From Stenotrophomonas maltophilia (GTDB lineage Bacteria > Pseudomonadota > Gammaproteobacteria > Xanthomonadales > Xanthomonadaceae), in NCBI RefSeq assembly GCF_004684085.1, contig NZ_SRHZ01000029.1:1-64000 (forward strand): a stretch of 64,000 bases of DNA. Direction: 5' to 3'. The translations under genes and the position numbers were made by a program. The notes beneath the pieces were generated by a model. The model was not told the DNA's origin. It saw only the letters and a list, made by a program, of their open reading frames with translations, and made no database searches. Shown piece after piece: positions 1 to 64,000 of this stretch (its first letter is position 1; every line of letters starts with the position of its first letter).

Positions 1-25
1 AGCGGCCGGCACTACCAGAAGCGGG

Positions 26-1048
26 TCACAACCACTTCGCGCGCTTGAACAACCGGTACAACCCCACGCACACACCACCCACGCCGACAATCATCAGCGG
101 GTAGGACCAGGGCTGGCTCAGCTCCGGCATGTGGCTGAAGTTCATGCCGTACCAGCTGGTGATCAGCGTCGGCGCCGCCAGCAGCGCGGCCCATGCACCG
201 AGGCGCTTGACGGTCTCGCCCTGCGCAAGCGTCACCAGCGACAGGTTCACGCTCAGTGCCGTGCCCAGCATCTCGCGCAGGGTGTCGATCACATCGCTGA
301 TGCGTACCGCATGGTCGTGCACGTCTCGGATGTACAGCTTCACTTCGTCCGGAATCAGTTCGCCCTGGTAGCGGCGCAGCTGCGCCAACACGTCCTGCAG
401 TGGCGCCACCGCCATCCGCATCTTGTTCAATTCGCGCTTGAGCTCGTATAGCCGTACCACCGTGCTGCGCTTGTAGGTGTCGGCGAAGATGTCCTTTTCC
501 AACAGGTCCAGGGTGTCGCGGAAGCGGTGCACGATCGGCAGATAGTTGTCGACCACGAAGTCGGTTACCGCGTACAGGCAGTACGACGGGCCCATCTTCA
601 GTAGCTGCGGCTCGCGTTCCACCCGCGCACGCACCGGCGCGTAGGACAGCGACGCACCATGGCGCACCGTCACCAGGAAGCGCGGCCCGAGGAAGGCGTG
701 GGTTTCGCCGTACTGGATGCGCTCGTCGACCATCTGCGCGGTGGTCACCACCACGAACATCGAGTTGCCGTAGGTTTCCATCTTGGGCCGCTGGTGCGCG
801 TTGCGCGCATCCTCGATGGCCAGGTCGTGCAGGCAGAATTCTTCCTGCAGTTTCAGCAGCACATCCTCGTTGGGATCGTACAGGCCGACCCAGACAAAGC
901 CATTGCCACTGGCAATGACATCGCTGATGGTATCCAGGCTGATGTCGTGGCGTTTGCCCTCGTCATCGTAGTGGACGCAGTTGATGACGCAGGCGGGGTT
1001 GGCCGAGGCGGGAGCGGCAGCAGAGGCGGGCAATGACATGCCCGCCAT
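26..1048 (-). CDS. corA: CorA-type magnesium/cobalt channel
   Basis: This is a 340-residue inner membrane divalent cation channel of the CorA/MIT family, which normally admits Mg2+ (also Co2+ and Ni2+) as a pentamer. The C terminus shows the family signature: a hydrophobic first helix ending in YGMNF (GMN at residues 301-303), a short loop, then a second membrane helix and a basic tail (FKRAKWL). The N-terminal two thirds is soluble and charged, as in the cytoplasmic funnel. It lies 6 bp after the DUF4105 gene, so it is probably the last gene of the corC unit. The alternative start at M4 (MSLPAS) cannot be excluded. Confidence 0.93.
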   Translation of the reverse strand: MAGMSLPASAAAPASANPACVINCVHYDDEGKRHDISLDTISDVIASGNGFVWVGLYDPNEDVLLKLQEEFCLHDLAIEDARNAHQRPKMETYGNSMFVVVTTAQMVDERIQYGETHAFLGPRFLVTVRHGASLSYAPVRARVEREPQLLKMGPSYCLYAVTDFVVDNYLPIVHRFRDTLDLLEKDIFADTYKRSTVVRLYELKRELNKMRMAVAPLQDVLAQLRRYQGELIPDEVKLYIRDVHDHAVRISDVIDTLREMLGTALSVNLSLVTLAQGETVKRLGAWAALLAAPTLITSWYGMNFSHMPELSQPWSYPLMIVGVGGVCVGLYRLFKRAKWL

Positions 1049-1054
1049 CGTGCG

Positions 1055-2299
1055 TCAGGGCTGTGTTTTGGACAAGTGAGGACGGCGCCCCAGCACCCAC
1101 GCCAGTGCGACGTGGACAGGCAGCAGCAGCACGATCCACTGCACGTTGTACTGCGCCTGCAGGCTCAGCCAGTGCAGCACCAGCGCGGCCACGGCCTGCA
1201 CTGCCAGCAGCCACAGCACGACCCTGAACATGCGCCCGGGCACGCGTCGGCGCAGCAGGGCGATGGCCCCTGGCAGCAGCAGAACAGCCAGCGGCGAAAG
1301 CAGCAGCAGGTTGCGGTTTGCCCAGGCGGCGTAGTGGGTACTGAAGCCCCAAAGGAATACCAGCAGGCCGCCAGCGACGGCACACAGCAGCCAGAACGGC
1401 AGCGCCAGCCCGGCCAGCAGGCGCGGGCGGCGGCGCAGCGCCAGCACGCCGCCGGCGACGATCAGCCCGAGCAGCAGCCACGGCCACCAGCGGCGCGCGA
1501 ATTCCTTCGGCTCCGCATCGATGCGATGTGGCAGCAGCTCCTGTTCGGACTGCACCAACGGACGCCCATCGCTGTTGCGTGCCTGGCGCAGTGCATCGGC
1601 CAGCCGCATCGGCACGAAGGCTTCCTGCCAGCGCGACAGCGGCTGGTCGGCGAACGGCCCGAGGCCGACGTCGAAGCCCAGCCACATCCACGGTGCCGGC
1701 GAGGCCAGGCGCACCGATTCACTGCGGTAAGTATTGCCACGCGAGCGCCCCGACAGCTGCGACTGCAGGCGGCCATCGAGCGCCTTGTCCAGCGTGTCGC
1801 GCACCATCGTCGCGCAGTTGGCGGTGTAGTAGTCGTAGTGGTAGCGCGCGTTTTCCGGCTTGGCCCGCTCGGCCAGGTCGGCGGCCAGCGCCCTTGCCTG
1901 GTCCGGGCGCAGATCCAGCCACTGCACGCTGGCACCGCGGCCGGTCTCGTCGTAGTACGACAGGTCCTGCTGCAGCGGCAGCGCCACCAGGTAATACATC
2001 ATGTCGCCGCGCACGAAGCGGCCGATGAAATCATCCTCGGACGGATCGAAGTAGCCGAAGTTGTACGACGTCGCCTCGCCGCTGACCGGATCGATCACGA
2101 CGATGGCATCGTGACCGAAGCGCTCGAAGAACACCGTGCCCGGTTGCATGGTGACCACGCCGATGCGCGGGGCAGGGGCTTCGATGCTGGCCGGCGCTGG
2201 CGTGGCCGGCGAGGGCTGGGCAAACGCAGCCAGCGGAACGGCCATGGCCAGCACACACAGTGCCAGCCACACGGTCAGGATCAGTCCGCGGCGCTTCAA
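1055..2299 (-). CDS. DUF4105 (Lnb N-terminal domain-like) membrane protein
   Basis: A 414-residue protein with a signal peptide (cut near residue 27), a periplasmic domain (about 40-240) and a C-terminal bundle of about five membrane helices (about 272-405). The periplasmic part has the conserved His in FERFGHDAIVV (H63) and the NC pair in YTANCATMVRD (C162) that I associate with DUF4105, the domain found at the N terminus of Lnb, a lipoprotein N-acyltransferase described in Bacteroides. The start overlaps the corC stop by 4 bp (ATGA), so the two are co-translated. Acyltransferase function is inference only; a thiol-hydrolase-like envelope enzyme is equally possible. Confidence 0.75.
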   Translation of the reverse strand: MKRRGLILTVWLALCVLAMAVPLAAFAQPSPATPAPASIEAPAPRIGVVTMQPGTVFFERFGHDAIVVIDPVSGEATSYNFGYFDPSEDDFIGRFVRGDMMYYLVALPLQQDLSYYDETGRGASVQWLDLRPDQARALAADLAERAKPENARYHYDYYTANCATMVRDTLDKALDGRLQSQLSGRSRGNTYRSESVRLASPAPWMWLGFDVGLGPFADQPLSRWQEAFVPMRLADALRQARNSDGRPLVQSEQELLPHRIDAEPKEFARRWWPWLLLGLIVAGGVLALRRRPRLLAGLALPFWLLCAVAGGLLVFLWGFSTHYAAWANRNLLLLSPLAVLLLPGAIALLRRRVPGRMFRVVLWLLAVQAVAALVLHWLSLQAQYNVQWIVLLLPVHVALAWVLGRRPHLSKTQP

Positions 2300-3177
2300 G
2301 CGTCGTCCTGCGCGTCCGGCGGCAGCACGGTCACGTGGAAGGCCTGCACCCGGCGCGCATCGGCGCGGGCCACGCGGAACAGGAAGCGGTCCAGCGCCAG
2401 CTCGTCACCGACTTCCGGCAGGTGCCCAACCGCCTCGGTGACCAGGCCGCCGATGGTGTCGTAGTCCTCGTCGGAGAAGGTGGCACCGAAGCGCTCGTTG
2501 AAGTCGCCGATCGCGGTCAGCGCATCGACCACGTACTGGCCATCGGACTGGATGGCGATCTGCGCCGACTGGTCCTCGGCCTCGTCGTGCTCGTCGTCGA
2601 TGTCGCCGACGATCTGCTCCAGCACGTCCTCGATGGTGACCAGGCCGGCGACACCGCCGTACTCGTCCACCACGATGGCCATGTGGTTGCGCGACAGGCG
2701 GAATTCCTTCAACAGCACGTTGAGCTTCTTTGCCTCGGGGATCAGCACCGCCGGGCGCAGCAGCTCGCGCACGTTGGCCGGGCCATTGTCGGCGACGACG
2801 CCGCGCAGCAGGTCCTTGGCCAGCAGGATGCCAAGGATGTCGTCCTTGTTCTCGCCGTGCACCGGGAAGCGCGAATGGCCGGATTCGACCACCTGCTTCA
2901 TCAGTTCCAGGAAGGGCGCTTCGACCGGCAGCGAGACCATCTGCGAGCGCGAGATCATCACGTCGCCCACGGTCAGCTCGGCCACCGAAATGGCGCCTTC
3001 CATCATCTTCAGGGTATCGGCGGCGATCAGACCCTCTTCCTGCGCGGTGTGCAGGACAGCGACCAGCTCGTCGCGGGTATGGGGTTCGCCGGAGAAGGCG
3101 GAAGTCAGGCGTTCAAGCCAGCCGCGCTTCTTTTCACTGTGCTCCGCGGGGGAGCTACTACTGTCGTCTTCTGACAT
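2296..3177 (-). CDS. corC: CorC/HlyC family CBS-domain protein
   Basis: 293 residues, starting MSEDDSSS. It has an acidic N terminus, a pair of CBS domains (about 65-190, from VGDVMISRSQMVSLP to DEYGGVAGLVTIEDVLEQIVG) and a C-terminal CorC_HlyC transporter-associated domain (about 205-285, including DEDYDTIGGLV). No membrane domain is present, so this is the short cytoplasmic form (E. coli YbeX), linked to Mg2+/Co2+ efflux and ribosome homeostasis. In many proteobacteria it sits with miaB, phoH and ybeY, as here. The reading frame stays open upstream, but the ATG at 3177 gives the usual family N terminus. Confidence 0.93.
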   Translation of the reverse strand: MSEDDSSSSPAEHSEKKRGWLERLTSAFSGEPHTRDELVAVLHTAQEEGLIAADTLKMMEGAISVAELTVGDVMISRSQMVSLPVEAPFLELMKQVVESGHSRFPVHGENKDDILGILLAKDLLRGVVADNGPANVRELLRPAVLIPEAKKLNVLLKEFRLSRNHMAIVVDEYGGVAGLVTIEDVLEQIVGDIDDEHDEAEDQSAQIAIQSDGQYVVDALTAIGDFNERFGATFSDEDYDTIGGLVTEAVGHLPEVGDELALDRFLFRVARADARRVQAFHVTVLPPDAQDDA

Positions 3178-3241
3178 CTCTGGAAAAAAGGCACCCGGCA
3201 GGCCGGGCGTTGGCCCAAGTCTAGCAGGATGTGGCGGCCTG

Positions 3242-3817
3242 TCAGTGGCCGTCGCTGCCCGGCCCGGTGATCGGCGCCGGTGCCAGTTCAGGCCGGGGGG
3301 CTTCCTCTTCGGGCAGGTCCAGACTGTAGGTGCACCCGGCCAAGGTTTTGCCGGGGTGGGAGGCCACGGTGGAGACGCTGAGGATGACCGACTCGATCTG
3401 GGCCTCGCCGGTCTTCGGGTCGGTGACGTCGCGGCTGACCAGCTCGCGGCCGGCCATGAACTTGCCGTCCTGGTCGTACCCGGTCTCCAGCGCCAGCCGC
3501 TTGGCCAGTGGCCGTGGATCGGCCTGGTCGAGGATCGCCATGACGCTGGCCCCGGCCACCGCCACCCGCTCGGTGGTCGTGCCAAACACGCTGATCGGCT
3601 GGGCCAGGCGGTACTCGCTCATGAACTGGTTGCCCTGCGGCAGCGGCTGCAGGCCCTGGGCCACGGCCTTCAGCGGGTCGGCCAGCAGCGGCGCCAGCGC
3701 GGCCTGCTCGGCCACGCCCTGGCGGCATTCGATCAGGGCCGGAAGGTCAAGGCTTGAGGCGAGGGCCGAAGGCACCGCAAAGGCACACAGCAGAGGCAGG
3801 CAGCAACGCAGGGACAC
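3242..3817 (-). CDS. Hypothetical secreted protein
   Basis: 191 residues with a clear signal peptide (MSLRCCLPLLCAFAVPSALA, cut near residue 20). The mature part has two Cys (ECRQG near the N terminus and GCTYSLDL near the C terminus) that could form a disulphide, and a Pro-rich, Glu-rich tail. I do not recognise a family. It lies on the same strand as, and 65 bp upstream of, corC, so it may be read in the same transcript. Probably periplasmic. Confidence 0.75.
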   Translation of the reverse strand: MSLRCCLPLLCAFAVPSALASSLDLPALIECRQGVAEQAALAPLLADPLKAVAQGLQPLPQGNQFMSEYRLAQPISVFGTTTERVAVAGASVMAILDQADPRPLAKRLALETGYDQDGKFMAGRELVSRDVTDPKTGEAQIESVILSVSTVASHPGKTLAGCTYSLDLPEEEAPRPELAPAPITGPGSDGH

Positions 3818-3844
3818 GGGCAGGTTCCGCAGGCGGGCTGGACA

Positions 3845-4456
3845 TCATAACGGTGACGGGCGCGGGTTCTCAGCCTTGCTGCTGCGGCGGCCGCGGGTCA
3901 GCAGGGCGCGTAGCCCCATCACCGGCAGGGTGAGCAGCACCGCCTTCATCGAAGCGTGGAGGATAGTGAGCAGCCCGCCGGCCGCCAACTGCAGCAGGCC
4001 CGGCTGTTCGAACCAGGGCATCAGCGCGGGTTCGGCGGCCCTTGCCAGTGTCATGTACATCGCGCAGAGCGCGTACAACAGCCAGAGTGAGGCGGTTGAC
4101 GCATGGAAGAACGGCAACGTAGCCGCCGAGCGTCGCAGGCGCTGCTGGACCACCACACGCCAGGCCACCGGCGCGGTGAGCGCGCCAATCAGCATCAGCA
4201 GCAGCGCGCTCGTCACCAGGCCCATTGTGGTGCTCATCCCGTGCCGCTGTTGCTGCAGGTGAGGCCCGATCACGCCGACCGCCAGGCTGGCAATGACGCA
4301 CGCCGGTGACAGCAGTGCCAGCGTGCGCAGCAGCCAGTGCTGCCCGCTGGGGTCGCGCGCGCTGACGCGGCGCACGGCATGCGCGCCCAGCACCAGCAGA
4401 ATGGCGAAAAGGCCGGCAGCCATCATAATCGTCATGAAGCCGTTCCCTGGGTTCAT
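3845..4456 (-). CDS. Hypothetical polytopic membrane protein
   Basis: 203 residues starting MNPGNGFMTIMM. The ATG at 4456 has an AAGGA-type ribosome site just upstream, which favours it over the ATG 12 codons earlier. Four hydrophobic segments are visible (about 5-25, 48-66, 79-98 and 118-138) plus a weaker one near 160-180; the C terminus is basic. No conserved motif is recognised and no function is proposed. It sits between ybeY and corC on the same strand. Confidence 0.65.
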   Translation of the reverse strand: MNPGNGFMTIMMAAGLFAILLVLGAHAVRRVSARDPSGQHWLLRTLALLSPACVIASLAVGVIGPHLQQQRHGMSTTMGLVTSALLLMLIGALTAPVAWRVVVQQRLRRSAATLPFFHASTASLWLLYALCAMYMTLARAAEPALMPWFEQPGLLQLAAGGLLTILHASMKAVLLTLPVMGLRALLTRGRRSSKAENPRPSPL

Positions 4457-4531
4457 CCTTTTTCCTTCCGCGTCCTGGCCGGTGTTGAACAATAGCGCAG
4501 CGCATGGGGTGGCACTCCAGCCCGGGCGCAG

Positions 4532-5140
4532 TCAGGGCGAATTCCAGCGCGTGGTCGCCGGGTACCAGCGCAGCCTGACCGGGTAGCCCAGCTGCACCTG
4601 CAGGTGGTCACGCACGGCCGCTGCCGTCGCGCGGTTGGCTGGGGTATCCCGCAGCTCAACCTCCAGCTCCCCGGTCTTGACATCCAGGCTATAGCCGAAC
4701 AGGTCGGGCAGCTGGGCCCGCAGCCAGTCCCGCTGTGCGTGCAGGCGGCGCTTCATCTCCGCTTCGGTCATCGCGGCGCCGGTGATGTAGTGCACACGTT
4801 GCGGGCCATCCGCCCCTGGATGTGCCTCATCGGCCTCGGGTGCGGTGCCTGTCAGTCGCACCACAACGTTCCAGCCCCTCGCATTGTCCACCCAGATGCC
4901 GGCCAGACGTGCCGCGTGCCGCGCTTCCAGGCGCTCGATCAGCGCCCGTTGCTGGGCAGTGGCGACGATGTTGCGAGTGTCGCGCTCGCTGCTGCCGAAG
5001 AACGCCCGTAGTTCGACGATCTTTGCGGCGATGTCGGCCTCGCTGTCGCTGGTGGGGAGCGGTGAGGGACGGTCAGGATCGGGCATCAGGCCTGCCCCGG
5101 ACTGCAGTAGCGCGGCAAGCACAAGTGCGGGCAGGGTCAT
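4532..5140 (-). CDS. Hypothetical exported protein
   Basis: 202 residues with a short N-terminal hydrophobic segment (LPALVLAALLQSGAGL) suggesting export, then a Pro/Ser-rich linker. It continues with an alpha-helical region (about 30-80) and a mixed region ending GELEVELRDTPANRATAAAV and YPVRLRWYPATT. The last part reads like a small alpha/beta domain with alternating hydrophobics, loosely reminiscent of protease pro-regions or inhibitor domains, but I would not assign it. It lies 48 bp downstream of ybeY and is probably co-transcribed with it. Confidence 0.7.
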   Translation of the reverse strand: MTLPALVLAALLQSGAGLMPDPDRPSPLPTSDSEADIAAKIVELRAFFGSSERDTRNIVATAQQRALIERLEARHAARLAGIWVDNARGWNVVVRLTGTAPEADEAHPGADGPQRVHYITGAAMTEAEMKRRLHAQRDWLRAQLPDLFGYSLDVKTGELEVELRDTPANRATAAAVRDHLQVQLGYPVRLRWYPATTRWNSP

Positions 5141-5188
5141 GCTGCGCTCCTCTTCCGTGAGTGCGTGGGCTCGGAACAGAGCCCGGTG

Positions 5189-5674
5189 TCAGCGCTCGCC
5201 GGCGTACGGATCGGCGATGCCGAGCTCGGCCAGGATGTCGCGCTCCAGCTGCTCCATCGCCTCGGCTTCCTTGTCGTCCTCGTGGTCCCAGCCGAGCAGG
5301 TGCAGTACGCCGTGCACGGTCAGGTGCGCGTAATGGGCGTTGAGCGCCTTGCCCTGTTCGTCGGCCTCCCGCGCCACCACCGGTGCACAGATCACCAGGT
5401 CGCCCAGCAGCGGGAACTTGACGCCCTTGGGCAGGCCTTCGGGGACGTCAGCGGGGAAGCTGAGGACGTTGGTCGCGTAGTCCTTGCCGCGGTAGTGGCG
5501 GTTCAGCGACTGGCCTTCCTTGGCGTCGACCACGCGGATGGCCAGGTCGGCCTCGCGGATGCGGCCCTTCAGTGCGGCGGCCACCCACTTGCGGAAGCTC
5601 ACGGCCGCCGGCAGGCCGGCACGCGGCAATGCATAACTGACGGCGACGTCCAGTCGCACGGGACCACGGGTCAT
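5189..5674 (-). CDS. ybeY: YbeY endoribonuclease / rRNA maturation factor
   Basis: 161 residues. The zinc-binding signature of the UPF0054 family is complete: [11 protein letters not shown], with three His for the metal, near residue 120. Upstream is the conserved [17 protein letters not shown] block. YbeY is a single-strand-specific RNase acting in 16S rRNA 3'-end processing and 70S ribosome quality control. Its start overlaps the phoH stop by 4 bp, the normal arrangement, so the two are translationally coupled. Confidence 0.96.
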
Positions 5675-6657
5675 GGAGTCGCTCCAGGTTGGATCTGATG
5701 CAGGTCGCGGCGGTCGTAGGCGCTGACGATACGTGCCACCAGCGGATGGCGGACCACGTCGCGGGATTCGAAGAAGGTGAAGCTGACGCCCTCGACCTCG
5801 CGCAGCACGTCGATGGCATCGCGCAGCCCCGACTTCAGGTGCTTGGGCAGGTCGGTCTGGGTCAGGTCACCGGTAACCACTGCGGTGGAGCCATAGCCCA
5901 GGCGGGTCAGGAACATCTTCATCTGTTCGATGGTGGTGTTCTGCGCTTCGTCCAGGATCACGAACGCATCGTTGAGCGTGCGGCCGCGCATATAGGCCAG
6001 CGGCGCAATCTCGATGACGTTGCGCTCGAGCAGCTTGACCACCTTCTCCACGCCCATCATTTCGTACAGGGCGTCGTACAGCGGTCGCAGGTAGGGGTCG
6101 ACTTTCTGGCTCAGGTCTCCGGGCAGGAAGCCGAGCTTCTCGCCGGCTTCGACCGCCGGGCGCACCAGGATCAGGCGCTGCACCCGCGATTCATTCAGGG
6201 CTTCAACCGCGCTGGCCACGGCCAGGAAGGTCTTGCCGGTGCCGGCCGGACCGACGCCGAAATTGATGTCGTGGCTGGCGATCTGGTGCAGGTAGCGGGA
6301 CTGGTTGGCGCCGCGACCGCGCACGGTGCCGCGCTTGACCTTGATCGCCACGTCCTGCGCTTCATAGGAGCGTTCGGCGATCTGTTCGACGTTGGCCTGG
6401 GCCAGGCGCAGGTGGATGGCATGGTTGTCGAAGGTGGTCTCGCCGGCTTCGGCGTACAGCGCTTCGACCAGCTTCTGCGCCTCGACGATGGCCTCGTTCG
6501 GCCCGCTGATGCGGAACACGAAGCCACGGTTGGCGATCTCCACACCGAGCTTCAGCTCGATCTGGCGCAGGTGGCCGTCGAAGGGGCCGCTCAGGTTGGC
6601 CAGTCGCTCGTTGTCTTCCGGCGACAGGGTGAAGTCTCGATGATCGATGCTTTTCAT
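5671..6657 (-). CDS. phoH: PhoH-like ATPase (YbeZ)
   Basis: 328 residues, starting MKSIDHRDF. It has an N-terminal KH-like region (residues 20-100), then a P-loop ([11 protein letters not shown]) and Walker B ([10 protein letters not shown]) with the DEAQN box typical of PhoH/YbeZ proteins. YbeZ-type proteins bind YbeY and are thought to help rRNA maturation with an ATPase or helicase activity. The frame is open far upstream, but the ATG at 6657 gives the family N terminus. It is the first gene of the phoH-ybeY unit, so its promoter should lie in the 6658-7138 gap. Confidence 0.94.
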
Positions 6658-6755
6658 TGCTTTGGGTGGGGCGGGTGCCTTCCACCGCAGTGTATTCAGG
6701 GAGGACAAGGGTAGCGCGCGCACGGGCCGCGCGGCCAGCAGGCGGTCGATACAGC

Positions 6756-6860
6756 GTTTTCCACACCCGGTGTGGACGGAGCGCGCGGAAACCTGTGGAT
6801 AGACCGTCGCAATGCTTGTGCCACAAGGCCCATGAGGTCGTGGTGAAAAAAGCGTCAAGG
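6756..6860. repeat. 105-bp element, copy A
   Basis: Ungapped match to 6968-7072. The shared blocks sit at the same offsets: GTTTTCCACA, then TGTGG, then AACCTGTGGA, TTG, AAGGCC and CGTGGTGAAAAAA. By hand count 67 of 105 positions agree. TCCACA...TGTGGA can form a short stem, and CTTGTGCCCACAAG-like pairing is possible in the second half. No ORF is shared. Orientation and function are unknown. Confidence 0.8.
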
Positions 6861-6967
6861 TCGGCCACCGTCTTGGCGTCCGATCGCGGCGGGCATGTGC
6901 GCGCAGGTTCGTCGTGATGGCAGCGCATGTTTCGTTGCCTGGCGAGCAACACGGCCGCATGTGGCCG

Positions 6968-7072
6968 GTTTTCCACATGGGCTGTGGAATGATGCTGAAT
7001 CAACCTGTGGACAGGTGCCGCGGAGCCTTGCAGCAAAAGGCCTGCGTGCACGTGGTGAAAAAACCGTCAGGG
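6968..7072. repeat. 105-bp element, copy B
   Basis: Second copy, exactly 212 bp after copy A with no gaps. The TCCACA/TGTGGA pair is retained while its loop differs (TGGGC against CCCGG). A stem in the second half is also possible (CCTT against AAGG) although its sequence differs from copy A. It ends with CGTGGTGAAAAAACCGTCA, 60 bp before the HlyD start. Confidence 0.8.
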
Positions 7073-7138
7073 CTGATCGGAATCATTGAGGGTGCACGGG
7101 GCGCATGCCACCGTGGCGCCGTCGCAGGAGGGGATGGC

Positions 7139-8095
7139 ATGGGCATCAGCAATGGGATGCGTGGAATCGGGCTGGCGGGTATCGGCCTGCTGGCGGGGTG
7201 TGGGCAGTCAACGCCGACTGCGCTGGGCACGCTGGAGTGGGACCGGATCACGGTGCCAGCACCGGCGGCCGAAGTGATCGCCACGGTGGAGGTGCGCGAA
7301 GGCCAGCAGGTCAAGGCCGGGGCGGTGCTGATGCAGCTGGACCCGGCCCGCGGCGACGCGCAGTTCGCTGCAGCGCAGGCCGACACGGTGCGTGCACAGG
7401 CGCAGTTGGAAGAACTGAAGATCGGCCCGCGCCAGGAACAGGTCGCGCAGGCCCAGGCCCAACTGGCCGCGTTGCGCGCGCAGTCTGCCGAAGCCGTTGC
7501 CTACTACCGGCGCGTGCAGCCGCTGGCACGCCAGCGCCTGATCGCCGCCGCCGAGCTGGATCGTGCACGCGCCGCCGCTGGCAACGCCGAGGCCAGCGTG
7601 CGTGCCGCCGAGCAGGCCTGGCTGGAGTTGGTGCACGGCAGCCGCGTGCAGGACATTGCCCAGGGCCAGGCGGCCGCCGACGCCGCGCAGGCACAGCAGG
7701 TGGTGCAGGGCGTCAACCGGCAGAAGCTGCAACTGCGTGCGCCGCGCGATGGCGTGGTCGATGCCTTGCCGTACCGGCAGGGCGACCAGGCGCCGGTCGG
7801 GGCGCCGCTGGCGGTGATGCTGGTCGGCGAGCGCCCCTATGCACGCGTCTACCTGCCGCAGCCGCTGCGGCTGCAGGTCAAGGTCGGACAGGCCGCGCAG
7901 ATACAGCTGGAGGGGGGAAGCACCCTCCTGAAGGGGCACGTACGCGCGATCCGCAGCGAGCCGTCGTTCACCCCGTACTACGCATTGACCGGCGATGACG
8001 TCGAACGCTTGAGCTATCTCGCCGAGATCGAAGTTGACGCTACCGCTGACATGCAGAAGCTGCCCGCCGGCCTGCCAGTGCAGGTGCGCTTCTGA
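7139..8095 (+). CDS. HlyD-family periplasmic adaptor lipoprotein
   Basis: 318 residues. The ATG at 7139 follows a strong GGAGGGG ribosome site. The N terminus is a lipoprotein signal with lipobox LLAGC, so it should be anchored by acylated Cys. Next come a first half-lipoyl segment (VEVREGQQVKAGAVLMQLDP), a long Ala/Gln-rich coiled coil (about 75-190), the second lipoyl half (LRAPRDGVVDALPYRQGDQ) and a beta-barrel domain. This is the membrane fusion subunit of a tripartite exporter; the two following genes supply the ABC subunits. The layout resembles E. coli YhiI/YbhG-type systems. The substrate is unknown. Confidence 0.9.
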   Translation: MGISNGMRGIGLAGIGLLAGCGQSTPTALGTLEWDRITVPAPAAEVIATVEVREGQQVKAGAVLMQLDPARGDAQFAAAQADTVRAQAQLEELKIGPRQEQVAQAQAQLAALRAQSAEAVAYYRRVQPLARQRLIAAAELDRARAAAGNAEASVRAAEQAWLELVHGSRVQDIAQGQAAADAAQAQQVVQGVNRQKLQLRAPRDGVVDALPYRQGDQAPVGAPLAVMLVGERPYARVYLPQPLRLQVKVGQAAQIQLEGGSTLLKGHVRAIRSEPSFTPYYALTGDDVERLSYLAEIEVDATADMQKLPAGLPVQVRF

Positions 8096-8115
8096 ACACC
8101 AGTGCGGACATCGCG

Positions 8116-9039
8116 GTGCATGCGCAGGGCCTGACCCGCCGCTTCGGCGATCTGCTGGCCGTGGACAACGTCGACCTGACCGTGCCGCGCGGGCAGGTGT
8201 ACGGCTTTCTCGGCCCGAACGGGTCCGGCAAGTCGACCACCATCCGCATGCTGTGCGGCCTGCTTGAACCGAGTGCGGGGCAGATTGAAGTGCTTGGCCT
8301 GGCGGTGCCGGAGCAGGCCGAGGCACTGCGCCGGCGCATTGGTTACATGACCCAGCGCTTCTCGTTGTATGAAGACCTGTCGGTGCGCGAGAACCTGGAG
8401 TTCCTCGCCGCCATCCAGGACCTGCCACGTACGCAGGCGCGGCAACGGATCGACGCGCTGCTGCAGCAGTACCGCCTGCAGGACCGGCAACCGCAGCTGG
8501 CCGGTACCCTCAGTGGTGGACAGAAGCAGCGGCTGGCGCTGGCTGGCGCCGTGATACATGGGCCGGAACTGCTGTTTCTGGACGAGCCGACCAGCGCGGT
8601 CGATCCTGAATCGCGCCGCGATTTCTGGGAGGCCCTGTTCGAGCTTGCCGACGCCGGTACCACCGTGCTGGTGTCGACCCATTACATGGACGAGGCCGAA
8701 CGCTGCCACCGGCTGGCGATCCTCGATCGCGGCGCGCTGGTCGCCGATGGTACGCCGGCCGAACTGTGTGCACAGCTGGACGGCCGCACGTTGCAGGTCA
8801 CGTCGGCGCAGCCGCGTCAGGCCGCCCGCGCATTGGCCGAACTGCCCGGCGTGCTGAGCGTGGCGCAGATCGGTACCCAGCTACGCGTGCTGTGCAGCCA
8901 GGGAGCCGCCGACACACCGGCATTGCGGCAGGCACTGGCCAGTGCCGATCCGCAGGCCCGGATCGACGCAGTCGCACCGAACCTGGAAGACGTATTCGTG
9001 GCCGCCACCCGCGGCCGTGGCCGGGAGCCGGCGGCATGA
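8116..9039 (+). CDS. ABC exporter ATP-binding protein
   Basis: 307 residues. Walker A GPNGSGKST, Q-loop MTQRFSLYEDL, signature LSGGQKQR, Walker B LLFLDEPTSAVDP and switch His in STHYMDEAE are all present; the last 90 residues form the C-terminal extension common in ABC-2 exporter ATPases. There is no ATG: the first usable start is GTG at 8116, while the frame is open back to a CTG at 8092 that overlaps the upstream stop. It overlaps the permease gene by 4 bp. Single-NBD partner of the ABC-2 permease that follows. Confidence 0.92.
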   Translation: MHAQGLTRRFGDLLAVDNVDLTVPRGQVYGFLGPNGSGKSTTIRMLCGLLEPSAGQIEVLGLAVPEQAEALRRRIGYMTQRFSLYEDLSVRENLEFLAAIQDLPRTQARQRIDALLQQYRLQDRQPQLAGTLSGGQKQRLALAGAVIHGPELLFLDEPTSAVDPESRRDFWEALFELADAGTTVLVSTHYMDEAERCHRLAILDRGALVADGTPAELCAQLDGRTLQVTSAQPRQAARALAELPGVLSVAQIGTQLRVLCSQGAADTPALRQALASADPQARIDAVAPNLEDVFVAATRGRGREPAA

Positions 9040-10148
9040 ACCTGCGCCGGCTGTGGGCGATCATGCTCAAGGAGCTGCGCCAGCTGCGCCGCGACCGCAT
9101 CACGCTGGCGATGATCGTCGGCATTCCGGTGATGCAGCTGCTGCTGTTCGGCTATGCGATCAACCTCAACCTGCGCCACCTCGACGCCGGTGTCGCCGAC
9201 CAGGCCAACAGTGCCGCTTCGCGCGCGCTGGTGCAGGACATGGTGGCCACCGGCGTGATCACACCGCGCAGCGAAGCCTACACGCCCGACCAGCTGATGC
9301 AGGCGCTGCGCCGTGGCGAGATCAGTGTCGGCATCGTGGTGCCGGCAGACTTCGAGCGTCGTCGCTTCGATGGACGCGAGGCGGTGCAGGTGCTGGTCGA
9401 TGGCAGCGACACCGTGGTGCAGAGTGCGGCGATCCAGCTGGCGCAGGTGCCGCTGGACACGCGCCCGACCAGCAACACGCGGCCACTGCGCGAAGGCAGC
9501 ATCGCCGGTGGTCCAATCAGCGTGACCAGCTTCTACAACCCGCAGCGGCGTTCGGCGGTGAACATCGTGCCGGGCCTGATCGGGGTGATCCTGACCATGA
9601 CCCTGGTGATGTTCACCGCGGTGGCGGTGGTGCGCGAACGCGAGCGCGGCAACATGGAACTGCTGATCGCCACGCCGGTGTCGCGCAGCGAACTGATGGT
9701 CGGCAAGGTGCTGCCCTATGCGGCCATCGGTCTGCTGCAGACCACCCTGGTGCTGGTGTTGGGTACCTGGCTGTTCCAGGTGCCCATTCGCGGCAGCCTG
9801 CTGGACATCTACCTGGCGGCGGTGCTGCTGGTGCTGGCCAACCTGGCGCTGGGGCTGCTGATTTCCACGCGCGCGCGGTCGCAGTTCCAGGCGATGCAGA
9901 TGACGTTGTTCCTGTTCCTGCCGTCCATCCTGCTGTCGGGCTTCATGTTCCCGTTCGCAGGCATGCCGCGGCCGGTGCAGTGGCTGGCCGAAGTGCTGCC
10001 GCTGACCCATTTCCTGCGCCTGGTGCGCGGCATCATGCTGCGCGGCGCCTCGCTGTGGGAGCTATGGCACGATGCGCTGGCACTGCTGGCCTTCATCGTG
10101 GTGATGATGACGCTGGCGATCCTGCGTTTCCGCAAGCGGCTGGATTGA
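9036..10148 (+). CDS. ABC-2 type permease
   Basis: 370 residues. An N-terminal membrane helix (about 20-40, ending LLLFGYAINLNL) is followed by a large periplasmic loop (about 40-170, including YNPQRRSAVNIVPGLIG) and five membrane helices, the ABC-2 (YhhJ/YbhR) layout. The ERERGNMELL motif typical of the family is present near residue 205. The start overlaps the ATPase stop (ATGA). With the upstream HlyD lipoprotein and ATPase it forms a three-gene drug or hydrophobic compound exporter; no outer membrane factor is encoded in the unit. Confidence 0.92.
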   Translation: MNLRRLWAIMLKELRQLRRDRITLAMIVGIPVMQLLLFGYAINLNLRHLDAGVADQANSAASRALVQDMVATGVITPRSEAYTPDQLMQALRRGEISVGIVVPADFERRRFDGREAVQVLVDGSDTVVQSAAIQLAQVPLDTRPTSNTRPLREGSIAGGPISVTSFYNPQRRSAVNIVPGLIGVILTMTLVMFTAVAVVRERERGNMELLIATPVSRSELMVGKVLPYAAIGLLQTTLVLVLGTWLFQVPIRGSLLDIYLAAVLLVLANLALGLLISTRARSQFQAMQMTLFLFLPSILLSGFMFPFAGMPRPVQWLAEVLPLTHFLRLVRGIMLRGASLWELWHDALALLAFIVVMMTLAILRFRKRLD

Positions 10149-10153
10149 GGCAT

Positions 10154-10244
10154 GCCGACCAACGGTCGGCATCCACCCCGGTAGGTGCCGACCGTTGGTC
10201 GGCACATCTCTCTCGCCTGGTGGGTGCCGACCGTTGGTCGGCAC
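10154..10244. repeat. Three SMAG-type hairpins
   Basis: Three copies of a GCCGACC/GGTCGGC hairpin (10154-10170, 10186-10204, 10224-10244) fill the gap between the convergent permease and miaB stops. The middle copy carries the GTAG head (10181-10184); the first is inverted and the third has GTGG instead. They match the S. maltophilia GTAG REP family and may also act as a bidirectional transcript end. Confidence 0.85.
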
Positions 10245-10247
10245 ACC

Positions 10248-11666
10248 TTATTCCGCTACCACCCGCGCGCGCAGCGAATTGGTCAGCGCTTCGGTGATCA
10301 TCACGTCCACGAACTGGCCGATTAAGCGCGCCGGCGCCGGGAAGTTCACCGAACGCATGTTCTCGGTCTTGCCGGTCAGCTCGTTCGGGTTCTTGCGCGA
10401 GGGGCCTTCCACCAGCACGGTCTGCACGGTGCCGACCATCTTCTCGGAAATGCCGGCGGCATGCGCATTGATGCGCTCCTGCAAGCGCGACAGGCGCGCA
10501 TGCTTCTCAGCATCGCTGATCGTGTCCTCCAGGTCCGCAGCCGGGGTGCCTGGGCGACGCGAATAGATGAAGGAGAAGCTGTGGTCGAAGCCGATGTCCT
10601 CGATCAGCTTCATGGTCTTCTCGAAATCGGCATCGGTCTCGCCGGGGAAACCAACGATGAAGTCCGAGCTGATCGAGATGTCCGGGCGCACCGCGCGCAG
10701 CTTGCGGATCTTCGACTTGAATTCCAGCGCGGTGTAGCCGCGCTTCATCGCCGACAGCACGCGGTCGCTGCCGGCCTGCACCGGCAGATGCAGGAAGTTC
10801 GCCAGCTGCGGCACGTCGCGGAACGCGTCGATCAGCGAATCGCTGAACTCCAGCGGGTGCGAGGTGGTGAAGCGGATGCGGCCGACGCCATCGATCTCGG
10901 CGATGGTGCGAATCAGCAGGCCCAGATCGGCGAATTCGCCATCACCGTAGGGACCACGGTAGGCGTTGACGTTCTGCCCGAGCAGGTTGATTTCGCGCAC
11001 GCCCTGCGCGGCCAGCTGTGCCACTTCCACCACCACGTCCTCGAACGGGCGGCTGACTTCGGTACCGCGGGTGTAGGGCACCACGCAGAACGAGCAGTAC
11101 TTGGAACAGCCTTCCATGATCGACACGAAGGCCGAAGCGCCGTCGGCGCGAGGCTCGGGCAGGCGGTCGAACTTCTCGATCTCGGGGAAGCTGATGTCCA
11201 CCTGCGGGCGCTTCTGCTCACGCCGGGCGCGGATCAACTCGGGCAGGCGATGCAGGGTCTGCGGGCCGAACACCAGGTCGACGAACGGCGCGCGCTTGAT
11301 GATCGCCTCGCCTTCCTGCGAGGCCACGCAGCCGCCCACGCCGATGATGACTTCGCGGCCCTTGTTCTTCAGGCCCTTCCACACGCCCAGCTGGCTGAAC
11401 ACCTTCTCCTGCGCTTTTTCGCGGATGGAACAGGTGTTGACCAGGATGACGTCGGCGTCGTCCGGGCTGTCGGTCAGTTCCAGGCCATCGCTGGCGGCAA
11501 GCACGTCGGCCATCTTGGCCGAGTCGTACTCGTTCATCTGGCAACCGTGGGTCTTGATGTACAGCTTGCCCTTGACCTGGTCGGGCTTGCGCGGACCGGC
11601 GGGCAGGGCAACGAGCGGGGTACCGCCCGGCGTGGCGGGCGGAAAGACGTCTGGCGTCCCGGTCAT
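10248..11666 (-). CDS. miaB: tRNA-2-methylthio-N6-dimethylallyladenosine synthase
   Basis: 472 residues. The N-terminal UPF0004 domain has three cluster-binding Cys ([20 protein letters not shown] and GGCVASQEG). The radical SAM domain has the [15 protein letters not shown] motif, and there is a C-terminal TRAM domain. MiaB adds the methylthio group at A37 of tRNAs reading U-starting codons. The first 30 or so residues are a lineage-specific Pro/Gly-rich extension before [11 protein letters not shown]. miaB usually precedes phoH-ybeY-corC; here the ABC exporter cassette lies between. Confidence 0.96.
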
Positions 11667-11763
11667 GGCGCTTAATCCATTCGGGTGGCGGGAAAGCGGG
11701 CAATTCTACCCGCATCCCGCCGCGCTCGCCCTGCGTAACGCCAACGGCGCCGCGCGGCGCGCT

Positions 11764-11828
11764 CGCGGGGCATGGCCCCGCGCTACCTGCATCCCGTCCC
11801 GTTCGGTAGCGCCGGGCCGTGCCCGGCG
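11764..11828. repeat. Inverted pair of SMAG hairpins
   Basis: An inverted copy (CGCGGGGCATGGCCCCGCG followed by CTAC, 11764-11786) faces a direct copy (GTAG at 11806-11809, hairpin CGCCGGGC/GCCCGGCG to 11828). They sit between the miaB start and the end of the GST gene, 8 bp from the GST stop. Confidence 0.85.
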
Positions 11829-11835
11829 GGTGCCT

Positions 11836-12456
11836 TTACGCCGCGACCAGCTCCGCATCGATCTGGCGCGAACGCTCGAACGCGGTCAGCGCGCCGATAC
11901 GGGCCACGTAGTCCTTGGTCGCCGGGGCCAGCTGCAGCAGGCCGAAATCGCTGGTCCAGAACAGCGCATTGCCCCAGAGCACGTCGGCGGCGCTCATCGT
12001 CTCGCCGAGCAGGTATGGCCCCTGCGCCAGCTGGGCCTCGACCACCTGCAGCACGGTCTCCGCATCGTTGTACGGCGACATCAGGCGCGGCGGCGGCTCG
12101 CGATGCATCGCCTTGTCGATCATCGCCGGCTCGAAACAGGCGCCATAGAAGGCCATCCAGCGCAGGTAGGGGCCGCGCAGGGTGTCGCCGATCGGCGGGG
12201 CCAGCCCGGCTTCCGGGTACAGGTCGGCCAGGTACAGGTAGATCGCCACCTGCTCGGTCACCAGCGCGCCGTTGTGGACGATGGCCGGCACCTTGCCCAT
12301 CGGATTGATGGCCAGGTAGGCCGGGGCCAGGTTGGCGCCGGCCTTCAGGTCCAGCACCTGCATGCGGTAATCGGCACCCAGCGCTTCGAGCAGGGCCACG
12401 GCGCCGCTCGAGCGCGAACGGGCGGCGTGGTACAGGGTGATCTGGCGTGAAGTCAT
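11836..12456 (-). CDS. Glutathione S-transferase family protein
   Basis: 206 residues starting MTSRQITLYHAARSRSS. The ATG at 12456 has a GGAG site upstream. The N-terminal thioredoxin-like domain has the usual cis-Pro and TEQ glutathione-binding motif (GKVPAIVHNGALVTEQVA, about 50-67) and the C-terminal domain is helical (LGETMSAADVLWGNALFW). It resembles beta/zeta-class bacterial GSTs. A catalytic Ser in RSRSSGA near residue 16 is likely; the exact substrate is unknown. Divergent from the WYL regulator, with an 80-bp shared control region. Confidence 0.88.
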   Translation of the reverse strand: MTSRQITLYHAARSRSSGAVALLEALGADYRMQVLDLKAGANLAPAYLAINPMGKVPAIVHNGALVTEQVAIYLYLADLYPEAGLAPPIGDTLRGPYLRWMAFYGACFEPAMIDKAMHREPPPRLMSPYNDAETVLQVVEAQLAQGPYLLGETMSAADVLWGNALFWTSDFGLLQLAPATKDYVARIGALTAFERSRQIDAELVAA

Positions 12457-12536
12457 GGCATTGCTCCTTGCGGTGGGTGGTGAACTGGAGCCCATCCTGA
12501 GGCACTATTGCGGACGACTTCTGTCCTCGATCCTTC

Positions 12537-13505
12537 ATGCGCCATACCGCCCATCGACTGCTGCGCCTGATCGCCCTGCTGCAGGCCCGCCGCCAGTGGT
12601 CCGGGGCCGAACTGGCCGAGCGCATGGGCGTGGACCGGCGCAGCATTCGCCGCGATATCGAGCGACTGCGTGAACTGGGCTACCCGGTGCAGGCCTCGTC
12701 GGGCGTCGGCGGCGGCTACCAGCTGGGGGCAGGGGCACCGGTACTGCCGATGCTGCTGGACGAAGAGGAGGCGACCACCCTGGCAATCGCCCTGCGTGCC
12801 GCGTCCGCGACCGTCGCCGGCATCGACGACACCGCGCGTGGCCTGTTGTCCAAGCTCGACCCGCTGGTGCCGACCCGTCGCCGCCAGCAGGCCGGCGAGG
12901 TGCATGCCGCCACCGCCACCCTGTCCGACCTTCCGTCTACCGACGCACGCCTGCTCGGGCGGCTGGCCCAGCACTGCCGGCAGGCGTCACGGCTGGCCTT
13001 TGAATACCGCAGCGCACAGGATGCGGTGACCCAGCGCGAGGTCGAGGCCCAGCACCTGGTCAACTACGGCCGGCGCTGGTACCTGCTGGCCTGGGACCTG
13101 GGCCGGCAGGACTGGCGGACCCTGCGCGTGGACCGGATGGGCGTGGTACGCGAATGTTCCGAGCCCGGCCTGCACCGCCGCACCCCGGCGCCGCCGGATG
13201 TGATGGTGCGGCAGGCAGTCAGCCAGGCACCGTTCGCGCTGCAGGCCGTCATCCGCCTGGCCGGCAGCCGCGCCGAGCTGGAAGGTCGCATTCCGCCGTG
13301 GTGCGGGGTGCTGGAGGCGGACGGTGCCGACCATTGCCTGTTGCGCATGGGCGCCGAGAGCCGCGGCATGATGCTGGCGCAGATCCTCAGCCTGGACCGC
13401 CTGCCGGTGGCGCTGTGGACCACGCCACCGGGCCTGCGTGATGAGTTGGCGCAGCGCTTGACCGGGTTGGGCCAGGTGTTGGCTGTGCCGCCGGTCACAG
13501 GCTGA
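12537..13505 (+). CDS. WYL-domain transcriptional regulator (YafY type)
   Basis: 322 residues. The N terminus is a winged helix-turn-helix of the DeoR-like HTH_11 type (LIALLQARRQWSGAELAERM, with VDRRSIRRDIERL as recognition helix). The middle holds a WYL domain (NYGRRWYLLAWDL, about 178-190) and a WCX-type C-terminal region. WYL proteins usually sense small ligands or nucleic acid pieces. It is transcribed away from the GST gene, so it most likely controls the GST and itself. Confidence 0.9.
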   Translation: MRHTAHRLLRLIALLQARRQWSGAELAERMGVDRRSIRRDIERLRELGYPVQASSGVGGGYQLGAGAPVLPMLLDEEEATTLAIALRAASATVAGIDDTARGLLSKLDPLVPTRRRQQAGEVHAATATLSDLPSTDARLLGRLAQHCRQASRLAFEYRSAQDAVTQREVEAQHLVNYGRRWYLLAWDLGRQDWRTLRVDRMGVVRECSEPGLHRRTPAPPDVMVRQAVSQAPFALQAVIRLAGSRAELEGRIPPWCGVLEADGADHCLLRMGAESRGMMLAQILSLDRLPVALWTTPPGLRDELAQRLTGLGQVLAVPPVTG

Positions 13506-13551
13506 GCCGCGTCGCTTGGCAAGCCCGGGCGAAGCTGGGACACTCGCCGCC

Positions 13552-14478
13552 ATGAAGGGGATACTGGGGACAACGGCGATCATCATCGCTGCGCTGACCG
13601 CTGCGCCGGCCAGCGCCGGAAGCCTGTACAAGTGCCAGGGTGCCGATGGTGTCACCAGTTATGTGAGCAAGCGTGTGGCCGGGGCCCGTTGCAGCACCAT
13701 CAGCTACAGCCGCGATAGTCGCCCGGCACCGCGCCCGGTGGCGGCCGTACCGAAGCCCGCGCCGACCACCGTGGCAAGCATCGAGCGCAATCCGGTCGCG
13801 GTGGCAGCCAGCGTCGCGGTGCCGGCAACGGTCGCGCCTGCGCCTGCGCCGGCACCCGCAGCCGCTCCAGCACAGCCGGTCACCTCGCGCGCCGGGCGCA
13901 TGGTCAGCGGTCAGGTCTATTCCTTCATGAAGGATGGCGTGCGCCACTACACCAGTGCCCGCCCAACCCAGGTGGCCAATCTCGGCCCGGTTCGGACCAT
14001 CCGCTACAGCTTCATGGAACGCTGCTACGCCTGCGGCGTCAACCCGCGCGTGGACTTCGGCACCGTGCGCCTGAACACCTCGGCCTTCCAGACCGAGATC
14101 ACCTCGGCCGCACGCGAGTTCGGTGTGGAGGAGGCCGTGGTGCGGGCCATCATCCACGCCGAGTCGGCCTACAACCCGACCGCGCTCAGCCGCGCCGGCG
14201 CGCAGGGCCTGATGCAGTTGATGCCTCCCACCGCCGCCCGCTTCGGGGTCAGTGATTCCTACGACGCCGGGCAGAACATCCGCGGCGGCGTGCAGTATCT
14301 TGCGTGGTTGTTGAAGCGCTTCAATGGCGACCTGACCCTTGCCGCCGCCGGCTACAACGCTGGCGAAGGCGCGGTCGACCGCCACCGTGGCGTGCCGCCC
14401 TACAGCGAAACCCAGTACTACGTGCGCCGGGTCGGCCAGTTGGCCGAGCGTTACCGCACCGCATTGACCAAGCAGTAG
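13552..14478 (+). CDS. Lytic transglycosylase (SLT domain) with secretion signal
   Basis: 308 residues. Signal peptide to about residue 20 (ALTAAPASAGS), a DUF4124-like segment (LYKCQGADGVTSYVSKR), a long Pro/Ala linker (about 65-115) and a C-terminal SLT family-1 domain (about 185-300). The catalytic Glu is in HAESAYNP, followed by GAQGLMQLMPPTAARFGV and AAAGYNAGEGAVDRH. It should cleave peptidoglycan glycan strands in the periplasm. The ATG at 13552 gives the signal peptide. The TAG stop is also part of the GTAG head of a SMAG repeat. Confidence 0.92.
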   Translation: MKGILGTTAIIIAALTAAPASAGSLYKCQGADGVTSYVSKRVAGARCSTISYSRDSRPAPRPVAAVPKPAPTTVASIERNPVAVAASVAVPATVAPAPAPAPAAAPAQPVTSRAGRMVSGQVYSFMKDGVRHYTSARPTQVANLGPVRTIRYSFMERCYACGVNPRVDFGTVRLNTSAFQTEITSAAREFGVEEAVVRAIIHAESAYNPTALSRAGAQGLMQLMPPTAARFGVSDSYDAGQNIRGGVQYLAWLLKRFNGDLTLAAAGYNAGEGAVDRHRGVPPYSETQYYVRRVGQLAERYRTALTKQ

Positions 14479-14540
14479 CGCCAGGCCATGCCTGGCGAGC
14501 GAAGCGGCAAGCAGCCGGTAGTGCCGGCCGCTGGCCGGCA
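14475..14540 (+). repeat. Two SMAG hairpins in direct order
   Basis: First copy: GTAG at 14475-14478, overlapping the stop of the lytic transglycosylase, with hairpin CGCCAGGC/GCCTGGCG to 14497. Second copy: GTAG at 14518-14521 with stem TGCCGGCC/GGCCGGCA to 14540. They lie just upstream of the petABC promoter region. Confidence 0.85.
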
Positions 14541-14569
14541 ACCCCGTAATTCAATGTTGTTGCAATGCG

Positions 14570-14599
14570 TTGTGTGGCGCGCGACGGTTCCGCTACACT
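14570..14599 (+). promoter_or_regulatory. Candidate petABC promoter
   Basis: TTGTGT (14570-14575), an 18-bp spacer and TACACT (14594-14599) lie about 80 bp before petA. The fit to the sigma-70 consensus is moderate; this is inferred from sequence only. Confidence 0.45.
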
Positions 14600-14680
14600 C
14601 GGCCATGATTCAATGCGGCTCTGGCCCCCACCGGAACCGTTGGCAGCCTTAAAGCTACCTAATCAATATCGGAGTGCCGG

Positions 14681-15301
14681 ATGGCCAACGATGGGGTACA
14701 CGATCCAGTCAACACCGGACGTCGGCGTTTTCTTTCTGCCACCACAGCCGTGGTGGGCGCCGTCGGCGTCGGATTCACCGCAGTCCCTTTCATCAAATCC
14801 TGGAATCCCAGTGCGCGGGCCAAGCTTGCCGGTGCCCCCGTGGTGGCCGACATCAGCGCCCTGCAGGAAGGCCAACGCCTGATCGTGGAATGGCGTGGCC
14901 AGCCGATCTGGATCGTCAAACGGTCCAAGGCCATTCTTGATGCGCTGCATGGGCTCGATGGCCGTCTCAAGGACCCCGAGTCCGGCGAGAAGGACCAGCA
15001 GCCGGAGTACGTGCTGAAGCAGAACCCCGAGCTGCGCTCGATCAAGCCGGATATTTCGGTGCTGGTCGGCCTGTGCACGCACCTGGGCTGCTCGCCGGAA
15101 ATGGTCGCCGAGATCCGGCCTGAACCCTACGACCCGCAGTGGAAGGGTGGCTACTTCTGCCCCTGCCACAAGTCGCGCTTCGACATGTCCGGCCGCGTCT
15201 TCAAGGACGTGCCGGCGCCGATCAACCTGAAGGTGCCCGCGCACCACTACCAGGACGACAACACCATCATCATCGGTGTCGATCCGCAGGGGGCTGCCTG
15301 A
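14681..15301 (+). CDS. petA: Ubiquinol-cytochrome c reductase iron-sulfur subunit (Rieske)
   Basis: 206 residues. A twin-Arg-like N terminus (TGRRRFLSAT) precedes one membrane helix (about 20-45), so it is probably Tat-exported and anchored. The two Rieske cluster boxes are intact: CTHLGCSPEM and CPCHKSRFDMSG. It accepts electrons from ubiquinol in the bc1 complex. A GGAG ribosome site lies 7 bp before the ATG. It overlaps petB by 1 bp (TGATG). Confidence 0.96.
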   Translation: MANDGVHDPVNTGRRRFLSATTAVVGAVGVGFTAVPFIKSWNPSARAKLAGAPVVADISALQEGQRLIVEWRGQPIWIVKRSKAILDALHGLDGRLKDPESGEKDQQPEYVLKQNPELRSIKPDISVLVGLCTHLGCSPEMVAEIRPEPYDPQWKGGYFCPCHKSRFDMSGRVFKDVPAPINLKVPAHHYQDDNTIIIGVDPQGAA

Positions 15302-16560
15302 TGGCCAATATCCTCAGCCGTACCGCCAGCGGCGTGGCCGACTGGGTCAACGCCCGCGCACCGGGCCTGATGCCGGTGTACCGCAAGCATGTCAGCGAGT
15401 ACTACGCGCCGAAGAACTTCAACATCTGGTACTACTTCGGTTCGCTGGCGCTGCTGGTGCTGGTCAACCAGATCGTCACCGGCATCTTCCTGACGATGCA
15501 CTACAAGACCAACGCCGCCGAGGCGTTCGGCTCCATCGAATACATCATGCGTGATGTGGAGTGGGGCTGGCTGATCCGTTACATGCATTCCACCGGGGCC
15601 TCGCTGTTCTTCATCGTGGTCTACCTGCACATGTTCCGCGGCCTGCTGTACGGCAGTTACCAGAAGCCGCGCGAGCTGGTGTGGATCCTGGGCATGCTGA
15701 TCTACCTGGTGCTGATGGCCGAAGCCTTCATGGGCTACGTGCTGCCGTGGGGCCAGATGTCGTTCTGGGGCGCCAAGGTGATCATCTCGCTGTTCGGCGC
15801 GATACCGGTCATCGGCAACGGCCTGACCGAGTGGATCATGGGCGACTACCTGCCCAGTGACGCCACGCTCAACCGCTTCTTCGCACTGCACGTCATCGCA
15901 CTGCCGCTGGTGCTGCTGTTGCTGGTGGTGCTGCACCTGGGTGCGCTGCACGAAGTGGGGTCGAACAACCCCGATGGCGTGGAAATCAAGAAGGGCCCGA
16001 AGGGTAACCGCTGGTCGCCGAACGCACCGGCCGACGGTATTCCGTTCCACCCGTACTACACGCTCAAGGACGGCGTCGGCGCCGGCTTCCTGCTGATCAT
16101 CGCCGCCTTCATCATCTTCTTCGCACCTGCATTCGGTGGCCTGTTCCTGGAGCACGACAACTTCACCGAGGCCAACCGCCTGGTCACCCCCGAACACATC
16201 AAGCCGGTCTGGTACTACACCCCGTACTACGCGATGTTGCGGGTGGTGCCGAACAAGCTGGGCGGCGTGCTGGTGATGTTCTCGGCCATCGCCATCCTGT
16301 TCCTGGTGCCCTGGCTGGACCGCGCGCGGGTGAAGTCCTACCGCTACCGCGGCGTGCTGTCGCGGGTGCTGCTGGGGGTGTTCGCGGTGTGCTTCGTCTG
16401 GCTCGGCGTGATCGGCTCCGGCCCGGGCACTGACGCGCACGAGACCTACGTCGGGCGGGTGCTGACCTTCCTGTACTTCGCGTTCTTCATCACCATGCCG
16501 CTATGGACACGGTTGGACAAGACAAAACCGGTACCGGAGAGGGTGACCACCCATGACTGA
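15301..16560 (+). CDS. petB: Cytochrome b of the bc1 complex
   Basis: 419 residues with about eight membrane helices. Paired heme ligands are visible (HSTGASLFFIVVYLHMFRG and LHVIALPLVLLLLVVLH), with the quinol-site PEWY-like region as PVWYYTPYYAMLR. It is the full-length cytochrome b, not the split b6/IV form. The start directly overlaps the petA stop, and its end overlaps petC by 8 bp. Confidence 0.96.
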   Translation: MANILSRTASGVADWVNARAPGLMPVYRKHVSEYYAPKNFNIWYYFGSLALLVLVNQIVTGIFLTMHYKTNAAEAFGSIEYIMRDVEWGWLIRYMHSTGASLFFIVVYLHMFRGLLYGSYQKPRELVWILGMLIYLVLMAEAFMGYVLPWGQMSFWGAKVIISLFGAIPVIGNGLTEWIMGDYLPSDATLNRFFALHVIALPLVLLLLVVLHLGALHEVGSNNPDGVEIKKGPKGNRWSPNAPADGIPFHPYYTLKDGVGAGFLLIIAAFIIFFAPAFGGLFLEHDNFTEANRLVTPEHIKPVWYYTPYYAMLRVVPNKLGGVLVMFSAIAILFLVPWLDRARVKSYRYRGVLSRVLLGVFAVCFVWLGVIGSGPGTDAHETYVGRVLTFLYFAFFITMPLWTRLDKTKPVPERVTTHD

Positions 16561-17302
16561 GCGCTGGATGGTCCGGCTGGCCCTGACGGCCGCCCTGATG
16601 CTGGGCAGTTTCCTGGCCTCCGCCGCCGAAGGCGGCACCAAGCTGCTGCAGGCCGGCAACGACCTCGGTGACCGCGCATCGCTGCAGCGCGGTGCGCAGC
16701 TGTACATGAACTACTGCTCCGGCTGCCACGCGCTGAAGTACCTGCGCTATTCGCGGATGGCACAGGACCTGGGCCTGACCGAAGAAGAGGTGATGAACAA
16801 CCTCAACTTCACCGGCTCGGCGATTGGCGACCCGATTCCGGTGGCGATGCCCAAGGAAAATGCCGAAAAGTGGTTCGGCAAGATGCCGCCGGACCTCAGC
16901 CTGATCTCGCGAGTGCGGGGCAGTGACTGGGTCTATACCTACCTCAAGTCGTTCTACCTGGACACCAGCCGGCCGCTGGGCTGGAACAACGCGCTGTTCG
17001 CCAACGCGTCCATGCCCAACCCGCTGTGGGAGATGCAGGGCCTGCAGCACGCCGTGCATGGCAAGCCGGAAGCGCCGGGCATGGATCCGCCGGTGACCGG
17101 CCTGCGCCTGGAAACGCCAGGCAACGTCGATGCAGGCCAGTACGACCAGGCCGTGCGTGACATCACCAACTTCCTCGAGTATGCCGGCGAACCGGCCGCG
17201 CTCAAGCGCCAGCAGCTGGGCGTGTGGGTGATCCTGTTCCTGGCCCTGTTGACCTTCCTGCTGTACCTGCTGAAGAAGGAATACTGGAAGGACGTTCACT
17301 GA
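16553..17302 (+). CDS. petC: Cytochrome c1
   Basis: 249 residues. Signal peptide to about residue 24, heme c attachment CSGCH (residues 55-59), the PPDLS block, and a C-terminal membrane anchor (LGVWVILFLALLTFLLYLL) with a basic end. It passes electrons from the Rieske protein to soluble or membrane cytochrome c. It is the last gene of petABC; sspA follows after 130 bp. Confidence 0.95.
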   Translation: MTERWMVRLALTAALMLGSFLASAAEGGTKLLQAGNDLGDRASLQRGAQLYMNYCSGCHALKYLRYSRMAQDLGLTEEEVMNNLNFTGSAIGDPIPVAMPKENAEKWFGKMPPDLSLISRVRGSDWVYTYLKSFYLDTSRPLGWNNALFANASMPNPLWEMQGLQHAVHGKPEAPGMDPPVTGLRLETPGNVDAGQYDQAVRDITNFLEYAGEPAALKRQQLGVWVILFLALLTFLLYLLKKEYWKDVH

Positions 17303-17436
17303 TTCTGCCGCCGGCCATCGCACGGGCCTATTGGCTTTTGTGATGGTCGGTTGCACACTCGGGGAGGAGTCGATCGCTGGCACGGTGCCGGCGGCGCCGA
17401 TGCGGCAGGCGGTCTCCTGTCGTGGGAGAGCCTTTG

Positions 17437-18072
17437 ATGGCGGCGAGCGTACGCATGCGCAATACACTGACGCTGTTTTCCTCGAACGACGATGTACTGT
17501 GCCACCGTGTACGTCTGGTGCTGGCGGCCAAGGGTGTGAGTTTCGACTTCGTGCCGGTCGATCCCCAGAACCCGCCCGAAGACCTGATCGACCTCAATCC
17601 GTACCACTCGGTGCCGACCCTGGTTGAGCGCGAACTGGTGCTGTACGCGGCATCGGTGGTCAGCGAGTATCTCGATGAACGCTATCCGCATCCTCCGCTG
17701 ATGCCGGTTGATCCGCTGTCGCGTGCCCGCATCCGATTGGCCATGCTGCGCATCGAGCACGACTGGGTGCCGCAGGTGCAGGCCATCCAGCTGGGCAACA
17801 AGACCCAGGCCGAAGCCGGGCGCAAGCGCCTGAAGGAACTGCTGACCGCCTCATTGCCGCTGTTCAAGGCCAGCAAGTTCTTCCTCAACCCGGAAATGAG
17901 CCTGGCCGACTGCGCGATGGCGCCGATCATCTGGCGCCTGCAGTCGCTGGATGTGCCGCTGCCGAAGGACGGCAAGGCCATTGAAGACTATGGCAACCGC
18001 ATCTTCCGCCACCCTGGTTTCATCCGCAGCCTGACCGATCAGGAAAAGAAACTGCGCGATCTGCCGGTCTGA
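17437..18072 (+). CDS. sspA: Stringent starvation protein A homologue
   Basis: 211 residues of GST fold: thioredoxin-like N terminus (LTLFSSNDDVLCHRVRLVLA) and an all-helical C-terminal domain. SspA binds RNA polymerase and shapes transcription in starvation and acid stress; it has no GST activity because the catalytic residue is lost. I chose ATG 17437 because the upstream GTG falls inside its GGGAGAG ribosome site. petABC-sspA-sspB is the usual order in proteobacteria. Confidence 0.93.
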   Translation: MAASVRMRNTLTLFSSNDDVLCHRVRLVLAAKGVSFDFVPVDPQNPPEDLIDLNPYHSVPTLVERELVLYAASVVSEYLDERYPHPPLMPVDPLSRARIRLAMLRIEHDWVPQVQAIQLGNKTQAEAGRKRLKELLTASLPLFKASKFFLNPEMSLADCAMAPIIWRLQSLDVPLPKDGKAIEDYGNRIFRHPGFIRSLTDQEKKLRDLPV

Positions 18073-18156
18073 TCCCCGGTTGGATTACCCGTCTGCACGC
18101 CGACCGGCGTGCAGGCGATCTGCCCCGGCAGGGCGCCGGGCGCGTACACTTCACGC

Positions 18157-18609
18157 ATGACCGAAGACTTCTTCCACATGACCAGCCACCGCCCGTACCT
18201 GCTGCGGGCGCTGGTGGAATGGATCAACGACAACCAGCTGACCCCGCACATCCTGGTCGACGCCGGCGTTCCCGGCGTGCAGGTCCCGCCTTCGGCGGTC
18301 AAGGATGGCCGGGTCGTGCTCAACATCGCCGAACGCGCCGTCGTGCGGTTGATGATCGACAACGAGATGGTGAGCTTCTCGGCGCGCTTCTCCGGTACCA
18401 GCTACCCGGTGCAGGTGCCGATCAGCGCTGTGCTGGCCGTCTACGCCCGCGAGACCGGGCAGGGCATGGCGTTGCCGGATGACATTCCGGGTGCCGACAC
18501 CGCGCCGGCCAGCGACGAACTGCTGCACGACGAAGACACGCCGCCGGACGATACGCCGCCGGCCAGCCCGCCGCCGAAGGGGCGCCCGAACCTGCGCGTG
18601 GTGAAGTAA
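18157..18609 (+). CDS. sspB: ClpXP protease specificity-enhancing factor
   Basis: 150 residues. The core domain (MTSHRPYLLRALVEWINDN onward, to about residue 105) matches the SspB substrate-binding fold. A disordered acidic and Pro-rich linker follows, then a C-terminal ClpX-docking tail (RPNLRVVK) that fits the conserved LRVVK ending. It delivers ssrA-tagged proteins to ClpXP. The start may be the ATG at 18157 or 18178 (MTSHRPY). Confidence 0.94.
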   Translation: MTEDFFHMTSHRPYLLRALVEWINDNQLTPHILVDAGVPGVQVPPSAVKDGRVVLNIAERAVVRLMIDNEMVSFSARFSGTSYPVQVPISAVLAVYARETGQGMALPDDIPGADTAPASDELLHDEDTPPDDTPPASPPPKGRPNLRVVK

Positions 18610-18624
18610 TTTCCACAGCTTTTC

Positions 18625-18684
18625 ATCCACGCATGGCGTGGATCTACCGGCGCACTGTCCAGTAGATCCACGCCATGCGTGGAT
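18625..18684. repeat. Inverted SMAG dimer
   Basis: An inverted copy (ATCCACGCATGGCGTGGAT then CTAC, 18625-18647) and a direct copy (GTAG, 18662-18684) form a 60-bp palindrome between the convergent sspB and DUF3301 genes. A likely mRNA-stabilising or terminating structure. Confidence 0.85.
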
Positions 18685-18692
18685 GCTTCTGC

Positions 18693-19043
18693 TCACACAT
18701 CCTCGGCATCCTCGTTGTCCGCACGGATCTGGCTGATCCGTGCGGCGCCCGGGCCGGTGAACGAGATCAGCTGGTCGCCGCGCAGCACCATGCGCCCCAC
18801 ATGGCGGTCGATGCCATCGTAGGAATACTCGAACTTGAAGGTGCGCTCGAAACCGAGCCGGCCATCTTCGCCGCGCGACAAGCGCAGGCCGGTGGCGTGC
18901 ACCGCCTGGTCCAGCCACTGCACATCGGCGGCGCGGCAGGCATTGCGTCCAAGCTCGATCGCGCGCTCGGCGGCCGAACGCGCTGCGTTCCAGAAGAAAT
19001 AGATGATTCCGCCAGCAATGAGCAACAGCAGCAGGGTGGGCAT
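18693..19043 (-). CDS. DUF3301-like membrane-anchored protein
   Basis: 116 residues. A single N-terminal membrane helix (MPTLLLLLIAGGIIYFFW) is followed by a cytoplasmic or periplasmic domain with NACRAADVQWLDQAVHATG and FKFEYSYDGIDRHVGR, typical of the DUF3301 family in gammaproteobacteria. Function unknown. The ATG at 19043 starts the hydrophobic helix directly. The C terminus is acidic. Confidence 0.85.
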   Translation of the reverse strand: MPTLLLLLIAGGIIYFFWNAARSAAERAIELGRNACRAADVQWLDQAVHATGLRLSRGEDGRLGFERTFKFEYSYDGIDRHVGRMVLRGDQLISFTGPGAARISQIRADNEDAEDV

Positions 19044-19111
19044 GGCGTCAGCCGTCAGAGGTCGATCCCGCAAAGATGGCGGCGAACGCGCGCTGGATCA
19101 AGCGCGGGGGT

Positions 19112-20113
19112 TCAACGCGTTGGCTGCGGGCCGCCAGAGACCGGTTGTGACGGTACGCCGACCGGTTGCGATGCAGGTGCAGGCTGCAGTGGCGTTGCTG
19201 ACGGCGAGGGCATCACCAGCGGCGCGGTTGCGGTCAACTGCAACAGTGCCGCCCAGTCCTGGCGGTTGAAGCTGCACTCGTCCTCGCGGCCCGGCGTGCA
19301 GCTGGGGTCGATGCCGGTGCTGTTGCGCTCACGGGCCGGTGGCAACTGGATCAGGCCGGTGCGGTCGAGTGGCAGCAGGCGCATCGCCACGGTATTCATG
19401 ACGTTGCCGCTTACCAGGTACAGCGTCTGGTCACCGCCGAGATTGGCCGCGACCACCACCTCGCAGTGCGACTTCCAGTGGCCGACCGACCCATTGCCCA
19501 GCGCCTGCACCAGCCCGCTGTAGCTGAGCGTGGTGCTGCGGTCGCGCAGGAAGCAGAGCAGATCGCCTGGCGCCGGCTTGGCGGTGGCAGGGTCGACCAG
19601 CCGGTACGGCACGCCCGAGGGACCGCCCTGGTACGCGGCGCGGATGTAGTCGATGTGGCGCGGCGACGTGTTGAAGCCGGGAACGCGGGCCTGCACCATC
19701 ACCCAGGAAATGAAGGCCGCCGACCACGGATTGTCGACCAGGAACGCGCGGCAGTCGCTGTCGGTGTAGCGCGTGCCCAGCGGGGCCGCGCAGCTGCTGG
19801 CACCGGCGATGCTGCCCATCGCGTTGAGCGTGCCGCTGTTGCGCCAGTAGCCGGCCACGCGCTGCCAGGCGATCAGGCCGTTGTCCGCCAGATGGTCACT
19901 TTCAGCTTCGGTGACGCTGAGGCTGGCGGCGCGCCCATCGCGGTCGATGAAGGGCCGGTACCAGAGCCGATGCTCATTGCAGGCAGTGTTGCGGATGGCT
20001 ATCGCCAATGGGCTCAGGCCAAAGCGTGGCGGCACATCGCAGGCTTCGGCGGCCGCTGCAGACAAGGGTGCCGCGGCCAGCAGCAGGCAGGCAGGCAAGA
20101 GCATCCGGCGCAT
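19112..20113 (-). CDS. DUF2272 secreted protein
   Basis: 333 residues with a signal peptide to about residue 22. The middle (about 90-240) has the DUF2272 pattern: NPWSAAFISWVMVQARV, FNTSPRHIDYIRAAY, PGDLLCFLRD and HCEVVVAANL, which suggests a CHAP/NlpC-like papain fold. Many Cys (six or more) imply disulphides. The C terminus is a Pro/Ser/Gln-rich low-complexity tail. Likely periplasmic; enzymatic activity is not shown. Confidence 0.8.
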   Translation of the reverse strand: MRRMLLPACLLLAAAPLSAAAAEACDVPPRFGLSPLAIAIRNTACNEHRLWYRPFIDRDGRAASLSVTEAESDHLADNGLIAWQRVAGYWRNSGTLNAMGSIAGASSCAAPLGTRYTDSDCRAFLVDNPWSAAFISWVMVQARVPGFNTSPRHIDYIRAAYQGGPSGVPYRLVDPATAKPAPGDLLCFLRDRSTTLSYSGLVQALGNGSVGHWKSHCEVVVAANLGGDQTLYLVSGNVMNTVAMRLLPLDRTGLIQLPPARERNSTGIDPSCTPGREDECSFNRQDWAALLQLTATAPLVMPSPSATPLQPAPASQPVGVPSQPVSGGPQPTR

Positions 20114-20177
20114 GCACGGCTCCTGTGGGGGATGACCGCAGCGTCGCAGTGCCGTCGTGAACGCCGGGTGTGAGAAT

Positions 20178-20217
20178 GGGGTCAGATCCCCTTTCCCGTG
20201 GAAAAAGGATCTGACCC
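20178..20217. repeat. GGGTCAGATCC palindrome
   Basis: GGGTCAGATCC and GGATCTGACCC flank a CCTTTCC...GGAAAAAGG inner stem between the DUF2272 start and the nadC stop. It belongs to a second hairpin family in this window (also 30509-30537 and 56421-56459), distinct from SMAG because there is no GTAG head. Confidence 0.75.
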
Positions 20218-20228
20218 GGGGCCCGGCC

Positions 20229-21080
20229 TCAGCCCGGTGGCGGGCCCAGCTTCAACGACAGGTCAATCGCCTGCACATGCTTGGTTAGGCCGCCGATCGA
20301 GATGCAGTCCACGCCGTCCTCGGCGATCGAGCGCAGGCCGCCGAGGCCAACACTGCCGGACACTTCCAGCGGAATGCGGCCCGCCGTGATGCGCACTGCC
20401 TCGCGGCGCAGATCGGGACTGAAGTCATCCAGCAGGATGCGCTCGCAACCGGCTTCCAGTGCCTGGCGCAACTGCTCCAGATTCTCGACCTCGACTACCA
20501 GCGGAAGCTGCGGCCACTGCCGGCGAGCAGCGGCCACGGCGGCGGCCAGCGAACCGGCAGCACGAATATGGTTTTCCTTCAGCATCACCGTGTCGTACAG
20601 GCCGAAGCGGTGGTTTTCGCCGCCACCGCAGCGCACTGCGTACTTCTGCGCCAGGCGCAGGCCGGGCAGGGTCTTGCGGGTGTCGAGGATGCGCGTGCCG
20701 GTGCCTTCCACGGCCGCCACGTAGCGGGCGGTGGTGGTGGCGGTACCGGACAGCGTCTGCAGGAAGTTCAGCGAGGTGCGCTCGGCGCTGACCAGGCTGC
20801 GGCTGCGCCCATGCAGCAGGGCCAGCACGGTGCCGGCGGTGACCGCGTCCCCCTCGGAGACATGCCATTCGATGCGCACGTCCGGATCGAGGGCGCGGTG
20901 GGTAGCGTCGAACCACGGGCGGCCGGCGATCACCCCGTCCTGCTTGCACAGCAGGTAGGCGCTGTCGGCCTGGTCGGGCAGCAGGGCGGCGGTGACGTCG
21001 CCGCTGCCCAGGTCCTCGGCCAGCGCACGCGCGACATCGGCGGCGACTACAGCCGCATCCGGCGTCGGCAGCGTGCTCAT
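20229..21080 (-). CDS. nadC: Nicotinate-nucleotide pyrophosphorylase
   Basis: 283 residues. Quinolinate phosphoribosyltransferase: it converts quinolinate and PRPP to nicotinate mononucleotide in NAD synthesis. Family blocks visible are ERTSLNFLQTLSGTAT, ILDTRKTLPGLR, GGGENHRFGLYD and ISIGGLTKHVQAIDLSL. The start overlaps the Trm112 gene by 4 bp, so both are probably on one transcript. Confidence 0.95.
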   Translation of the reverse strand: MSTLPTPDAAVVAADVARALAEDLGSGDVTAALLPDQADSAYLLCKQDGVIAGRPWFDATHRALDPDVRIEWHVSEGDAVTAGTVLALLHGRSRSLVSAERTSLNFLQTLSGTATTTARYVAAVEGTGTRILDTRKTLPGLRLAQKYAVRCGGGENHRFGLYDTVMLKENHIRAAGSLAAAVAAARRQWPQLPLVVEVENLEQLRQALEAGCERILLDDFSPDLRREAVRITAGRIPLEVSGSVGLGGLRSIAEDGVDCISIGGLTKHVQAIDLSLKLGPPPG

Positions 21081-21346
21081 GCGGCCGGGAAGTCGGCGAT
21101 CTGAGCGGTCGGGATGGCTTCCTCGGCCAGCAGCACCGGGATGCCGTCGTCAACGCGGAACACCTGCTTGCGGTCGCGGGTGACCAGCGCCTCGCGCAGC
21201 GGCTGCGCCAGCGGGTTGCCATCGGCCTTGTTCACCGCGCCGGTGGAAATGGCCTTGTTGAGGGCTTCCAGGCCCTTGCCATCCAGCAGGGACAGGGGCT
21301 GGCGGGTGTCCGGTGACACCAGCAGGTCGAGCAGCTTGCGATCCAT
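21077..21346 (-). CDS. Trm112/YcaR-like small protein
   Basis: 89 residues starting MDRKLLDLLVSPDTRQPL. The ending RVDDGIPVLLAEEAI is the conserved IPVLL block of the UPF0434/Trm112 family. The zinc Cys of eukaryotic Trm112 are absent, as in most bacterial members. Trm112 proteins activate methyltransferases; the role here is unknown. In enterobacteria this gene sits between lpxK and kdsB; here it is coupled to nadC. Confidence 0.88.
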   Translation of the reverse strand: MDRKLLDLLVSPDTRQPLSLLDGKGLEALNKAISTGAVNKADGNPLAQPLREALVTRDRKQVFRVDDGIPVLLAEEAIPTAQIADFPAA

Positions 21347-21404
21347 GGTTCTTCGTCTTGCGTGGAAGATGGCTAGAATACGTCTTTAAGGCAGGTGACG
21401 GCCA

Positions 21405-21908
21405 ATGACCCCCAACCCGATCGCGCCGCTCGTCGGCATCGTCATGGGTTCCCGTTCCGACTGGGAAACCATGCAGCACGCCGCTCAGAAGCTTGAAGCT
21501 CTGGGTGTTCCGTTCGAAGTGAAGGTGGTGTCCGCACATCGGACGCCGGATGTGTTGTTCAGTTACGCCGAGCAGGCGGGCCCGCGTGGCCTGCGCGCGA
21601 TCATCGCCGGTGCCGGCGGGGCCGCGCACCTGCCTGGCATGATAGCGGCCAAGACCGCGGTGCCGGTGCTGGGCGTGCCGGTGCAGTCCAAGGCCCTCAA
21701 CGGCATGGATTCGCTGCTGTCGATCGTGCAGATGCCGGCCGGCATTCCGGTTGCCACCTTCGCCATCGGCAATGCCGGCGCCTCCAACGCCGCGCTGTTC
21801 GCCGCCGCAATGCTGGCCAGCGACCAGCCGGCGATCGGCCAGGCGCTCGACGCGTTCCGCGCACGCCAGACCGAAGACGTGATGGCCCACGACGATCCGC
21901 GCCAATGA
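21405..21908 (+). CDS. purE: 5-(carboxyamino)imidazole ribonucleotide mutase
   Basis: 167 residues. Class I PurE: N-terminal [30 protein letters not shown] and [18 protein letters not shown] are all present. It moves the carboxyl group from N to C4 in purine synthesis, directly after PurK. It overlaps purK by 4 bp. Confidence 0.96.
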
Positions 21909-23053
21909 GCTTGACCGTCGGCATCCTGGGCGGCGGCCAGCTCGCCCGCATGATGGTCCTCGCCGGTGCACCGCTGGGGCTGCGATTCGAGCTGTATGAC
22001 CCGGCGGCCGACGCCTGCAGTGGTCCGCTGGCGCCGCTTACCGTCGGTGCCTTCGATGACCGCCAGGCGTTGGCGGACTTCGCGGCCAAGGTCGACGTGG
22101 TCACCTTCGATTTCGAGAACGTGCCGGCCGACAGCGCGCAGTGGCTGGCCGAACGCGTGCCGGTGTATCCGCCGCCGTCGGCACTGGCCGTGGCACAGGA
22201 CCGGTTGAGCGAGAAGACGCTGTTCCAGCAGCTGAGCATTCCGCTGCCCCCCTTCGCCGATATCCGCAGCCGTGACGAGCTGGCAGCGAAGGCCGCCGAG
22301 TTCGGCCTGCCATGCATTCTCAAGACCCGACGCCTCGGTTACGACGGCAAGGGCCAGTTCCGCCTGCGCAGCGAAGCCGACATCGACGCTGCATGGGATG
22401 CGCTGGGCGCACAGGTCGAGCGCACCGGGCTGATCCTGGAGGGCTTCGTGGCCTTCCAGCGCGAGGTCAGCGTGGTTGCCGTGCGTGGCCGCGATGGCAG
22501 CTTCGAGGCCTGGCCGGTCACCGGCAACTGGCATGTCGACGGCGTGCTGTCGGCCAGCGTGGCCCCGGCGGTGCTGTCGGCGGCCGAGCAGGACGCGGCG
22601 ATCGGCTATGCCCGCCGCGTTGCCGAACACCTGCAATACGTCGGTGTGTTCGCGCTGGAACTGTTCTGCCGCGATGGCGAACTGCTGGCCAATGAGATGG
22701 CGCCGCGCGTGCACAACTCCGGCCACTGGACCATTGAAGGCAGCGAGACTTCGCAGTTCGAGAACCACCTGCGTGCCGTGCTGGGCCTGCCGCTGGGCAG
22801 CGCCCGCATGCTGGGCCATGCCTGCATGCTGAACTGGTTGGGGGCGATGCCGGACCCGGCACCCGTACTGGCCCAGGCCAGCGGCCACTGGCATGACTAT
22901 GGCAAGGAGTCGCGCGAAGGCCGCAAGGTGGGTCATGCCACGTTGCGCGATGACGATGCCGCTGCACTGGCCGATGCGCTGGACCAGGTCGGCCTGGAGC
23001 TGGACCGTCAGGCCCAGGTTGCACCCGCGGTGCACGCGCTGCGCAATCGCTGA
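21905..23053 (+). CDS. purK: 5-(carboxyamino)imidazole ribonucleotide synthase
   Basis: 382 residues with an ATP-grasp fold: [12 protein letters not shown] at the N terminus, [14 protein letters not shown] (ATP loop), [13 protein letters not shown] and [17 protein letters not shown]. It uses ATP and bicarbonate to make N5-CAIR for PurE. Coupled to purE by an ATGA overlap; a SMAG hairpin begins 6 bp after the stop. Confidence 0.96.
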
Positions 23054-23058
23054 ACCTG

Positions 23059-23081
23059 GTAGTGCCGGCCGCTGGCCGGCA
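23059..23081 (+). repeat. SMAG hairpin
   Basis: GTAG (23059-23062) followed by TGCCGGCC-GCT-GGCCGGCA. Located directly after the purK stop; identical in arms to the copy at 14518-14540. Confidence 0.85.
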
Positions 23082-23165
23082 TTGCAACGCTGTGGCGCGC
23101 CGGTGCAGGCATCGGCGCAACATTCCCGGTGGTAGCGTGGAGCTCCTTTCTCAGGAGTCACCCCC

Positions 23166-23507
23166 ATGCTCGACTGGAATGCCTACCGCAAGGAACTGAA
23201 GGGTCGCATCGGCGAGATCGGCAAGCTCTCGCCGGATACGGTCAAGGGTTACGCCACCCTGTCCAATGCTGGTGCCCAGACCAACCATCTCGATGCCAAG
23301 ACCCGTGAGCTGATCGCGTTGGCGGTGGCCGTCACCACCCGCTGTGATGGTTGCATCACCGTGCACGTGGACGCGGCGCTGAAGCACGGCGCGAGCCGCG
23401 AGGAGATCGCCGAGGCGTTGGGCGTGGCGGTGTCGCTCAATGCCGGCGCGGCGCTGGTGTATTCGGCGCGGGTGATGGACGCGGTGGCCGCGCACGAGAG
23501 CGCGTAG
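23166..23507 (+). CDS. Carboxymuconolactone decarboxylase / AhpD-like protein
   Basis: 113 residues. The CxxC-x3-H redox motif CDGCITVH (about residues 60-67) marks an AhpD-like member of the CMD family, so a peroxidase or disulphide reductase role is more likely than lactone decarboxylation. A CAGGAG ribosome site lies before the ATG. It stands alone between SMAG repeats, next to sodB. Confidence 0.88.
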   Translation: MLDWNAYRKELKGRIGEIGKLSPDTVKGYATLSNAGAQTNHLDAKTRELIALAVAVTTRCDGCITVHVDAALKHGASREEIAEALGVAVSLNAGAALVYSARVMDAVAAHESA

Positions 23508-23522
23508 TAAATAATGTCGCCT

Positions 23523-23581
23523 CGCCGGGCATGGCCCGGCGCTACCGGGATGGGTGTGGTAGCGCCGGGCCATGCCCGGCG
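23523..23581. repeat. Inverted SMAG pair
   Basis: An inverted copy CGCCGGGCATGGCCCGGCG then CTAC (23523-23545) and a direct copy beginning GTAG (23559-23581) lie between the convergent AhpD-like and sodB genes. Confidence 0.85.
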
Positions 23582-23588
23582 GATGTCC

Positions 23589-24167
23589 TCAGCGCAACTG
23601 GCTTTCGGCGAATTCCCAGTTGACCATCTGCCAGAACGCGTCCAGATAACGCGCGCGATCATTCTGGTAGTCGGTGTAATAGGCATGCTCCCAGACGTCG
23701 CAGCACAGCAGTGGCGTGCTTTCACCGGTCAGCGGCGTGCCCGCATTGCGGGTGGCCTGCAGGCCCAGCTGTCCGCCTGGATGCTGCACCAGCCACACCC
23801 AGCCGGAGCCGAACAGGCCCAGCGCGGCACGGTTGAACTCCTCGCGCAGGCGCTGCACGTCGCCGAACTGGCGCTTGATCAGCTCGCCCAGCCGGCCCTG
23901 TGGCTCACCACCACCTCGCGGGCGCAGGCACTGCCAGTAGAAGCTGTGGTTCCAGGCTTGGGCGGCAGCGTCGAACAGCCTGCCCTGGGCGTGGCGGACA
24001 ATCTCTTCCAGTGACGCCTCCTCCCACTCGGTGCCGAGGATGCCGGCATTGACCGCATCCACGTACGCGCGATGGTGGCGGCCGTGGTGCAGTTCCACGG
24101 TCTGCGCGGACAGGTGCGGCTGCAGGGAGCCGGGAAGGTAGGGCAGGGCGGGCAATTCGACAGGCAT
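23589..24167 (-). CDS. sodB: Superoxide dismutase (Fe type)
   Basis: 192 residues starting MPVELPALPY. Metal ligands are in HHGRHHRAYV, AWNHSFYW and DVWEHAYY. AAQAWNHSFYW and FGSGWVWLV favour the iron class. The enzyme dismutates superoxide in the cytoplasm. An upstream TTG start would add six residues, but the ATG at 24167 gives the standard FeSOD length. Divergent from grxD, with a roughly 120-bp shared region. Confidence 0.93.
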   Translation of the reverse strand: MPVELPALPYLPGSLQPHLSAQTVELHHGRHHRAYVDAVNAGILGTEWEEASLEEIVRHAQGRLFDAAAQAWNHSFYWQCLRPRGGGEPQGRLGELIKRQFGDVQRLREEFNRAALGLFGSGWVWLVQHPGGQLGLQATRNAGTPLTGESTPLLCCDVWEHAYYTDYQNDRARYLDAFWQMVNWEFAESQLR

Positions 24168-24287
24168 GGACAGGTTCGTGGCCAAGGGGCGGCGGCAGCC
24201 GGTTCCATCCGCTTACAATGGCGGCTACCGTGGGCAGTCTAGCCGACCATCACGGTCGGTTTGTCCGGCGAAGCAAGGAGTGTGGTT

Positions 24288-24608
24288 GTGGCGGTAATGC
24301 AGCAAATCCAGGCCGAGGTCGATCGTTACCCGCTCGTCTTGTTCATGAAGGGCACCCCGCAATACCCGATGTGTGGCTTCTCCAGCCGCGCCGTGCAGGC
24401 GTTGATGGCCGCCGGCGCCGTCAGCCTGCGCACCGTCAACGTGCTGGAGGAACCGGAGATCCGCGCCAATCTGCCGCGCTTTTCCAACCTGCCCACCTTC
24501 CCGCAGCTGTTCATCAACGGTGAGTTGATCGGCGGTTGTGACATCGTCATGGAACTGTTCGAAGCCGGCGAGCTCAAGCGCATCGTCGAAGAGGCGACCC
24601 AGGGATGA
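24288..24608 (+). CDS. grxD: Monothiol glutaredoxin, Grx4 family
   Basis: 106 residues. The active-site CGFS (in YPMCGFSSRAV) is the mark of Grx4-type monothiol glutaredoxins, which carry [2Fe-2S] clusters with glutathione and BolA partners. LPTFPQLFINGELIGGCDI is the GSH-binding region. AAGGAG at 24275-24280 is 7 bp before a GTG (24288), so GTG is preferred over the ATG at 24297. It overlaps the next gene by 4 bp. Confidence 0.94.
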   Translation: MAVMQQIQAEVDRYPLVLFMKGTPQYPMCGFSSRAVQALMAAGAVSLRTVNVLEEPEIRANLPRFSNLPTFPQLFINGELIGGCDIVMELFEAGELKRIVEEATQG

Positions 24609-25381
24609 GCGCCTGGCCATCGACGTCACCGACTGACGGGGCGCTCGATGGCCGCCCGTTGCAGGACCGCGTGGTGCTGGTTGCCGGCGCGGGTGGTGGC
24701 TTGGGCAGTGCGGCGGCGGTGGCTGCCGCTGCGGCCGGAGCGACCGTGGTCCTGATGGGCCGCAAGCCGCGTCGGCTGGACCGTGTCTATGCCCAGGTCC
24801 AGGCGGTTGGCCCGGAACCCCTGCTGTACCCGCTGGATCTGGAAGGGGCCGGTCCTGACGACTATGCCGAGCTGGTCCAGGCTCTGCAGCGCGAGTTGGG
24901 CCGCCTGGACGGCCTGCTGGTCTGCGCTGCCCACTTCCCCGGGCTGACCCCGTTCGAGCTTGCCGATCCGGCCAGTTTCGCCCGCGCCGTCCACGTGACA
25001 CTGACCGCACCGGCCTGGCTGGCCCAGGCCTGCCTGCCACTGTTGCGGCAGCGCGAGGATGCGGCGCTGGTGTTCGCTGTCGACGCGCCGGAGCGGGTCG
25101 GGCAGGCCTATTGGGGTGGCTACGGCGTGGCGCAGCATGGGTTGCGCGGCCTGATCGCCAGCCTGCACGATGAACTCGGCCGCAGCCCGGTACGGGTCAG
25201 CGGCCTGTATCCCGGCCCCCTGCGCACGGCGCTGCGCGCCCGTGCGTACTCGGTGGACCAGGATCCGGCCGCCCAAGGGCCGGAAGCTGCCGCGGCGGCG
25301 GCCGTGACCCTGCTGTCCAGCGCGGGAAGCGCATGGCGCGGGCAGGTCCTTGACGCCAGTGGAATGACCCCGGTCGAGTAA
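24605..25381 (+). CDS. SDR-fold protein with degenerate active site
   Basis: 258 residues with a Rossmann nucleotide-binding start (VVLVAGAGGGLGSAAAV), similar in layout to YciK-type SDR proteins. The catalytic pattern is damaged: YxxxK reads YGVAQ, with Gln for Lys, the NNAG segment reads VCAAH, and the Ser position reads FAVDAP. So it may bind NAD(P) but is unlikely to be a normal oxidoreductase. It is coupled to grxD by a 4-bp overlap. Confidence 0.82.
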   Translation: MSAWPSTSPTDGALDGRPLQDRVVLVAGAGGGLGSAAAVAAAAAGATVVLMGRKPRRLDRVYAQVQAVGPEPLLYPLDLEGAGPDDYAELVQALQRELGRLDGLLVCAAHFPGLTPFELADPASFARAVHVTLTAPAWLAQACLPLLRQREDAALVFAVDAPERVGQAYWGGYGVAQHGLRGLIASLHDELGRSPVRVSGLYPGPLRTALRARAYSVDQDPAAQGPEAAAAAAVTLLSSAGSAWRGQVLDASGMTPVE

Positions 25382-25611
25382 GTCCCGGGGAAAGACGGAG
25401 TGAAGAACCCGTCACGATTGCGTTGCGATCCGGTGCCGTTTGTCGCACAACCGTCACATCCGTGGCGTAGCGTGTTAATCTAGTGTTAACCGTAGCGGCA
25501 GCTGCCGTTCACGGTAGGGAACCCCAGATAAATGTCCGATCAGCCACCCGCAGGGCTGCTTGGATGCGCTTTTTTTCCGCCATCGCCAACTCGCATCGAG
25601 GCTACCGAAAA
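25382..25611 (+). promoter_or_regulatory. Leader of the Oar-like receptor gene
   Basis: 230 bp without a gene. It contains GTTAATCTAGTGTTAAC (about 25474-25490), a near-palindrome with a TAATCT that could be a -10. There is no confident -35. The strong codon bias of the next gene suggests a strong promoter here. Confidence 0.35.
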
Positions 25612-28600
25612 ATGACCCACCCACTCCGGATGTCCAAGCTCACCCTTGGTCTCGTGGCTGCGCTTGCCGCCGCTCCCGCCTTCGCCCAGAGCACCTCTGC
25701 CGGTGTCGGCGGCCAGGTGATGTCCTCTGCAGGCCAGCCTGTGGTCGGCGCTGAAGTCACCATCACCCACACCGAGTCGGGCACCGTTTCGCGTGCTACC
25801 ACCGACGCATCGGGTCGTTACAACGCGCGCGGCCTGCGCGTGGGTGGCCCGTACACCATCACCATCACCAAGTCCGGTGAAGGCACCAAGACCGAGGAGG
25901 GTGTCTTCCTGAACCTGAACCAGGTCAACACGATCAACGCCAATCTGGGCGGCGATCTGGCTGCCACCAACCTGGATGCCGTGAACGTTGTCGCCACCGC
26001 CGGCGGCCTGGACCTGTTCAGCGCCACCAAGATGGGCAGCGGCACCAACGTGACCCGCGAAACCATGGACGCGCTGCCGTCGGCCAACCGCAACATCCAG
26101 GACTACATCCGTCTGGACCCGCGCATCTCGCAGGTCAGCAAGGCTGACGGCGCGATCTCGGCCGGTGGCCAGAACACCCGCTACAACGCCATCCGCATCG
26201 ACGGCATCAGCGCCTCCGATCCGTTCGGCCTGGGCTCCAACAACCTGCCGACCGAGCGTCAGCCGGTGTCGATGGACGCCATCCAGGAAATCAACATCGA
26301 CCTGGCCAACTACGACACCACCATCGCTGGTGGTACCGGTGCGGTGATCAACGCCGTGACCAAGTCGGGTACCAACGAATTCCACGGCACTGTGTACGGT
26401 TCGTACCGCGACAAGGACATGGTCCGTTCGCGCCTGGAAGGTGATCGTACGGACTTCAACGGCTTCAAGGACGAGAAGACCTACGGCATGACCTTCGGCG
26501 GCCCGATCGTCAAGGACAAGCTGTTCTTCTTCACCAACTACGAAAAGTACGAGCGTAGCGGCGGTGGTGTCAGCCTGAGCGAAAGCCCGTACAACAAGGA
26601 TCCGGCGAAGGGTGGCATCAGCGACGCCGACATCTCGGCCGTTCAGAAGCGCATGGCGGAACTGGGTCATCCGGTGGGTAGCGTCAGCGACCTGAACAAC
26701 AAGACCGAGATCGAAGAGTACGCGGTCAAGCTGGACTGGAACATCAACGAGAACCACCGTGCTGCCCTGCGCTACAACAAGATGAAGCAGGACGTCGTCC
26801 GCTTCCCGCAGGTCAGCAGCAGCGCGTTGTCGCTGAGCGATTTCTGGTACACCCAGCCGACCCAGTACGAAACCTGGATGGGTGAGCTGTTCAGTGACTG
26901 GTCCGAGAACTTCTCGACCGAGTTCAAGGTCTCGCACAAGGACTACTCGTCCAACCGTGTCGCTGCCTCGCACCTGCCGCAGATGCGCGTCCGCTTCGGC
27001 AACAATTCGCTGTACCTGGGTACCGAGCAGAACACCCACACCAACCTGGTCGAGTCGAAGGAACTGAGCGCCTTCGGTGCCGGTACCTGGTACGTCGGTG
27101 ACCACACCATCAAGTTCGGTTTCGATTACACCGACAACGACCTGATGAACTTCTACGGCCGTAACCTGTACGGCGCGTACGACTTCCGTGACCTGGCCTC
27201 GTTCCTGAAGGGCACCGCCAACGGTTACCAGCTGCGCGTTCCGCGTCCGGGCGGCAGCCTGGATGACATTCCGGCCAAGTTCCACCTGAAGAACACCGGC
27301 CTGTTCATCCAGGATACCTGGGCGGTCAACTACAACCTGAGCCTGATGTTCGGCGTCCGCGTAGACATCCCGGACTTCACCAGCCAGAGCAAGTACAACG
27401 CCGACATCCAGGCGATGTATGGCTACAACAACACCAAGCTGGTGGACAAGAGCCTGATCCAGCCGCGCGTTGGCTTCAACTACACCTTCGACAGCGATCG
27501 TCCGACCCAGCTGCGCGGTGGCGTGGGCCTGTTCGGCGGTGCTGCACCGAATGTGTGGCTGGCAGGTGCCTACCAGAACACCGGCCTGAACTACGTCGAG
27601 TACAACGTTCCGGGTAATCCGGGTGGCTTCAGCGTCGACGCCGACAATCCGTTCATTCCGGACCCGTCGCGTATCGTTGCGCGCCAGAACGTGGACATCA
27701 TCAACCCGGGCACCCGCCTGCCGTCGGTGTGGAAGGCCAACCTGGCCTTCGACCACGAACTGCCGTGGTACGGCATCGTGGCGTCGGCCGAACTGCTGTT
27801 CACCAAGGTCAAGGATGGCCTGTACTTCGAGCGTCTGGACCTGACCGATGGCAAGGGCAATGGCCCGACCTTCGTGTCCGCACAGGACGGTCGTGAGATC
27901 TACTGGAATGGCAAGGGCCTGGACCAGGCCAACAGCAAGATCGACAACCGTACCGGTGACAACCTGGGCATGGAGAACGGCACCAACGGCGTGCTGAACC
28001 GCAACTACCGCCCGAACAACATCGGCGACGTGCTGCTCCTGCGCAACACCGACAAGGGTCGTGGCAGCCAGGCCACCTTCTCGCTGGCCAAGCCGCTGAC
28101 CGAGAACTGGGGCTGGTCGCTGGGTTACACCTACACCCAGTCCAAGGAAGTGAGCCCGCTGACCAGCTCGCAGAACACCTCGAACTGGAACAACACCCAG
28201 ATCCTGAACGCCAACGAGAACATCGCGTACAACTCGCGCTATGCGATCAAGGACCGTATCACCGGTACCCTGGAGTGGAAGCACAACTTCTTCGGTGACA
28301 ACGCCACCCGCGTCGGCCTGTTCTATGAAGGCCGTTCGGGCCGTCCGTACAGCTACGTGTTCTACAACGATGCCAATGGCGACAGCGCAATCGGCAACGA
28401 CCTGTTCTACGTGCCGAAGGGCCCGGGCGACGTGCTGTTCGTGGGTGGTGCAACCATGGAGCAGAAGTTCTTCGACTGGCTGGCGCAGAATCCGGAGCTC
28501 GATGCCTACCGTGGCAGCACGGTGCCGGCCAACCAGCACCGCGCCAAGTGGGTCAACAGCTTCGATGTCCGCATCAGCCAGGAGTTCCCGGGCTTCGCGA

Positions 28601-28860
28601 AGACCCACAAGGGTGAGATCGCGCTGGACATCATGAATGTCGGCAATCTGCTCAACAAGAAGTGGGGCCTGATCGACGACTACGGCTTCTACGCCACCCG
28701 TCGCGTGGGCAACTTCGCGGGTATCGATCCGGCTACCGGCAAGTACGTGTACTCGTTCACCGGTGCGGATGATTCGTCGATCCAGGAAAACAACAACGAC
28801 AAGGGCAACACCGCCGTGTCGCGCTGGTCGATGCAGCTGACCGTGAAGTACAAGTTCTGA
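25612..28860 (+). CDS. Oar-like TonB-dependent outer membrane receptor
   Basis: 1082 residues. Signal peptide ending ALAAAPAFAQ, an N-terminal carboxypeptidase-regulatory-like beta-sandwich (AGVGGQVMSSAGQPVVGAEV, to about residue 100), then a plug-like region (IRIDGISASDPFGLG, GTGAVINAVTKSGTNEFHG) and a long barrel ending in an aromatic strand (QLTVKYKF, with C-terminal Phe). This is the Oar/SusC-like layout common in Xanthomonads. The ligand is unknown. Codon use is strongly biased to GGT and CGT, unlike the neighbours, suggesting high expression. The ATG at 25612 gives the signal peptide. Confidence 0.92.
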   Translation: MTHPLRMSKLTLGLVAALAAAPAFAQSTSAGVGGQVMSSAGQPVVGAEVTITHTESGTVSRATTDASGRYNARGLRVGGPYTITITKSGEGTKTEEGVFLNLNQVNTINANLGGDLAATNLDAVNVVATAGGLDLFSATKMGSGTNVTRETMDALPSANRNIQDYIRLDPRISQVSKADGAISAGGQNTRYNAIRIDGISASDPFGLGSNNLPTERQPVSMDAIQEINIDLANYDTTIAGGTGAVINAVTKSGTNEFHGTVYGSYRDKDMVRSRLEGDRTDFNGFKDEKTYGMTFGGPIVKDKLFFFTNYEKYERSGGGVSLSESPYNKDPAKGGISDADISAVQKRMAELGHPVGSVSDLNNKTEIEEYAVKLDWNINENHRAALRYNKMKQDVVRFPQVSSSALSLSDFWYTQPTQYETWMGELFSDWSENFSTEFKVSHKDYSSNRVAASHLPQMRVRFGNNSLYLGTEQNTHTNLVESKELSAFGAGTWYVGDHTIKFGFDYTDNDLMNFYGRNLYGAYDFRDLASFLKGTANGYQLRVPRPGGSLDDIPAKFHLKNTGLFIQDTWAVNYNLSLMFGVRVDIPDFTSQSKYNADIQAMYGYNNTKLVDKSLIQPRVGFNYTFDSDRPTQLRGGVGLFGGAAPNVWLAGAYQNTGLNYVEYNVPGNPGGFSVDADNPFIPDPSRIVARQNVDIINPGTRLPSVWKANLAFDHELPWYGIVASAELLFTKVKDGLYFERLDLTDGKGNGPTFVSAQDGREIYWNGKGLDQANSKIDNRTGDNLGMENGTNGVLNRNYRPNNIGDVLLLRNTDKGRGSQATFSLAKPLTENWGWSLGYTYTQSKEVSPLTSSQNTSNWNNTQILNANENIAYNSRYAIKDRITGTLEWKHNFFGDNATRVGLFYEGRSGRPYSYVFYNDANGDSAIGNDLFYVPKGPGDVLFVGGATMEQKFFDWLAQNPELDAYRGSTVPANQHRAKWVNSFDVRISQEFPGFAKTHKGEIALDIMNVGNLLNKKWGLIDDYGFYATRRVGNFAGIDPATGKYVYSFTGADDSSIQENNNDKGNTAVSRWSMQLTVKYKF

Positions 28861-28889
28861 TCCGTCAGAGCCTGAAGCAGTAAGTGGAA

Positions 28890-28914
28890 ACGGCCGGGGA
28901 AACCCGGCCGTTTT
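28890..28914 (+). terminator. Terminator of the Oar-like gene
   Basis: ACGGCCGGG-GAAA-CCCGGCCGT followed by TTTT, 30 bp after the stop codon. A classic intrinsic terminator. Confidence 0.9.
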
Positions 28915-28932
28915 CCGTTCATGCGAAAGTCC

Positions 28933-28961
28933 TTGCAGGTCACCTGGCATCGGCGTAGCAT
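28933..28961 (+). promoter_or_regulatory. Candidate sigma-70 promoter, sRNA or ppnN leader
   Basis: TTGCAG (28933-28938), 17-bp spacer, TAGCAT (28956-28961). Predicted start near 28967. It sits between a strong terminator and the ppnN gene. Confidence 0.55.
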
Positions 28962-28966
28962 CCAGA

Positions 28967-29062
28967 AATGTGCGCGGTGCCAACGCCGCCGATGCGGTCC
29001 CGGAGAGGCGAACGCGGGAAGCACACATCCAACGGTCGGGCTTCCCGGCCGTTTTGCTTTTT
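28967..29062 (+). ncRNA. Candidate small RNA or attenuated leader
   Basis: A region of about 95 bases with a promoter-like pair upstream and its own intrinsic terminator at the end, but no convincing ORF. It could be a free sRNA that stops before ppnN, or the 5' leader of ppnN with an attenuator. I do not recognise an Rfam family. The prediction rests only on promoter and terminator signals. Confidence 0.45.
29032..29062 (+). terminator. Intrinsic terminator before ppnN
   Basis: ACGGTCGGG-CTT-CCCGGCCGT (one T-G pair) with a broken T run (TTTTGCTTTTT). It ends 50 bp before the ppnN start and about 120 bp beyond the Oar-gene terminator, so it must serve a separate transcript. Confidence 0.8.
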
Positions 29063-29112
29063 AAGGGGGCGGCAGTACAGTCGGAAACCTTGAAGGAAGC
29101 GAAAAATTGGAC

Positions 29113-30501
29113 ATGACCACGAACGAAAAATCAGCCCGTGCACTGCCGGTGCAGGACGCGCGGATCTACCCGCGCGGTGGGCTGGATGTGCTGTCGCGGG
29201 CCGAAGTGGCCCGCCTGCGCGATGCGTCTGCCGGCGGCATGCACGAGCTGCTGCGCCGTTGCGCGCTGGCCGTGCTGACCAGCGGCAGTGCCTCTGACGA
29301 TCCGCGCGCGGCGCGCGATCTGTATCCCGATTTCGACATCCAGGTGGCGCAGCAGGATCGCGGCGTGCGCATCGACCTGGTCAACGCACCGGCGATGGCC
29401 TTCGTCGATGGCGAGATCATCCGCGGCGTTGCCGAACTGTTGTTCGCAGTGGTGCGTGACCTGGCCTACATGGCCATCGAGATGGGCCCGGCCTACGCGG
29501 CCGAGCTGGAGTCGTCCGAAGGCATCACCAATGCGGTGTTCGGCCTGTTGCGCAACGCGCGCATCCTCAACCCGGGCGACCCGAACCTGGTCGTCTGCTG
29601 GGGTGGTCATTCGATCTCGCGCGACGAATACCTGTACACCAAGCAGGTGGGCTACGAGCTGGGCCTGCGCGGTCTGGACATCTGCACCGGCTGCGGTCCG
29701 GGCGCGATGAAGGGCCCGATGAAGGGCGCCACCATTGCCCATGCCAAGCAGCGCCGCACCGTGACGCGTTACATCGGCCTGACCGAGCCGGGCATCATCG
29801 CGGCCGAGTCGCCGAACCCGATCGTCAACCACCTGGTGATCATGCCGGACATCGAGAAGCGCCTGGAGGCCTTCGTCCGTATCGGTCACGGCATCATCGT
29901 GTTCGCCGGTGGCGTCGGTACCGCCGAGGAGATCCTGTATCTGCTCGGCATCCTGCTGCGCGAGGAAAACAAGGACCTGCCGTTCCCGCTGATCCTGACC
30001 GGCCCGACCGTGGCGGCACCGTACTTCGAGCAGATCGATCGCTTCATCCGCCTGACCCTGGGCGATGAAGCCGCCGAGCGCTACGAGATCATCATCGGCG
30101 ACCCGGTGGCGGTGGCCAAGAAAATGTCGGCCGGCATCAAGCGCGTGCGTGAGCACCGGCTGGCGCAGAAGGACTCGTTCTTCTTCAACTGGTCGATCGA
30201 GATCCCATGGGAGTACCAGCAGCCGTTCGTGCCGACCCATGAGGCGATGGCCGCGCTGGATCTGCACCATGGCCGTGCCCCGCACGCGCTGGCAGCCGAT
30301 CTGCGCCGGGCGTTCTCGGGTATCGTGGCCGGCAACGTGAAGGAAGACGGCATGCACCGCATCGAACAGTTCGGGCCGTTCCAGATCCATGGTGACCCGG
30401 ACATGATGCAGGCCCTGGACGCGCTGCTGCGCGCCTTCGTCGAGCAGCGCCGGATGAAGATCTCCGGCGAATACCAGCCCTGCTACCAGGTGCTGGCCTG
30501 A
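29113..30501 (+). CDS. ppnN: Pyrimidine/purine nucleotide 5'-monophosphate nucleosidase (PpnN/YgdH)
   Basis: 462 residues. The central LOG domain (about 145-330) has the FAGGVGTAEEILYLL motif for the phosphoribohydrolase active site and CTGCGPGAMKGPMKGA. N- and C-terminal extensions match the YgdH layout and length (E. coli protein about 454). It splits nucleotide monophosphates to base and ribose 5-phosphate; the E. coli enzyme is activated by (p)ppGpp. A TTG at 29107 is 7 bp from the AAGGAAG site and is an alternative start; ATG 29113 is retained as the more usual codon. Confidence 0.92.
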   Translation: MTTNEKSARALPVQDARIYPRGGLDVLSRAEVARLRDASAGGMHELLRRCALAVLTSGSASDDPRAARDLYPDFDIQVAQQDRGVRIDLVNAPAMAFVDGEIIRGVAELLFAVVRDLAYMAIEMGPAYAAELESSEGITNAVFGLLRNARILNPGDPNLVVCWGGHSISRDEYLYTKQVGYELGLRGLDICTGCGPGAMKGPMKGATIAHAKQRRTVTRYIGLTEPGIIAAESPNPIVNHLVIMPDIEKRLEAFVRIGHGIIVFAGGVGTAEEILYLLGILLREENKDLPFPLILTGPTVAAPYFEQIDRFIRLTLGDEAAERYEIIIGDPVAVAKKMSAGIKRVREHRLAQKDSFFFNWSIEIPWEYQQPFVPTHEAMAALDLHHGRAPHALAADLRRAFSGIVAGNVKEDGMHRIEQFGPFQIHGDPDMMQALDALLRAFVEQRRMKISGEYQPCYQVLA

Positions 30502-30508
30502 CCGGCCC

Positions 30509-30537
30509 GGGGTCGGATCCCATCGGGCTCCGACCCC
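30509..30537. terminator. GGGGTCGGA palindrome after ppnN
   Basis: GGGGTCGGA and TCCGACCCC with short inner pairs, beginning 8 bp after the ppnN stop. It lacks a T run, so it is a hairpin or weak terminator. It belongs to the same family as 20178-20217 and 56421-56459. Confidence 0.6.
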
Positions 30538-30674
30538 CGCCACGGGCGGCCGACAGGGCAGGGGCTGTCAACCCTTTGACGCCCGTCGCCCCGGATTGAC
30601 CGTTCATCCTGTCGCCGCTTGCCGGTGGCAGGGCGATGGCCCATCGTGGCCATCAACACGCTGGGGAGCGTCCA

Positions 30675-31190
30675 ATGTCTTTGCGCCGGCAAAACGGCTT
30701 CACGCTGGTCGAGTTGATGATCACGCTGGTCATCCTGGTCATTCTGGCCAGCATCTCCTATCCCAGTTTCCGCACTGCGATGCGCTCCAACCGCCTGACC
30801 ACCACCAACAACGAGGTGATCGGTCTGCTGTCGCTCGCCCGCAGCGAGGCCATCCGCAACCGGCACGGTGGCGGGGTCTGTGGCAGCAGCAACGGCACGT
30901 CCTGCGACGGTGACTGGAGCAAGGGCATGCTGGCCTGGGGTGACGCGGATGGCGATGGCTCCATCAGCGGCAGCGAAAGCGTGCTGCGCTTTTCCAAAGG
31001 CAGCAGCAGCCTGAGCGTCGAGGTTCCCAGCCAGGCCGTCATCGCCTTCGATTCCCAGGGGCGCCGGCGCGCGTCCGCCGACCAGACCGTGAGCCTGGTG
31101 CCGCAAGGCTGCAAGGCCGGTGACCCCATGCGGACCCTGACCGTGCTGTTCTCCGGGCAGGTCCGCTCCACCGCAGGAACCTGCAAATGA
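30675..31190 (+). CDS. fimT: GspH/FimT-family minor pilin
   Basis: 171 residues. Prepilin N terminus with cleavage after Gly in RRQNG/FTLVELMITL; Glu5 of the mature protein is present. A GspH-like domain follows (SLARSEAIRNRHGG) with Cys pairs. It starts the minor pilin operon fimT-pilV-pilW-pilX-pilY1-pilE, which primes type IV pilus assembly. GGGGAGCG lies before the ATG at 30675. It could equally be named fimU by synteny with Pseudomonas. Confidence 0.9.
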   Translation: MSLRRQNGFTLVELMITLVILVILASISYPSFRTAMRSNRLTTTNNEVIGLLSLARSEAIRNRHGGGVCGSSNGTSCDGDWSKGMLAWGDADGDGSISGSESVLRFSKGSSSLSVEVPSQAVIAFDSQGRRRASADQTVSLVPQGCKAGDPMRTLTVLFSGQVRSTAGTCK

Positions 31191-31687
31191 AACGTCGTCG
31201 TTCCAGCCTGGGTGGGCATGCCCGCAATCGTGGCTTCAGCCTGATCGAGGTGCTGATCGCGCTGCTGGTGCTGGCGTTCGGCCTGCTGGGCTTCGCGCTG
31301 CTGCAGACCATGAACGTCCGCTTTGTGCAGAGCGCCAGCCAGCGTACCCAGGCCACCAGCCTGGCCTACGACCTGATCGAACTGATGCGCGTGCAGCGCA
31401 GTGAAACCCTCAAGGGTGGCGAGTACACCAAGGCTTCCTTCACTGCAGGTTCGGTCACTGCGCCGGCCGGTCCATGCACCTGGCCCAACAGTACCGACCA
31501 GACAACATCCAAGGCCAACGTAGCGCGTTGGCAGTGCCAGGTCGTCAAGGTGCTGGGCGGCAAGGCCAGCGCCAACGTGACCGTCAACGACGGCCTGGTT
31601 ACCGTCGGCATCGGCTGGGGAGATGAGCGCTGGAATGCAGCGAACCCCGACAGCATCACCACGTTCACCCTGGTTACCCGTCTATGA
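31187..31687 (+). CDS. pilV: Type IV pilus modification protein PilV
   Basis: 166 residues. Prepilin site in RNRG/FSLIEVLIALLVLAFG, with the PilV pattern (ALLQTMNVRFVQSA, SLAYDLIELMR) following. A minor pilin that forms part of the pilus tip or initiation complex. It overlaps fimT and pilW by 4 bp each, so translation is coupled. Confidence 0.92.
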   Translation: MKRRRSSLGGHARNRGFSLIEVLIALLVLAFGLLGFALLQTMNVRFVQSASQRTQATSLAYDLIELMRVQRSETLKGGEYTKASFTAGSVTAPAGPCTWPNSTDQTTSKANVARWQCQVVKVLGGKASANVTVNDGLVTVGIGWGDERWNAANPDSITTFTLVTRL

Positions 31688-32853
31688 AGCGCGCGCCTTC
31701 CGCTGCCAGCCATGCGGCCGGCCTTTCGCTGGTTGAACTGCTGATCTCACTGGTGATCGGCCTGGTGCTGATGCTGGGCGTGACCCAGATTTTCATGGCC
31801 TCGCGGGCAGCGTCACAGCTGTCCGAAGGCGTGGCGCGCACTCAGGAGAACGCGCGCTTCGCAATGGAGTTCCTCGAGCGGGATATCCGCATGGCCGGGC
31901 ACATGGGCTGCGTGAACGACCAGGCCCACGTAGTCCGTGGCCAGAACAGCGTCAAGGTCAACATCACCGGCGTGAAGGCGGGTGACGGCAGCCCGCTGGA
32001 TTTCTCGGTGCCGATCCAAGGCTACGAGGCGCAGAGTACGGCGCCGGGCAACAAGCTGACCCTGGGCGCAAGCTGGGGCGCGGCAGGCAGTACGCCATCG
32101 GCCATCACCAATCTGAAGCCCGCACCGCGTGGCGGCAGCGACATCATCGTGATGCGCTACCTGGCACCTGAAGGCTCGCCGGTCCTGACCATTGGTTCCG
32201 GGGTTTCGCCGGACATCACCATTGCCGCGGATGCAGCCGCACGCCTGTCGGCCGGCGCCGTCACCTCGCCCTCGGCGTTTGCGGTTGCCGATTGCAGCCG
32301 GGTGGATGTGTTCGCCGGGAAAATTGCCGGCAGCACGATCACGGCCAACAAGTCCGACCTGTCGATGTACTCGGCCAACAACGCGGTGACCATGGTTTAC
32401 CGTGTGGAATCGATGGCGTACTACATCGCCACCAATCCGGCCGGCGAACCCGCGCTGTATCGCGCACGTGGTGCCGGCGACAACACGTTCGCCACCGGCG
32501 AGGAACTGGTGGAGGGCATCGAGAACCTGCAGTTCCTGTATGGCCAGGACACCCAGACCGCGATCAGCAGCACTGCGCCGCCGACCGGTGCGATCACCTT
32601 CCAGAAGACCGCCAGCGGTGTCAGTACCGGCACCGATGATGCCGCCGTTGCTGCATGGCGCCGGGTTGGTCTGGTGCAGTTCGGTCTGCTGGTGCGCAGC
32701 CCGCAGCGGGCCGCCGCCGAGCAGGCCAACACCGCGGTGGCCCAGCTGGGCGTGCTGGGCGTGGGTTTCAACCCGCCCACGACCTACGACGATCGCTATC
32801 GCGCCTCGTATGAGGTGTCCGTGGCGCTGCGCAACCGACTGTTCGGAAACTGA
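31684..32853 (+). CDS. pilW: Minor pilin PilW
   Basis: 389 residues. Prepilin site in HAAG/LSLVELLISLVIGLVLMLG, with Leu at +1 in place of Phe and Glu5 present. The body (RFAMEFLERDIRMAGHMGC, VEGIENLQFLYG) matches PilW minor pilins. It works with PilV, PilX and PilY1 in the initiation complex. It is spaced 3 bp before pilX. Confidence 0.92.
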   Translation: MKRAPSAASHAAGLSLVELLISLVIGLVLMLGVTQIFMASRAASQLSEGVARTQENARFAMEFLERDIRMAGHMGCVNDQAHVVRGQNSVKVNITGVKAGDGSPLDFSVPIQGYEAQSTAPGNKLTLGASWGAAGSTPSAITNLKPAPRGGSDIIVMRYLAPEGSPVLTIGSGVSPDITIAADAAARLSAGAVTSPSAFAVADCSRVDVFAGKIAGSTITANKSDLSMYSANNAVTMVYRVESMAYYIATNPAGEPALYRARGAGDNTFATGEELVEGIENLQFLYGQDTQTAISSTAPPTGAITFQKTASGVSTGTDDAAVAAWRRVGLVQFGLLVRSPQRAAAEQANTAVAQLGVLGVGFNPPTTYDDRYRASYEVSVALRNRLFGN

Positions 32854-32856
32854 CCC

Positions 32857-33378
32857 ATGAAGCCCTCCGTCTCCCGTCGTTTCCAGGGGCGCGCGCAGCA
32901 GCGTGGCGCGGTGCTGTATGTGGCCCTGATGCTGTTGATCCTGCTGTCGCTGATCGGTGTGGTCGGCATGCAGGTGGCCAGCATGCAGGAACGCATGTCA
33001 TCCAATTATCGGGCGGCCAACGTCGCGTTCCAGGCGACTGAGCGCGCGGTACGCGACGCCGAGCGGTCGATCGAACAGATCGACAACAATACCGGCGATG
33101 GCGGCGCGTTGAAGGCTGATGCGATCAAGCGCATCTGCGATGACGGCTTCGATCCCACTCGCTGGGTGGGCCAGCAGAAACTGTCGGCGGCACCGGTGGT
33201 CAGCGTGCGCCGTATCGACAGCTGCATCCTGGGTGAGACGCCGCTCGGCATGGGTACGCCGGAAAGCGAAGAGCCCACGCGCGTCTACCAGATCACCGCG
33301 TTCGGTTCCGACCGCGATGCCGCCACCAGCAACGAGGGGACCTCCTCGGCGGCTGTCGACACTGTTTTCAAGCTTTGA
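32857..33378 (+). CDS. pilX: Minor pilin PilX
   Basis: 173 residues. N terminus QQRG/AVLYVALMLLILLSLIG, the form found in PilX, followed by MQERMSSNYRAANVAFQATE, a family block. The C-terminal part has a Cys pair (RICDDGF and SCILG). It probably anchors PilY1 to the initiation complex. Its stop lies 11 bp before pilY1. Confidence 0.9.
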   Translation: MKPSVSRRFQGRAQQRGAVLYVALMLLILLSLIGVVGMQVASMQERMSSNYRAANVAFQATERAVRDAERSIEQIDNNTGDGGALKADAIKRICDDGFDPTRWVGQQKLSAAPVVSVRRIDSCILGETPLGMGTPESEEPTRVYQITAFGSDRDAATSNEGTSSAAVDTVFKL

Positions 33379-33389
33379 GGAACCCGGTC

Positions 33390-36300
33390 ATGGCAACCCG
33401 AAAGATCAAGATCCTGGCCGGCTCCGGGCTGCTGCTGGCAGTGGCCGGCGGTACCTGGCTTGCGATGAGCCTGTTCGCCGCGCAGGCGCAGGGTACGCTG
33501 TCGCAGCGTCCGATGAACCTGAAGGTGTCCGCGCCGCCGTCGTTCATCATGGCGGTGGATGATTCGGGCTCGATGACCTTCCAGACCCAGTTCCCGGGCC
33601 AGGATGGTACGGCGTGCTGGAACTACGCGAGGAAGAGCTTCTTCCGTTCCGCCGGTGTTCTCAATACGCCCGACGACGTACTCCCCACCAGTGATTGGTG
33701 GGGCAATGTCATCCAGACTGGCGAGTGCAGCTATTTCTACGTGCTGCCCGGCGCACGGATCAACAACTACAACGGCATTCCGTCACTGGATGTTTTCGGC
33801 TTCGCGCGGTCGGCCGCCTACAATCCGACGTATTACGACCCGACGATCAAGTACGAGCCGTGGTTGCGGATCGTCAATGACGAGGTGCAGTCGTACCCGA
33901 ATGCGAGCACCTCGGCCACGCTTATCGATCCCCGGGAGACCGATACCCTGTCGATTGCGGGCAGCTATCTGGGCAATTCGGCCTGGGACGTCCAGAGAAT
34001 GCAGGAAGGGATGACCGCGCCTGCCGGGCAGGCGTACAGGACCGCAAGCAGGGCCAACGGCGGTTTTGGCGGCGAGAACGCCAATACGAGAGGCGCAACC
34101 TGGACGTCGGCGGGTTACGCGTCCCTGCGTTACGTACCGGCAACCTTCTTCATGCCGTACAAGGGCCAGGGCGATCCCTATCCCCAGTTGCCCGGCACCG
34201 CCAATGCCTATGCCGGCATCAGTCGCACCCAGGTCGCTGGCGCCTGCGGCACTGGCTGTGACATGTGGAAGTACGTCATCGGGTCCGGTGATGCGGCCGC
34301 ACTGCAGAACTTTGCCAACTGGTACTCGTACTATGGCAACCGCAATCGCGCCATGATTGCCGGTATGACACGTGCTTTGAATGTCAATGACATGTACGTG
34401 GGGTACTTCAGGATCAATGACTTCCAGAACTACAACAGTTCAACCGATTCCAACAAGCGCCTTGCGATCCGGGACATGAGCATCATCGGGCAGAAGTCCG
34501 CGCTCTACAGCAGCATGATCGCGCTGACCGCCAGTGGCGGCACGCCCAATCGACATGCCGTCAATGCAGCGGGCCTGCAGTTCATGCGGACCGACGACAA
34601 CGCGCCGGTCAAGCTGTCCTGCCAGAAGAATGCGGTGATGCTGTTCACCGATGGCTACAGCAACAACGGCAACAACCTTTCGTCATCCCTCGCGCCGGCG
34701 CCAGGCAATGTTGACGGAGAAATGGGGACTCCGTTCTCGGACGGCAATTCCAACACAATGGGCGACATCGCGGCTTATTACTACGTCAACCCATTGCGTA
34801 CCGACGACAGGATGCCGCTGGGGCAGGTGCCGGTGCCGGAGCAGTGTGCGACCAGCTCGGACAAGTCGCTGGACTGCAAGAAAGACCTGCATATCAACTT
34901 CTACGGAATCACGCTGGGCGCGCGCGGCAACCTGTTCGACCCTGACAGGCAGCAGAATCCCTATACGGATTCGACCGTCTACAGCAACTGGCCGAGTCGC
35001 CAGAACGACAACCCCAGCACCGTGGACGATATCTGGCACGCCGCGACCAATACCCGTGGCGAGTACATCAACGCGCGCACGCCGGCCGACATCACCACGG
35101 CCATGCGCCGGGTGCTGTCGTCGGTTACGTCCGGACCGGCGCCTTCGGGCAGCCAGGGCCTGACCGGCGCGCGCATTGGTACCGGCTCGTTGGCGGTCAC
35201 GCCGCAGTTCGAGGTGGCCAACGAGGAAACCGATTGGTTCAGTCGCCTGAAGGCCTCCAAGCTCGCGGTGAACAACACCACTCACCAGACCGAGTACACG
35301 CAGGTCTGGGATGCAGCCGATAAGCTGGGTGCGCAGCGTTCGCGCACCATCGTTGCGACCAAGGGCAATGCGGCGGTTGACTTCAGCAGCACCAACATCA
35401 GCTTTGCCGACCTCTGCAACAAGGACGACAAACAGTATCCGGGGATGCTGCGCTGCGCCCCTGGCGAGGCCGAGAAGCTGGGTGGCGACATCGCCACGGC
35501 CATGTCCTATCTGCGTGGCGATGCATCACGTGAAGTGCGCAACTCCGGCGGTATCTACCGTACCCGCACCACCGTGCTGGGTGACATCGTGAACTCCAGC
35601 CCGGTGATCAGCTCGCCGCGTGATGACTATGGTTATCAGCGCATCAGCACGGACATGGCCACGTCGTATGCCACGTATCTGACCCGCAAGCGCAACAACG
35701 GCCGCTACATGGTCTATGTCGGCGCCAATGACGGCATGCTGCATGCCTTCGATGGTGGCATGAACGGCAACGGCGTAAGTGACAGTGCCGGCGGCGGCGA
35801 GACCTTCGCCTACATTCCCGGCACGGCGCTGGGGCACATGGCAAACCTGCTGTATCCCTATGTGGCGTCGCAGAAGTCCGACCAGCGCTTCCGCCATCGC
35901 TACTACGTGGATGGACCGATTGCGGTGGCGGACGCGCAGATCGGTGGCAACTGGGCCACCGCGCTGGTGGGCACAGCAGGTGCCGGTGGACGCTCGGTGT
36001 TCGCGCTGGATGTGACCACCCCGTCCAGCTTCGGCACCACCAACCGCCTGTGGGAAATCAGTGACGTGGCGCCGGGTCTGGACTCCACCGTCAAGGCCAA
36101 CATCGGCCACGTTCTCGGCAAGCCGGTGATCGTGCCGGTGAAGGATGGAAATGGCGTAGCGTGGAAGGCGATCTTCGGCAACGGTTACAACAGCCTCAAC
36201 CGCAAGGCCGTGCTGTTCGTGGTCGACCTGGGATCGGGCGCCGTGCGGATGATCAGCGCTACCGAGGCTGCTGCAACCGCTCCGGCAGGTGACAATGGCC

Positions 36301-37169
36301 TGGGCAACATCGTGGCCGTTGACCGTTGGCGTGCCGACAGCAGTGGTGGAGCAGGGCGTGTGCGCGGTCGTGACGGCCTGGCCGACACGGTCTACGCGGC
36401 CGACCAGCGCGGTGCCTTGTGGAAATTCGATCTGGAAGATGCGGCCACCTCGGTCACCACGCCGGTGTTCACCACCGCGCGCCAGACCAACAACAACAAC
36501 CAGGTGTACCGCCAGCCGATCACCGGCGGCATGACTGCGGTGACCGGGTCCGGCGGCGGTGTAATGCTGGTACTGGGTACCGGCAGCTTCTCGTTCGACA
36601 ATGATCCGCAGGACATCACCGCGCAGTCCCTGTACGGTGTCAACGACATCAGCAAGGGGCAGCCTGACGCGACGATCGTCCCATCAGATCTGGTGGCCTA
36701 TTCGGTGACCACCAGCGGCAAACAGCGATCGATCACCGCCAAGCCGTTCAGCGGGGCTGCACGCGGGTGGAGCATTGCGCTGCCGGGTTCAGGCGAACGC
36801 TTCGTCGGCAACCCTGCCGTGGCATCAGGCACGGTATTCATGCCCACCTACATGCCAACCTCGGGCGGTCGTGGCTGTTCAACCGAGGGCAGCAACTGGT
36901 TGTTCGGCCTCAACCCGATCTCGGGCGGTGCATCGCTGGAGCTCGCGCGCGTCGGATCCATTGACGGGAAGGCGTACGGCTCGGGCACCGCAGCAGTCAG
37001 CCTGGATACCGGCGGCACCGCGCCGGTGAAAGACGTCAACGTGTCGGTGATGCCGCGCCTGGACAAGGGTGGCGAACGCGCCTGCTGGATGGCGATCAAC
37101 GTGGCAGGTGCTCCGACGATGTACGTGCCTTATCCCTGTGGCCGCCAGTCCTGGCGTCAGATCCAGTAA
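33390..37169 (+). CDS. pilY1: PilY1-type pilus tip adhesin
   Basis: 1259 residues. N-terminal signal or membrane segment, a von Willebrand A-like region with a MIDAS motif in VDDSGSMTFQTQ, and a C-terminal PilY1 beta-propeller (about 720-1200) with GANDGMLHAFDGG and ADQRGALWKFDLED. The usual Ca2+ loop before ADQRGALWKFDL is changed to SSGGAGRVRGRDGLAD, with only the last two acidic positions in place. PilY1 promotes pilus extension, adhesion and, in Pseudomonas, surface sensing. The ATG at 33390 follows GAGGAA. Confidence 0.93.
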   Translation: MATRKIKILAGSGLLLAVAGGTWLAMSLFAAQAQGTLSQRPMNLKVSAPPSFIMAVDDSGSMTFQTQFPGQDGTACWNYARKSFFRSAGVLNTPDDVLPTSDWWGNVIQTGECSYFYVLPGARINNYNGIPSLDVFGFARSAAYNPTYYDPTIKYEPWLRIVNDEVQSYPNASTSATLIDPRETDTLSIAGSYLGNSAWDVQRMQEGMTAPAGQAYRTASRANGGFGGENANTRGATWTSAGYASLRYVPATFFMPYKGQGDPYPQLPGTANAYAGISRTQVAGACGTGCDMWKYVIGSGDAAALQNFANWYSYYGNRNRAMIAGMTRALNVNDMYVGYFRINDFQNYNSSTDSNKRLAIRDMSIIGQKSALYSSMIALTASGGTPNRHAVNAAGLQFMRTDDNAPVKLSCQKNAVMLFTDGYSNNGNNLSSSLAPAPGNVDGEMGTPFSDGNSNTMGDIAAYYYVNPLRTDDRMPLGQVPVPEQCATSSDKSLDCKKDLHINFYGITLGARGNLFDPDRQQNPYTDSTVYSNWPSRQNDNPSTVDDIWHAATNTRGEYINARTPADITTAMRRVLSSVTSGPAPSGSQGLTGARIGTGSLAVTPQFEVANEETDWFSRLKASKLAVNNTTHQTEYTQVWDAADKLGAQRSRTIVATKGNAAVDFSSTNISFADLCNKDDKQYPGMLRCAPGEAEKLGGDIATAMSYLRGDASREVRNSGGIYRTRTTVLGDIVNSSPVISSPRDDYGYQRISTDMATSYATYLTRKRNNGRYMVYVGANDGMLHAFDGGMNGNGVSDSAGGGETFAYIPGTALGHMANLLYPYVASQKSDQRFRHRYYVDGPIAVADAQIGGNWATALVGTAGAGGRSVFALDVTTPSSFGTTNRLWEISDVAPGLDSTVKANIGHVLGKPVIVPVKDGNGVAWKAIFGNGYNSLNRKAVLFVVDLGSGAVRMISATEAAATAPAGDNGLGNIVAVDRWRADSSGGAGRVRGRDGLADTVYAADQRGALWKFDLEDAATSVTTPVFTTARQTNNNNQVYRQPITGGMTAVTGSGGGVMLVLGTGSFSFDNDPQDITAQSLYGVNDISKGQPDATIVPSDLVAYSVTTSGKQRSITAKPFSGAARGWSIALPGSGERFVGNPAVASGTVFMPTYMPTSGGRGCSTEGSNWLFGLNPISGGASLELARVGSIDGKAYGSGTAAVSLDTGGTAPVKDVNVSVMPRLDKGGERACWMAINVAGAPTMYVPYPCGRQSWRQIQ

Positions 37170-37182
37170 CCAAGACACTCCC

Positions 37183-37608
37183 ATGAGCCTGAATACTCTT
37201 TCCCGCACCCTGCGTCGTCCCGGCAAGCAGCACGGCTTCTCCCTCATCGAACTGATGATCGTGGTGATCGTGCTCGGCATCCTGGCGGCCATCGTGGTTC
37301 CCTCGTACCAGCAGTACATCCGGCAGTCGCACCGTGGCGTGGCCAAAGCGGATCTGGTGGAGTACGCACAACGCGCTGAGCGCTATTACTCGGTGAACAA
37401 CACGTACTCGGGCTTCGCTCTTCCCAGCAAGGTGTCACCGCGGGAAGGGGGGACCACACGCTATGCAATCACTTTCGATGGAAAGGCGTCCTCATTCACA
37501 CTGACTGCGACGCCCCAGGGCAACCAGACCAAGGACAGCTGCGGCACGCTGGGTGTGGACCAGGCCAACCGTAAAACCGCCAGCGGCACGGTTTCCGACT
37601 GCTGGTAA
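37183..37608 (+). CDS. pilE: Type IV pilin PilE
   Basis: 141 residues. Prepilin site KQHG/FSLIELMIVVIVLGILAAI, then VPSYQQYIRQSHRG and a C-terminal disulphide pair (DSCGTLG and SDCW). It is a minor pilin of PilE type, the last gene of the operon. A tRNA promoter starts 9 bp past the stop codon. Confidence 0.93.
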   Translation: MSLNTLSRTLRRPGKQHGFSLIELMIVVIVLGILAAIVVPSYQQYIRQSHRGVAKADLVEYAQRAERYYSVNNTYSGFALPSKVSPREGGTTRYAITFDGKASSFTLTATPQGNQTKDSCGTLGVDQANRKTASGTVSDCW

Positions 37609-37616
37609 ATCAGGTG

Positions 37617-37645
37617 TTGATCTTCCCGTAAACGGCCAGTACAAT
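37617..37645 (+). promoter_or_regulatory. tRNA-Asn promoter
   Basis: TTGATC (37617-37622), 17-bp spacer, TACAAT (37640-37645); the tRNA starts 10 bp later. A good sigma-70 match. Confidence 0.85.
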
Positions 37646-37655
37646 GCGCCTCCCC

Positions 37656-37732
37656 GCCCGAATAGCTCAGCCGGTTAGAGCACTTGACTGTTAATCAGGG
37701 GGTCGTTGGTTCGAGTCCAACTTCGGGCGCCA
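37656..37732 (+). tRNA. tRNA-Asn (GTT)
   Basis: 77 bases. Acceptor GCCCGAA/TTCGGGC with G discriminator and encoded CCA (37730-37732). Anticodon GTT at 37690-37692 in the loop CTGTTAA; TTCGAGT T-loop. It ends the pilin operon region. Confidence 0.97.
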
Positions 37733-37742
37733 GATACTGCAG

Positions 37743-37773
37743 AAGCCGCGAGAAATCGCGGCTTTTGCTTTTT
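37743..37773. terminator. Bidirectional terminator after tRNA-Asn
   Basis: AAGCCGCG-AGAAAT-CGCGGCTT followed by TTTTGCTTTTT. It ends the tRNA and can also stop the convergent FimT-like gene, whose stop lies at 37782. Confidence 0.85.
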
Positions 37774-37781
37774 CAGGCCTG

Positions 37782-38312
37782 TCAGCAGGGCAGGGCGCGG
37801 TCGACGCGCTCGCTGCGGGTGCGGCCGCCGTTGTTGACCACCAGCCTGCCATGCAGTCGGCTGCCCGCGCAGATGCGCAGGGTCAGGTTGGCGCCGGGGC
37901 TGCGTCCGTCAGGCTGGAAGAACAGCAGCGGCCGTCCACTGCTGGTCTGGGCGACGATCGAAACATCCGAGCGGCCTTGATGATGGGCCAGGATGTCCTC
38001 CCGGGATTCCGGTGTGCCTCGCTTTCCGCCGCTGCGATAGATGATCCATCCGGCGCTCCAGTCGCGGGTACAGTGCTCACCGTCGTCGCTGGCGCACAGC
38101 CCGATCAGTTCACGGCGCATCAAGGCTTCGCTGCGGGCACTGGAAAGGCTGGCGTGCAGGGTCAGCTGCAGTGCATCCGCGCGGTGCCGCAGCAACATCG
38201 GATGCAGGGCGGGCCAGCCCGCCGCCAGCAGCACGGCAAGTACGGCCACGACCACCAGCAGTTCGACCAGGTGCATGCCTTGCGGCGGAGGGGGGAAGAG
38301 GGGGCGGCGCAT
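37782..38312 (-). CDS. Isolated FimT/GspH-like pseudopilin
   Basis: 176 residues. The N terminus [27 protein letters not shown] is a prepilin signal with Met at +1 and Glu at +5; the following [17 protein letters not shown] fits FimT/GspH. Cys pairs occur ([10 protein letters not shown] and ICAGSRL). It is on the opposite strand to the main minor pilin operon, beyond tRNA-Asn, and next to uvrB, so it is a second FimT paralogue. Free FimT proteins have been linked to DNA uptake, which would fit comEC in this window; that is inference. Confidence 0.85.
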
Positions 38313-38440
38313 GTGTCCAGACTCCCCGACCGCCGCTGGCGGCACCATCAGGCACGGCCGCGCCCGCTTGCCCGGAAACCCCTCAGCCGGCCGTCACCGC
38401 TTGCCTCGTATACTCATCTTTCCCGGGAACTGGCAACACC

Positions 38441-40465
38441 ATGAGCGACCGTTTTGAACTCGTCTCGCCGTATTCGCCGGCAGGCGACCAGCCTGATGCC
38501 ATCGCCAAGCTGACCGGCAACTTCGAGGCCGGCATCGCCAAGCAGACCCTGCTGGGCGTCACCGGCTCGGGCAAGACCTACACCATTGCCAACGTCATCC
38601 AGAACGTGCAGAAGCCGACGCTGATCATGGCGCCGAACAAGACGCTGGCGGCGCAGCTGTACGGCGAGTTCAAGGCGTTCTTCCCGCACAACGCGGTGGA
38701 GTACTTCGTCAGCTACTACGACTACTACCAGCCGGAAGCCTATGTGCCCTCGTCGGACACCTTCATCGAGAAGGACAGTTCGATCAACGAGCACATCGAG
38801 CAGATGCGACTGGCTGCAACCAAGACGCTGCTGTCGCGCCCGGATGCGATCGTGGTGGCGACGGTGTCGGCGATCTATGGCCTGGGCGCGCCGGAAGATT
38901 ACCTGTCGCTGCGCCTGATCCTGTCCAAGGGTGAGCGCATCGATCAGCGCGATCTGATCAACCACCTCACCCAGCTGCAGTACACGCGCAACGAGTACGA
39001 ACTGCAGCGCGGTACATTCCGTGTGCGTGGTGAAGTGATCGATGTGTTCCCGGCAGAATCGGACAGTGAAGCCCTGCGCATCGAACTGTTCGATGGCGAG
39101 GTGGAAAAGATCACGATGTTCGATCCGCTGACCGGCGAGACGATGCGTAGCCTGCAGCGCTTCACGGTGTACCCGAAGACCCACTACGCGACCACGCGTG
39201 AGCGGGTGCTGGCAGCGGTGGAGACCATCAAGGTCGAGCTGAAGGAGCGCCTGGAGCAGCTGTACGCCCAGAACAAGCTGGTCGAAGCACAACGCCTCGC
39301 CCAGCGCACCCAGTTCGATCTGGAAATGATGGCCGAGGTCGGGTTCTGCAACGGCATCGAGAACTACTCACGGCACCTGACCGGAAAGAACGCGGGCGAG
39401 CCGCCACCGACCCTGTTCGATTACCTGCCGCCCGATGCGCTGCTGGTGATCGACGAATCGCACGTGACCATTCCGCAGATCGGTGCCATGTTCAAGGGCG
39501 ACCGTTCGCGCAAGGAGACGCTGGTCGAGTTCGGCTTCCGCCTGCCGTCAGCGCTGGACAACCGACCGCTGCGCTTCGAGGAATGGGAGGCGCGCTGTCC
39601 GCGCAGCATTTATGTGTCGGCGACGCCGGGGCCGTACGAGTACCGCGAGGCCGGTGAAGACATCACCGAGCTGGTGGTGCGGCCGACCGGCCTGATCGAC
39701 CCGGTGGTGGAGATCCGTCCGGTCGGCACCCAGGTCGATGACCTGATGAGCGAAGCCAATGAACGCATCAAGGCGGGTGATCGCGTGCTGGTCACCACGC
39801 TGACCAAGCGCATGGCCGAGAACCTCACCGAGTACCTCACCGAACACGGTATCCGAGTACGTTACCTGCATTCGGACGTGGACACGGTCGAGCGCGTGGA
39901 GATCATCCGCGACCTGCGCCTGGGCAAGTTCGATGTGCTGGTCGGCATCAACCTGCTGCGCGAAGGCCTGGACATGCCCGAGGTGTCGTTGGTGGCCATC
40001 CTCGATGCCGACAAGGAGGGCTTCCTGCGCTCCACCGGCTCGTTGATCCAGACCATCGGCCGTGCTGCCCGCAACGTGCGCGGCAAGGCGATCCTGTATG
40101 CGGACAAGATCACCCGCTCGATGCAGGCAGCCATCGACGAGACCGACCGGCGTCGTGCCAAGCAGGTCGAGTACAACGAAGAGCACGGCATCGTGCCGCG
40201 TTCGGTGGCGCGCCCGATCGTGGACGTGCTGGAAGGGGCCCGCTCCGACGCGGCCGAGAAGGAAGCGAAGAAGGGCAAGGGCAAGGGCCGTGCAGGCATT
40301 GCCGAGGACGCGGCCGACTATCGTTCGCTCAGCCCGGCCCAGCTGGCGAGCCGGCTCAAGGCGCTGGAGCAGCAGATGTACCAGCATGCCAAGGACCTGG
40401 CGTTCGAGGATGCCGCACGCGTACGCGACCAGATCCGGCAGCTGAAGGAGGCCAGCCTGGGCTAG
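38441..40465 (+). CDS. uvrB: Excinuclease ABC subunit B
   Basis: 674 residues. Walker [12 protein letters not shown], the beta-hairpin region [20 protein letters not shown] (Walker B) and the C-terminal UVR coiled-coil motif ([20 protein letters not shown]) are intact. It is the damage-verifying helicase-like subunit of nucleotide excision repair, working with UvrC at the other end of the window. The ATG at 38441 gives [11 protein letters not shown], the family start; the open frame upstream is not used. Confidence 0.97.
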
Positions 40466-40497
40466 GGTGGCAGTGCAGCATCATCTTCACAAAAGTA

Positions 40498-40526
40498 TTG
40501 CGCTTCACGGCCGGCATCCGTAATAT
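40498..40526 (+). promoter_or_regulatory. tRNA-Val promoter
   Basis: TTGCGC (40498-40503), 17-bp spacer, TAATAT (40521-40526); 45 bp before the first tRNA-Val. Likely drives both copies. Confidence 0.8.
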
Positions 40527-40571
40527 ACGCGGCCTGCACCGACGCAATCGCGGACGTTCAGAAGCAAAAAC

Positions 40572-40646
40572 GGGCGGTTAGCTCAGCGGTAGAGCACTAC
40601 CTTGACATGGTAGGGGTCACAGGTTCGAACCCTGTACCGCCCACCA
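40572..40646 (+). tRNA. tRNA-Val (GAC), copy 1
   Basis: 75 bases. Acceptor GGGCGGT/ACCGCCC, A discriminator and CCA (40644-40646). Anticodon GAC at 40604-40606. Confidence 0.97.
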
Positions 40647-40683
40647 CGACGTCTTCGAAAGAAGGCCGTCGTGAACTGCAAAG

Positions 40684-40706
40684 CCCGGCCCTGGCGCCGG
40701 GTTTTT
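40684..40706 (+). terminator. Terminator between the tRNA-Val genes
   Basis: CCCGGC...GCCGGG stem followed by TTTTT. It would end copy 1 unless readthrough supplies copy 2. Confidence 0.7.
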
Positions 40707-40744
40707 ACGTAGCAAGGCCAGCCTGCGGGCGGCAAGAACAAGAT

Positions 40745-40819
40745 GGGCGGTTAGCTCAGCGGTAGAGCACTACCTTGACATGGTAGGGGTCACAGGTTCG
40801 AACCCTGTACCGCCCACCA
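40745..40819 (+). tRNA. tRNA-Val (GAC), copy 2
   Basis: Identical in sequence to copy 1, 173 bp further on. Anticodon GAC at 40777-40779. No separate clear promoter is seen. Confidence 0.97.
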
Positions 40820-40863
40820 CCGGACTCCCGGCATTGCCGGTGCAGCGGTGGATCACGATGAAA

Positions 40864-40886
40864 GCCGGCCTCGGGCCGGCTTTTTT
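40864..40886 (+). terminator. Terminator after tRNA-Val
   Basis: GCCGGCC-TCG-GGCCGGC followed by TTTTTT. A strong intrinsic terminator. Confidence 0.9.
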
Positions 40887-40915
40887 CGTTTGTGCCTCTG
40901 GTCAGGAATGCCCTC

Positions 40916-41248
40916 TCAACGCGGCACGATCAGATCGTCGAGGCTGACCATGCGCTGCAGCTTCCAGTGGCCGTCCACGCGCTCCCAGATCTGCGCGACG
41001 CGCGCCGTTGCGGCAGGCGTGTGCGAGCTGCTGGCGTGGCCTTGTGGCAGGGGCTGCCAATCCAGCCGCAGTACGCGGTCCTGGCGCAGCGGATACAGCA
41101 TCACCGGCGCAGTATCGCGCCAATGTCCCGCGGCGGCCGGTTGCTGGGTTTCGGCGAGGTGGATCTGCTCGCGCAGCGCGTCCCCGGCGGGCCCATCGCC
41201 GGCGCCCAACAGGCTGGAGAGCAGCAGCATCAAGGCAAGCATCGGCAT
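40916..41248 (-). CDS. Hypothetical small exported protein
   Basis: 110 residues starting MPMLALMLLLSSLLG, a probable signal peptide. The rest includes WRDTAPVMLYPLRQDR, VLRLDWQPLPQG and RVAQIWERVDGHWKLQRMV, which reads like a small beta domain of the SnoaL/NTF2-like or lipoprotein kind, but I cannot assign a family. The frame is open upstream; the start that gives the signal peptide is used. Confidence 0.6.
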   Translation of the reverse strand: MPMLALMLLLSSLLGAGDGPAGDALREQIHLAETQQPAAAGHWRDTAPVMLYPLRQDRVLRLDWQPLPQGHASSSHTPAATARVAQIWERVDGHWKLQRMVSLDDLIVPR

Positions 41249-41430
41249 GGCACGGTGCTCCAGCGGGAAAGTGCACGCAGGCTGGCACGACATGCGGGGG
41301 AGTGCAGCCGGCCTGCGACGAAGGCCGGAATTGCGTCGCCAAAGACAGTGGGCGGCCGACGAATCAGGGCCGTGCCGGCGTAGACTCAGGCCTGGCGCGC
41401 AATCGCGCGGCCACTGAATGGAGATGTCGA

Positions 41431-41571
41431 ATGAGCGATCACGTCCCGGTATCCAGGCCCAACCCGTTCTTCGAGCTGCTGTTCGGCGGCAACATGCTGG
41501 AAGGCACCTTCAAGGCCGTGATCTGGGTGGCCCTGCTGGCAGCGGTGCTGGCCTGGACCACGTTCGGCTGA
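41431..41571 (+). CDS. 46-residue single-pass membrane protein
   Basis: MSDHVPVSRPNPFFELLF at the N terminus, then one hydrophobic helix (AVIWVALLAAVLAWTTF) and a C-terminal Gly. GGAG at 41420-41423 is 7 bp from the ATG. No family is recognised; it is easily missed because of its size. It is isolated between two minus-strand genes. Confidence 0.55.
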   Translation: MSDHVPVSRPNPFFELLFGGNMLEGTFKAVIWVALLAAVLAWTTFG

Positions 41572-41630
41572 CTCCCGGCGGGCGATGCCACGCCGCCCGC
41601 CCGCGCAGGCGTAGGGAACAACTCCTTGGA

Positions 41631-41915
41631 TCAGGCGCTGAAGGCCTGCCGCAGGCTGCGCAGCGTCGCCTGGCGATGTTCCTTGGCAGTGGCTTCGCCC
41701 ATTTCCAGTTCCTGCAGGCGCAGCCCGATCAGGGTCATGGACAGCGCATAGCCGCGTGCCGCGTCCGTCACGCGGGACAAGCCCAGTGCCCGTCGAGCCA
41801 GCGCGTTCACGTGTTCAAGGTCAGGCATCAGGCCGAGGTAGGCGCGCTCGGCGCTGTCCAGGTCGGGTGCACGCAGGATCGCGTGCGCTTCGGTGGTGGG
41901 GGAGACGGAGGCCAT
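41631..41915 (-). CDS. Hypothetical small helical protein
   Basis: 94 residues, mainly alpha-helical by pattern (ARRALGLSRVTDAARGYALS, LRLQELEMGEATAKEHRQ). No signal peptide or Cys. Codon use is like that of its neighbours. It lies 30 bp downstream of the mipA-like gene on the same strand and may share its transcript. Confidence 0.6.
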   Translation of the reverse strand: MASVSPTTEAHAILRAPDLDSAERAYLGLMPDLEHVNALARRALGLSRVTDAARGYALSMTLIGLRLQELEMGEATAKEHRQATLRSLRQAFSA

Positions 41916-41945
41916 GGGGGGTCCTTGTCCGTAACGGGTGCTCGT

Positions 41946-42713
41946 TCAGAACGAGCGCATCAGGGAAACGAAGGCTGACGTCTGTGTACCGCGTCGCGCC
42001 ATCGGGCTGTCCTTCACTGCATCACCAAACCATTGGTTGGCGACCACGCCGGTCGCGCGCCACTTCGTGCCCAGAGGCGTGCTCACTGCGATCTGCAGGC
42101 TCGGCGACGTCGCACTTCCCGGGTTGTAGGCGGCAAGCCCCGAGCGCAGTGCTTCTTCGTCAGTGATGCCGTAGTAGTAGTCGAGCAGGCGCGCGCTGGA
42201 GTGCACCACGCCGACCTTGGGCACCCAGGTGAAGCGACCGGCCTGGATCGGATAGCTGTAGTGCAGGCGTGACTCGATGCCGCCGCCATGGCCGGTGACC
42301 TCGCGCATCACGCTGGCCTCGACGATGCCCCAGTCGGCGCTGTATTCACCGTTGATACCGGCCATGGCCGACATCTGCCGGCTGTGCAGGCGACGCAGCT
42401 GCGGATCGTTCACGTCGTCGGTCTTGAAGCGCAGCGTGTAGGGCGTGACCGCCGCCGACAGGCGCAGGCCTTCGCTCTTGTACAGGTACATGCCCAGCGA
42501 GCCGGGGCTGGCGAAGAAGCGTTCGCCCTGCCAGGCAATGGACGGCACGACCAGCGGCTTGACGTCGTAGTGGGCGTACGCCCCTGAGGTCGCGCCGGCA
42601 CTGATACCGGCCTGCACCCCCGTGTTCCGGTCGGCGGCGTGGGCGATCAACGGCAGACCGATGGCAGCGGAAAACAGCAACGGGCGCAGCAGGGTCGGGG
42701 ACAGCGACGGCAT
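41946..42713 (-). CDS. mipA: MipA/OmpV-family outer membrane protein
   Basis: 255 residues. Signal peptide ending GLPLIAHAA, then a beta-barrel with short strands, LVVPSIAWQGERFFASPG and LGMYLYKSEGL, the MipA/OmpV pattern, ending in FVSLMRSF with a C-terminal Phe. MipA in E. coli links murein synthases; OmpV-type members are porin-like. It faces away from a two-component system, which is a common pairing and suggests control by it. Confidence 0.88.
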   Translation of the reverse strand: MPSLSPTLLRPLLFSAAIGLPLIAHAADRNTGVQAGISAGATSGAYAHYDVKPLVVPSIAWQGERFFASPGSLGMYLYKSEGLRLSAAVTPYTLRFKTDDVNDPQLRRLHSRQMSAMAGINGEYSADWGIVEASVMREVTGHGGGIESRLHYSYPIQAGRFTWVPKVGVVHSSARLLDYYYGITDEEALRSGLAAYNPGSATSPSLQIAVSTPLGTKWRATGVVANQWFGDAVKDSPMARRGTQTSAFVSLMRSF

Positions 42714-42858
42714 CGATCAACCACTTTGCGGGGGATGGCTGTGCATGGTGCGGGCCCAACATTGTCAGAACATTGCGCCTTGGCAATCGGCACGCGAAGG
42801 CGCCCAAACCCGGCGCCAGGCACTATGATCGGCACCGTTTCCGGTAGCCGAGCCCCCG

Positions 42859-43530
42859 ATGCGCATCCTCCTGGTCGAAGACGATCCCGATCTGTCCCGT
42901 GCCCTGCAATCGGGCCTGGAGCGGCAGGGTGTGGTCGCCGATGTGGTCGGCAGTCTGGCCGAAGCTGCCATCGCGCTGCGCGAGCCGGTGCACCAGCTGA
43001 TGCTGCTCGACCGACAGCTGCCCGATGGCGATGGCGCAGGCTTCGTCGCCACGGCGCGTTCGCTGCGGCCCAATCTGGCGGTGATCATGCTCACCGCCAA
43101 GGGCACGTTGTCGGACAAGGTTGAAGGCCTGGACGTCGGCGCCGATGACTACCTGGTCAAGCCGGTGGCGATCGAGGAGCTGATGGCGCGCATCCGCGCG
43201 GTTTCGCGGCGGCCGTCGGCGATGGTGACGCCGAGCCTGCATCTGGGCCGCTTGCAGTTCGACTTCGAGTCGCTGCAGGCGCAGGTGGAGGGGCAGCCAC
43301 TGGCGTTGCCACGGCGGCAGGTGCTGGTGCTGCAGGCATTGGCGATGCGGCAGGGACGAACCGTCACCCGCAGCGCGCTGGAAGCGGCGGTGTACGGATT
43401 CGATGATGAGATCCAGTCCAACGCGCTCGACGCGCATATCTCCAAGCTGCGCAAGGCGCTGCAGCAGGCCGGGGCGGGCGTGGAGATCCATGTGATCCGC
43501 GGTGTCGGCTACCTGCTGGCGGAGGCCTGA
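42859..43530 (+). CDS. OmpR/PhoB-family response regulator
   Basis: 223 residues. Receiver domain with acidic pocket (VEDDPDLSRALQSGL), phosphoacceptor D51 in LMLLDRQLPDGDG, Thr in MLTAKG and Lys in DDYLVKP. The C-terminal winged helix shows LALPRRQVLVLQALA and LDAHISKLRKALQQAG. It is followed directly by its kinase and is divergent from mipA (145-bp gap). Target genes are unknown; mipA is the obvious candidate. Confidence 0.95.
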   Translation: MRILLVEDDPDLSRALQSGLERQGVVADVVGSLAEAAIALREPVHQLMLLDRQLPDGDGAGFVATARSLRPNLAVIMLTAKGTLSDKVEGLDVGADDYLVKPVAIEELMARIRAVSRRPSAMVTPSLHLGRLQFDFESLQAQVEGQPLALPRRQVLVLQALAMRQGRTVTRSALEAAVYGFDDEIQSNALDAHISKLRKALQQAGAGVEIHVIRGVGYLLAEA

Positions 43531-43531
43531 G

Positions 43532-44875
43532 ATGGCCCGTCCGATCCGTTCCATCACCCTCGGCCTGGCGTGGCGGCTGTTCCTGGCGCAGGCCTTCACC
43601 GTGTTGTTCGCGGTGGTCGCGTTGATCCTGACCTGGGGCGACAAGGACTCCTGGGGCATGGACATGTTCACGGCCGAGGCAGTGGCCAAGGCGGTGCACA
43701 GCGAAGGTGGCAGGTTGGTGCTGGACCAGGCGCGCTGGGACAGGCTCAACGCCGGAGCCGGCGGCAACCTCTGGTTCGCGGCGGTCGACGACAGGGGCAC
43801 GTGGTTGGAGCGCGGTTCGGTTCCGGCGGTCCACGCGCCATTGCTGGCGCGTTTGCCCTCGGTGGGCGCCACCGAACTTGGCTCGCTGGTGCCGCCGTAC
43901 CTGGACGTGGCGCGGGTGATGATCCGCAACGAGGATGGCCGACGCATCACGGTGATGGCCGGCGGCGCGCCGAAGGGCGGGCTGCTGGATGGCGCGCTGA
44001 TGGTGCTGCGCTTGATTGGCCTGTGGTTCTTCCTGCCGCTGATCGTAGTCACGCTGCTGGTGATGCCAACGGTGATCCATCGTGCAATGCGCGGCGTGCG
44101 CCGTTCCGCACAGCAGGCCAAGGAGCTGGACATCGGCCAGCCGGGTGCGCGGTTGGATGCGCAACTGGTGTCGACCGAAGTCGCGCCGCTGGTGGAAGCC
44201 TTCAACGATGCGATCGACAAAGTGCAGCAGGGGTACGCGGCGCGTGACAAGTTCCTCGCCGATGCTGCGCACGAGCTGCGCGTGCCGATCGCGGTGGTAC
44301 AGGCGCGCCTGTCGCAGTTGCCGCAGGGCGAGTTGAAGTCGCAGCTGCTGACCGACGTTGCACGCCTGGGCAACGTGGCCGAACACCTGCTTGACCTGCA
44401 GCGGCTCGACCGCAATGTCGGCGCACTGCAGCGGCTGGACCTGGGGCTGCTGGTACGCGAAGCGGCCGCGGATCTCGCACCGCTGGTGGTCGGTGCCGGC
44501 TATGGCTTCGAAGTGGATGCACCGGACGCGCCGGTGTGGATCCATGGCGACAGCCTGGCGCTGGGGCGGGTGATCGCCAACCTGGTGCACAACGCCATTG
44601 TCCATGGCGGCGGACGCGGCACCATCTGCGTGCGACTGGATGCGCGCGGCCTGCTGGAAGTGAGTGACCAGGGCGCCGGCATTCCAGTCGGTGACCGTGA
44701 GGCGATCTTCGAGCCGTTCCATCGCCTGCGTGCGGCCGGCAGCGGTAGCGGCCTGGGCCTGCATCTGGTCAAGGAGATCGTGCAGCACCATGGGGGATCG
44801 GTCAGCGTTGGCGAGGCGACCGGTGGCGGCGCCAGTTTCCGTGTCAACTTCCATCGCGGTGGTGTCCGCCGCTGA
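43532..44875 (+). CDS. Sensor histidine kinase
   Basis: 447 residues. A first membrane helix (about 15-35), a sensor loop, a second helix (about 155-180), HAMP-like region, H-box FLADAAHELRVPIAVVQ (H247), N-box LVHNAIVHGGGRG, then DQGAGIP (G1) and GSGLGLHLVKEI (G2). The H-box has ELRVP where ELRTP is usual. A GGAGG site lies just before the ATG, which follows the regulator stop. Confidence 0.94.
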   Translation: MARPIRSITLGLAWRLFLAQAFTVLFAVVALILTWGDKDSWGMDMFTAEAVAKAVHSEGGRLVLDQARWDRLNAGAGGNLWFAAVDDRGTWLERGSVPAVHAPLLARLPSVGATELGSLVPPYLDVARVMIRNEDGRRITVMAGGAPKGGLLDGALMVLRLIGLWFFLPLIVVTLLVMPTVIHRAMRGVRRSAQQAKELDIGQPGARLDAQLVSTEVAPLVEAFNDAIDKVQQGYAARDKFLADAAHELRVPIAVVQARLSQLPQGELKSQLLTDVARLGNVAEHLLDLQRLDRNVGALQRLDLGLLVREAAADLAPLVVGAGYGFEVDAPDAPVWIHGDSLALGRVIANLVHNAIVHGGGRGTICVRLDARGLLEVSDQGAGIPVGDREAIFEPFHRLRAAGSGSGLGLHLVKEIVQHHGGSVSVGEATGGGASFRVNFHRGGVRR

Positions 44876-44933
44876 CGCCAATGCGGGGTAAAGCCCGATA
44901 GGCAACCTGCTGCCCCGGCGGCACGCTGGGGGA

Positions 44934-47333
44934 ATGGTCGCCGAACGATCCGCTCCGCCGCTGTCTGGCAGTGGTTGTGCCGCCGGGCTGGTGCTGGGTG
45001 CGCTGGCCTGCGTGCAGCTGCCGGTGCTGCCGCCGCTGTGGCTGTGCGTGCCGCTGGCCATTGTCAGTGCCGCAGGTTGGATCCTGCCTTGGCGCCGACG
45101 CGCTTGGGCGGCCGTGCTGTTCGGCCTGTCGTGGGCGTCATTGCACGGGTACTGGGTACTGGAGAACCAGCTGCCCCCCGGCGGGCCCGCGCAGGACGTG
45201 CAGGTCAGTGGCCGAGTGATCGATCTTCCGCAGCGTGGCGCGGGTTACACCCGGTTCGTCTTCCTGGTCGACGAGGCCGATGCACTGCCTTCGTTGCGTG
45301 GCAGGCGCCTGCAGATCACCTGGAATGATCCCTGGCGTGGGCCACCTGCGAGCGGCACCGACGGTGGGCACCACGCGGTTCGAGCTGGCGCCCACTGGGA
45401 ATTGTCGTTGCGCGTGCGGGCACCGCGTTCGCGGATCAATCCCGGCGGCTTTGACGGCGAGCGCCATGCGTTGCTGCGGGGCATTTCCGGCACCGGTACG
45501 GTGCGTGATCCGGCGAGTGCACGTGAGCGGCAACCCGCGCATGGCCTGCCGGCCTGGCGTGAGCGCAGCAGTGCTGCCATCGTCGCCCAGGTCGCCCATC
45601 CTGCCGCTCGCTTCGTGCAGGCGCTTGCGTTGGGCGATACCCGCGGCTTGACCGATGCCGACTGGGAACACCTGCGTGCACTGGGCCTGACCCATCTGGT
45701 CGCCATTTCCGGATTTCATGTTGGCGTGGTCGCCGGCTTCGGCGTGATGCTGTGCCGGGCGCTGTGGTGGTTGTGCCCGGCGTTGGGCCGGTACTGGCCA
45801 CGGCCGCAGTCGGCGGCCTGGGGGGCGGCACTGGCGGCTGCGACCTATGCGGTGGTCGCCGGTGGCGCGCTGCCCACGGTGCGTGCCGCGCTGATGATCG
45901 GATTGGTCGCACTGGCCCGCGCCGGACGTCGCCCGGTCGGTGCCGGGCAGGGATTGGCGCTGGCTGCGGTGGTGATGCTGCTGCCGGCGCCGTTGGCGGT
46001 GCTGTCGGCGGGCTTCTGGCTCAGCTTTGGCGGCGTGCTGTGGCTGATGTGGTGCCTGCCGCGGACCGGGCCGGAAGGGATCGGCGGTGGCCTGCGCGGT
46101 TTCCTGTCCGCACAGGGTGTGGCCAGCCTCGGCCTGCTGCCATTGTGCGTGGCGCTGTTCGGCGGTACCGCACGCCTGGGGCCGCTGGTCAACCTGCCGA
46201 TCATCCCCTGGTGGACGCTGCTGGTGGTGCCCCTGTCGCTGTTGGGGACCGGGCTGCATGCGCTTCACGACGGGGCTGGGCGCTGGGCGTGGCGTGCCGC
46301 CGCCTGGTTGTTCGAGCTGAGTTGGCAGGCGCTGCAGCCATTGGCGTTGCACCCGCAGGCGATGTGGTGGCTGGCCGAGGCGCCGCCCTGGGCGGTGCCG
46401 GCGGCGCTGCTGGGGGTGTTCTGGTGGCTGTTGCCGCGCGGTGCCGGCGGTGGCATGGCCGGCCTGCTGTTGTGCCTGCCACTGCTGTGGCCCGCCCGGC
46501 ATGCACCCGCCGAGGGGGAACTGGAGCTGCTGGTGCACGATGTGGGCCAGGGCACGGCGGTGCTGGTGCGCACGGCACGGCATGCGCTCTGGTACGACGT
46601 CGGTCCGCCGACCGGCGGCGACGGCAATGAGCGGATCCTGGTTCCGGCCCTGCGCGCGCTCGGCCAGGCGCCGCCCCAGCGGGCGATGCTCAGCCACGAC
46701 CATCTGGATCACATCGGCAGCCTGCCCAGCCTGCGCCGGCAGCTGCCCGGGCTGCGGCTGCTGGCGCCGCCCGGCAGTGCCATCGCCGGGGCCGGGCCCT
46801 GCCAGCAAGGGCTGCACTGGCAGTGGGACGGAGTCGATTTCCAGGTGCTGCATCCGGCGCCCGGCAGTCGGCACGCCGAGAACGAGGACAGCTGCGTAGT
46901 GCGTATCGCAAGCCGGCACGGCGTGGTGCTGCTGCCCGGCGACATCGGCCGGCCGGCCGAACAGGCGCTGCTTCAGGCGTCGCCGGCAGCGCTGAAGGCG
47001 GATGTGGTGCTGGTGCCGCACCATGGCAGTGGCGGCAGTTCCAGTGCGCCATGGGTGGCGGCGGTGGCGCCACGGTTGGCCGTGGTTTCGGCGGGGCACC
47101 AGAACCGCTTCGGCCACCCCCGCCCGGACGTGGTCCAGCGTTGGCAGGCGCAAGGGGCCGAAGTGCTGGCCACGGCCGATTCCGGCGCCATCCGCGTATG
47201 GCTTGGCGCACAAGGGCTGCAGCTGCGTGAACAACGTATCCACGCATCCCGGTGGTGGGATGGCGCTGGGCGGGCGCGGTCGGCTGCTATCCTATCGCCG
47301 ATTGAACAAGCGGCCGCTGGGCCGGAGGGTTGA
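44934..47333 (+). CDS. comEC: ComEC/Rec2 DNA uptake channel
   Basis: 799 residues. N-terminal membrane helices and a DUF4131 domain (about 60-215), a central Competence domain (THLVAISGFHVGVVAGFGVML, TYAVVAGGALPTVRAALM) and a C-terminal metallo-beta-lactamase fold with LSHDHLDHIGS and PHHGSGGSS. It transports single-stranded DNA across the inner membrane. The minor pilin genes in this window could supply the pilus part of the uptake path. The exbB start follows 3 bp later. Confidence 0.95.
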   Translation: MVAERSAPPLSGSGCAAGLVLGALACVQLPVLPPLWLCVPLAIVSAAGWILPWRRRAWAAVLFGLSWASLHGYWVLENQLPPGGPAQDVQVSGRVIDLPQRGAGYTRFVFLVDEADALPSLRGRRLQITWNDPWRGPPASGTDGGHHAVRAGAHWELSLRVRAPRSRINPGGFDGERHALLRGISGTGTVRDPASARERQPAHGLPAWRERSSAAIVAQVAHPAARFVQALALGDTRGLTDADWEHLRALGLTHLVAISGFHVGVVAGFGVMLCRALWWLCPALGRYWPRPQSAAWGAALAAATYAVVAGGALPTVRAALMIGLVALARAGRRPVGAGQGLALAAVVMLLPAPLAVLSAGFWLSFGGVLWLMWCLPRTGPEGIGGGLRGFLSAQGVASLGLLPLCVALFGGTARLGPLVNLPIIPWWTLLVVPLSLLGTGLHALHDGAGRWAWRAAAWLFELSWQALQPLALHPQAMWWLAEAPPWAVPAALLGVFWWLLPRGAGGGMAGLLLCLPLLWPARHAPAEGELELLVHDVGQGTAVLVRTARHALWYDVGPPTGGDGNERILVPALRALGQAPPQRAMLSHDHLDHIGSLPSLRRQLPGLRLLAPPGSAIAGAGPCQQGLHWQWDGVDFQVLHPAPGSRHAENEDSCVVRIASRHGVVLLPGDIGRPAEQALLQASPAALKADVVLVPHHGSGGSSSAPWVAAVAPRLAVVSAGHQNRFGHPRPDVVQRWQAQGAEVLATADSGAIRVWLGAQGLQLREQRIHASRWWDGAGRARSAAILSPIEQAAAGPEG

Positions 47334-47336
47334 AAC

Positions 47337-47999
47337 GTGTGGGAACTGGTCAAGGCCGGTGGCTGGCCGATGGTGCCGCTGCTGCTGTTGGGCGTACTGG
47401 CTTTGGCGATCATCCTGGAGCGTTTCTGGTCCCTGCGGCGTACTGAAGTGCTGCCGCCCGGCCTCGGCCAGGAAGTGCGCAACTGGGCCGCACGCGGCAA
47501 GCTCGACCCGGCCCACCTGCAGACCCTGCGTGGCAACTCGCCGCTGGGCGCGCTGCTGGCCGCTGCGCTGGAAGCGCGCAACCGGCCGCGTGACCAGATC
47601 CGTGAACGCATCGAAGACACCGGCCGCCACCTGGTGCACCGCATGGAGCGCTTCCTCAACGCGCTGGGCACCATCGCCTCGGCCGGCCCGCTGCTGGGCC
47701 TGCTGGGCACGGTGATCGGCATGATCCAGATGTTCCTGGGCATCCTCGACCATGGCGTGGGTGATGTGAACCAACTGGCCGGCGGCATCGGCAAGGCCCT
47801 GGTGTGCACCGCCACCGGCATGATCGTGGCAATCCCGGCACTGATGTTCCACCGCTACTTCAAGGGCCGCATCCACGGCTATGTGGTGGAGATGGAGCAG
47901 GAAGCCAGCGCGCTGCTGGATACGCTCGACGGCCGCCCGGGCGTATTGAACCCGGCCCCGGTCGCACGTCCGGCCAGTGCTGCCACGGCGAAGGCCTGA
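47337..47999 (+). CDS. exbB: MotA/TolQ/ExbB proton channel
   Basis: 220 residues. Three membrane helices (about 10-28, 107-128 and 150-172) with the TolQ/ExbB core LGLLGTVIGMIQMF and GKALVCTATGMIVAIPALM. Starts at GTG 47337 with GGAGGG upstream. It pairs with the ExbD gene that follows to energise TonB or a Tol-like system; in Xanthomonads this pair lies before msbA, and its exact partner is unclear. Confidence 0.93.
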   Translation: MWELVKAGGWPMVPLLLLGVLALAIILERFWSLRRTEVLPPGLGQEVRNWAARGKLDPAHLQTLRGNSPLGALLAAALEARNRPRDQIRERIEDTGRHLVHRMERFLNALGTIASAGPLLGLLGTVIGMIQMFLGILDHGVGDVNQLAGGIGKALVCTATGMIVAIPALMFHRYFKGRIHGYVVEMEQEASALLDTLDGRPGVLNPAPVARPASAATAKA

Positions 48000-48002
48000 T
48001 CG

Positions 48003-48425
48003 ATGCGTATCGGCAACGACCGATCCCAGGATGAGCCGCATATCGATCTGGTGCCGCTGATCGACGTCATTCTGGTGCTGATCATCTTCTTCGTGGTCAC
48101 CACCACCTTCGACGCGCGCTCGACGCTGCAGGTGCAGCTGCCGACCGCCAGCGAGCAGCCCAACAACGCGCCGCCGCGCTCGCTCAGCGTGCTGATCAAT
48201 GCCGAAGGCCGCTATTTCATCAATGACCAGGAAGTGCTGCGCAGCGACGTCGAGTCGGTCAAGCAGACCATCGCCGCCGTGGCCGGCAGCGACCGTACGC
48301 AGCCGGTGCTGTTACGCGCCGACGCACGCACTCCCTACCAGGCCGTGGTGACCGCGCAGGATGCGCTGGGTCAGCTCGGTTTCCGCCGTATTGCCATTGC
48401 AACAGCACCCGAGGTGCGTCCATGA
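48003..48425 (+). CDS. exbD: ExbD/TolR biopolymer transport protein
   Basis: 140 residues. A single N-terminal membrane helix with the conserved Asp in DLVPLIDVILVLIIFFVV and a periplasmic domain (EQPNNAPPRSLSVLINAEG). Partner of the preceding ExbB. The stop overlaps the msbA start by 4 bp. Confidence 0.93.
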   Translation: MRIGNDRSQDEPHIDLVPLIDVILVLIIFFVVTTTFDARSTLQVQLPTASEQPNNAPPRSLSVLINAEGRYFINDQEVLRSDVESVKQTIAAVAGSDRTQPVLLRADARTPYQAVVTAQDALGQLGFRRIAIATAPEVRP

Positions 48426-50170
48426 GTTCCAAACACGCGCCGGTGTGGCCGATCTACAAACGTCTGCTGGGGTATACCCGCGCCTACTGGGGCCTGATGG
48501 TCGCCGCCGTCATCGCCATGGTGGTGGAGTCGGTGGCCGGTTACCACTTCACCAAGCTGATGGAGCCGCTGGTCAACCGTGGTTTCGTCAATCCCGAACC
48601 GAAAATGGCGGTAATCCTGCCGTTGACCATCCTCGGCCTGTTCCTGATGCGCAGCGCTGCCACCTGGGTCAGCGACTACGCGCTGGCAAAGACCGGCCGC
48701 AGCGTGGTGCGCGACCTGCGCGAGCAGGTGCTGGCCAAGTACCTGCACCTGCCGTCCTCGCATTTCGATACCGAATCGACGCCGGTGATGGTCAGCCGCC
48801 TGAATTTCGATACCGAGCAGGTCACCCAGGCCAGCGCTGATGCGCTCAAGACCGTGGTTGCCGACACCCTGACCATCATCGCCATGCTGGCGGTGATGCT
48901 GCAGATGAGCGTCAAGGTCACCGTGGCGATGCTGGTGGTAGTGCCGATGATCGGCGTGATCGTGTCCTACGTCGGCAAGCGCTACCGCCGAATCAGCCGC
49001 GGCATCCAGGACGGCATGGGCACGATGGCACAGACCGCCGAGCAGTCGCTGGCCGCACAGCAGGAAGTGAAGGTGCACGGCACCCAGCAGCATGAGATGT
49101 CGCGCTACTCGCGCCTGGCCAACCGCATGCTGGCACTGAACATGAAGGTGGAAATCACCCGCGCCGGCGCCTCCAGCGTGGTCCAGTTCCTGGCAGCGCT
49201 GGCGCTGGCGGTGATCGTCTGGGTATCGACCCGGGAAGCCTTGGCGGGTCGCCTGAACGCCGGCCAGTTCATGGGCCTGATGATCTCGATGACCGCGATC
49301 ATTCCGTCGCTGCGCCGCCTGACCAGCGTTCAGTCCTCGATTTCCCGTGGCGTGTCCGCCGCCGAGCGCCTGTTCGACATCCTTGACATGCCGGTCGAGC
49401 GTGACAATGGCCGCACCGCGGTGCAGCGCGTGCGCGGCGAACTGGCCTTCGACCACGTCATGCTGCGTTATCGCGAGGACAGTGGCATCGCTCTGGACGA
49501 CATCAGCTTTGTGGCCAAGCCAGGCACGGTCACCGCCATCGTCGGCCGCTCCGGCAGTGGCAAGACCAGCCTGATCCGGCTGGTGCCGCGCTTCTACGAG
49601 CCCAGCGGCGGGCGCATCACGCTGGACGGCGTGGCGCTGGACGACTATCCGCTGGCCGACCTGCGCCGCCAGGTGGCGATGGTCGGGCAGAAGGTCATGC
49701 TGTTTGACGACTCCATCGGCGCCAACATCGCCTATGGCATGGACGCCACCGAAGAGCAGATCCGTGCGGCGGCCGAAGCGGCCAACGCCTGGGAGTTCAT
49801 CGCGCGCATGCCGCAGCAGCTGCAGACGCCGGTAGGCGAGAACGGCGCCCTGCTGTCCGGTGGCCAGCGCCAGCGCCTGGCGATCGCCCGCGCGATCCTG
49901 CGCGACGCCCCCATCCTGATCCTCGATGAAGCCACCGCCGCGCTCGACAACGAATCCGAGCGCCTGGTGCAGGATGCACTGCAGCGCCTGATGCCCGAGC
50001 GCACCACGCTGGTGATCGCACACCGGCTGTCGACCATCGAACATGCCGACCAGGTGCTGGTGATGGACCACGGCCGCATCGTCGAGCGTGGCACCCACAA
50101 GGAACTGCTGACCATGGGCGGCCTCTACCAGCATCTGCACAGCATGCAGTTCCGCGAAAGGCAGGACTGA
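48422..50170 (+). CDS. msbA: Lipid A export ABC transporter MsbA
   Basis: 582 residues with both membrane and ATPase domains in one chain: six helices (about 20-320), then Walker [10 protein letters not shown], signature [11 protein letters not shown] and Walker [12 protein letters not shown]. MsbA flips lipid A-core across the inner membrane. It is coupled to exbD (4 bp) and lpxK (1 bp), the usual MsbA-LpxK pairing. Confidence 0.96.
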
Positions 50171-51189
50171 TGGCCGGCAAGGGTACCCAGACCCCGCCGT
50201 ACTGGTACGACGGCAGCCCGGTTCCGTGGGCGATGCGCCTGCTGGCACCGCTGTATGCCGGCGTCACCGCGCTGCGCCGGCGCGCCTATCGGCGCGGCTG
50301 GCGCAAGCACTACACGCTGCCGGTGCCGGTCATCGTGGTCGGCAACATCACCGCAGGTGGCACCGGCAAGACGCCGCTGACCATCGCGCTGGTGGAGCGC
50401 CTGCGCGCCGCAGGCTGGAAACCGGGCGTGGCCAGCCGTGGCTACGGCCGCGAAGACGCCGACAAACCGCTGTGGGTGAAGGCTGATACACCGACCGCCA
50501 AGGGCGGTGACGAACCGGTGCTGATCGCCTGGAAAACCGGCGTGCCGGTGCGCGTGGACCGCGACCGTGTGGCTGCAGGCAAAGCACTGATCGAAGCCGG
50601 CTGCGACGTGATCGTCTGCGACGATGGCCTGCAACACTATCGGCTGGCGCGCGACATCGAAATCGAAGTGGTCGATGCCCAGCGTCGCTATGGCAATGGC
50701 CGGATGATTCCGGCCGGACCGCTGCGTGAGCCGGTCAGCCGTGCCAGCGAATGCGACTTCCGTGTGGTGAATCTCGGCCAGGCCGATGAGGAAAGTGCGG
50801 CCCAGGCCTGTGGCTTCGGCCAGTGGCCGATGGCCCTGCACATCGACAGTGCGCAGCCGCTGGCCGGTGGTCGTGCCCGTCCGCTGGCGTACTTCAAGGG
50901 CCAGCGCGTGCACGCGGTGGCCGGCATCGCCCATCCACAGCGTTTCTTCGACATGCTGCGCGCACGTGGCATCGGCGTGGTGCCCCATGCGTTTGCCGAC
51001 CACCATGCCTACCAGCCGCAGGACTTGTCCTTCGGCAGCCAGCTGCCGGTGCTGATGACCGAGAAGGACGCGGTGAAATGCCGTGCGTTCGGCAATGACT
51101 GGCACTACGCAGTCCCGCTGCGCGCCGAGCTGCCTGCGGCATTCTGGGTGGCGCTGACCGACCGCCTGGACAAGCTGCGACCGAACTGA
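50170..51189 (+). CDS. lpxK: Tetraacyldisaccharide 4'-kinase
   Basis: 339 residues. An N-terminal membrane-associating helix ([20 protein letters not shown]) and P-loop [17 protein letters not shown], then ASRGYGR and [13 protein letters not shown]. It phosphorylates lipid A precursor. It shares one base with msbA; the last residues DRLDKLRPN end before kdsB. Confidence 0.96.
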
Positions 51190-51263
51190 GTGGCGCGGCG
51201 GCGCTTGCATTCATGCGCCGCCGGCCGCATTCCCGTTGTAACGAGCCTGCCGAGTACCGCCCC

Positions 51264-52037
51264 ATGACCGAATTCGTCGTCGCCATTCCGGCCCGCTATG
51301 CCGCCTCGCGGCTGCCGGGCAAGCCGCTGCGCCCGCTCGGCGGTGAGCCGCTGGTGCTGCACGTGGCGCGCCGCGCGCTGCAGGCCGGCGCCGGTGAGGT
51401 CTGGGTCGCTACCGACGATCAACGCATTGCCGACGCACTGTCCGGCCTGGCCGAAGTGAAGGTGGCAATGACCGCCACCTCGCATGCCTCCGGTACCGAC
51501 CGCCTGGCCGAGTGCGCGCGCATCGCCGGCTGGGCCGACGACACCGTGGTGGTCAACCTGCAGGGCGACGAGCCGTTTGCACCCGCTGCGGGTATCCGCG
51601 CGGTGGCCCAGGCGCTGGTCGAGGGCAACGCGCCGATGTCGACCCTGGCGACCGCTGTGGAGGATGCGGAAACCCTGTTCGATCCGAACGTGGTGAAGCT
51701 GGTGCGCAACGTGCGCAACGAGGCGATGTACTTCAGCCGCGCACCGATTGCCTGGCATCGTGACGGCTTCGCGCGCAGCCGCGACACGCTGCCGGCCGGT
51801 CACAACTGGCTGCGCCACATCGGCATCTACGGCTATCGCGCCGGTTTCCTGCAGCAGTTCGCGGCGATGCCGCCGGGCCAGCTGGAGCAGGTCGAATCGC
51901 TGGAACAGCTGCGCGTACTGGAAGCGGGCTTCCCGATCAGCGTGGCGATCTCGCCCGAACCGTTCCCGCCGGGCATCGACACGCCCGAGGACCTGGAGCG
52001 CGCCGAAGCACTGCTGCAGACGCTGGCGGGACGATGA
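51264..52037 (+). CDS. kdsB: 3-deoxy-manno-octulosonate cytidylyltransferase
   Basis: 257 residues. Nucleotidyltransferase start [19 protein letters not shown], the RLAE block in [13 protein letters not shown], and [13 protein letters not shown]-like end ([13 protein letters not shown]). It activates Kdo as CMP-Kdo for LPS core. It overlaps the phosphatase gene by 4 bp. The ATG at 51264 gives the family start. Confidence 0.96.
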
Positions 52038-52522
52038 AGCTGCTGGTCGTCTGCCTCGGCAACATCTGCCGTTCGCCGATGGCCGAAGGTGCGCTGCGCG
52101 CACGCCTGGAGGCGTCGCCGCTGGCCGGGCGGGTGCAGGTCGATTCGGCCGGCACCGGCGACTGGCATGTGGGCGAGCCGCCGGACCGGCGTGCGATTGC
52201 CTGTGCGGCTGGGCACGGCGTGGGCATCGGCGGCCTGCGTGCACGCCAGCTGCAGGCCATGGATTTCGACCGTTTCGACTGGATCCTGTGCGCCGACGAA
52301 GCCAATCTGCGCGATGCTGGTCGCTTGGCCACGTCTGCCCAGTGCGAACGCTTGGCACTGTACCTGCCGTGGTCGGGGGGAGAGGGCCGGGTGGCGATCC
52401 CGGATCCCTACACCGGCGGCAGTGATCATTTCGAACAGGTCTGGACATTGGTCGACGATGCTGCAGAACGTGCCGTGGCACGACTGTTGCATGACGCCGA
52501 CTCCGGCATAATCGGGCCATGA
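52034..52522 (+). CDS. Low molecular weight protein-tyrosine phosphatase
   Basis: 162 residues. The P-loop CLGNICRSP at the N terminus (C8, R14) and the DP loop [12 protein letters not shown] supply catalytic Cys, Arg and Asp. Such phosphatases often control capsule or exopolysaccharide tyrosine kinases such as Wzc; here it is inside the lipid A/Kdo run with no kinase next to it. It overlaps the following gene by 4 bp. Confidence 0.93.
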
Positions 52523-53931
52523 ACGTCCAGCCCGTCCCGGACCTGCCCGAGTTCGCCACCTGGCTCAATGCCACCCCCTGCACCCTGACCGAACTGCGCG
52601 GTCGGCCGGTGGCGCTGTTGTTCGTCAACGCCGCCTCTGCCTGGAGCGCGCAACGCCTGGCCGAATTCGGCCAATGGCTGTCGCGCCACCCCGGCAAGCT
52701 GCAGCCGCTGGTGCTGCAGGTGCCGCGTTTCGACTTCGAACGCGAAGCTGGTGCCGCACTGAAGCTGTTGCGTCGCCAGGGGCTGACCATGCCCGTGCTG
52801 CTCGATGCTGACTGGGATGGCTGGCGCCGCTTCGGCATCACCGCCTGGCCAACGCTGGTGCTGCTGGATGCACAGGGCCGCGAACAGCAGCGGCTGGTCG
52901 GGCAGGGCGCGCCCGGCGAACTGGAGCGTGCCTTGAATGCGCTGTGCGAAGGCGCACCGTCGGCGCCGCCGCGCGGCGGCAGCGAGCTGCATCCGGAGCC
53001 CCGTCAGGCGCTGCGCTTCCCGCTCGGCCTGGCGGTCAGTACCGAGCGCCTGTACATCGCCGACAGCGGCCATCACCGTATCCTCGAATGCAGCCACGGC
53101 GGCCGCATCCTGCGCCAGTTCGGCCTCGGCACCGCCGATTTCATGGACGGCAATCTCGCCGAAGCGGCGTTCCACCGCCCGCAGGCGCTGGTGCTGGAAC
53201 GCGACGCGCTGTACGTGGCCGACACCGGCAACCACGCCGTGCGCCGCATCAACCTGCTGACCGGCATCGTCGACACGCTGTGCGGCAACGGCCGTCCCGG
53301 TGCGCCCGTGGAAGGTCCCGTCGCGCAGGCCCGCCAGGTCTCGCTGGACCATCCGGTCGGCCTGGCCATCGCCGACAACCAGCTGCACATCGCCATGGCC
53401 GGCGACAACCGCATCTGGAGCTACCACCTGGGCCAGCGCAGCCTGCAATGGCGTGCAGGCAGTGGTTCCATCGACGAGCGTGATGGCAGCGGCCATCTGG
53501 CCGCCTTCGCCCAGCCGACTGCGCTGGCCGTGGTGCAGCAGGTGCTGTACGTGGCCGATGCGTTGGGTTCCTCGATCCGCGCGCTGCAGTTGCGCGGTGA
53601 CCTGGTGCAGACCCTGGTCGGGCAGGGGCCGTGGCGCTTCGGCAGTGAAGACGGCCCGCGCGCACAGGCCAGCCTGCAGTTCCCGCAGGCGATTGCCTTG
53701 AGCCCGGACGCGCCGCTGTTGTGGATTGCCGATACCGGCAACGGCCGTCTGCGCACGCTGCGCCTGGGCGGTGGCGAACTGACCACCCAACCGCTGCCGC
53801 GCCGCCTGCATGGCCCGGCCGGATTGGCGGTGGGCGCCGGTGCGGTGTGGATCGCCGAGACCGACGCCCACGCCGTGCTGCGATTCGACCCCGACAGCGG
53901 CGTGCTCAGCGAAGTGCCGATCAGCGAATGA
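52519..53931 (+). CDS. Thioredoxin-like / NHL-repeat protein
   Basis: 470 residues. N-terminal thioredoxin-like fold (RPVALLFVNAASAWSAQRL, ITAWPTLVLLDAQGRE) that lacks the CxxC pair, so it should have no redox activity. Residues 165-460 hold NHL/YWTD-type repeats (LYIADSGHHRILECS, LYVADTGNHAVRRIN, LWIADTGNGRLRTLR) predicted to form a beta-propeller. No signal peptide is evident. The architecture resembles NHLRC2. Function unknown; coupled by 4-bp overlaps to genes on both sides. Confidence 0.85.
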   Translation: MNVQPVPDLPEFATWLNATPCTLTELRGRPVALLFVNAASAWSAQRLAEFGQWLSRHPGKLQPLVLQVPRFDFEREAGAALKLLRRQGLTMPVLLDADWDGWRRFGITAWPTLVLLDAQGREQQRLVGQGAPGELERALNALCEGAPSAPPRGGSELHPEPRQALRFPLGLAVSTERLYIADSGHHRILECSHGGRILRQFGLGTADFMDGNLAEAAFHRPQALVLERDALYVADTGNHAVRRINLLTGIVDTLCGNGRPGAPVEGPVAQARQVSLDHPVGLAIADNQLHIAMAGDNRIWSYHLGQRSLQWRAGSGSIDERDGSGHLAAFAQPTALAVVQQVLYVADALGSSIRALQLRGDLVQTLVGQGPWRFGSEDGPRAQASLQFPQAIALSPDAPLLWIADTGNGRLRTLRLGGGELTTQPLPRRLHGPAGLAVGAGAVWIAETDAHAVLRFDPDSGVLSEVPISE

Positions 53932-55772
53932 CCGACGTTCCCGCTCCGGTCTTCGACGGCAAGGCCTTCGCGGCCCAGCTCAGTACCGCCCCTGGCGTGT
54001 ACCGCATGTACGCCGCCGATGACACCCTGCTGTACGTGGGCAAGGCGCGCGCGCTGCGCAACCGTGTCGGCAGCTATTTCAACGGCAGCCCGAAAAACGC
54101 GCGGATCATGTCGATGATCTCGCAGATCACGCGCATGGACGTGACCGTGACGCGCTCGGAAGCCGAGGCGTTGCTGCTGGAAAACCAGCTGATCAAGTCG
54201 CTGTCGCCGCGCTACAACGTCTCGCTGCGCGACGACAAGACTTACCCGCATGTGCTGCTGACCCGCGAGGACTGGCCGCGCATCGCTCTGCATCGCGGCC
54301 CGCGTGCCATTCCCGGCCGCTACTTCGGGCCGTACCCGGGCGTGACCGCGGTGCGCGAAACGCTGAACCTGATGCACAAGCTGTTCAAGCTGCGCAGCTG
54401 CGAGGACAGCGTGTTCCGCAACCGCTCGCGGCCGTGCCTGCAGTATCAGATCGGGCGCTGCAGCGCGCCCTGCGTGGAGCTGGTGCCGGCGCCGGACTAT
54501 GCCGAGTCGGTGCGCCGCGCTGCGCTGTTCCTGGAAGGCAAGAGCGACGAACTGACCCGCGAACTGGGCGAGCAGATGCAGGCCGCCAGCGAGGCACTGG
54601 AGTTCGAGCAGGCCGCGCGCCTGCGCGACCTCATCTCCTCACTGCGCAGCATGCAGACCCGTCAGTACGTGGACGGCCGCGCTGCGGATCTGGACGTGCT
54701 GGCCGTGGCCATGCAGGGCTCGCAGGCCTGCGTGCTGCTGCTCGCCTTCCGTGATGGCCGCAACCTCGGTACCCGCCCGTTCTTCCCGCGCACCAACGGC
54801 GAAGAAAGCCCGGAAGAAGTGCTGGCCGCGTTCGTCTCGCAGTACTACATCGAATTTGCACCGCCGCGCGAGATCCTGCTGGACCGCGAGATTCCCGACG
54901 CCGACCTGCTGGTTGCCGCGCTGTCGGCCTCGGCCGAGCGCAAGGTGCAGCTGAAGTGGAACGTGCGCGGCGAGCGCGCCGGCTACGTGGAACTGGCCAG
55001 CCGCAACGCGCAACTGACGCTGGCCACCGAACTCAACAGCCGCAACGCGCAGCACGCGCGCAGTGATGCACTGCGCGACATGCTGGGTCTTGCCGAGCCG
55101 GTCAAGCGTGTCGAATGTTTCGATATCAGCCACACCCTGGGCGAGGCCACCGTGGCCTCCTGCGTGGTGTTCGACGCCGCCGGTCCGGTGCGCGCGCAGT
55201 ACCGCCGCTTCAACATCAGCGGCATCGAGCCGGGCGATGACTACGCCGCCATGCGCCAGGCCATCGACCGCCGCTTCCGCCGCGCGGTGGAAGAGCAGGG
55301 CGTGCTGCCGGACGTGCTGCTGATCGACGGCGGCGCCGGCCAGTTGGCCCAGGCCCAGGCCGCACTGGCCGACCTGGGTGTGGAAGGCGTGCTGTTGGTG
55401 GGCGTGGCCAAGGGCGTGGAGCGCCGCGCCGGCCACGAAGCGCTGGTGATGCCCGATGGCCGCGAGCTGCGCCCGGGCGCGGCCAACCCGGCGCTGCAGT
55501 TCATCCAGCAGGTGCGCGACGAGGCGCACCGCTTCGCCATCACCGGCCACCGTGGCCGCCGCCAGAAGGCGCGGATGACCAGCAAGCTTGAGGACATCCC
55601 CGGCATCGGGCCGCGCCGCCGCGCCAGCCTGCTCAAGCATTTCGGCGGCCTGGTGGGCCTGAAAGCCGCTGGCGAAGCGGAAATCGCCAAGGTGGAAGGC
55701 ATCAATGACGCCCTCGCGGCACGTATCTACGCTAACCTGCACGGGTTGGCCACGCCTGATGCGGCCGAGTAG
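53928..55772 (+). CDS. uvrC: Excinuclease ABC subunit C
   Basis: 614 residues. N-terminal GIY-YIG nuclease domain (PGVYRMYAADDTLLYVGKA), UVR region (QMQAASEALEFEQAARLRDL), C-terminal RNase H-like nuclease (CFDISHTLGE) and two helix-hairpin-helix motifs (IPGIGPRRRASLLKHFGG). It makes both incisions in nucleotide excision repair with UvrB. Linked to pgsA as in many proteobacteria (uvrC-pgsA). Confidence 0.96.
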   Translation: MTDVPAPVFDGKAFAAQLSTAPGVYRMYAADDTLLYVGKARALRNRVGSYFNGSPKNARIMSMISQITRMDVTVTRSEAEALLLENQLIKSLSPRYNVSLRDDKTYPHVLLTREDWPRIALHRGPRAIPGRYFGPYPGVTAVRETLNLMHKLFKLRSCEDSVFRNRSRPCLQYQIGRCSAPCVELVPAPDYAESVRRAALFLEGKSDELTRELGEQMQAASEALEFEQAARLRDLISSLRSMQTRQYVDGRAADLDVLAVAMQGSQACVLLLAFRDGRNLGTRPFFPRTNGEESPEEVLAAFVSQYYIEFAPPREILLDREIPDADLLVAALSASAERKVQLKWNVRGERAGYVELASRNAQLTLATELNSRNAQHARSDALRDMLGLAEPVKRVECFDISHTLGEATVASCVVFDAAGPVRAQYRRFNISGIEPGDDYAAMRQAIDRRFRRAVEEQGVLPDVLLIDGGAGQLAQAQAALADLGVEGVLLVGVAKGVERRAGHEALVMPDGRELRPGAANPALQFIQQVRDEAHRFAITGHRGRRQKARMTSKLEDIPGIGPRRRASLLKHFGGLVGLKAAGEAEIAKVEGINDALAARIYANLHGLATPDAAE

Positions 55773-55790
55773 AGAGAGAAGCACGCAAGC

Positions 55791-56417
55791 ATGAAGTTGA
55801 CCCTGCCCACCTGGCTGACGTTGTTGCGGATCGTGATGATCCCGGTGCTGGTGCTGGTGTTCTACCTGCCCTACACCTGGACCAACTTCGCCTCGGCGGC
55901 GATCTTCGGCCTGGCTGCGATCACCGACTGGCTCGATGGCTGGATCGCACGCCGTTACCAGCTGGAGTCGGCCTTCGGTGCCTTCCTCGACCCGGTCGCG
56001 GACAAGCTGATGGTGGCAGTGGCACTGTTCCTGATCGTGCAGGGCCATCCGACACCGTGGATGGCGTTCTGGGCGGCGGTCATCGTTGGCCGCGAGATTG
56101 CAGTATCGGCGCTGCGCGAATGGATGGCCGAGTTGGGCCAGCGCGCCAAGGTGCGCGTGGCGATGATCGGCAAGGTCAAGACCACCGCGCAGATGGTCGC
56201 GCTGCTGTGCCTGCTGTATTCGGTGGCCCCTAACGTGCCGGTGCAAGACATCTGGATGGGCTGGCCGGTGTTCCACATCGGCGATTGGACCCTGGCCATT
56301 GCCGCCGTGCTGACCCTGTGGTCCGGCCTGCAGTACCTGCACGCTGCCTGGCCGAGCCTGCGCGATGACGAGCGCGCGGCGCGCGAGCGTGCACGGCAGA
56401 AGAAGCTGGGCAACTGA
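55791..56417 (+). CDS. pgsA: CDP-diacylglycerol-glycerol-3-phosphate 3-phosphatidyltransferase
   Basis: 208 residues with about four to six membrane helices. The CDP-alcohol phosphatidyltransferase motif DWLDGWIARRYQLESAFGAF continues to DPVADK, with the conserved D-G-A-R-G-D-D pattern. It makes phosphatidylglycerol phosphate, the route to PG and cardiolipin. It ends the long comEC-pgsA run. Confidence 0.95.
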   Translation: MKLTLPTWLTLLRIVMIPVLVLVFYLPYTWTNFASAAIFGLAAITDWLDGWIARRYQLESAFGAFLDPVADKLMVAVALFLIVQGHPTPWMAFWAAVIVGREIAVSALREWMAELGQRAKVRVAMIGKVKTTAQMVALLCLLYSVAPNVPVQDIWMGWPVFHIGDWTLAIAAVLTLWSGLQYLHAAWPSLRDDERAARERARQKKLGN

Positions 56418-56420
56418 GCA

Positions 56421-56459
56421 CCGGGGTCGGATCTCTTTCCGAAGGAAAGGGCTCTGACC
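56421..56459. terminator. GGGGTCGGAT palindrome after pgsA
   Basis: GGGGTC...GACCCC outer stem with an inner CTTTCC/GGAAAG stem, 4 bp after the pgsA stop. The position suggests a transcript end, although no T run follows. Same family as 20178-20217. Confidence 0.6.
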
Positions 56460-56473
56460 CCATCGATGCGCCT

Positions 56474-56496
56474 ATCCACGCATGGCGTGGATCTAC
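56474..56496 (-). repeat. SMAG hairpin (inverted)
   Basis: ATCCACGCATGGCGTGGAT ending CTAC; the GTAG head is on the minus strand. First of a cluster downstream of pgsA. Confidence 0.85.
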
Positions 56497-56529
56497 CCGA
56501 CGCGCTGGACGGATCTACGGTGATGCCCC

Positions 56530-56552
56530 ATCCACGCATGGCGTGGATCTAC
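56530..56552 (-). repeat. SMAG hairpin (inverted), second
   Basis: Same sequence and orientation as 56474-56496. Its last two bases run into the 36-bp tandem repeat. Confidence 0.8.
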
Positions 56553-56658
56553 TGGAAATGTTGCATCCACGGATGATGCGGATTCATCTGGAAATGTTGC
56601 GTCCACGGATGATGCGGATTCATCTGGAAATGTTGCGTCCACGGATGATGCGGATCCA
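56551..56658. repeat. Three 36-bp tandem repeats
   Basis: Units 56551-56586, 56587-56622 and 56623-56658 begin (A/T)CTGGAAATGTTGC and share CCACGGATGATGCGGAT. Differences are A/T at the first base, A/G after TTGC, and a change at the last unit end. On the minus strand the repeat would encode DESASSVDATFP three times, but there is no gene to carry it. Confidence 0.85.
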
Positions 56659-56679
56659 TCGGTTTGCGGGGATGCCGTG

Positions 56680-56702
56680 GTAGATCCACGCCATGCGTGG
56701 AT
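56680..56702 (+). repeat. SMAG hairpin (direct)
   Basis: GTAG (56680-56683) and hairpin ATCCACGCCATGCGTGGAT. With the two inverted copies it flanks the tandem repeats. Confidence 0.85.
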
Positions 56703-56741
56703 AGGCAATGCAAGGTGCCTCGCAGATCCTGGAAAAAGCGC

Positions 56742-56769
56742 TTGACGCCATCCTTGGAATAGGTAAAAT
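56742..56769 (+). promoter_or_regulatory. tRNA-Gly promoter 1
   Basis: TTGACG (56742-56747), 16-bp spacer, TAAAAT (56764-56769), 12 bp before the tRNA. Confidence 0.85.
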
Positions 56770-56781
56770 TTCGCCTCCCAA

Positions 56782-56857
<76 letters not shown>

Positions 56858-56869
56858 GACTCAAGAAAG

Positions 56870-56893
56870 ACGCTCCCGAAAGGGGGCGTTTTT
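56870..56893 (+). terminator. tRNA-Gly terminator 1
   Basis: ACGCTCCC-GAAA-GGGGGCGT (one T-G pair) followed by TTTTT. Confidence 0.9.
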
Positions 56894-57054
56894 CGTTGTG
56901 GGCCACCGAAGTGCGTTGAGCCGATTGCAGCAGGTCTGAGAGCGGCTCGATATGGAGGGCATCAGCGCTTGCTCGTCTGACCAGTCGTCCGTCACCGCGC
57001 GCCTTACTTTGTCTCAGGCGCGTCTGCAATCAATAGGTCGAGGCAGGTGAACCC

Positions 57055-57954
57055 CTAGCTGGCCTTGCCAGCTAGTTGCGCGTAAGTCTTGGCGTCCTCC
57101 AGGAAAATTCCCATCCAGGCATCCATTACGTTGAAGACATCAATGTCGAACTCTGGTGTTGCAGGATTCTCATGCCACCAGATCAGGCCATCCGAATCAC
57201 TACGGCTGTCGGCGTTCACTGCGACATAGTCTCCGCCACCGTTTGAGAACACGGTGATCCAGCCTGCCGCAAAAGAGTCGTCTATGTCATCGACCAGATC
57301 GGAGATCCATGACTGGTCAGCCAGCGGTTGCGGACCCATGGAGCGCGCAGGAAAGAAGGTGAATCCGTCGTGCACTTCACGATAGAAGCTCTTCAGTCTG
57401 CTGGGCAGATGCTTGAAACTGAAGGGCTCTGTGACTTCTGCTTCGATGGGCTTGCCGCCTACGTAGTAAAAGATGCTGCTGCCGTCGTGGAAGATGTATG
57501 CCAGCTCTACGTCATCACCCAGCAGAAGAGCGGTGCCCAGCAGGCAGTCGTTGAACAGTGCAATTATGGATGGGAACTCATTGAAGAATGAGTTCCAGCA
57601 ATCCGGAAAGAACGTGGTGACTTCAGGCCTGAGTCCGAAGTTCTCCCAATTTCTGGGCAGCTCTACGTCTTGAGGAACATCCTGGGGCTTCAGGTAGACC
57701 TTGTGTAGAGGGAATGTGTCACCAAGGTTCGCGGCAATGGCATCAAGCGTAATAATTTTCTTTTCTCCTTGCGTGGCCGGAAGCCATTCCTTCAGTCCAA
57801 TCGTCTTTCCGTTTGCAGAATCCCGCTGCCTCAAGAGCACGGCCCCGCATGTGCCAGGCCTTCTGGAAGTACGCTCGATCCGAGTGTTTTGTCGTACCTT
57901 GATGCATTGAACGGAAAGGGACCATGCAAATAGTCTGAAAGGCATGGCAGACAC
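57055..57954 (-). CDS. SMI1/KNR4 (SUKH)-like orphan protein
   Basis: Up to 299 residues. The C-terminal two thirds (from about residue 95, ELPRNWENFG) has features of the SMI1/KNR4 immunity fold: PDCWNSFFNEFP, VFSNGGGDYVAVNAD and GLIWWHENP near the C terminus. These are typical of antitoxins for polymorphic or contact-dependent toxins. Composition is less GC-rich than the flanking genes. The start is unclear: 57954 and 57945 are ATGs, but an AAGGAG (around 57765) is followed only by ATT in frame, so the true N terminus could be about 65 residues later. No toxin gene is next to it. Confidence 0.55.
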   Translation of the reverse strand: MSAMPFRLFAWSLSVQCIKVRQNTRIERTSRRPGTCGAVLLRQRDSANGKTIGLKEWLPATQGEKKIITLDAIAANLGDTFPLHKVYLKPQDVPQDVELPRNWENFGLRPEVTTFFPDCWNSFFNEFPSIIALFNDCLLGTALLLGDDVELAYIFHDGSSIFYYVGGKPIEAEVTEPFSFKHLPSRLKSFYREVHDGFTFFPARSMGPQPLADQSWISDLVDDIDDSFAAGWITVFSNGGGDYVAVNADSRSDSDGLIWWHENPATPEFDIDVFNVMDAWMGIFLEDAKTYAQLAGKAS

Positions 57955-57997
57955 TCATCTTCGAGCCCAATACGAACGAACGTTGGATTCAAGAAGA

Positions 57998-58021
57998 ACG
58001 CTCCCGGAAGGGAGCGTTTTT
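57998..58021. terminator. Relic of the tRNA-Gly terminator
   Basis: ACGCTCCC-GGAA-GGGAGCGT followed by TTTTT, preceded by ATTCAAGAAGA. It closely matches the terminators after both tRNA-Gly genes but has no tRNA before it. It may also serve the Rrf2 gene, whose stop lies 26 bp away on the minus strand. Confidence 0.75.
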
Positions 58022-58046
58022 CGTTGTGCGATCGTCCCGCCGGCAA

Positions 58047-58607
58047 TCAGTCTTCGTCCTGCGCCGATGCACGCGAACGCATGCCGGTGATGCGTGCTTC
58101 CTCGCGTGCCACCTGGCGGTCGGCAAACCATTCCTGCACATCCCCTGCGAAGCTCGCCGGGCGTCCCTTGCCCTGCACGCCCTCGGCAATCGAGGCCAGG
58201 CTCGAACGCGCAAGTTCTTCGCGCATCGCCTTCTGCGCATTGATCATCACTGCGTGGATGCCGCACACGCCACGGTTGGCCCATCGCGGCGGGCTGCCAT
58301 CGAACAGCGCGCAGCGCCCACGGATTTCCTGGCAGTCGAACAGTGCCTTCTGCCCCTCAACGGCGTCGACTACATCCAGCACGCTGATGTCCTCGGGCGC
58401 ACGCGCCAACTGGTAGCCGCCACGGATGCCGCCAGTGGACTCGACGATTCCTGCTTTCTCCAGCTTGGGAAAGATCTTTGCCATGAAGGCCGCAGGCACG
58501 CCCTGAAGCTCGGCCAGGTCGCGGCTGCTTGGCCGCTGCTCCAGTGGCGGGACCAGCCAGAGCAGGCAGTGCAGGGCGTACTCGACGCCCGTTCCGATGT
58601 GGGCCAT
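58047..58607 (-). CDS. Rrf2-family transcriptional regulator
   Basis: 186 residues starting MAHIGTGVEYALHCLLWL. Winged helix with RPSSRDLAELQGVPAAFMAK and GGIRGGYQLARAPEDISVLD. Three Cys cluster in a short stretch (LFDCQEIRGRC and RGVCGIH), the pattern that binds an iron-sulfur cluster in IscR/NsrR-type regulators. It is divergent from the NDH-2-like gene, with shared motifs in between. The ATG at 58607 gives the family start. Confidence 0.9.
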   Translation of the reverse strand: MAHIGTGVEYALHCLLWLVPPLEQRPSSRDLAELQGVPAAFMAKIFPKLEKAGIVESTGGIRGGYQLARAPEDISVLDVVDAVEGQKALFDCQEIRGRCALFDGSPPRWANRGVCGIHAVMINAQKAMREELARSSLASIAEGVQGKGRPASFAGDVQEWFADRQVAREEARITGMRSRASAQDED

Positions 58608-58624
58608 GGGACCGGTCCAAAAAA

Positions 58625-58640
58625 TATAACGCGGACTATA
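58625..58640. promoter_or_regulatory. Candidate Rrf2 half site
   Basis: TATAACGCGGACTATA, 17 bp before the Rrf2 start (minus strand). It shares ATAACGCGGACT with the palindrome at 58768-58810, so autoregulation is likely. Confidence 0.6.
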
Positions 58641-58767
58641 GGGGCCTGAGTTACCCGCCGCAACCCTGCGGAGCTTCATGCAGATCTTTGATTTCATTGG
58701 CGTTGTGGCGGGGAAAAGGAGTAGGGCAGGGAGACGCTGGCCTGAACCGCGCCGCCGTCAGGTGCTT

Positions 58768-58810
58768 GCACCACATAACGCGGACTCATATGATCCGCGT
58801 TATGTGGTGC
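58768..58810. promoter_or_regulatory. Large palindromic operator candidate
   Basis: GCACCACATAACGCGGA and its exact complement flank CTCATATGA. The arms are 17 bp with no mismatch, and the centre TCATATGA is itself palindromic, so pairing extends to 21 bp with one unpaired C. It lies 81 bp before the NDH-2-like start, between it and the Rrf2 gene. Confidence 0.75.
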
Positions 58811-58891
58811 GTCGCTGTAGTACATCACTCATGCCCGTGCCGTCCGCGCACCCGGGCGCCTGAACCCCGATTCCCAGAAGGATTTCCCTCC

Positions 58892-60103
58892 GTGTCCCAA
58901 CGCATTCTTGTCATCGGCGCCGGCTTTGCCGGCATGTGGAGCGCGCTCGCCGCCGCCCGCCTTCTCGACCAGGCGGCGCGCCGTGACGTGGAGATCGTGC
59001 TGGTGGCGCCGTCGCCGGAACTGCATGTGCGCCCGCGCCTCTACGAAAAGGGACCGGAGCGCATGACGGCGCCGCTGCAGGCCATCTTCGATGCCGTTGG
59101 CGTGCGCTATCTTGCCGGTCGCGTCGAACACATCGATGTCGCCAATCAGCAGGTGCAGGTGGTGGGCACGGGTACCGATTCCGCTGCGCAGACGCTGCAC
59201 TACGACCGTCTGGTGCTGGCCGCAGGTAGTCGTCTGAACTGCCCGCCCATTCCCGGCTTGCAGGAGCATGCCTTCAACGTCGACCAGATTGCCGATGCAG
59301 CTCGCCTGCAGGCCCATGTAGAAGGCCTCGCCGCTCGCCCGCAAAGCACTGTGCGCAATACGGTGGTAATCGCAGGTGCGGGCTTCACCGGTATCGAAAC
59401 CGCAGCAGAAATGCCAGCGCGCCTGCGCGAAGTGCTCGGTGCCGATGCCGCGGTGGACGTCATTATGGTCGAGCGTGCTGATGCGCTGGGCCCGGACCTG
59501 GGCGAAGGTCCGCGCCCGGTCATCACGCAGGCGCTCGCGGAGCTGGGTGTGTTCTGGCGTCTGGGCTCGGGCGTCGCTCGCGTGGATGCGGAGGGCGTGA
59601 CGCTGGAAAACGGAGAACGCATCGACGCCGCCACCGTTGTCTGGACGGCCGGTGCACGTGCCAGTGCGTTGACTGCTCAGATTCCCGGCCAGCACGACGC
59701 GGTGGGTCGCCTGCACGTGGACCGCACTCTCAAGGCGAAAGGTGTCGACGCGGTGTTCGCCACTGGCGACTGCGCGCATGCCGCCACCGATGACGAGGGC
59801 AACGTGGCGATGATGTCCTGCCAGCACGCGATGAACCTGGGTCGCTCCGCCGGCCACAACGCCGCCGCTGAGCTGCTCGGGGAAGCGATGATTGACTATG
59901 CGCAGCCCAAGTACGTGACCTGCCTGGACCTGGGGCCGTGGGGCGCGGTCTACACCGAGGGCTGGGATCGTCAGGTCGTGCTGTCCGGCGCTGAAGCCAA
60001 GGCGCTCAAGACCCGGATCAACACCGAATGGATCTATCCGCCGAGTGGTGAGCGTGCTGAGATCCTGGCGTCGGCGGATCCGCTGCGGATTGTTGTGGCC
60101 TGA
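58892..60103 (+). CDS. NAD(P)/FAD-dependent oxidoreductase, NDH-2 type
   Basis: 403 residues. FAD motif VIGAGFAGMWSALAAA at the N terminus and NAD motif IAGAGFTGIETAAEM near residue 155, then FATGDCAHAATDDEG for FAD ribityl contact. Size and layout fit single-subunit NADH:quinone dehydrogenases or related enzymes. GTG at 58892 follows an AGAAGGA site; the frame is open upstream but no better start is seen. It is likely controlled by the divergent Rrf2 protein. Confidence 0.9.
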   Translation: MSQRILVIGAGFAGMWSALAAARLLDQAARRDVEIVLVAPSPELHVRPRLYEKGPERMTAPLQAIFDAVGVRYLAGRVEHIDVANQQVQVVGTGTDSAAQTLHYDRLVLAAGSRLNCPPIPGLQEHAFNVDQIADAARLQAHVEGLAARPQSTVRNTVVIAGAGFTGIETAAEMPARLREVLGADAAVDVIMVERADALGPDLGEGPRPVITQALAELGVFWRLGSGVARVDAEGVTLENGERIDAATVVWTAGARASALTAQIPGQHDAVGRLHVDRTLKAKGVDAVFATGDCAHAATDDEGNVAMMSCQHAMNLGRSAGHNAAAELLGEAMIDYAQPKYVTCLDLGPWGAVYTEGWDRQVVLSGAEAKALKTRINTEWIYPPSGERAEILASADPLRIVVA

Positions 60104-60124
60104 CGGCGCAAATAAATCCTGCAA

Positions 60125-60150
60125 GCAACGTTCCCGAACGGGAGCGTTGC
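60125..60150. terminator. Hairpin after the NDH-2-like gene
   Basis: GCAACGTTCCC-GAAC-GGGAGCGTTGC, 22 bp after the stop. There is no T run, so it is a weak or Rho-assisted terminator at best. Confidence 0.6.
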
Positions 60151-60236
60151 GCTTCATCCCCACTTCACCGCCACTCCTCCGCCTCACCACGCGGTAGTTC
60201 GAAGCTGCATCTCCGTTCCCCCAGGACGATGCAGCA

Positions 60237-61343
60237 ATGCCTCACACTCCCCCCGCCTACGACCACGATGTGGTCATCGTCGGCGCCAGTTTCGCCGGTG
60301 CCGCCTGCGCGTTGGCCGCTGCCCAATACGGCCTGCGCGTCTGCGTGCTGGAACGCAAGGCTGACCCCGGCGAGCGCCTGCACACCACCGGCATCGTGGT
60401 GAAAGAGGCGACGGAGCAGACCTGGCTGGGACGCATGCCCGAGCATCTGGTGCAGCGGGTCGCAAACGTACGCCTGTATTCGCCCAACCTGCACAGCGTG
60501 TTGCTGGCCGCGCCGGGCTATTACTTCCTCACCACCGATACGCCGAACCTGATGCGCTGGCTGGCCAGCGAGCTGCGCGCGAATGGTGTCGACCTGCGCC
60601 TGCAGCAGTCCTTTACCGACGCGCATCGCAGTGGTGACGGCTGGCAGGTGGAAGGGGCAGGGCGATGCGCCTATCTGGTCGGCGCTGACGGCGCACGCTC
60701 ACGCGTTGCCCAGCGCACCGGGCTCGGCCTGGTGCGTGACAACATCTACGGCGTCGAGCGTGAGTTCGCCGGCCTGCGATTGCCGCAGGGCGATGCACTG
60801 CATTGCTTCGTCAGCAAGCGCTACGCGCCGGGCTACATCGGCTGGGTCGCGCAGAATCCAACCGGCCTGCAGGTCGGGTTGGCGCTGCGCCATGATCCGC
60901 AAAGGGTGAGGCCGCCGGACATTGAGGGTTTCCTCGATCACGTGCGCGATGTGGTTGGCATTCCGCCTTCGGCGCGTCCTTCGGCCACCCGCGCAGGGCT
61001 GGTGCCCTGCGGGCGGCCGGATGGGCCGTTCACCGGCCAACGCGTGATCCTGACCGGCGACGCGGCAGGCATCGTCTCGCCGCTGTCCGCCGGGGGCATC
61101 CACTCCTCGTGGCGGCACGGCTGGGCGGTCGGTGATGCCATCGGCCGCCATCTGCGTGGCACCGGTCCACAGCCTGAGCGGGTGGCGCGGCAGGTGGCGC
61201 CGGCATTCCATGGCAAGCGCCTGCTGCGCTGGGCGATGGATCATCTGCAGGCCGACTGGCCACTCGATGCGCTGCTGCATACGGCGGCCGCGCGGCGCAT
61301 CGCCGAGCAGGTCTACTTCCACCGCCGTGGCCTGCGCACGTGA
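60237..61343 (+). CDS. FAD-dependent oxidoreductase, geranylgeranyl-reductase/UbiH-like
   Basis: 368 residues. N-terminal FAD motif VVIVGASFAGAACALAAA, middle motif YLVGADGARSRVAQRTG and C-terminal GDAAGIVSPLSAGGIHSSW match the group that holds geranylgeranyl reductases and tryptophan-halogenase-like monooxygenases. The substrate is unknown. It follows the NDH-2-like gene by 133 bp and may share control with it. AGGA precedes the ATG by about 10 bp. Confidence 0.85.
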   Translation: MPHTPPAYDHDVVIVGASFAGAACALAAAQYGLRVCVLERKADPGERLHTTGIVVKEATEQTWLGRMPEHLVQRVANVRLYSPNLHSVLLAAPGYYFLTTDTPNLMRWLASELRANGVDLRLQQSFTDAHRSGDGWQVEGAGRCAYLVGADGARSRVAQRTGLGLVRDNIYGVEREFAGLRLPQGDALHCFVSKRYAPGYIGWVAQNPTGLQVGLALRHDPQRVRPPDIEGFLDHVRDVVGIPPSARPSATRAGLVPCGRPDGPFTGQRVILTGDAAGIVSPLSAGGIHSSWRHGWAVGDAIGRHLRGTGPQPERVARQVAPAFHGKRLLRWAMDHLQADWPLDALLHTAAARRIAEQVYFHRRGLRT

Positions 61344-61398
61344 AGGGAGCAGGCAGGGGCGCCTGAACGCTGTCATTCACTTCACGTGAAAATTCCTG

Positions 61399-61427
61399 TT
61401 GACGCCGTGCAGCAATATCGACACAAT
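61399..61427 (+). promoter_or_regulatory. tRNA-Gly promoter 2
   Basis: TTGACG (61399-61404), 17-bp spacer, CACAAT (61422-61427), 32 bp before the tRNA. Confidence 0.8.
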
Positions 61428-61459
61428 AGCGCTCCTTCGACGCAGGTCGAACGAAATCT

Positions 61460-61535
<76 letters not shown>

Positions 61536-61547
61536 GATTCAAGAAAA

Positions 61548-61571
61548 ACGCTCCCGCAAGGGGGCGTTTTT
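61548..61571 (+). terminator. tRNA-Gly terminator 2
   Basis: ACGCTCCC-GCAA-GGGGGCGT followed by TTTTT, 13 bp after the tRNA. It also faces the minus-strand gene that ends at 61603. Confidence 0.9.
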
Positions 61572-61602
61572 CGTTTGTCACACCGGTTGCACCACTGCCG
61601 CG

Positions 61603-61950
61603 CTAGCGTGCCTTGCCGGGCAGGGCGCTGCACCAGGTCCGGGCATCCTGCCGGTCGAATCCGGGGCAACGGTTGTCCTGCCGGATGTAGACGTAGGGAA
61701 CGTCATCTTCGTAGGTGAAGTGGTAGTAGTAGGTTCGATCCATCCCGTACGACCAGTAGTTCGTCGAGCCCTGGTTGATGGCATACGGCTCGAAGGTGAA
61801 GATCGAAGATTCACCGGGAATGAAGTTGCTGCGCTCCATCAGTAGCAGCATGGCGTTCGAGACCAGTGGGGTGGTCAGAACGAGCACGATCACACCGACA
61901 ATCGCTGTCGTGATCGAGCCAATCAACAGCCAGCGGCGGGGATGATTCAC
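61603..61950 (-). CDS. Hypothetical membrane protein
   Basis: 115 residues from GTG 61950. One membrane helix (WLLIGSITTAIVGVIVLVL) is followed by a periplasmic region with many aromatics (YWSYGMDRTYYYHFTYED) and two Cys (DNRCPGFDRQ and TWCSALP). Upstream in-frame Met codons exist but would add a stretch that mirrors the opposite-strand efflux gene and so are doubtful. No family recognised. Confidence 0.6.
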   Translation of the reverse strand: MNHPRRWLLIGSITTAIVGVIVLVLTTPLVSNAMLLLMERSNFIPGESSIFTFEPYAINQGSTNYWSYGMDRTYYYHFTYEDDVPYVYIRQDNRCPGFDRQDARTWCSALPGKAR

Positions 61951-62140
61951 GGTCGGGCAGCATCGAAGCAAGGCAGTGCCGCAATGTGCAATACGCCATG
62001 AAAGCCGTCCAGTGTTCCGTGCCGGGAACGCATTGAAAGCGTAGTGAAAGACTGGGCCGGCGTTGCCTGAACCGCACGCGTGCTGTGACCTTTTTCGGAC
62101 GATTTCTCCATGTTCGCTCCACAATCGCACGGTAGCCTTC

Positions 62141-63604
62141 ATGCTCCTTCTACACGTTGGCGGGCTGGTGGTCAGGCGTATCACTTCAGTGGCAGTGCCC
62201 AGGACAGGGCGCGGAATCTCCCTGCAGGCAGTGCTGCGCCCTGGCGCGTTGTTGGCAACCCTGGCCCTGGCCGGCTGCATGTCGGTGCCGGTCCCGGACC
62301 TGCCTGACCGCACACCCAGCGCCTGGGCCCAGGTGCCGCAGGGGCAGGGCGTGATGGTGGATGCCAGGCAGTGGTGGAAAGTGCTGTCCGACCCGTCGCT
62401 GGATGGCCTGGTCGATCAGGCTGTTGCCGGCAACCTCGACCTGCAGCAGGCGACCCTTCGCCTGCAGGCCGTACGCATCGTCGCCGGCACCTCCGATTCG
62501 CGTTTCCTGCCGGAGATCACGGCCAGCGCCAAGCAGGTGCAGGACGCCGCCGCAGTCGATACCTATTTCCATGCCGGCATCGAAGCGATCTGGGACCTGG
62601 GCCTGTTCGGCGCTGCCGAGAGTGCGCAGCTGAGTGCGCAGGCATCGGCCGGCAATGCCGAGGCACTGCGCAATGCCGCGCAGGTGGCTGTGATTGCCGA
62701 TGTGGTGCGCAACTATCTGGACCTGACGGTGGCACAAGCCCAGCAGGACCTGCTGGCCCGGCAGCAGACCGTGGATGACCGCGGCGAACAGTTGGCCCTG
62801 GTCCGCCAGCGTCTGCGCCTGGATGAGCCGGGCGAGCTGGATCGCCTGCGTGCACGCCAGGCCGCGACCCGCGCCGCCATCGCACAGGCCCGGGAAAACG
62901 CCAACAACGCGGCCCGCGCGCTGGCATTGCTGCTGGGCCGCGATGGCCCGGATCCGGCCTGGCGCGCGTATCGCACGCCGCCGAAGCTGGGCACGTTCTC
63001 GCTGCAGCAGGTGCCCGCGGATCTGTTGCGCCATCGGCCGCAGATCCTGCTGGCCGAATCGGAGGTGATGCAGGCTGCGGCCAGCAAGGGCTCGGCGCGC
63101 GCCGCGATGTATCCGCGGGTCAGCCTCGGCGGCTCCATCCTGTACGCCTACAACCTTACCCAGAATGCACGCTCCAATTCCGATTCCAGTCCGTCGATCG
63201 GCCCGTATGTCGATATTCCGCTGTGGGACTGGGGCCAGCGTCGCGCGCGTTTCCATGCCGATGAGAAGCAGCTGGACGCGGCGCTGCTCGGGTATCGCAA
63301 AGCGGTGCTGGAAGGCGTGAGCGAAGTGGAAGGCGCGCTGGGCAGCCTGGCGCGCCAGGACAGCAGCATCCAGTCGCTGCGTGTGGCCAATGATGCTGCC
63401 GGCCAGCAGGTCAAGCGCCAGGCCCGGCAGGTGCAGCTCGGCCTGTCCAGCGAGTTTGATGGGTTGGACACGCAGCGTGCCGCACTGGCGTCGCAGGCGG
63501 ATCTGATCGGTGCGCAGGGCGCACGCGTGCTCGCGTTTGCTTCGCTGTACCGCGCGCTTGGCGGTGCACCGCTGCCGGCCGAGGGTGAGGGCGAACAGCA
63601 ATGA
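62141..63604 (+). CDS. Outer membrane efflux lipoprotein (TolC/OprM-NodT type)
   Basis: 487 residues from ATG 62141; a later GTG (about 62204) is also possible. A lipoprotein signal with lipobox LALAGC is followed by the paired OEP domains with long coiled-coil helices (ALRNAAQVAVIADVVRNYLD, LEGVSEVEGALGSLARQ). It forms the outer membrane channel of a tripartite pump or exporter. It overlaps the following FtsX-type permease gene by 4 bp, so it likely serves that ABC system. Confidence 0.88.
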   Translation: MLLLHVGGLVVRRITSVAVPRTGRGISLQAVLRPGALLATLALAGCMSVPVPDLPDRTPSAWAQVPQGQGVMVDARQWWKVLSDPSLDGLVDQAVAGNLDLQQATLRLQAVRIVAGTSDSRFLPEITASAKQVQDAAAVDTYFHAGIEAIWDLGLFGAAESAQLSAQASAGNAEALRNAAQVAVIADVVRNYLDLTVAQAQQDLLARQQTVDDRGEQLALVRQRLRLDEPGELDRLRARQAATRAAIAQARENANNAARALALLLGRDGPDPAWRAYRTPPKLGTFSLQQVPADLLRHRPQILLAESEVMQAAASKGSARAAMYPRVSLGGSILYAYNLTQNARSNSDSSPSIGPYVDIPLWDWGQRRARFHADEKQLDAALLGYRKAVLEGVSEVEGALGSLARQDSSIQSLRVANDAAGQQVKRQARQVQLGLSSEFDGLDTQRAALASQADLIGAQGARVLAFASLYRALGGAPLPAEGEGEQQ

Positions 63605-64000
63605 TCGCGCTGGCCCGCAAGACCCTGGCCTATGAGTGGCGCCGGTTCCTGCCGGTAGTGCTGGCGATGTGTTTCGCCGGCGTGCTGCTGATCGTGCAGG
63701 CCGCACTGGTGTTGGGTATCTTCGGTACTGCCGCGATCTACGTGAAGGCATCTTCGGCCGACATCTGGGCCGGCTTCCCCGGCACCCAGAGCGTCAACTA
63801 CGGACACGCGATCAGCGCGGATGTCGAAAGCCATCTGCGCATGGACCCGGATGTCACCCGCGTCGAACCCTACGAATGGGTTGATGGCGAGTGGCGTTCC
63901 AGTGCGCAGGGCACCGGCAACGTGTCAGTTTACCTGTCCGGCATCTCCACCCGCGACGACGCGATGATGTTCGCGCGCATCCTGCCCGCCGACTTGCGCG
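63601..64000 (+). CDS. FtsX-type ABC permease (partial)
   Basis: Only the first 133 residues are in the window; the gene runs off the right edge. Start MIALARKTLAYEWRRFLPVV, then a membrane helix (VLAMCFAGVLLIVQAALVLG) and a periplasmic part starting KASSADIWAGFPGTQS, typical of MacB/DevC/FtsX-like permeases. It overlaps the efflux lipoprotein gene. The ATPase and adaptor would be expected just beyond. Confidence 0.85.
   Translation, partial: MIALARKTLAYEWRRFLPVVLAMCFAGVLLIVQAALVLGIFGTAAIYVKASSADIWAGFPGTQSVNYGHAISADVESHLRMDPDVTRVEPYEWVDGEWRSSAQGTGNVSVYLSGISTRDDAMMFARILPADLR

Follow-up and report, generated by a model that had tools for sequence, protein, structure and literature searches.

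In Stenotrophomonas maltophilia, the lipoprotein N-acyltransferase is very probably the product of the gene that directly follows corC, an enzyme of the Bacteroidota Lnb type which replaces Lnt in its operon slot. The gene lies in the stretch of 64,000 nucleotides that was analysed as a whole (the window). The original prediction had proposed that a second type of lipoprotein acyltransferase stands in the position of lnt, and this proposal is supported by homology to Lnb through both domains, by the failure to find an Lnt in the genome and by an order-wide replacement in the same slot. The observations cover architecture, conservation, homology, the lack of a detectable Lnt, the common slot and the way in which the two genes complement each other in their distribution, whereas enzymatic activity, substrate, acyl donor and product are matters of inference.

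The lnb-like gene and its protein

The lnb-like gene occupies positions 1055..2299 of the window on the minus strand, as do all other window genes mentioned below, and encodes 414 amino acids from a TTG start. The protein begins with MKRR and a hydrophobic stretch within residues 3-32, a classic signal peptide, which hydropathy and a helix at residues 4-19 of the AlphaFold model place at about residues 1-28 (2216..2299; the end point is approximate). The periplasmic catalytic domain Lnb_N follows at residues 48-181 (1757..2158) with 52 bits against a cut-off of 22.2 (Pfam PF13387). It contains the invariant residues H63 (codon at 2111..2113) and N161-C162 (codons at 1814..1819), with C162 as the presumed nucleophile. 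The membrane domain 5TMH_Lnb at residues 274-398 (1106..1480) scores 33.6 bits against a cut-off of 25.2 (Pfam PF25221). Hydropathy delimits five C-terminal segments (270-289, 292-322, 329-351, 355-382 and 384-405), and these match the five longer helices of the AlphaFold model (mean pLDDT 83.8, pTM 0.76). The original prediction had listed a signal peptide, H63 and N161-C162 within a DUF4105 domain, and a membrane tail of five helices, and each of these features was recovered. Only the coupling to corC has to be corrected from ATGA to TTGA, a four-base overlap of the corC stop with the TTG start (2296..2299).

Hydropathy analysis also gives a consistent topology. The alternation of charges between the loops fits an N-domain in the periplasm and a C-terminal end in the cytoplasm, and the positive charges sit in those loops that would be cytoplasmic, given a periplasmic N-domain. 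A loop with a predicted periplasmic location contains H322, N328 and N330 and has P336 at its end. LNT_N and CN_hydrolase, the domains of Lnt, did not match the protein in the Pfam and NCBIfam scans.

Eight comparisons with relatives gave dN/dS ratios of 0.08-0.29, by which the lnb-like gene looks to be under purifying selection, and H63, N161 and C162 are unchanged in all 61 sequences from 60 genera, the window protein included. For these two reasons, the open reading frame is not a product of chance. The nearest named relatives of the protein belong to strains of the Stenotrophomonas maltophilia group, with up to 95% protein identity, and no relative was found on viral contigs.

A tblastn search against plasmid records returned five homologues from Bacteroidota and nothing else. 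The comparison of a profile of 34 sequences from the order (A1) with a profile of these five Bacteroidota sequences (A2) by hhalign yielded a probability of 100 and an E-value of 2.4e-61 over 342 columns, with 27% identity and coverage of both domains. Together with the two Pfam domains over their cut-offs, this bears out the Lnb-like layout that the original prediction had proposed. T50, G62-H63, Y102, N161-C162, G214, P230, G310, N328 and P336 are among the residues shared by all 13 sequences of a mixed alignment. That the equivalents of H63 and C162 are catalytic in the Lnb of Bacteroides is itself an inference from the superfamily, drawn from the part of PMC12994826 that was available. In the plasmid records of Bacteroides finegoldii and Parabacteroides, the DUF4105 gene lies near secA, and lptC or argB is also close; because of these neighbours, both records look like chromosomal DNA filed as plasmids.

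The NCBIfam model for the Lnb equivalog (NF051878) has a curated cut-off of 550 bits. The lnb-like protein reaches 164 bits over positions 28-355 of the 394 positions of the model and is for this reason assigned to Lnb as defined by Pfam, not as defined by NF051878. The protein from Bacteroides finegoldii passes with 667 bits; those from Parabacteroides (398 bits) and Hymenobacter (220 bits) fail as well.

The fold of the N-terminal domain points to YiiX and TseH. In VIA-align, the N-domain of the model gave Z-scores of 10.9 for YiiX, 10.7 for TseH and 7.3 for PLAAT4, of which the last is below 8 and may mean a common arrangement only; matches of the helical tail are of a kind against which the tool itself warns. 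Foldseek found nothing in the PDB at E ≤ 0.001 (best match TseH, E 3.2e-3), and a sequence search of the PDB gave matches only at E ≥ 0.24.

Lnt and Lnb at the corC locus and elsewhere

In the window, the lnb-like gene fills the position directly after corC in the arrangement ybeZ-ybeY-corC-lnt. All the other genes of this arrangement were identified by Pfam and NCBIfam, namely phoH/ybeZ (5671..6651, start approximate), ybeY (5189..5674) and corC/ybeX with its CBS and CorC_HlyC domains (2296..3177). A gene for a corA-type Mg2+ transporter is located downstream of the lnb-like gene (26..1048). Three small open reading frames without a clear Pfam family separate ybeY from corC (3242-5140), the sole match among them being a sub-threshold one to DUF3392. 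Several other genera have ybeY immediately before corC.

The original prediction had also proposed a search of the genome for lnt, and this search found no Lnt over the cut-off of TIGR00546 (132.9 bits) in the whole genome, a draft of 91 contigs rated 100% complete. The genome search gave 37.9 bits at best, and a scan of that protein in full length gave 57.6 bits. The genome encodes four CN_hydrolase proteins, with N-carbamoylputrescine amidase, nitrilase, amidohydrolase and NAD synthase as their best NCBIfam matches (the last two over the cut-offs), and none of the four has an LNT_N match. A hidden Lnt was rejected on these two grounds.

There are three Lnb_N proteins in this genome, and a match to 5TMH_Lnb was detected only in that of the window. 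The other two are encoded on contigs other than that of the corC-linked gene. The second one (contig C91, 1126-2142) has hydrophobic stretches before the domain and scores 160.4 bits for Lnb_N, which is above the score of the window protein. It matches neither 5TMH_Lnb nor any NCBIfam model, and since no more than 31 of 151 genomes from the order gave a match to it (E ≤ 1e-5), it was ruled out as an order-wide replacement of Lnt. It is perhaps another acyl-handling enzyme, the function of which is unknown. The third one (contig C35, 526-2625) is fused to DUF7844.

Our analysis of the distribution of Lnb is based on 151 genomes of the order Lysobacterales (NCBI), which corresponds to the Xanthomonadales. 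PF25221 matched in 131 of them at E ≤ 0.001, with 115 over the Pfam cut-off. Profile A1, searched in the 20 genomes left without such a match, rescued 15 further ones, three of them in part only, so that both searches combined detect Lnb in 146 genomes. Two of the five genomes without Lnb are only 80% and 84% complete. The other three (G006, G017 and G019; 94, 96 and 100% complete) are the only ones without Lnb that are at least 94% complete, and they possess a canonical lnt (LNT_N and CN_hydrolase, 298-305 bits) directly after corC. Altogether, 149 of the 151 genomes have either Lnb or a corC-linked lnt, and none of the examined loci had both at corC.

The picture is reversed outside the order. 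An Lnt over the TIGR00546 cut-off is absent in 131 of the 151 genomes of the order and present in 167 of 182 gammaproteobacterial genomes from other orders, and a full-length Lnb was found in none of these 182. Ten of them contain weak matches that cover just a section of the N-domain, and the frames concerned are at least 609 amino acids long. In a sample of 299 genomes from the phylum, the matches listed include full-length Lnb in seven genomes of the order and only partial N-domain matches in nine of the 292 others. The weak partial matches outside the order in both searches come from frames of 561-887 amino acids. The class and phylum searches scored at most ten and six candidates per genome, respectively, and may have missed a homolog.

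The position after corC is shared by both genes. For the analysis of the locus, the 60 genera in which PF25221 matched were represented by one genome each, and the genus of the window by an extra one, which makes 61 loci. In 59 of them, the immediate upstream neighbour is corC, in the same orientation and at a median distance of 65 bases from the start that the script selected; the other two show no corC within the stretch examined. It also adjoins the gene in 13 of 16 loci from the 15 genomes rescued by profile A1 (the remaining three show no corC in the short stretch examined, and two of these hold a partial gene only) and is directly upstream in all of the 80 named loci, which are the best 80 of 568 confirmed ones. 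In the same way, corC precedes lnt in all of the eight best-scoring lnt loci at class level, from the 167 genomes with an Lnt over the cut-off. The occurrence of corC upstream of both genes across these loci implies that lnt and the lnb-like gene are alternatives at one place.

The three canonical lnt genes represent two lineages, since G006 and G017 share one genus. In a tree of the CorC genes, the label Lnb or lnt needs three changes. The tree shows no single exchange, and one exchange with a reversal cannot be distinguished from two exchanges. G019 sits on a very long branch of this tree. With 265 bits for corC and 438 bits for phoH, both of its genes diverge strongly from those of the others (about 383-451 and 520-583 bits). 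It is therefore possible that G019 is misplaced in the order.

Besides Lnb, 17 of the 151 genomes encode an Lnt-like protein over the TIGR00546 cut-off which is not a corC-linked lnt, and others have weaker ones. Neither corC, ybeY nor phoH was found near the corresponding genes in 13 of these 17 genomes (stretches of 4.9-11 kb); the other four were left out of this check. In a quick tree, the 13 Lnt-like proteins and four weaker ones (17 rows) split from 11 corC-linked Lnt proteins with an SH-aLRT support of 90, which is below the mark of 95 set by the tool. On the strength of their neighbourhood and of this separation, we rejected the idea that they are relocated canonical Lnt proteins. They may nevertheless act on lipoproteins in those genomes. 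Six Lnt-like frames away from corC, in genomes where Lnb is also present, are 821-1079 amino acids in length with a long C-terminal extension, and these extended proteins may have a substrate other than lipoproteins.

Proposed function and alternatives

As the lipoprotein N-acyltransferase, the Lnb-like protein would act after Lgt and LspA. Within the periplasmic, permuted NlpC/P60-like domain, H63 would activate C162, onto which an acyl chain from a membrane phospholipid would be loaded as a thioester. The acceptor of this chain would be the apolipoprotein, whose diacylglyceryl cysteine offers a free amino group. LolDF would then receive a triacylated lipoprotein. The role of the five-helix domain might be to keep the active site on the outer side of the inner membrane, with the conserved residues H322, N328, N330 and P336 presented on the side of the active site.

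The lipoprotein export system of the host gives no additional support for this function. The single LolC/E-type gene over the cut-off (contig C26, 1489-3436) overlaps lolD and forms a lolF-lolD pair with it, and for this reason a need of LolCDE for triacylation was dropped as supporting evidence. According to the portion of a review that was available, LolDF systems go along with tolerance of Lnt loss (PMC11784454). Therefore, the absence of Lnt alone is no proof of a substitute, and the replacement in the same slot remains the main argument for one. For the same reason, the lnb-like gene need not be essential, and a third acyl chain is not a strict requirement.

The best surviving alternative, although an unlikely one, is a thiol enzyme in the slot that handles acyl chains for another substrate, such as a PLAAT/LRAT-like phospholipid N-acyltransferase or lipase, so that the lipoproteins stay diacylated. 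The accessible text of PMC12994826 ties the permuted NlpC/P60 group with its His and Cys centre to lipid enzymes, and phospholipid-acting ones are among this fold family. The tolerance of Lnt loss in LolDF systems fits such an enzyme, too, and so does a study on LolA and LolB of X. campestris, which, in the part available to us, reports that no Lnt gene was found and models diacyl anchors, inferred from this absence (PMC10368991). However, an enzyme for another substrate accounts poorly for the homology to Lnb through both domains, for the location in the lnt slot and for the presence of Lnb or corC-linked lnt in 149 of the 151 genomes, with both together at corC in none of the loci examined.

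It is even less probable that another path leads to N-acylation, such as the shift of a chain within the lipoprotein, which would have a Lit-like outcome without a standard triacyl anchor. The acyl donor cannot be read from a sequence, and Lit-type chemistry does exist, as far as the covered part of PMC11784454 goes. On the other hand, the activity of the Bacteroides Lnb is reported to be similar to that of Lnt in the available portion of PMC11694511, and the residues common to the Bacteroides Lnb are conserved in the lnb-like protein. That a missed or divergent lnt or the Lnb_N protein from contig C91 does the job, with the corC-linked gene in an accessory role, can hardly be maintained: the C91 protein outscores the window protein for Lnb_N and a draft in 91 contigs can miss genes, but the C91 protein was found in only about a fifth of the genomes and lacks 5TMH_Lnb and NCBIfam matches, and Lnt over the cut-off is missing throughout most of the order, not in one assembly.

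The lnb-like protein remains the probable N-acyltransferase in place of Lnt. Several points were counted against this function, namely the lack of activity data, the 164 bits for NF051878, the LolDF system, the 17 genomes with an extra Lnt-like protein, the CorC tree and the absence of a Foldseek match in the PDB.

For the order as a whole, including Xanthomonas, Stenotrophomonas and Lysobacter, we consider it likely that the lipoprotein N-acyltransferase has been swapped for a non-homologous thiol enzyme of the Bacteroidota type in the lnt slot, that the lipoproteins are N-acylated, against the diacylated state inferred in print for Xanthomonas, and that the place next to corC is kept for this step, with either enzyme. 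The matter is partly known. The kind of enzyme, Lnb, and a general exchange between DUF4105 proteins and Lnt have been described: a paper from 2026 reports, in the text available to us, that Lnt has repeatedly taken the place of DUF4105 proteins, which the paper links to Lnb, and names three genomic contexts for this (PMC12994826). Its main text, as far as covered, contains neither corC, ybeX nor Xanthomonas, and Stenotrophomonas only in a reference; its Fig. 4B, which was not covered, may show the corC context. In the literature searched, of which the coverage was partial, we found no statement on Lnb in Xanthomonas, Stenotrophomonas or their order, and the accessible part of a review states that 'almost all Gracilicutes produce Lnt' (PMC11784454). 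What the present study adds is the replacement across the order, the complementary occurrence of the two genes and the contradiction to the inferred diacyl anchors.

This is of relevance, since the order, to which plant pathogens and opportunistic human pathogens belong, is mostly without Lnt and possesses a different enzyme in its place. The presence of the lnb-like gene predicts N-acylated lipoproteins, unlike the diacylated ones inferred for X. campestris, and annotation by Lnt alone can misread lipoprotein structure, which may have happened in that case, judging from the covered part of the study (PMC10368991). By inference, Lnt inhibitors are not expected to act on most of the order. Two questions can now be tested directly: whether the lipoproteins of Xanthomonas and Stenotrophomonas carry three acyl chains or two, and whether a single position in an operon can be handed from one enzyme to an unrelated one with the same reaction.

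Comparison with known systems

With Lnt (TIGR00546), the lnb-like protein shares the slot after corC and presumably the reaction. The two differ in their domains, which are LNT_N and CN_hydrolase in Lnt and Lnb_N and 5TMH_Lnb in the lnb-like protein.

The five-helix Lnb tail is not known from the Tox-Act1, TseH, YiiX and PLAAT enzymes of the permuted NlpC/P60 group. Common to these enzymes and the lnb-like protein are the fold of the catalytic domain, which is close to that of YiiX and TseH and more weakly related to that of PLAAT4, and, as far as the partly available source describes it, the His and Cys centre.

The closest counterpart is Lnb, which Armbruster et al. reportedly described in 2024 as the lipoprotein N-acyltransferase of Bacteroides. 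It shows the same order of Lnb_N and 5TMH_Lnb, the same His and Asn-Cys and the invariant N328 and P336. In contrast, the lnb-like protein is only 22-27% identical to the five Bacteroidota sequences, remains below the cut-off of NF051878 and comes from a gammaproteobacterium. The genes also differ in their surroundings: those of Bacteroides finegoldii and Parabacteroides are located before an alkaline phosphatase gene and secA, whereas the lnb-like gene of the window follows corC.
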